The notes below the pieces were generated by a model that saw only the letters and a program-made list of their open reading frames with translations, had not been told where the DNA came from and made no database searches. A stretch of DNA of 22,264 nt from Anaerolineales bacterium (GTDB lineage: Bacteria > Chloroflexota > Anaerolineae > Anaerolineales > Villigracilaceae), in assembly GCA_016928525.1 (NCBI GenBank), contig JAFGKO010000252.1, forward strand, positions 1 to 22,264, written 5' to 3'. Below, in pieces: positions 1 to 22,264 of this stretch. The number at the start of each line of letters is the position of its first letter. Within the stretch, counting starts at the first letter, position 1. A program made the position numbers and the translations under genes.

Positions 1-67
1 CGAGTTGTTGGATGGCTTCCGGCTGGTCACCGGTGGGCTGAAAGGGAGCGTTAAGTTTGAATTCCAT
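1..67 (-). CDS. uvrB: UvrB, excinuclease ABC subunit B (N-terminal 22 codons only)
   Basis: UvrB is the damage-verifying helicase subunit of the UvrABC nucleotide excision repair complex in the cytoplasm. Only the first 22 codons lie in the window; the gene continues past position 1. The ATG at 67 opens a reading frame starting MEFKLNAPFQPTGDQPEAIQ, which matches the very conserved UvrB start (FxLxAPFxPxGDQPxAI, the Q-motif side of the ATP-binding helicase domain). No clear Shine-Dalgarno sequence is seen upstream. The gene lies 95 bp downstream of the permease/peptidase fusion on the same strand but has its own regulatory region with a LexA-type operator, so it is probably transcribed independently. 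The call rests on one short but very characteristic stretch. Confidence 0.9.
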   Translation of the reverse strand, partial: MEFKLNAPFQPTGDQPEAIQQL

Positions 68-92
68 AATATTTGGTAGGGGTGGGTTTATA

Positions 93-106
93 GGAACAAT
101 TGTTCC
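93..106. promoter_or_regulatory. LexA/SOS box in front of uvrB
   Basis: GGAACAATTGTTCC is a perfect 14-bp palindrome. Its core matches GAAC-N4-GTTC, the LexA (DinR) operator known from Firmicutes and Actinobacteria. It starts 26 bp upstream of the uvrB ATG and lies just downstream of a putative extended -10 element, so bound LexA would cover the transcription start. uvrB is a classic SOS gene, which makes the assignment consistent; LexA binding is inferred. Confidence 0.8.
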
Positions 107-107
107 A

Positions 108-116
108 ATTTTACCA
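108..116 (-). promoter_or_regulatory. Putative extended -10 promoter of uvrB
   Basis: On the minus strand this reads TGGTAAAAT, an extended -10 element (TGN plus TAAAAT, 5 of 6 matches to TATAAT). No good -35 is seen, as is usual for extended -10 promoters. The expected start point about 7 nt downstream falls inside the SOS box at 93-106, which supports both assignments. Confidence 0.45.
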
Positions 117-129
117 CAGCGCAATTCCT

Positions 130-149
130 AAAAATGATTTTCATAAATC
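130..149 (-). terminator. Weak terminator-like hairpin after the permease/peptidase gene
   Basis: Reading the minus strand, an AT-rich 5-bp stem (GATTT, loop ATGA, AAATC) is followed directly by ATTTTT. It lies 13 nt after the stop codon of the upstream gene and before the uvrB promoter, which is the right place. The stem is weak, so termination would be partial at best. Confidence 0.25.
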
Positions 150-162
150 GCGCGCCTGGTTA

Positions 163-3100
163 TCAGTAAGTCGTCTCCCGGCTGAGAACCATGAGAGTCA
201 ACAGCGAACTGCGCCCAACCTGAAATAACTTTTCGGGGTCGATTATAGCTGGCACATCACGCGCTGTATGCGCCAGCGCATCAGAACCATCCCAACTCAC
301 TGAAAGCGTCAATGCAGAACGGTCGCCAAAGCTGGAACCGGATTCCCCTCCGTAATGTGGACCACGTCCGCGCATAGTTGTCGCATCATTGTATTTTCCC
401 GCTGCACTCTGAAACAACTTGACCAGCCGGTAGCTGCTTTCTTCGCCCAGCGCGATAGAGTCCCCGCTGCCGTAGCCCACGCCGGATAACTCGAAAACAA
501 CTTCAACGGTGAGCTGGTTCGCCCCCGGCCTGGCATTCATCACATTGACTACACTCAAGCCTTCACCCCGTTCTCCACCCGCCCAGGCAACAAATATCAT
601 CGTTTTCTCCGGCTTATAGGCGCTTTCCGTCATCAGGCGAGCCAGTTCCAGCATCACAGCGACGCCGCTGGCATTATCGTTTGCGCCCGGGTAGAATTGC
701 CCATCCGGGCCAATTCCCAGCCCGTCATAATATGCGCTAACAATGATCACCTGGTTTTGAGCACCAGATAAAGTACCTTCTCCTGGGATACCTCCAATCA
801 CATTGATGTAATTGTCATTCGAATAGTCTTCATACAATTGCGCGTTGATTGACATTTTGACCGTCACGCCCTCGCCGGTTAAAGCGCTCTGATTTACATC
901 CAGCGTGCGCCCCAATTCCTCTAGCGCTGATAAACTACTGCCAGCCGTGTCTAAGAGCACTTCGGCCAACTCGGTAGAAATGATCATGGTTGGCACATCA
1001 CGCAAGCGCTGCGTAGAGGAAATCTCCGCCGGATATAAATCTTTCCGTTCGATTGAAAAATGGTCATCTACGACAATCAATATTCCTGGGACAGCAATGC
1101 CATCGATTTTCTCATAATCTTCACCGCGAACAATCAAGATATGATCGCGCGTCTCGGTATTCAACAACCTATAAGGATCCCGTGATCCCGTATCAGTGAT
1201 CAGTGGCCCAAAAGCGATCCCTAAAATGGTAGCCTGTGCTTCTCCATAACGCTTTGTCCCTGCAAGCTCTGCAAAATCCTGGCGATATTTAAACCCCAAG
1301 TCAGCCTCGCCGTCTTCACCAACGAGGGCTAACAGAGGCGTCTCGGTCAAATGACGGCGAGGTCTCAATAAAGCTTGCAAGTAGGTTTGTTTTTCCCCGG
1401 CAGGCAAAAGGCCATTCTCTTCCATGCGTTTGGCGATATACTGCGCTGCAAGCTCCGTACCTGGCGTGCCGGTTTCACGGCCCTGATACTCATAAGAGGA
1501 CAATGCCTCGATATCCTTCATGACGCGTTGTGGATCGAATTTCAAGCCTTCCGGTCGATACTGGCCTAAGGGTGTGCTGGCTTGAAGTAGGAGAGTCAAA
1601 GCCAGAATCACTACAATCCCAGCGGAAAACGTATAGCGGTTGAACAAACGACTCAAATTCGCCTGGCTTTCGTCCAGAAATCGGCGCAGTCCTTCTCCCA
1701 AGATATTGAATGCGATAATCGACAGGAAAAATGCTGCCCCCGGATAGAGCGCCATCCAGGGATAGCTGCGCCACCAGTTGCGCACATTGGCAATCAGCGC
1801 CGCCCACTCCGGCACATCCGAGAAATACACAGCTACTGATGAAGTCCCGGTATCGGCAATAATGGCTTGAAACCCTCCGCCCAGGAAGATGTTGAGGTAA
1901 CCCAACTCGGCCAACAACATCAAGATTCCGCCTGTTTCCAGAACCGCCAGGACAATCAGGGAATTCATCAAGTTCGGCAGCACATGCCGACCAAGGATTT
2001 GAACCGAGCGGGCGCCGACCGAGCGGGCCGATTCGATATATGGCTGTGGTTTGAGGCTGATCACCTGTCCGCGCACGATTTGGGCAACTTCACCCCAGCC
2101 CACCACAGAAATTGCAACAATAAAGACCCACATACCCTGCTGAATGCCCAATCCCTGGATCAAGAGCATGGCAAACAAGGTAACGGGGAAGGCCGCCCAG
2201 ACTCCCACAGCCCCGGAAATAAAACGATCCAGCCAGGTATCCCGCTTCCAACCGGCAACCGTCCCCAAAATTACGCCAAGGAGTAGACGGGCAGCCATCC
2301 CGAAGAAGGCTAAAGATAGCGTTTGCCGGGCGCCATGCAAAACCAGTGATTGGATATCGCGCCCCACATAATCACTCCCCCAGGGAAAAACCGTAGATGG
2401 CGGGAATGGTGGTGCACTAATCTCCCCCTCAACGACCATGACATTGTTCGTCTCATAAGGACTGACCGACGTCAGGCTGCCACCGAATAGCAGCAAACCC
2501 GTCAATCCAAAGATCAGTATGGAGCCAAGCAGGAGCGAAGGGTTTTTGAATATACGCGAGAATATCCGAATGCGGCTATAAGGAATATCAATCGATTTGT
2601 CATCATCGGGAGAATCTGGCAAGGCTGGCAAAGCAGGCAGAGTTGCTTCGCTCTGATTGGGAATGCCACGCGCTCGCCGTATCCAGGCTCGAAGACCTTG
2701 TACAAGACCACGCATCCAGTCCGCAACTGTTGATCGATCTTCGCGTTCCTGCTCGTCCCCGTCGCTTCTCAAGCGAGCATCAATGAGAGGGAAAACGAAC
2801 TCAATCAGGAGGTTGACCGCCAAAAAGAATATTCCAAATGACAAGATCAAATCGGTCACGAAAGAAGACATTCCCAAATCTATTGCATGCAATAGGGTAA
2901 GACCCACTCCCGGCCAATTAAAGAAAAGCTCCACAACCGGTAAACTTGCCAGTGAAAAGCGCAGAGAAGTCCCGATTGTGGTCAACACCGGGATGAGCAC
3001 GTTGCGTAGGGCATGTACATTGCGGACGACCCGTTCGTGCAAACCCTTGGCGCGCGCCGTGCGGATATAGTCCTGCCCCAGGACATCCGTCAAGGAAACA

Positions 3101-3705
3101 TAAGTGACCTGGGCAATTTGCGCCAGTGGTCTCATCGCCAGCACCAGAACGGGCATGATCAAGTGTGAATCCCAGCCGAAGCCCGCCGATGGCAACACTT
3201 CCATTTCAAAGGAGCGATGCGCCTGGATATTTGCAACCCAAAACAGCATCGCAAGCAAGAAACTTGGTATCGAGATTCCAAGCGTCGACAGAACTACAAT
3301 CAGTGTAGAAAATAATTTATTTCTGGAAACGGCTGCGCCAATCCCTAGCGAAACACCAACGATGAAGGCAACGCCCAGTGCGATCAACAGCAAACCAGCG
3401 CTATTGACCAAAATATCCGACACCAGGGTGAAGGCTGGGACATCCGCCCTTTGCCAGTAATATGACTGTGGATGATCAACGAAAAATTGGATTGTCCGTA
3501 GAAAAGACTGCACTGCAGCGTCCAACGGTTCGGGAGGAAGATGATCCCTTCCGCGCTCGGCCAGGATCAAACCAAAGGAGGTAATATATGCAATCGTGAA
3601 CAGCGTCAGAGCGACATTGACAATGCGGCGAAACACCAATCGGAAAGGCTGCGCAAAAATAGCTGCATTTGCCAATAATGATTCTTTTTTGGCATATTCT
3701 GTCAT
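163..3705 (-). CDS. Tandem ABC transporter permease (DppB-like + DppC-like) fused to an M28-like peptidase domain
   Basis: The 1180-residue protein joins both membrane subunits of a peptide/nickel-type (Dpp/Opp) ABC importer and adds a peptidase-like domain. Residues about 22-314 form a DppB-like permease with six membrane segments and the ATPase-contacting loop DYIRTARAKGL (212-222). Residues about 380-680 form a DppC-like permease with loop PYIESARSVGA (555-565). A further membrane segment near 692-711 would place the C-terminal M28-like domain (about 711-1180) outside the membrane. In that domain the first zinc His is Tyr (AYYD, Y992) and the catalytic Glu is Gly (GGE, G1044); D1010, E1045 and H1146 remain, so hydrolysis is doubtful. 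The ATG at 3705 is chosen because AGGA lies 8 nt upstream; an in-frame GTG at 3732 would add 9 residues. No ATPase or substrate-binding protein gene is present in the window. Domain identities are secure; the substrate is unknown. Confidence 0.85.
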   Translation of the reverse strand: MTEYAKKESLLANAAIFAQPFRLVFRRIVNVALTLFTIAYITSFGLILAERGRDHLPPEPLDAAVQSFLRTIQFFVDHPQSYYWQRADVPAFTLVSDILVNSAGLLLIALGVAFIVGVSLGIGAAVSRNKLFSTLIVVLSTLGISIPSFLLAMLFWVANIQAHRSFEMEVLPSAGFGWDSHLIMPVLVLAMRPLAQIAQVTYVSLTDVLGQDYIRTARAKGLHERVVRNVHALRNVLIPVLTTIGTSLRFSLASLPVVELFFNWPGVGLTLLHAIDLGMSSFVTDLILSFGIFFLAVNLLIEFVFPLIDARLRSDGDEQEREDRSTVADWMRGLVQGLRAWIRRARGIPNQSEATLPALPALPDSPDDDKSIDIPYSRIRIFSRIFKNPSLLLGSILIFGLTGLLLFGGSLTSVSPYETNNVMVVEGEISAPPFPPSTVFPWGSDYVGRDIQSLVLHGARQTLSLAFFGMAARLLLGVILGTVAGWKRDTWLDRFISGAVGVWAAFPVTLFAMLLIQGLGIQQGMWVFIVAISVVGWGEVAQIVRGQVISLKPQPYIESARSVGARSVQILGRHVLPNLMNSLIVLAVLETGGILMLLAELGYLNIFLGGGFQAIIADTGTSSVAVYFSDVPEWAALIANVRNWWRSYPWMALYPGAAFFLSIIAFNILGEGLRRFLDESQANLSRLFNRYTFSAGIVVILALTLLLQASTPLGQYRPEGLKFDPQRVMKDIEALSSYEYQGRETGTPGTELAAQYIAKRMEENGLLPAGEKQTYLQALLRPRRHLTETPLLALVGEDGEADLGFKYRQDFAELAGTKRYGEAQATILGIAFGPLITDTGSRDPYRLLNTETRDHILIVRGEDYEKIDGIAVPGILIVVDDHFSIERKDLYPAEISSTQRLRDVPTMIISTELAEVLLDTAGSSLSALEELGRTLDVNQSALTGEGVTVKMSINAQLYEDYSNDNYINVIGGIPGEGTLSGAQNQVIIVSAYYDGLGIGPDGQFYPGANDNASGVAVMLELARLMTESAYKPEKTMIFVAWAGGERGEGLSVVNVMNARPGANQLTVEVVFELSGVGYGSGDSIALGEESSYRLVKLFQSAAGKYNDATTMRGRGPHYGGESGSSFGDRSALTLSVSWDGSDALAHTARDVPAIIDPEKLFQVGRSSLLTLMVLSRETTY

Positions 3706-3847
3706 GTTGGGTATCCTAGAAAGTATTGTCACCTAGAGATTGCCTAGTTTACCACTGTGGCAACAGAATTGCTTGCATCAATGAGTATCTATCCTGGTTG
3801 GAATCCCGTTCTTATGGCCCATCCTCGCTCTATAAAATAGTTACGTG

Positions 3848-3866
3848 TATAATAAACCCCCGGAGG
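3848..3866 (+). promoter_or_regulatory. Putative -10 box and strong Shine-Dalgarno of the MBL-fold gene
   Basis: A perfect TATAAT lies at 3848-3853 and GGAGG at 3862-3866, 12 nt before the ATG at 3879. No convincing -35 is visible about 17 bp upstream. The Shine-Dalgarno sequence and the conserved N-terminus of the protein favour the start at 3879 over an in-frame ATG-less extension reaching back to 3726. Confidence 0.4.
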
Positions 3867-3878
3867 CTACTACTCACT

Positions 3879-4526
3879 ATGGAAATTACCTGGTACGGAC
3901 ATTCATGCTTTCGTCTCACTGAACGGAGTATGGCTACGGTGGTGACGGATCCATACGATCACAGTTCCATCGGTTACGACTCCCTTAAACTCAAAGCCGA
4001 CATCGTCACCGTCAGCCACCACGCAAGCGGACACAACAACACCAACGCAGTCAAAGGCGCCTCGCACGTCATAACCGGTCCTGGCGAGTTTGAAATTGGC
4101 GGCGTTTTTATAACCGGCGTGCAGACCAATGGTCATGGCAAGGAGGATGACAGTGAACTCCGAAATACGCTTTACGTATTTGATTATGACGGGATCACAG
4201 TAGCGCACCTGGGCGACCTGGATAAGGTTCTTACGCAGACCGAAGTGGAAGCCCTGGGCACTGTCAATGTAGCGCTTGTTCCTGTTGGCGGTGGAGGCGG
4301 CTTGAACGCAGCCAAGGCAGCGGAGGTCATCAGCCTGCTGGAACCCAACATTGTCATCCCGATGCACTATGCCACATCGGACGTGAAATTAAGCCTGGAT
4401 TCATTGGATAAATTTTTGAAAGAGATGGGGCTGGGCAGTACGGATAAGCAGCCTTCCTTAAAGGTATTCAAAAGCGGGCTGCCCGATGAAACGCATGTCG
4501 TTGTGCTGGATTACCAACGCAGCTAG
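3879..4526 (+). CDS. MBL-fold metallo-hydrolase-like protein with degenerate metal motif
   Basis: This 215-residue protein resembles the short metallo-beta-lactamase-fold hydrolases of the COG2220 (UlaG/UPF0173-like) group. It begins MEITWYGHSC, typical of that group, and carries GPGEFEIGGV, a late AHLGDL and a PMHY near the C-terminus. The hallmark HxHxDH motif is altered to HHASGH (residues 47-52): the second His is Ala and the Asp is Gly, so the usual two-metal site cannot form in full. It may bind one metal, be inactive, or have a changed chemistry. The start at 3879 follows GGAGG by 12 nt. The next gene begins 9 bp after its stop, implying co-transcription. The fold is fairly sure; the reaction is not known. 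Confidence 0.8.
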   Translation: MEITWYGHSCFRLTERSMATVVTDPYDHSSIGYDSLKLKADIVTVSHHASGHNNTNAVKGASHVITGPGEFEIGGVFITGVQTNGHGKEDDSELRNTLYVFDYDGITVAHLGDLDKVLTQTEVEALGTVNVALVPVGGGGGLNAAKAAEVISLLEPNIVIPMHYATSDVKLSLDSLDKFLKEMGLGSTDKQPSLKVFKSGLPDETHVVVLDYQRS

Positions 4527-4535
4527 GAGAAAGAA

Positions 4536-4838
4536 GTGCCGGTTAAAGTTTTAATGACCTGGGATATTTCGCCTGATCGCGATCAGGAATATTTTGAATT
4601 TGTCATTGGGGAGTTTGTACCAGGAGTGCAAAGACTGGGATTACAGCCCATTGAAGCCTGGGCGACCATTTATGGACAATACCCGCAGATTCAGGTTGGA
4701 TTGCTAGCTGACACTGTACAACGAGCCCAAACCGTTCTGGATTCACCCGAATGGGTGAACCTGCAAGAACAACTTTTTGGTTATGTACAAAACTTTTCGT
4801 ATAAGGTCATCCCGGCTCGGGGAGGCTTTCAATTCTAA
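4536..4838 (+). CDS. Small conserved-looking protein of unknown function
   Basis: This 100-residue soluble protein starts at a GTG (4536), with AGGAGA at the preceding gene's stop codon serving as Shine-Dalgarno. The sequence alternates short hydrophobic strands and helices (VKVLMTWDI, FEFVIGEFVP, IQVGLLA, FSYKVIPA), which is suggestive of a ferredoxin-like or dimeric alpha-beta barrel fold, but no family was recognised. It lies 9 bp after the MBL-fold gene and 6 bp before the GT39-like gene, so all three are probably one transcript. Tight spacing, a good ribosome site and coding continuity make it a real gene; its function is unknown. Confidence 0.7.
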   Translation: MPVKVLMTWDISPDRDQEYFEFVIGEFVPGVQRLGLQPIEAWATIYGQYPQIQVGLLADTVQRAQTVLDSPEWVNLQEQLFGYVQNFSYKVIPARGGFQF

Positions 4839-4844
4839 GTCCGT

Positions 4845-7343
4845 ATGAAATACAATCAAAATAAATTGCTGAATTTCTGGCCGCTGTTCTTCCTACTGGC
4901 GTTTTTGGAAGCAGCGGCCTGTTTACTTGCCCTGTTGCGCATCCCCAGCGAAGGCGGTGGGCTGATCCTGGGTTTTACAGCTACACGCTGGGCGCTATTT
5001 TTGCCTTTATTGGCAGCGCTTGGAGCGGCTGGAACAGCAGCTTACCTTTCCTTGTATAAACCGGACTTCCGCGCCCGCTGGCTGGACCCGGCTTCTCGGC
5101 CTGGGCTGTATGAATTACTGTCGTTGGCCTTTCCTGTCACGGCAACAGTAGCAGGTATCGGGTCCTTTTTGCTGCGTTGGCTTGATCCCGCAAGCTACCT
5201 GCCCATCTTCGAACGTGCATGGCCGCTCCTGGCGTTCATCCTTGTCTTCAGTATCCAATCAGCACTCTGGCTGCTCGCCCTGCGGTTTGGCATCCACAAA
5301 GCTACTTTTGAAGCAGGTAAGCCCGCCTTGATCGCCTTTGGTATCTTGCTGCTCGGCTTCGGCTTTGTCGCCCTGACGAAACTGGGCACGACACCCGACC
5401 CTGCCTACTGGGGCGAACCGGGAGTACCCATCCAGGGCTGGCAATTGGGACTCGCGCTTCTAGGAGGCGCCACAGTCCTGACCTTCAGCCTGCTTCCATT
5501 TTTTAAACGCAAGCCATGCCGAGCAGACATTCCCATCGGCACGTTCATCTGGCTGCTGGCTGTGGGAATCTGGCTGAGCGTGCCCAACCAGGTTCTGAAG
5601 AACAGCTTCTACTTCCCAATCGACCCGCCCACCAATATGCCACTGCCCTACTCGGATTCGGGCTATTACGATTACATGGCACACAGCCTGCTGATCGGCA
5701 CGGACTACACCGGGGAAATCCCGACCCGCCCCTTATACATTATCTTCCTGACCGGGCTACACCTGCTCTTCGGCGAAAATTACAATCGGATCATCCTTGG
5801 GCAGACACTGGTCCTGGCGCTGTTCCCTGTTGCCTTTTACGCTCTAGGCAAGAAGTTACATAGCCACACTGCCGGCGTGACCATCGCGCTGCTAGCCATC
5901 TTCCGTGAATGGACCAGCCTGCTGGTTGCTTCAGATACGCGTGTTTCTAACACCAAGATACTCTTGGTTGACATTCCCACCCTGCTGTTGATCTTACTGG
6001 CCTGCCTGTTCGCCTTCCGCTGGTTGGAGAAAAAAGACAAGCATAGCGCCTTCATCGCCGGAGGCACATTCGGTATCCTGCTGCTGTTACGCACACAATC
6101 CATGCTGATCCTGCCAATTCTGTTCTTGGTTGTCCTCCTGACCCTGCGTTCACACAAACGTCCCTGGCTGGTTCACTTGCTATTTTTCATTTTGGGCGTG
6201 GCCATCAGTGTAGCGCCCTGGCTGACACACAACTATCTGCGCATTGGAAAATTCGCTTTCGACGCACCCTTCCAATATCAAGTTCTGGCCAGCCAATATG
6301 CCTACACCGGCAATCTTGATTACAATAGCATAAACCTGGAAGGAAAGGGCCTGGGCCAGATCCTGCTCACCTTTGCGCTCAAGGATCCCGGTTTTGTGGC
6401 GGGCTTCATCACAAACCACTTCCTGGCCACAGAAGTCGGCGGACTGTTGGCATTGCCTTTAATTGCCCCTTTCAACGGACTGCGCGCACCCATCAATCTG
6501 TATTGGACTTCCTTTAATGGCACGCTGGCCTGGTACAACACTCTCCTGCTGATCGTCTATCTTGGCATCATCGCCATCGGGTTGGGGGCAGCCTGGCGGC
6601 GCTGGCGTTGGGCGGGGTTGCTTCCGCTAGCCTTCAACCTGGGTTATGCCCTGGCCAATGGGATCGGCCGCTTCTCCGGTTGGCGCTATGACCTGCCCGC
6701 CGATTGGATCGCTTACTTCTATTTCGGGGTTGGTTTTGCTGAAATCCTGCTCTGGTTGGCAAAAGTGTTCGGAGCCCATCCTTCGGAAACAGACAGCCAA
6801 AAAAACGCAGAATCACAAGTTGGCGAAAGGATATTCGCTCCAATATCTTTTCTCCTTGTTATTGCCTTTGCATTGATCGGGGCTCTTCCCTGGATTGCAG
6901 AAAGCATCAACCCACCGCCCCACTATCCCAACCTTGAACCGGACACGCTCCAGGCACAAATTGCAGACTTAGCAACCGCTCAAGACTTGAATACCACTGG
7001 CTTAGAAATCCAAAGTTTCTCAGAACAAACTGGTGCAATCACAATTGCGGGACGTTTGCTGTATCCGCGTTACTTTGGGCGCGGCACGGGCATGAGTTCT
7101 TCGACACCCTGGCCGTCCTATGAGCCCCGCGATTTCCCCAGGCTCGGTTTCCTGCTGCTCAACGAGAAAGCCTATGAAGTGGTCTTTCCTATCAAAGGAT
7201 CGCCAAATGAAAATGTCCACGGGGAAGATGTGCTCATCCTGGGTTGTGAGCAAGAGAACTACATTGAAGCCAGAGTGCTGGCTTTCCCAAATGCAGACTT
7301 TGCCTACCTCTCCGATTTCGTGCTTAGGCCTTGTTCGCCGTAA
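4845..7343 (+). CDS. GT39-like integral membrane glycosyltransferase with extra C-terminal soluble domain
   Basis: This 832-residue polytopic membrane protein shows the pattern of the GT-C glycosyltransferases of the ArnT/PMT (GT39) type, which move a sugar from a polyprenyl-phosphate carrier on the outer membrane face. Residues 1-250 hold an extra set of about six to seven membrane helices. The GT39-like core follows: an acidic first loop motif YSDSGYYDYM (269-278), then RPLYIIFLTGLHLLFG (295-310) and a series of long hydrophobic helices up to about 650. After a last helix near 665-685 comes a soluble C-terminal domain (about 690-832) rich in beta-strand-like stretches, of no family recognised. 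It sits 6 bp after the small gene at 4536-4838. Donor and acceptor cannot be read from the sequence; a non-catalytic GT-C homologue is possible. Confidence 0.7.
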   Translation: MKYNQNKLLNFWPLFFLLAFLEAAACLLALLRIPSEGGGLILGFTATRWALFLPLLAALGAAGTAAYLSLYKPDFRARWLDPASRPGLYELLSLAFPVTATVAGIGSFLLRWLDPASYLPIFERAWPLLAFILVFSIQSALWLLALRFGIHKATFEAGKPALIAFGILLLGFGFVALTKLGTTPDPAYWGEPGVPIQGWQLGLALLGGATVLTFSLLPFFKRKPCRADIPIGTFIWLLAVGIWLSVPNQVLKNSFYFPIDPPTNMPLPYSDSGYYDYMAHSLLIGTDYTGEIPTRPLYIIFLTGLHLLFGENYNRIILGQTLVLALFPVAFYALGKKLHSHTAGVTIALLAIFREWTSLLVASDTRVSNTKILLVDIPTLLLILLACLFAFRWLEKKDKHSAFIAGGTFGILLLLRTQSMLILPILFLVVLLTLRSHKRPWLVHLLFFILGVAISVAPWLTHNYLRIGKFAFDAPFQYQVLASQYAYTGNLDYNSINLEGKGLGQILLTFALKDPGFVAGFITNHFLATEVGGLLALPLIAPFNGLRAPINLYWTSFNGTLAWYNTLLLIVYLGIIAIGLGAAWRRWRWAGLLPLAFNLGYALANGIGRFSGWRYDLPADWIAYFYFGVGFAEILLWLAKVFGAHPSETDSQKNAESQVGERIFAPISFLLVIAFALIGALPWIAESINPPPHYPNLEPDTLQAQIADLATAQDLNTTGLEIQSFSEQTGAITIAGRLLYPRYFGRGTGMSSSTPWPSYEPRDFPRLGFLLLNEKAYEVVFPIKGSPNENVHGEDVLILGCEQENYIEARVLAFPNADFAYLSDFVLRPCSP

Positions 7344-7379
7344 GATCAGAATCAACGTTCCTTGTTGGTTATACGCAAA

Positions 7380-8435
7380 ATGCCCCGCCTTGCATCCAGA
7401 CTTTTGACCTGGTACCGACAACATGGCCGGACCCTGCCCTGGCGCGGAGATACCAATCCATATGCCGTGTGGGTTTCCGAGATCATGTTGCAACAGACGC
7501 GCGTCGAGACCGTTATCCCCTATTTTGAAACCTGGATGCGGTTATTTCCCACAATCGCAGACCTGGCAAAAGCGTCCGAACAAGATGTGCTTAATGCGTG
7601 GGAAGGACTGGGATACTACAGCCGCGCCCGCAACCTGCACAAAGCAGCTCAGGTCGTCCACGAGCAATATGCTGGCAAGCTGCCGCGTGACTTGCATGCG
7701 CTGCGCAAACTTCCCGGCATCGGGCGCTACACCGTCGGCGCGATTGCCTCGATCGCTTTCGGCATGGACGAACCTACTCTGGATGGGAATTTGCGGCGCG
7801 TATTTGCTCGTCTCTTCGACATAAGCGAACCGGCCGATTCACCTGCCGGGGAGAAAATCTTATGGAAACTGGCCGCAGAACATCTCCCCCAGGGGCAGGC
7901 TGGAGATTACAACCAGGCCTTGATGGACCTGGGCGCGACAATTTGCCTGCCGAAGAATCCGCGCTGTTTGATCTGCCCACTGATGGAGCTTTGTCAATCG
8001 CGTACGAACGGCACCCACGAACAACGCCCCGTCTTGAAACCTAAAAAAGATACGCCACATTACGTCCATGCGGCGGGGATCATTGTGAGGCAAGTTTCCG
8101 ATACACCCCATGAGGAAGTCTTGCTAGCAAAACGCCCCTCGAAGGGATTGCTGGGCGGGATGTGGGAATTCCCAAACGGGCGGGTTGAAGGGGAGCCGGA
8201 CGAAGGATTGGAATCCGCGTTGGAAACGGGATACAGGCTCAAGGTCCAGAAAAATGAAGCGCTGGGCGTCGTCCAACACGCCTACACACATTTTCGGGTC
8301 ACCGTGCATGTTTACCGCTGCGAACTGGTTTCAATGTCTAATAACGAAAGTCTAAAATGGGTTAAACTAAAAGAATTGGACGATTACCCAATGGGTAAAA
8401 TAGACCGGCAAATCGCCAGGATATTAGATGGATAA
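7380..8435 (+). CDS. mutY: Adenine DNA glycosylase MutY
   Basis: MutY removes adenine mispaired with 8-oxoguanine in base excision repair. Visible in the 351 residues: the catalytic Glu in SEIMLQQT (E34), the helix-hairpin-helix LPGIGRYTVGA (111-121), the conserved Asp in TLDGNLRRV (D135), and a 4Fe-4S cluster ligand set C-x6-C-x2-C-x5-C at C189, C196, C199 and C205. A C-terminal Nudix-like domain (about 225-351) would read the 8-oxoG base. The length is normal for the family. The start is uncertain: the ATG at 7380 has no clear Shine-Dalgarno, and an in-frame TTG at 7362 would add six residues. The gene follows the GT39-like gene by 36 bp and overlaps pcm by 8 bp. It looks intact and active. 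Confidence 0.95.
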   Translation: MPRLASRLLTWYRQHGRTLPWRGDTNPYAVWVSEIMLQQTRVETVIPYFETWMRLFPTIADLAKASEQDVLNAWEGLGYYSRARNLHKAAQVVHEQYAGKLPRDLHALRKLPGIGRYTVGAIASIAFGMDEPTLDGNLRRVFARLFDISEPADSPAGEKILWKLAAEHLPQGQAGDYNQALMDLGATICLPKNPRCLICPLMELCQSRTNGTHEQRPVLKPKKDTPHYVHAAGIIVRQVSDTPHEEVLLAKRPSKGLLGGMWEFPNGRVEGEPDEGLESALETGYRLKVQKNEALGVVQHAYTHFRVTVHVYRCELVSMSNNESLKWVKLKELDDYPMGKIDRQIARILDG

Positions 8436-9081
8436 GTACGAGCGCGAACGTAAGCAGATGGTCAGGGAGCAAATCGAACGCAGGGGGCTGCGCGAGAGGC
8501 GTTTATTGACTGCGCTCGAAACTGTTCCTCGCCACCTGTTCGTTCCGGAAGAATACCGCTACGCCGCATACGAAGACGGGCCATTGCCAATTGGGTTTGG
8601 ACAGACGATATCCCAACCATATATTGTCGCATTGATGACCGATTTTCTGAGCCTGAAAGGAAATGAGCGCGTATTGGAAGTGGGGACCGGTTCCGGGTAT
8701 CAGGCAGCCATTCTAGGCATGATGACTGATGAAGTACACACCGTCGAATTCATCCCTGAATTAGCGACACGAGCCGATAAATTGCTCAAAGAATTGGGGA
8801 TGGATAATGTACACGTCCACCTTGGAGATGGTTCGCTGGGTTGGCCAGAGCTTGCGCCCTATCAAGGGATACTGGTAGCCGCCGCAGCGCCAACGGTACC
8901 AAAGGCGTTGTTGGAACAACTGGAAGATTGTGAACGATTGGTTTTACCGGTGGGGGCAAGAGGCATGCAAATTTTGGAAATCTGGGAACGGCATGGCGAC
9001 GATTTCGAGAGCAAAGTCGAAACGGCTGTGGCTTTTGTGCCGCTACGCGGCGAACAAGGCTGGGATCAGAAGAAGCGGTAG
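8428..9081 (+). CDS. pcm: Protein-L-isoaspartate O-methyltransferase
   Basis: PCMT uses S-adenosylmethionine to methylate L-isoaspartyl residues in aged proteins, starting their repair. The 217-residue protein has the family's signatures: RHLFVPEEYRYAAYEDGPLP near 35-54, GQTISQPYI (58-66) and the SAM-binding motif VLEVGTGSGYQAAIL (82-96). Length is normal. The ATG overlaps the mutY stop (ATGGATAA), and AGGAT lies 6 nt upstream within mutY, so translation is probably coupled to mutY. Pairing nucleic-acid and protein repair in one operon makes functional sense, but the link is inferred from position. No terminator was recognised after it. Confidence 0.93.
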   Translation: MDKYERERKQMVREQIERRGLRERRLLTALETVPRHLFVPEEYRYAAYEDGPLPIGFGQTISQPYIVALMTDFLSLKGNERVLEVGTGSGYQAAILGMMTDEVHTVEFIPELATRADKLLKELGMDNVHVHLGDGSLGWPELAPYQGILVAAAAPTVPKALLEQLEDCERLVLPVGARGMQILEIWERHGDDFESKVETAVAFVPLRGEQGWDQKKR

Positions 9082-9186
9082 GGTGGTTTCATAATTATTC
9101 AATAGCAATCTCCTTTGGTTATGCCAAAATGCTATAAAATTGGGAAGAATAGAAATAATTTCTGCCTTCCTTACAAGGATAGTCCT

Positions 9187-10082
9187 ATGACAAATTCGTC
9201 TCGAGCGCGAAAACCAAAGAAGGAAAAGTGGTATGAGAATCAAGCATTGGTCCTTACGCTCCTAGGAGCAGGCGCGACAATCATTGCGGCTGTCATTACA
9301 ATCTTGCCTCAGATCCTCGATGCCACACAGAAACCTGAATCAACTCAAACGGCTATTCCAATAACTGCCACAACAGAGATAAGCCCAACGCTACCTCCGA
9401 CTTCCACAGAGACAGCCATCCCTTTCACGGAAACCGTTTCCCCCACGCCGACGGAGACGGCCACCCCAACTCCCATTTCCCCGCCCATCAGTTGCCTGGA
9501 TCGCTGGCAGGTCGTTTCGAGCGACCCGGATCTGGTTGAAACCAGTGGCGCAGGAGACTGCGCACAGGCAAGCGTTCCCGCCCTGGGGATATCGGCATCC
9601 AAAGACGGGATTGGCTTTGGGATCAACAGTTTCAGAGAACAAGGCACCTTTGGAATTTCTACCCCGCTCCCGATGGACGCGATAATTGCGCTAAAGGTGA
9701 ACCTAACTGCGCTTACACAGGGCGAGTTTTGGTTGCCATCTCAAACGATCCCAATCCTGAAAGCAATATGGCAATTATCGCTTTGCAATCACAATTCGGT
9801 GAAGTACGAGTTTACAACAACCGAACCGATTCGTTTGTTGAACGATATACATGGGAAGAGCTATTAAGCAATACCAATCTTGGTGCTGGCCCACCTTATT
9901 CTTATGATATTAAATTTACAACAAGCGGTAACAAAATTGACCAACAAATACACTTTACAAATTTGCCTTCCCAGTTTGTTAATTTGCCGAAATATCTGTT
10001 CCTTGGGTACAGCAAAAAATCGTCCCTCGGTTCAATGACCTTACAAGTTGAAGTCACTGAGCTGATAGTTGAAACAGAGTGA
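9187..10082 (+). pseudogene. Membrane-anchored extracytoplasmic protein with Thr/Pro-rich linker, broken by a one-base frameshift
   Basis: The ATG at 9187 follows AAGGAT by 6 nt. The first frame encodes a basic N-terminus, one membrane segment (QALVLTLLGAGATIIAAVIT), a low-complexity Thr/Pro/Glu linker of about 45 residues, and a globular region starting SCLDRWQVVSS. Near 9727-9730 the sense moves to the -1 frame: after GEF the natural continuation is LVAISNDPNPES, which runs on in that frame to the stop at 10080-10082 (ELIVETE). The original frame gives unconvincing sequence to a stop at 9867. A run of four T lies at the junction; five T would restore one frame of about 298 residues. The cause may be a true mutation or a homopolymer error. 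The globular part may be a beta-sandwich domain, but no family was recognised. Confidence 0.7.
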
Positions 10083-10200
10083 TCCCAAATGTCAGGAAGT
10101 GCAATTACTGCTTCTTGTATAAATTTCCGAACTCACTTGTTCCGTATGGCTCAAAATTAACGAGGTTTTGGTTCAGATATTTACGCAGTACTCTGTAGAT

Positions 10201-10239
10201 AAAAACAGTCGGGCAATGTTCGCGCCCGACTATTTTTAT
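10201..10239. terminator. Bidirectional intrinsic terminator between convergent genes
   Basis: A perfect 8-bp stem (AGTCGGGC at 10207-10214 with GCCCGACT at 10224-10231, 9-nt loop) is followed by ATTTTTAT on the plus strand and by GTTTTTAT on the minus strand. It therefore can end both the frameshifted gene at 9187-10082 and the RNase J gene converging on it. The rest of 10083-10277 shows no gene. Confidence 0.85.
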
Positions 10240-10277
10240 CCTTTCAAACTTTGTACCGCCCCAGATATTCAAAAGTG

Positions 10278-11921
10278 CTATGTTTTGCTCAGGGTAACAA
10301 ATACCATCGGCCTGCGTTTGGTCTCGTTGTACAAGAAAGACTTGACAGCGCTGGCAATGTCTTTCTCGGCATCCAAACCGCCGCCATTGACAATGTCCAT
10401 AATTCGATGGCGAACTTCGGGAAGCAACTCTTCGGCATCATCAGGGGAGAGAAATCCACGCGTCAGGATCTCAGGCTCGCCTAGCAACCTGCCAGAATAT
10501 TTATCCACATTCAGGTCGATCAGGAAAATGCCGCTGCGGGCCAGCTTCTCACGTTCGCGCATCACACCGTGGTCGATATCGCCGATGCTCTGCCCGTCCA
10601 CAAAAACGTAACCGCCTGGGATGCGTTCGCCTTTGCTTAACTTGCCATCCACCAGTTCCACCACTTCCCCATTCTCGACTACTAGAATATTATCTGCCGG
10701 TACACCCACCTGTTCTGCCAAATAAGCATGTCGTTTGAGCATGCGCAGCTCACCATGAATGGGGATGAAGTTCTTAGGCTTGACCATATTGAGCAGCAGC
10801 TTCTGCTCTTCCTGGCTGGCATGCCCGGAAACATGGATAGGCGCGAGCGCATCGTAGATCACATTCGCACCGCGCCGCAGCATACGATTGATCGCGCGGC
10901 TGACGCTCTCTTCGTTGCCTGGAATTGGGTGTGATGACAACACAACGGTGTCGCCTTCTTTCAAATCGAACTGGCGATTTGTGCCAGCAGACAACCTGCC
11001 AATGATCGAAGAAGGTTCGCCCTGCGAACCGGTGCACATCAACACTACTTGCTTCGGGTCCATGTTGAGCGCCTGCTCGAGCGGTACCAGCGTCTCTTCG
11101 GGAATTTCGAGATACCCCAATTTGCGAGCAATCTTGGCGTTGTCTACCATGCTGGTACCGGCAAAAGCCAATTTTCGTTTATGGCGCACAGTCGCATCCG
11201 CCACCTGTTGCATGCGCGAGATCAGGGAGGCGAACGAAGCGACGATAATACGCCCGGGAGCGGCAGCAAACACATTGTCCAGCGCCGGGCCGATCACCAT
11301 CTCAGAGGGCGTCCAGCCAGGGCGTTCGGCATTGGTCGAATCCGAAAGCAACAGATCGACACCTCGACTGGAAAGTTCTGCCAGCTTGGCATAATCCGTG
11401 GGCCAGCCATCCACAGGCGTATGGTCGAATTTAAAATCGCTCATATGGACAAGCAGACCGGCAGGGGTCGTGATGCCCAAGCCCACTGCATCGGGGATGG
11501 AGTGACAAACGTGGAAGAACTCGACCTGGAACGCACCAAGCTGGATACTCTGGCCTGCTTCCACGGTATTGAGTGAAACCTTCCCCAGGGCATTGTTCCG
11601 CGCCAATTTGGCCTCGATCAGGCCACGGGTCAAGGGTGTAGCGTAGACCGGAGCCGGGATTTCGTCCAAAACATGACGAATGGCTCCAATATGGTCTTCA
11701 TGCCCATGTGTGATAACAATTCCCACCACGCGGTCGGTCTTATCTAGCAGATAGTTGAAATCGGGGATGATGTAATCGATCCCTAACATGTCGTTCTCGG
11801 GGAACATGATGCCGGTATCTACGATCAGGATTTCTTTGCCGTATTCGTAGACGGTCATGTTCTTACCCACTTCCCCTAAACCACCCAGGGGAATAATCCT
11901 TAGTTTTTTATTCTTACTCAT
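10278..11921 (-). CDS. rnj: Ribonuclease J
   Basis: RNase J is a beta-CASP metallo-beta-lactamase enzyme with endonuclease and 5'-3' exonuclease activity in mRNA decay and RNA processing. The 547-residue protein has HGHEDH (72-77) for the two zinc ions, SDFKFDHTPVDG (161-172), SDSTNAERPG (193-202), CTGSQGEP (296-303), HPIPGNE (331-337) and HVSGHAS (363-369). Length is normal for the family. The start is the ATG at 11921, preceded by AAGG with 6 nt spacing; an upstream in-frame extension to 11975 is mostly AT-rich leader. It is alone between two terminators, so it is a single-gene transcript. A hairpin in its leader may be regulatory. It is the only RNase J in the window, so J1 and J2 cannot be told apart. 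Confidence 0.95.
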   Translation of the reverse strand: MSKNKKLRIIPLGGLGEVGKNMTVYEYGKEILIVDTGIMFPENDMLGIDYIIPDFNYLLDKTDRVVGIVITHGHEDHIGAIRHVLDEIPAPVYATPLTRGLIEAKLARNNALGKVSLNTVEAGQSIQLGAFQVEFFHVCHSIPDAVGLGITTPAGLLVHMSDFKFDHTPVDGWPTDYAKLAELSSRGVDLLLSDSTNAERPGWTPSEMVIGPALDNVFAAAPGRIIVASFASLISRMQQVADATVRHKRKLAFAGTSMVDNAKIARKLGYLEIPEETLVPLEQALNMDPKQVVLMCTGSQGEPSSIIGRLSAGTNRQFDLKEGDTVVLSSHPIPGNEESVSRAINRMLRRGANVIYDALAPIHVSGHASQEEQKLLLNMVKPKNFIPIHGELRMLKRHAYLAEQVGVPADNILVVENGEVVELVDGKLSKGERIPGGYVFVDGQSIGDIDHGVMREREKLARSGIFLIDLNVDKYSGRLLGEPEILTRGFLSPDDAEELLPEVRHRIMDIVNGGGLDAEKDIASAVKSFLYNETKRRPMVFVTLSKT

Positions 11922-11944
11922 TATTTTCCTTTTCTTAAAAATAA

Positions 11945-11975
11945 AATATCCACCGCTTATAGCGGATAAAGTCAA
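11945..11975 (-). promoter_or_regulatory. Putative RNase J promoter with an internal inverted repeat
   Basis: On the minus strand TTGACT (11970-11975) could be a -35, and GATATT (11945-11950) a weak -10 at an overlong 19-bp spacing. Between them lies the inverted repeat CCGCT-ATA-AGCGG (11953-11965). This repeat could be an operator, or a 5' hairpin if transcription starts further upstream. The promoter assignment is weak; the inverted repeat itself is plain. Confidence 0.3.
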
Positions 11976-11982
11976 ATATATA

Positions 11983-12014
11983 GAAAAACACCCCGAGATC
12001 GTGCTGGCCGGGGT
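11983..12014 (-). terminator. Second intrinsic terminator downstream of the HD-GYP/DUF1992 operon
   Basis: On the minus strand ACCCCG (complement of 12009-12014) pairs with CGGGGT (complement of 11990-11995) around a 13-nt loop, followed by GTTTTTC. It lies between the upstream minus-strand operon and the RNase J promoter region. Confidence 0.65.
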
Positions 12015-12040
12015 ATTCAGTCGTTATTAAACTGGCTAAC

Positions 12041-12059
12041 AAAAACTGCCTTTTGGCAG
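12041..12059 (-). terminator. First intrinsic terminator downstream of the HD-GYP/DUF1992 operon
   Basis: On the minus strand CTGCC-AAAA-GGCAG (12046-12059) is followed immediately by TTTTTGTT. It is the first of two tandem terminators reached by transcription from 12155. The rest of 11922-12154 shows no gene. Confidence 0.7.
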
Positions 12060-12154
12060 ATAAAGTCTACAACCAACAACAGGAGTATAGCAGGCGAAGA
12101 GTATTTTGTCAAAGAAAATTTGAGCAGAATTAACATAAAACATATATTTTTGAA

Positions 12155-12469
12155 TTATCGCTTGCGACGCTCCAGGAGTAAATCGAACTGTAGTTGTTTC
12201 TCCTTCAACGCTTTACGGATCTTGTCATTTCCAGACTCAACATTCGCAGAGCCAAGCAATTCTTTGAGGGCGGCGATCTCCTGCAATAACTCAATCTCCG
12301 CTGGAACCATGCCCGCATTTTTCAACACACCCTGCGCTACGCGGATATCTTCGGGCGTGTCGAAATATTCCGTCAGGTCAATCGGTTTGCCTTTGCCAGG
12401 CAGGTTTTCAAACTCACCCCGCGCCATGGCATCCCTGATCATAGTGTCGACTAATTTTTCTAAAGACAT
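12155..12469 (-). CDS. DUF1992 (DnaJ homologue subfamily C member 28-like) protein
   Basis: This 104-residue protein matches the DUF1992 domain found in short bacterial proteins and in eukaryotic DNAJC28. Recognisable parts are the N-terminal MSLEKLVDTMIRDAMARGEF and the family core GEFENLPGKGKPIDL (18-32), followed by helices and a basic C-terminus. It has no J-domain, so it is not itself a DnaJ co-chaperone; the function is unknown. The ATG at 12469 follows AGGTGA closely. It begins 21 bp after the stop of the HD-GYP gene on the same strand and is probably co-transcribed with it, ending at tandem terminators at 12041-12059 and 11983-12014. Confidence 0.85.
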   Translation of the reverse strand: MSLEKLVDTMIRDAMARGEFENLPGKGKPIDLTEYFDTPEDIRVAQGVLKNAGMVPAEIELLQEIAALKELLGSANVESGNDKIRKALKEKQLQFDLLLERRKR

Positions 12470-12490
12470 CTCTCACCTAATATTCAAACG

Positions 12491-15031
12491 CTAACCTCGA
12501 TCGTTTTCCTTCAAAAAGTCCAGGAACACTTCCACTACACTTGGATCGAGATGCTTACCAGCATTGGTTCTAATGTACTCAAGCGCATCCTGTTCAGACC
12601 AGGCATCCCGATAGGGCCGGTCACTGGTCAACGCATCCCACACATCCACAACCGCGAATATACGCGCAGCCAACGGAATTTGCTCGCCTTTCAATTGACG
12701 GGGGTAGCCAGTCCCATCCCAGCGTTCATGATGACAATAAGGGATGTCAAGCGCAGGGCGTAGAAATTCAATCGGCCATAGCATCTCAAAGGCATAAATT
12801 GGGTGCTGCTTCATTAGTTCCCATTCTTCATCAACAAGTTCCCCCGGTTTCAATAATATCCTATCGGGTACACCCATTTTGCCGATATCGTGCAGAAGGG
12901 AGCCGCGACGTATATGAAGGAGCTCTTTATCTTTCACTCCCATAGCCTGCGCAAGCCGAATAGTCATATCGGCCACTCGCAAGGTGTGTCCCTCTGTTTC
13001 CTGGTCGCGCAACTCGAGTGCAAGAGACCAACCTTCGATGGTGGCATCGTACGCAATCTCCAACTCAAAGTTGGAGCGCTGTAAATCACTGAAAAGCCGT
13101 GAATTGTCTATGGCAATCGCCGCCTGCGTCGCCAGGGTCTCCAAAAAACCTGTTCGCTCATCATCCACTCTGATTGGATTTTTATTGAAGACCTCCAATA
13201 CGCCTTGAAGTTGTCCCTTGGCAATCAGTGGAACAGCCCGATAAGAGACAAATCCCTCATCCAGAAGATAGGTACGAACCAAACCATCAGTAACTGAGAA
13301 TTCAGGTATATGCAGAATTTGGCGTTCCATCGCTGCCTGTCCAGGAAGCCCCTCCCCCAAGCGTAATTGAGTCGACTTAATTTCTTTGGCATAAAAACCA
13401 CTTCCAGCCGCAAATTCCAACATATGAGTATATGGATTGAGCAACAATATACTGGCGGCATCAACATTCAGCTGGGCGATGCCCTGGCTAAGCAACACAT
13501 CCAGGATAACCGACAGGTCAAGGTTGGCCGAGATGGCCATATCTATCGAATGCAGCGCCTGGACATGTTGCAGGCGAGACAAAGCCTGATCGTACAATCT
13601 CGCGCGCCGCAGGGCATTCCCAACCATTTCCCCTATCGCTGTCAGCAATTGCACTTCCGATGATGAGTATTGATCAGAAGCGATCCCCTTATTGCGCGCG
13701 CAAAGCAACACTCCAATAAACTTGGATTCAGAAATCACTGGTACAAATACCGCTGGGCCCAGATCGTCATCCCCTCGCAAAGATGGTATCTTTTTAGGAT
13801 CTGCTGATAAATTTTCTGTTGAATAAGGTCGGCGCGTTTGCAGAACCAACCCGCTGATGCCTTTTTCTGCGTTGAATATCACACCAACATTGACTGCGAG
13901 CGGACCATCACCAAGGGCACAAATAAAGTGCTCTTCATCCGGGTCCAGTAGAATGACAGCATTTGCATCGGAACGTAACACACGTCGCACTTCTGCCAGT
14001 ACTAAGGGGAGCATCTCATCTGCAGACTGCGCTACACGCAACTGTGACGAGATAGAGAACAACGACTCCAACTCTGCGGTTTTCGTTCGCAACGATGTCT
14101 CTGTTTGTTTCCGCTCTGTAATATCAAGCGCTGTAAATGTAACTCCCTTGCTGAGATCGCCAGAATCAAGTGGAACGGAGCTAAGCAAAATATCGCGCAT
14201 CAAACCGTCCTTTCGAAGCCAACGCGTTTCTACTGTCCCTATCGCCTGCTCGTGAATTTGACGATACTTCTCTGCGCCAACATACTCATAATCCTCCTGA
14301 GCCGGGTAGAGCATGCGCGCACTATTCCCAACCAACTCCTCACGGGCATATCCGGTCATCTGGCACAGGGTATCATTAGCTTCCTGAATGACACGGTTGA
14401 CAACCATGCCTATCCCAATCGGAGCAGCACGAAAAATGCTGTCCAGTTTAACTTCACGCTCACGCACTGTGCGTAAAGATTGATTTAGCAAATTCGAGAA
14501 AAACCATTCCAGAAGTGCGACTCCACACAGAGACATAAAGATAAGAATGCCACTTGTCAAAAATACCTCGACATCACGTTCTCCACTACCCCAACCTGCT
14601 GCCACGTAGACAACCAGGCATATCACCAGCATGATCCAGCGCGCCCGATTCCCCGAGAGCATACCTGCCAACAGAACAGCAATTGCCAATTGGAGCACAG
14701 CGGTCGTAATGGGGCCAACCATGAATATCATATACCCGGAAAACATGAGAAAAACAAACGGAAGCAGGTAACCACTTACATGCCATTGTCTTTTTTGTAT
14801 CCAGTACCATCCGATAACAATCAATAAATCCATCGACGCCATGATCAGGGTCGTCTCATTGTTTGGTACTCCAATGCCATAATTAATGATCAGGACAATA
14901 ACAGTCATTATCAACATTCCCGCACTGACCAATGTATAAATAACGCGTGTCAAATATTCTTGCCTTGCAACTCCCTCCTCTTCTACACGCGGGTTTGTCA
15001 ACTCATGCCATAGTTTTTTCAAAAATACCAA
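12491..15031 (-). CDS. Membrane sensor PAS-GAF-GAF-HD-GYP, predicted c-di-GMP phosphodiesterase
   Basis: This protein of about 846 residues is a signalling enzyme predicted to hydrolyse cyclic di-GMP. In order: six hydrophobic membrane segments (about 27-178), a PAS domain (about 197-306), two GAF domains (about 331-476 and 501-646), and a C-terminal HD-GYP domain (about 660-846) with HDIGK (714-718) and HHERWDGTGYP (767-777). All motif residues expected for metal binding and the GYP loop are present, so it should be active. No ATG is available at the start. The TTG at 15031 is chosen because GGAG lies 11 nt upstream; TTG codons at 15073 and 15022 are alternatives. It diverges from the hydrolase-ligase gene. 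A TATACT on the minus strand at 15100-15105 may be its -10. Its signal is unknown. Confidence 0.88.
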   Translation of the reverse strand: MVFLKKLWHELTNPRVEEEGVARQEYLTRVIYTLVSAGMLIMTVIVLIINYGIGVPNNETTLIMASMDLLIVIGWYWIQKRQWHVSGYLLPFVFLMFSGYMIFMVGPITTAVLQLAIAVLLAGMLSGNRARWIMLVICLVVYVAAGWGSGERDVEVFLTSGILIFMSLCGVALLEWFFSNLLNQSLRTVREREVKLDSIFRAAPIGIGMVVNRVIQEANDTLCQMTGYAREELVGNSARMLYPAQEDYEYVGAEKYRQIHEQAIGTVETRWLRKDGLMRDILLSSVPLDSGDLSKGVTFTALDITERKQTETSLRTKTAELESLFSISSQLRVAQSADEMLPLVLAEVRRVLRSDANAVILLDPDEEHFICALGDGPLAVNVGVIFNAEKGISGLVLQTRRPYSTENLSADPKKIPSLRGDDDLGPAVFVPVISESKFIGVLLCARNKGIASDQYSSSEVQLLTAIGEMVGNALRRARLYDQALSRLQHVQALHSIDMAISANLDLSVILDVLLSQGIAQLNVDAASILLLNPYTHMLEFAAGSGFYAKEIKSTQLRLGEGLPGQAAMERQILHIPEFSVTDGLVRTYLLDEGFVSYRAVPLIAKGQLQGVLEVFNKNPIRVDDERTGFLETLATQAAIAIDNSRLFSDLQRSNFELEIAYDATIEGWSLALELRDQETEGHTLRVADMTIRLAQAMGVKDKELLHIRRGSLLHDIGKMGVPDRILLKPGELVDEEWELMKQHPIYAFEMLWPIEFLRPALDIPYCHHERWDGTGYPRQLKGEQIPLAARIFAVVDVWDALTSDRPYRDAWSEQDALEYIRTNAGKHLDPSVVEVFLDFLKENDRG

Positions 15032-15128
15032 TGCGATTCTATCTCCATACAAATTATTTTCCAAACCAAGCAAGAAAATACATCTGGTTTTGCGGATTCA
15101 GTATAGCCCGATACCCGGCACTCAAAAA

Positions 15129-15157
15129 TTGACATTTAGTATCAACTCCTGTAAACT
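15129..15157 (+). promoter_or_regulatory. Sigma-70-type promoter with no 5' leader
   Basis: A perfect -35 TTGACA (15129-15134) and a -10 TAAACT (15152-15157, 4 of 6 matches) are separated by exactly 17 bp. Transcription would start about 6-8 nt after the -10, at or within a base or two of the ATG at 15164. No Shine-Dalgarno sequence precedes that ATG, which fits a leaderless mRNA. Confidence 0.65.
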
Positions 15158-15163
15158 TCTTCC

Positions 15164-17659
15164 ATGGACATTGACCTGGATCTCTACCGGCACGAAGTAA
15201 GGGTTTCGACAAATCCGTTGGTGCGGCTTTCAGCCATCGACATCTCGCCCGAGAGACCCCAACGGACCTTTGTCTTCCTACATGGCTTCGGGGGATACGC
15301 CAGACAGTGGATTTACCAGCTTCGCAAATTTTCACTGGAAAATCGCGTCATTGCACTCGACCTGCGAGGGCACGGCCTCTCAGACAAGGCATCCAACGGC
15401 TACGATATGCAGTCCAGCCAAGCCGACATCGAGAAGGCTCTAGAAATTCTTAAAGTCAACACTGCTTTTATACTGGTAGGGCATTCTTTCGGCGGTGCGC
15501 TGGCTACCGAGTTCGCCCTCAACCACCCTGAGCGAATTGAAGGATTGATTCTGATGGCAACCGCCGGGGAGTTCAAACTCAACCCGCTCTTCAGGTTTGG
15601 GCTCAATCTTCCCATCTGGCTGCTACGTCTGATCGGACCTTTCACGCGGAACTGGCTTTCAGCCCCGCCGCGGGCCCTCAAACCTTTTTATCACGAAAAC
15701 CTCTCTAAATGGGTCGGCTGGGACAAGCTCCCAGCGCTGCAAGTGCCCACCCTCGTCATCCGCGGCCACCGTGACCTGGTCTTTGAACGACCGATGTTCG
15801 AGAAGGTTGCAGGTTCCATTCCAGGAGCTGAAGAAGCCGACATCCGGACTTCGGGGCACCTGGTCATGCTCGAACGTCGCGAAGCAGTCAACCGCGCCAT
15901 AGAAAGATTTCTGGAAGGCGAGTCCCAACGCTCCTGGCGGGATGATCGGCCTGCATCCGTTAAATCAAGCCGTGAAATTTTGGAGCGGGAACGTCCGTGG
16001 CTGGCACATTACGAAGCGGGCGTACCGTATACCATTGGCGTCCCCAACATCCCTGCCCATCACTTATTACGTTCGGCGGTCAGGCGCTTTCCCGGACATA
16101 CTGCGCTCATCTTCGAAGGCAGTCGCATCTCATACAGGAAGTTGAATCACGAAGCCAACCGCTTTGCCAACGCCCTGCTTGCGCTGGGTTTGGGAAAAGG
16201 CGCTCGTGTGGTACTGCTCATGCCCAATATCCCTCAAATGGTAATCGCATTCTTCGGGTCGCTCAAAGCCGGCATGACTACCGTGTTCATTCCACCACTG
16301 ACCGAACCCGAAGAAATCATTGCTATCCTGAGTAAAGTGGAAGCCAGCGTGCTGGTAACGCTCAAACTCGCTGCTGGATTAGCGCGACAGATACAGGAAA
16401 ACGTCACTCTTCCGCACATTATCCTGACCGATCCGGGAGAATATCTCTCGCTTCCCAAGAAACTGGTTTCGCGCTGGCGTAATCGCGGGCTCACCGCTCC
16501 GGGGGCGATCCACTTCCATCGCTGGTTGGCAGGTCAAAGTCCACGTTCGCCATCGGTAGAGGTCACACCCGAAGATATGGCCGTCATTCAATTTACCGGG
16601 GGCACGACCGCGGCTGCCAAAGGCGTCATGTTGTCCCATCGCAACCTGGTTGCCAACGCGCTGCAAACCCGCCATTGGCTGCCGGAAGCGAAGGAAGGCA
16701 AAGAGCGCTTTTTATGCGCGCTGCCCTTCTCCCATTCCTACGGCCTGACGACCGCGCTGACTGTGCCCATCACGCTGGGCGCAACGCTGATTTTGAAGGC
16801 GCAATTCCAGATCAAGGCCATCCTCCAGTCTATAAAAAAATATCGCCCAACGATCTTTCCCGGCGTACCAAGCATGTACGTTGCCATCAACAATTTTCGC
16901 GGCGTGCGCAAATATGGCATTCGCTCGATCAACGCCTGCATCAGCGGATCGGCGCCGCTTCCGGTGGAAGTGCAGGAGGCCTTCGAAAAGCTGACCAAGG
17001 GCCGCCTGGTCGAAGGGTACGGCCTGACCGAAGCCTCGCCTGTCACACACGCCAACCCGCTCAATGGTCATCGCAAAGTTGGCAGCATTGGCATCCCGCT
17101 GCCCTCCACCGAAGCGGCAGTGGTGGACCTGGTGCGCGGGCGCAAGGAAGTGGAGCCCGGACAGATCGGCGAGCTGGCCATCCGTGGCCCACAGGTGATG
17201 ATGGGCTACTGGAAGGACGAAAAGGCCACATCCGCCGTGATGACGTCGGATGGCTGGCTGCTGACCGGGGATGTGGCTCAGATGGATTCGGATGGCTATT
17301 TCCGTATCATAGCCCGCAAAGCCGATATGTGGTATCCGGCCAAACCGGGTAAGCCCGCTGGGTTGAGACTGTCGAAACCCGCCTTCCCGCGCGATGTGGA
17401 AGAAGTCATCTACGAGATTCCCCAGATCAAAGAAGTGGCAGTGGTAGCTGTGGCGGGCAACCCATTTGCCTTTGTGATCGCTGGCAAAGAACGCCCCACA
17501 CCCGAGGCCGTGATCGCTTATTGCAAACGGCGCCTGCCCCCCTACCTCGTTCCGCGTTTTGTGATCTTTATGGATGATTTCCCGAGAACGTTTATTGGCA
17601 AAGTCTTGCGACGGGAGTTAACCAGGCGTTATGAAAGGCATATCCGTGAGCAAGTATAA
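15164..17659 (+). CDS. Alpha/beta-hydrolase fused to an AMP-dependent acyl-CoA synthetase-like ligase
   Basis: This 831-residue protein has two catalytic parts. Residues about 15-255 form an alpha/beta-hydrolase with HGFGG oxyanion region (40-44), nucleophile GHSFGG (S108), likely acid D204 in GHRD and H232 in SGHL. Residues about 290-831 form an ANL-superfamily adenylating enzyme: P-loop TGGTTAAAKG (478-487), YGLTE (619-623), TGD (701-703), hinge-side R718 in IARKADM, and the A10 lysine K813 in IGKVLRREL. It would activate a carboxylic acid as acyl-AMP, probably to acyl-CoA; the hydrolase half could release or prepare that acid. The ligase C-terminal subdomain carries an 8-residue insertion (733-740) from a palindromic repeat. 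The ATG at 15164 has no Shine-Dalgarno. The downstream hydrolase gene overlaps its end. Substrate unknown. Confidence 0.85.
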   Translation: MDIDLDLYRHEVRVSTNPLVRLSAIDISPERPQRTFVFLHGFGGYARQWIYQLRKFSLENRVIALDLRGHGLSDKASNGYDMQSSQADIEKALEILKVNTAFILVGHSFGGALATEFALNHPERIEGLILMATAGEFKLNPLFRFGLNLPIWLLRLIGPFTRNWLSAPPRALKPFYHENLSKWVGWDKLPALQVPTLVIRGHRDLVFERPMFEKVAGSIPGAEEADIRTSGHLVMLERREAVNRAIERFLEGESQRSWRDDRPASVKSSREILERERPWLAHYEAGVPYTIGVPNIPAHHLLRSAVRRFPGHTALIFEGSRISYRKLNHEANRFANALLALGLGKGARVVLLMPNIPQMVIAFFGSLKAGMTTVFIPPLTEPEEIIAILSKVEASVLVTLKLAAGLARQIQENVTLPHIILTDPGEYLSLPKKLVSRWRNRGLTAPGAIHFHRWLAGQSPRSPSVEVTPEDMAVIQFTGGTTAAAKGVMLSHRNLVANALQTRHWLPEAKEGKERFLCALPFSHSYGLTTALTVPITLGATLILKAQFQIKAILQSIKKYRPTIFPGVPSMYVAINNFRGVRKYGIRSINACISGSAPLPVEVQEAFEKLTKGRLVEGYGLTEASPVTHANPLNGHRKVGSIGIPLPSTEAAVVDLVRGRKEVEPGQIGELAIRGPQVMMGYWKDEKATSAVMTSDGWLLTGDVAQMDSDGYFRIIARKADMWYPAKPGKPAGLRLSKPAFPRDVEEVIYEIPQIKEVAVVAVAGNPFAFVIAGKERPTPEAVIAYCKRRLPPYLVPRFVIFMDDFPRTFIGKVLRRELTRRYERHIREQV
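17360..17383 (+). repeat. 24-bp in-frame palindromic insertion inside the ligase domain
   Basis: The bases 17360-17380 form an imperfect hairpin: GGGTT (17360-17364) pairs with AACCC (17376-17380), followed inward by two tandem G-A mismatches, two further pairs and a 3-nt loop. The 24 bp encode GLRLSKPA (733-740) and are flanked by near-direct repeats AAGCCCGCT (17351-17359) and AAACCCGCC (17375-17383). Removing the unit leaves an uninterrupted KPA-FPRDVEEV, close to the usual A8-region pattern. This looks like a short palindromic element inserted in a coding region; only one copy was seen in the window. Confidence 0.5.
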
Positions 17660-18497
17660 GGACCGCGGGGATAGCGGTGAAATCAGTATGAATCCCATAG
17701 TTAATTTCGTCCGGGCTGGCGATGGTGTACCGGTCATCATGGTGCATGGACTGGCCGCCTCCCTGTATGACTGGGATATACTTTTGCCCGCATTAGCCTC
17801 AGCAGGCTATGCAGGCTTTGCGCTCGATCTGCTCGGTCATGGCGATAGTATCAAGCCGCGCCAACTGAGTGCTTACACCAGCGAGACAGTCTACGAACAC
17901 ATGCGCGATTGGATCCATTCGCTCGACCTCGAGCAACCCGCCGTGTTGATCGGCCACTCCCTGGGCGGGTATCTGGCCCTGCAATTCGCACTCCGGGAGC
18001 AGGCGCGTGTCCGAGCTCTGGTCCTGGTCAATCCCCTCTACTCGCAGGATCAACTGCCCCCCGCGTTACGTTTTTTCTTGCGCCGCCCGCTGATCAACGT
18101 CAATCTGATCGAGCGGACACCGTATTGGCTCTTCCGACTCCTGATCGATGTTTCCAGTCTGCACTTCGGGAACAGCAACGAAAAGACGCATAGCTTGCCA
18201 GAAGCAGTGCGCATCCAGACTGCACTGGATTACAAACGGGCCGCGCCTGGCATCTACAACATCCCCCGCACGCTGCGCGACCTGACGCCGGACCTGCCGC
18301 ATATCTCCCAGCCGACTCTGGTCATCTGGGGCGCTCGCGACCAGACCATCAACCCGAAGACATTTCCCGTCCTGGTCGAAAGGCTGCCCGGCGCGCGTGG
18401 AGTAGTCATGCCGATTTGTGGGCATGTTCCCCATCAATGTCACGCGTTCGACTTCAATAAAAAAGTTTTCCGCCTTTTAGATTCCCTGAAAGACTAG
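17646..18497 (+). CDS. Alpha/beta-hydrolase
   Basis: This serine hydrolase of about 283 residues has the alpha/beta fold: oxyanion region VHGLAA, nucleophile elbow GHSLGG (S105), acid D232 in WGARDQT and catalytic H260 in CGHVPHQ, so the triad is complete. A cap segment lies between about 135 and 200. The preferred start is the GTG at 17646, preceded by GAAAGG; it overlaps the 3' end of the fusion gene by 14 bp, suggesting translational coupling. An ATG at 17631 (longer) and an ATG at 17688 (MNPIVNF) are alternatives. Being the second hydrolase in this two-gene operon, it may act on the same lipid or ester pathway as the fusion enzyme, which is inference. The substrate is not known. Confidence 0.88.
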   Translation: MSKYKDRGDSGEISMNPIVNFVRAGDGVPVIMVHGLAASLYDWDILLPALASAGYAGFALDLLGHGDSIKPRQLSAYTSETVYEHMRDWIHSLDLEQPAVLIGHSLGGYLALQFALREQARVRALVLVNPLYSQDQLPPALRFFLRRPLINVNLIERTPYWLFRLLIDVSSLHFGNSNEKTHSLPEAVRIQTALDYKRAAPGIYNIPRTLRDLTPDLPHISQPTLVIWGARDQTINPKTFPVLVERLPGARGVVMPICGHVPHQCHAFDFNKKVFRLLDSLKD

Positions 18498-18501
18498 AAG
18501 T

Positions 18502-19959
18502 CTATCCCCGCTCTTCACTGTACACCACAATACGGTTTTTCCCCATTTGTTTCGCTCGGTAGAGCGCCTGATCCGCTTTCTGGAGTAGTGTTTCTCCAGA
18601 TGATCCATGACCTGGAAACACAGCAATCCCTATCGATACACTGATACTGACACTTTCGTTCTTATAAACAATATAATGTTTGGCGATATTCTCTCGCAAT
18701 TTTTCTGCCCTTTCAAGGGCAATCTCCTCAGCTACATTGCTCAACACAACAACAAACTCATCACCGCCGTAACGGCAGGCGATATCTCCGGCACGAATAC
18801 TCGATTGAACTACTTCCGCAATGTGTACCAGGAAATCATCCCCAGCCTTATGACCGTATTTATCATTGACATCCTTAAGCCGGTCGCTATCCATCATCAG
18901 GATTGCCAGTGACGTCCCAGAACGCCTTGAACGGGCAAATTCCACTTCTAACATTTCTTGAAGGTAACGGCGGTTAAATAAATTTGTCAACGAATCTCGC
19001 ACAGCCAGTTCTTTTAATTGTTCCTGCAACAATTCTATTCGTTCGATCTGTAACTGCAACAATTGATTGGCGTCCCGCAATTCGACTTCTGTTTTTCTGC
19101 GAAATTCGATCTCCTTCTGAGCTTCCTCATAAAGACGTGCGTTTTGCAAGGCTACCGCTGCAAGGTCTCCAAATCGGTCTAAGACCGATACAGCCTCTTC
19201 TGAGAAGACAATATCATTGTCGAAACCATGCGCAACCCCAAAAACACCGACAACCTTCTCTTTCAGTTTGAGAGGCATCCCGATTATTGAACGAATAACA
19301 CCGTAGCTGTAGTCGTTAGTTCTTCCCGGCCACTGATCATAATTATCAACAACTAGAGGTTTCCCGGTCGCCCAAACAGTTCCGGCCACACCTTCGCCCC
19401 GCTTAACGCTATACCCAAGCGTATGTTCCAAACCGCCAATCCCGACAACCGGCACAAGTTCGTCCGCCTCCTCGATCAGAAGATCAAGATAACCTTGCGA
19501 GGCGCCCAACAATTTGCAGGCTCGCTGGACAATATTCTTTAGAACAACCTCCAAATCCAGGCTGGAGTGCAAATCAAAGGTGGTCTCCTGAAACGCTGTC
19601 AGCACCGCATTTTTGTTTCGTAGCGTATCGTTCTGAGTTGACAAATCGAGATCGCGCAAAATCGTAATTCGCCCCAAGAGATTGCCATCCGGGCCTTTGA
19701 GGAAAGAAACCTTTAGCTCCGCACAAATTTTCTGCCCATTATCAGGCTGCAAGTTTGTACCTTTCCACCCATCCTGCAGAAACCCATCGACAGCCAGAGA
19801 AATAGATCGACGGGATAATACTTCATCCACCAACTTACCCACTGCGTCGGAGTGTTTTATATTAAGCAATTTTTCCCCTGCCTGATTGATCCCTACTATT
19901 TTATTCTTGCCATCTACAATTAAGCAGGCGTCAGGGAAATCGATAAGCGGGAGTCCCAT
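18502..19959 (-). CDS. PAS-GAF-GGDEF protein, predicted diguanylate cyclase
   Basis: This 485-residue cytoplasmic protein should make cyclic di-GMP from GTP. In order: a PAS-like domain (1-105), a GAF domain (about 130-275), a coiled-coil linker (about 278-318) and a GGDEF domain (about 320-480). The active-site loop is intact (YGGDEF, 397-402). RAGD at 389-392 lies exactly five residues before GGDEF, the usual position of the inhibitory RxxD site for product feedback. No membrane segment or signal peptide is seen. The gene converges on the hydrolase gene with only 4 bp between them and no clear terminator. The ATG at 19959 lacks a Shine-Dalgarno sequence; a TATAAT lies 20 bp upstream on the same strand. 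It may work opposite to the HD-GYP enzyme encoded at 12491-15031. Confidence 0.92.
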   Translation of the reverse strand: MGLPLIDFPDACLIVDGKNKIVGINQAGEKLLNIKHSDAVGKLVDEVLSRRSISLAVDGFLQDGWKGTNLQPDNGQKICAELKVSFLKGPDGNLLGRITILRDLDLSTQNDTLRNKNAVLTAFQETTFDLHSSLDLEVVLKNIVQRACKLLGASQGYLDLLIEEADELVPVVGIGGLEHTLGYSVKRGEGVAGTVWATGKPLVVDNYDQWPGRTNDYSYGVIRSIIGMPLKLKEKVVGVFGVAHGFDNDIVFSEEAVSVLDRFGDLAAVALQNARLYEEAQKEIEFRRKTEVELRDANQLLQLQIERIELLQEQLKELAVRDSLTNLFNRRYLQEMLEVEFARSRRSGTSLAILMMDSDRLKDVNDKYGHKAGDDFLVHIAEVVQSSIRAGDIACRYGGDEFVVVLSNVAEEIALERAEKLRENIAKHYIVYKNESVSISVSIGIAVFPGHGSSGETLLQKADQALYRAKQMGKNRIVVYSEERG

Positions 19960-19979
19960 ATTTACGAAACAATGAGGTA

Positions 19980-19985
19980 ATTATA
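19980..19985 (-). promoter_or_regulatory. Putative -10 box of the GGDEF gene
   Basis: The minus strand reads TATAAT, 20 bp upstream of the start codon at 19959. No good -35 is found at normal spacing. The expected start point would leave a leader of only about 14 nt, in keeping with the missing Shine-Dalgarno sequence. The rest of 19960-20128 shows no gene. Confidence 0.35.
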
Positions 19986-20128
19986 CGATAAACAGAGACC
20001 AAATTGCGTTATTATTATGAATTAATTATCTACCACGGTAATTCCCTGTCTTAGCGGGATTGAGGCCCGAATTTTCCCCGTCAAACCAGGAGAGCCATAT
20101 TTTAAGGTAAAATCACCCATTCGTCCTC

Positions 20129-20157
20129 TTGAATTGATTATCCAAATGTGCTAAAAT
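20129..20157 (+). promoter_or_regulatory. Sigma-70-type promoter of nrdR
   Basis: TTGAAT (20129-20134) and TAAAAT (20152-20157) are separated by exactly 17 bp. The predicted start point near 20164 leaves an 85-nt leader before nrdR, in which two NrdR-box-like sites lie. Confidence 0.65.
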
Positions 20158-20169
20158 TTGGTTCGTGAT

Positions 20170-20185
20170 TGGCCATATGTACGGG
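20170..20185. promoter_or_regulatory. NrdR box-like site 1
   Basis: The core CCATATGTAC (20173-20182) resembles the NrdR box core CWATATATWG. On its own it is a poor match, but it lies exactly 31 bp from the better second site. NrdR boxes are known to occur as pairs about three helical turns apart. Confidence 0.45.
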
Positions 20186-20200
20186 GATGTAGAGCTTAAA

Positions 20201-20216
20201 CGCCCATATATGGCGG
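20201..20216. promoter_or_regulatory. NrdR box-like site 2
   Basis: The core CCATATATGG (20204-20213) is a perfect 10-bp palindrome and matches the NrdR box core CWATATATWG at 8 of 10 positions; the two mismatches are symmetric. It lies just upstream of nrdR and nrdJ, the expected targets. Confidence 0.55.
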
Positions 20217-20249
20217 CAACAAACGTTCTAGTAATGGAGTGACCCACAT

Positions 20250-20699
20250 ATGCGGTGTCCTTACTGTCAACACGACAATTCTAAAGTGCTTGATACTACT
20301 CACGACAGCCAGGGCGGCATCCGCCGCCGCCGGGAATGCCTGGATTGCGGACAGCGTTTCAGCACCTATGAACGCGCCATTCTGTCCACACCCTTGCTGA
20401 TCAAACAGGACGGCGCCCGCGAAGAGTTCGACCGCGAGAAACTGGCGCGCGGCGTGCGCATTGCCTGCGCCAAACGCCCCGTTTCCGCAGCAGACATCGA
20501 GCGCTTGATTGGCCAGGTGGAAACTTCGCTGCAGAAGATGGGAAAAGCGGAAGTTTCTTCGCGCGTGGTGGGAGACCTGGTCATCAATGGTTTGAAAGAG
20601 TTGGACCAGATTGCTTATATCCGCTACGCCATTGTCTACCTAAGACTGGATGATTTACACTCTCTGCGTAATGAAATCGATCGCCTGCTAGAAAGCTAA
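20250..20699 (+). CDS. nrdR: Transcriptional repressor NrdR
   Basis: NrdR represses ribonucleotide reductase genes when its ATP-cone binds dATP with ATP. The 149-residue protein has the N-terminal zinc ribbon with C3, C6, C30 and C33 (MRCPYC and ECLDCGQRF), the basic stretch IRRRREC between them, and an ATP-cone domain (about 46-136). Length is normal for the family. The ATG at 20250 follows GGAG by 10 nt. It has its own promoter with two NrdR-box-like sites in the leader, so self-regulation is likely. nrdJ, its expected target, follows 94 bp later on the same strand beyond a terminator-like hairpin. Confidence 0.97.
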   Translation: MRCPYCQHDNSKVLDTTHDSQGGIRRRRECLDCGQRFSTYERAILSTPLLIKQDGAREEFDREKLARGVRIACAKRPVSAADIERLIGQVETSLQKMGKAEVSSRVVGDLVINGLKELDQIAYIRYAIVYLRLDDLHSLRNEIDRLLES

Positions 20700-20706
20700 G
20701 TTGCCC

Positions 20707-20751
20707 GGCAAATCCCCCCCTTCTAGAGGAGGGTGTGTTTGCCGATTTTTT
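20707..20751 (+). terminator. Intrinsic terminator or attenuator between nrdR and nrdJ
   Basis: GGCAAA (20707-20712) pairs with TTTGCC (20738-20743). Inside is a C-rich/G-rich second stem (C run at 20714-20720 with GGAGGG at 20728-20733), and T6 follows at 20746-20751. It lies between two genes expected to be expressed together, so it probably reduces rather than abolishes read-through. No convincing separate nrdJ promoter is seen in 20752-20793. Confidence 0.7.
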
Positions 20752-20793
20752 GTCTGTGTAGCCAAATTTAGTTAAGTTAGAGGAGAAAATGCA

Positions 20794-22264
20794 ATGGTAA
20801 CCAAAGCCGCTGTACCAGATAAAAGCTTATTACCCACCCCACCCCTGCCAAAGAAACTCCCAAAAATCGAACTAACCGAGAATGCCCGCCAGGTGCTGAT
20901 GCGTCGTTACGTTCGTCGCGGCGATGACGGCCAGCCGGTCGAGAGTGTAGAGGAGATGTTCTGGCGGGTAGCCTACCATATCGCCAAGGTCGAAGAGACC
21001 TGGGGCGGGGATGTGATGGATCGTGCGGTTGAGTTTTACCATTTATTGACCAGCAAGAAATTCTTCCCGAATTCTCCTACCTTTACAGGGGCGGGTACGC
21101 CGTTAGGCCAACTGGCGGCCTGCTTCGTGCTGCCCATTACCGATGACATGGGGCGCGATGGCGCGGGCATCTTCCAAACGCTGCGCGACGCCGCATTGAT
21201 CCAGCAGACCGGCGGCGGGAATGGTTTCTCGTTCTCGCGGCTGCGACCGGCTGGCGCGCTGGTCAAATCCTCGGCTGGACAGGCCACGGGACCGGTCGGC
21301 TTCCTGCGCGTGTACGACCACGCCTTCGGCGAGATCGCGCAAGGTGGAACAAGGCGCGGGGCAAATATGGCTGTCTTGCGGGTGGACCATCCCGATGTAG
21401 AAGAGTTCATCACCTGCAAAACGAACGAAAATCACATCACTAACTTCAACATCTCAGTCGGCATCACAGACGCCTTCATGCAGGCCGTCAAAGAGGATGC
21501 CGAATGGGAGCTGCGCTTCCCAGACGTAAACGACCCCAGCTACCGCGAGTACGGTAAAGGGACGCTGGAACAGGCTGAAGCCGCAGGCGTGCCCATCCGC
21601 TCATACGGCAAAGTGAAGGCGCGTGACCTGTTCCAGAAGATCGTCGCGCAGGCACATCACAACGGCGAGCCGGGCGTGCTATTCCTGGACGCCGCCAACC
21701 GCGAGAACCCCGTTCCACATTTGTACCCATTGGAGGCAACAAATCCGTGTGGTGAACAATGGTTAGGGCCATACGAGAACTGCTGCCTGGGCTCGGTCAA
21801 CCTGAACGAGCACTGCGGGCCAGATGGAAGCGTCGATTGGGAAGGATTGCGCCAGTCGGTGGTGACGGCCACACGCTTCCTGGATGACGTGGTGGAGGCC
21901 AATGCCTATGTCCCGGCAGTGACACAGTTGAAAGAAGCAGCCATGCGCGCACGCCGCATCGGACTGGGGATCATGGGATTGGGTGACCTGATGTACCACG
22001 TAGGTGTGCGCTACGGCTCTGAAAAGGGACAGGAGTTCGGTGCGCAGGTGATGGAGTTCGTGCGCTATCACGCCATGCAGACCAGCATCGACCTGGCGGT
22101 CGAGCGCGGACCATTCCCGGCCATCCAGGGCAGTCTCTACGACATGGACGATATGACCTGGCAGCCGCCCAAAGCGCTGAGTCCCACCCAGCATGACTGG
22201 GGCAGGCCGGAAGTCCAGTGGGAGGCGATAGAGGAAGGTATCCGTAAGCACGGCATCCGCAACG
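20794..22264 (+). CDS. nrdJ: Class II (adenosylcobalamin-dependent) ribonucleoside-diphosphate reductase, N-terminal part
   Basis: NrdJ reduces ribonucleotides to deoxyribonucleotides using a B12-derived radical and works with or without oxygen. The window holds the first 490 codons; no stop is reached. The ATG at 20794 follows AGGAG by 8 nt; an earlier ATG at 20789 runs into a stop after three codons. Visible: FFPNSPTF and [10 protein letters not shown] with the redox Cys C110, the loop [16 protein letters not shown], the catalytic NPCGE (N317, thiyl-radical C319, E321), and [10 protein letters not shown] with the partner Cys at 330 or 331. The wording of these motifs is typical of NrdJ rather than NrdA or NrdD. 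There is no N-terminal ATP-cone, so overall allosteric control must lie elsewhere; NrdR upstream carries one. Confidence 0.94.

Follow-up and report, generated by a model that had tools for sequence, protein, structure and literature searches.

A DppB-DppC-type permease joined in one chain to a tethered, predicted dead M28 aminopeptidase domain in Anaerolineae

Introduction

The question raised here is whether a single chain that joins both permease halves of a peptide-type ABC importer to an M28 peptidase-like domain is real, and what such an outer domain might do at the importer. The gene lies in a 22,264-nt stretch of an Anaerolineales bacterium genome (GCA_016928525.1, contig JAFGKO010000252.1), referred to below as the window. 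Type I ABC importers are generally held to require a binding protein, and these proteins share one general fold. The Escherichia coli Dpp translocator, for instance, is inactive without DppA, as described in the available part of PMC12136057. Many Anaerolineae carry a translocator with an enzyme-derived domain predicted at its gate and a shortened form of the scoop on which the substrate-binding protein (SBP) docks, which makes it possible to test whether a new type of receptor exists and whether dead peptidases are re-used in transport.

A single gene encodes both permease halves and an M28-fold outer domain

The gene occupies positions 163-3705 of the minus strand as one uninterrupted frame, encoding 1180 aa from an ATG at 3705. 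The open frame 163-3732 (minus strand) would yield 1189 aa if begun at an upstream in-frame GTG (3732); we consider the ATG start right because most homologues that have no extension are about 1180 aa long. Outside the domain and structure searches, residues are numbered from this ATG. The features are as follows.

163..3705, minus: whole gene, DppB-DppC-TM13-M28 fusion; stop codon 163-165, ATG 3705 (frame, Pfam, NCBIfam, homologue lengths)
2770..3705, minus: DppB-type half, residues 1-312, six TM segments (BPD_transp_1, Opp2B and other models, DppB structures)
3409..3555, minus: TM1-TM2 outer loop, residues 51-99, shortened scoop (alignments; scoop as defined in the available part of PMC12136057)
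2980..3078, minus: B-half EAA (ATPase-coupling) loop, residues 210-242, canonical (alignment)
2542..2769, minus: charged cytoplasmic linker, residues 313-388, poorly conserved (conservation score)
1666..2541, minus: DppC-type half, residues 389-680, six TM segments (Pfam, NCBIfam, PDB sequence search)
1951..2046, minus: C-half EAA loop, residues 554-585, canonical (alignment)
1756..1905, minus: C-half TM5-TM6 outer loop, residues 601-650, enlarged by 15-20 residues relative to five ordinary DppC/OppC
1564..1629, minus: TM13, residues 693-714, predicted to run from in to out (hydropathy and charge count)
166..1545, minus: outer domain, residues 721-1180, M28 aminopeptidase fold with inserted domain
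268..732, minus: putative pseudo-active site, residues Y992 to H1146 (alignments)

Pfam (GTG numbering of the 1189-aa form) placed BPD_transp_1 in two stretches, one in each permease half as expected of a Dpp/Opp-type importer permease (E 5e-41, best 126-322), and Peptidase_M28 at 977-1174 (E 6e-19). Among the NCBIfam models, the Opp/Nik/Dpp 'B' models matched at about 85-326 and the 'C' models at about 390-689; the equivalog cut-offs (Opp2B, DppB, NikB and others) were not reached, all 25 models listed scoring far below them. A PDB sequence search matched DppB (8z1v) at 189-322, DppC (8wd9) at 442-689, and M28 aminopeptidases at 989-1057. Altogether, the frame and these matches bear out the initial annotation's description of joined DppB- and DppC-like permeases with an M28 domain, and confirm a one-chain fusion of a DppB-type half, a linker, a DppC-type half, TM13 and an M28-fold ectodomain. 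The linker had the lowest conservation of the segments compared, 0.42 versus 0.73 and 0.81 in the permease halves.

The family is old and exists in fused and split forms

A search with the window protein returned 689 homologues (E ≤ 0.001), the best 120 of which were 53-100% identical to it across 78-100% of the query. Scanning genome contigs, we found 15 loci, every one labelled Chloroflexota, and an intact chain is present in the isolate Thermanaerothrix daxensis GNS-1 (L003), a member of the class Anaerolineae. Full-length, stop-free, single-frame matches were found in at least 28 of 199 genomes drawn from that class, a lower bound since drafts are among them. One homologue carries the label Candidatus Atribacteria.

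In eight loci the protein is split, a 304-322-aa DppB gene adjoining a 792-849-aa DppC-M28 gene (L046, L047, L048, L049, L050, L052, L054 and L055). When one split DppC-M28 protein was used as the query, 693 homologues were retrieved (E ≤ 0.001; best 120 listed). We built a FastTree phylogeny of 106 DppC-M28 regions, 68 fused and 38 split as labelled by length, taking each fourth listed protein and rooting at the midpoint. The fused and split states needed one change on this tree, with a support of 0.913 for the fused clade, while 500 label shuffles on the same tips needed 24-37 changes; the tree fits a single fusion (or splitting) that was afterwards kept.

That the join might come from an assembly error uniting separate genes had been named in the initial annotation as a possible refutation, to be betrayed by separate genes in relatives. 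Separate, adjacent dppB and dppC-M28 genes do exist, but they form a branch of their own on intact contigs. Homologues at 53-89% identity on other contigs, the intact isolate copy and the single change on the tree rule out an assembly or frame artefact, the probability of which is practically nil. The family is old and is no artefact.

The M28 domain is predicted to lie outside the membrane

TM segments were assigned by us from hydropathy and the known DppB/DppC layout, six per half plus segment 693-714. Near the membrane, inner loops hold 27 K/R in 145 residues versus 11 in 148 on outer loops, as the positive-inside rule predicts. Relatives carry additional N-terminal domains of cytoplasmic type: CoaE (dephospho-CoA kinase) in 28 of the best 120 homologues, its position confirmed by Pfam in L002, and an ABC ATPase domain in at least four distant members; these agree with an M28 domain on the outside. 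The 13-segment topology proposed in the initial annotation, with the M28 domain external, is supported by these observations. A full-chain AF2 model was poor (pLDDT 66.3, pTM 0.46), and the ectodomain was not placed by it.

ATPase-coupling loops are kept while the outer face is altered

An EAA loop lies between TM4 and TM5 of each half, as in importer permeases, and 78-80 of the 80 close fused members have its key residues. Most of these residues also persist in split and in distant fused members; the exceptions among the latter are P239, kept in 8/12, and N578, kept in 12/15.

The outer face of the DppB half is different. In the available part of PMC12136057, the DppB scoop motif (residues 32-62) is described as docking in the DppA cleft, its deletion impairing uptake. 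The corresponding stretch measures 8-11 residues in 100/100 family members (80 close fused, 12 distant fused and 8 split) versus 28-38 in 24 ordinary DppB/OppB proteins (E. coli DppB and 23 from genomes or loci also carrying the fusion); duplicates between loci were removed and six DppC-like ORFs were left out of the control ORFs. A smaller initial alignment gave 12-19 residues versus 28-31 in controls, so that the exact residue number depends on the alignment. The entire TM1-TM2 loop spans 41-52 residues in members versus 63-94 in controls, and the 'PG' signature after TM1 occurs in 20/24 controls and 4/100 members. A full-length scoop for docking in the SBP cleft was absent from all 100 members measured, and the protein is therefore classed as a variant rather than an ordinary Dpp permease.

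The DppC half is changed in the opposite sense: its TM5-TM6 outer loop has 46-51 residues in the fused members (80 close, 15 distant) and a median of 46 (range 14-47, at least one being short at 14) in 111 split members, compared to 31 in a small control set of ordinary DppC/OppC (n=5). For the EAA and loop counts, as for the scoop, fused proteins outside 1140-1210 aa were left out (40/120), and for the DppC loop split proteins below 780 aa were left out (9/120). Because the scoop and DppC-loop changes are common to fused and split forms, they appear linked to the M28 domain and not to the joining of the B and C halves.

The ectodomain is a predicted pseudo-peptidase

Pfam and fold searches both identified an M28 fold; the outer domain begins near residue 721, and its entire length, not only the M28 core, matches the fold of Bacillus subtilis aminopeptidase (BSAP) with an inserted domain. 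By analogy with BSAP we take the inserted domain to be of the PA type; Pfam gave no PA match in the window protein. Alignment with the Vibrio aminopeptidase assigned the active-site positions listed below.

730-732, minus: codon of Y992, equivalent to His97
676-678, minus: codon of D1010, equivalent to Asp117
574-576, minus: codon of G1044, equivalent to the catalytic Glu151
571-573, minus: codon of E1045, equivalent to Glu152
490-492, minus: codon of E1072, equivalent to Asp179
268-270, minus: codon of H1146, equivalent to His256 (alignment with canonical M28 domains)

In the window protein Glu151 is thus replaced by Gly and His97 by Tyr. The catalytic Glu is replaced (by Gly, Ala, Ser, Val or Met) in 235/235 aligned homologues, 120/120 close and 115/115 split, 5 of 240 having been dropped for a length below 740 aa; His97 is Tyr in 120/120 close homologues. 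The full two-zinc ligand set with the catalytic Glu was found in 0/235, the His256 column being all gap, and hence unscored, in the 115 split proteins. In the same alignment the motifs are intact in six canonical M28 domains, which come from neighbour genes or from C-terminal extensions.

Among 50 locus copies, none (0/50) had a complete active-site set. Seventeen of them, all distant fused, do have Glu in the catalytic column; 16 of these are without His97, and the remaining one (L025) has Lys for Asp117. Because each is without another key residue, they leave the pseudo-peptidase reading unchanged. Four of the six ligand or catalytic positions are kept in the close subfamily, in whose 120 members the pocket motifs are the best-conserved part of the ectodomain (0.865 versus 0.655; 2 of 461 shifted patterns reach this value). 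These pocket residues are not kept in the distant fused lineages, which makes one common ligand doubtful. Altogether, the alignments indicate that the M28 domain is a pseudo-peptidase and give no support to the 'hydrolase coupled to import' that the initial annotation had offered as one option.

Neighbour genes and candidate partners

The initial annotation called for a search for dppD/dppF-like ATPases and a binding protein. Oligo_HPY (DppD/F-type) ATPases and SBP_bac_5 proteins were both found in 32/32 carrier genomes searched; as the two families also occur in 11/14 unrelated control genomes, this result indicates that such partners are available and not that they work with the fusion. In L001, two SBP genes and then OppD and OppF lie downstream of the fusion on the same strand. 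Opp relatives lay close to the fusion in 2 of the initial 15 loci (L001, and L005 by cluster) and, by BLAST with the L001 proteins, in 3 of 32 further stretches (L067, L072 and L079), one of the 32 repeating L003 and several stopping at a contig edge. Immediately downstream of the fusion, L001 and L079 carry SBP_bac_5 genes, and the importer may thus still require a free SBP; the L067 stretch contains another such gene.

A 1599-1689-aa protein with M28 matches adjoins the split permease in 6/12 stretches. Pfam detected two M28 stretches in this protein in L046, L049 and L053, and in each of the four aligned proteins (L046, L047, L049 and L053) the first M28 domain is canonical. The fused homologues P0108 and P0114 bear an extra C-terminal canonical M28 domain (by Pfam for P0108 only).

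A different neighbourhood, assigned by clusters, was found in L061, L065, L071, L076 and L086, where the fusion adjoins genes for a MacB/FtsX-type protein of about 750 aa and an HlyD-type protein of about 390-490 aa; Pfam checked both genes in L065 and the MacB/FtsX-type gene only in L061. The first four are the genomes of L020, L025, L031 and L040, whose fusions bear the N-terminal ABC ATPase, judged by eye to be without Walker A in L025, L031 and L040. We found this neighbourhood only where the fusion has an ATPase-like extension at its N-terminus, which Pfam assigned to ABC_tran in four loci and which was judged by eye in L086 and L085. L085 has the MacB-type gene only.

Discussion

On the sequence evidence, the tethered receptor put forward in the initial annotation remains the best reading of this protein. 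The explanation that we tentatively prefer, and to which we give slightly less than an even chance, is an ATPase-driven Dpp/Opp-type peptide importer whose tethered dead aminopeptidase serves as a receptor or lid replacing or modifying the binding-protein step. The two halves would form the usual pseudo-dimer, tied at the cytoplasmic side by the flexible linker, and DppD/DppF-type ATPases, mostly encoded elsewhere, would drive this translocator via both conserved EAA loops. TM13 would anchor the catalytically dead domain at the outer face as a built-in receptor for peptides (for their N-terminus) or as a lid. Peptides, in some lineages perhaps pre-trimmed by separate active M28 enzymes, would bind the retained acidic/His/Tyr pocket and then be handed to the translocation path, the ectodomain taking over or modifying the step done by the DppB scoop and a free binding protein in ordinary systems. 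The shortened scoop argues against SBP docking of the usual kind, and the genes around the fusion in L001 and L079 favour the participation of an SBP. Also counting against this explanation, most stretches are without a nearby Opp ATPase or SBP gene, many stopping at a contig edge. A bolder version, which we consider rather doubtful, holds that the dead aminopeptidase has replaced the binding protein altogether, with the scoop gone, the DppC gate loop rebuilt to fit the ectodomain, and the pocket of the former active site recognizing the N-terminus of the substrate; if true, this would be a type I importer receptor without the binding-protein fold.

The closest competitor, somewhat unlikely in our judgement, is an ordinary SBP-dependent peptide importer that became fused incidentally, with the dead M28 domain acting as a scaffold that, e.g., keeps an SBP or a partner peptidase close to the gate without binding substrate itself. 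The SBP_bac_5 genes in L001, L079 and L067, the long M28 proteins beside split loci and the variable pocket of distant members would all suit such a scaffold, but the element that engages the SBP is shortened in every one of the 100 members measured, and in the close subfamily no part of the ectodomain is better conserved than the pocket. We think it improbable that peptide import has been given up for a role as a sensor or as part of some other membrane system, for example the MacB-type exporter that it adjoins in one lineage. The MacB/FtsX- and HlyD-type neighbours and the N-terminal ATPases, three of them apparently without Walker A, point in that direction; however, almost every member counted retains the EAA residues in both halves, and the MacB neighbourhood was found only at loci with the N-terminal extension. 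An active M28 peptidase that cuts peptides at the gate ahead of import was rejected on active-site loss and is very improbable, even though fold and domain order are correct, four of six positions persist in the close subfamily and 17 distant fused copies have the Glu. The title of structure 2anp calls a mutant of the Vibrio/Aeromonas enzyme with His in place of Glu151 'functional', which suggests that Glu151 is not irreplaceable. Gly, Ala, Ser, Val and Met nonetheless provide no general base, the Glu-bearing copies are each defective elsewhere, and the E424A mutant of GCPII (3sje) is titled 'inactive'.

Tethering as such has precedents. OpuA is a type I importer with a substrate-binding domain tethered to its translocator, and the tethered domain of GlnPQ and OpuA has an ordinary substrate-binding-protein fold, unlike the M28 peptidase fold found here. 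With GlnPQ, as described in the available part of PMC8025302, the family would share a receptor, here a candidate one, that is covalently linked to the permease on its outer side. DppABCDF/OppABCDF (E. coli DppBC, 8z1v; PMC12136057, in part) have in common with the family both permease folds, the EAA loops, the PEW motif of the DppC outer loop and the presence of DppD/F-type ATPases in carrier genomes; the family differs by B and C in one chain, the short scoop, the larger DppC outer loop, TM13 and the ectodomain. Compared to the M28 aminopeptidases of B. subtilis (BSAP, 6hc6), Aneurinibacillus (2ek8) and Vibrio (1amp), the family has the catalytic Glu and one zinc-ligand His replaced and is tethered to a permease. 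A dead M28 fold on a membrane protein, in receptor or scaffold use, is also seen in the transferrin receptor and nicalin, which are eukaryotic and have no ABC transporter attached, and we claim no orthology. The transferrin receptor was among the fold matches and nicalin among the sequence matches; nicalin was not among the 50 matches listed from either fold search, which does not exclude it.

Among open-licence PMC papers we found none on a fusion of a permease with an M28 domain or on an importer bearing a dead peptidase, which does not imply absence from print, and none on an oligopeptide ABC transporter with an aminopeptidase in Anaerolineae. Where the sources name the family proteins, most of the names refer to a permease or an M28 peptidase, or to dephospho-CoA kinase in the case of some proteins with CoaE.

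N-terminal extensions of the fusion

Among the best 120 of 689 protein homologues of the 1,180-residue DppB-DppC-TM13-M28 fusion, 28 carry an N-terminal dephospho-CoA kinase (CoaE) domain joined to the fusion, as in homologues P0012, P0040, and P0044. One such protein is encoded in genome stretch L002:

9224-13510 of L002, fusion homologue with an N-terminal CoaE domain

The genome of L002 encodes an additional, stand-alone CoaE, and the fused domain is therefore a second copy there. An N-terminal ABC ATPase domain is joined to the fusion at loci L020, L025, L031, and L040, and the same extension was judged by eye to be present at L085 and L086. In the wider stretches, ATPase-extended fusions adjoin MacB/FtsX-type and HlyD-type genes. 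By visual inspection, the Walker A motif is intact in L020 and lost in L025, L031, and L040.

Long proteins at split loci and in SBP_bac_5 searches

At six loci with the split form of dppC-M28 (L046, L047, L048, L049, L052, and L053), this gene is accompanied by a protein of approximately 1,600 to 1,690 residues with M28 matches; L057 holds a seventh protein of this type. Except in L053, where the intervening gene encodes 175 residues, the two are separated by a gene of approximately 400 codons (five loci); of these genes, the two that were scanned (L046 and L048) gave PD40 propeller matches. SBP_bac_5 matches were also found within open frames of 830 to 1,140 residues, exceeding the usual length of binding proteins (matches G130:C309, G086:C105, G129:C516, and G022:C7).

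Other genes of the window

Inspection by eye assigned the following:

12491-15073 and 18502-19959, minus strand, large PAS/GAF signaling proteins with HD-GYP and GGDEF domains at the end
15164-17659, plus strand, alpha/beta-hydrolase and AMP-forming acyl-CoA ligase in a single 831-residue frame
17631-18497, plus strand, second alpha/beta-hydrolase, following the hydrolase-ligase frame
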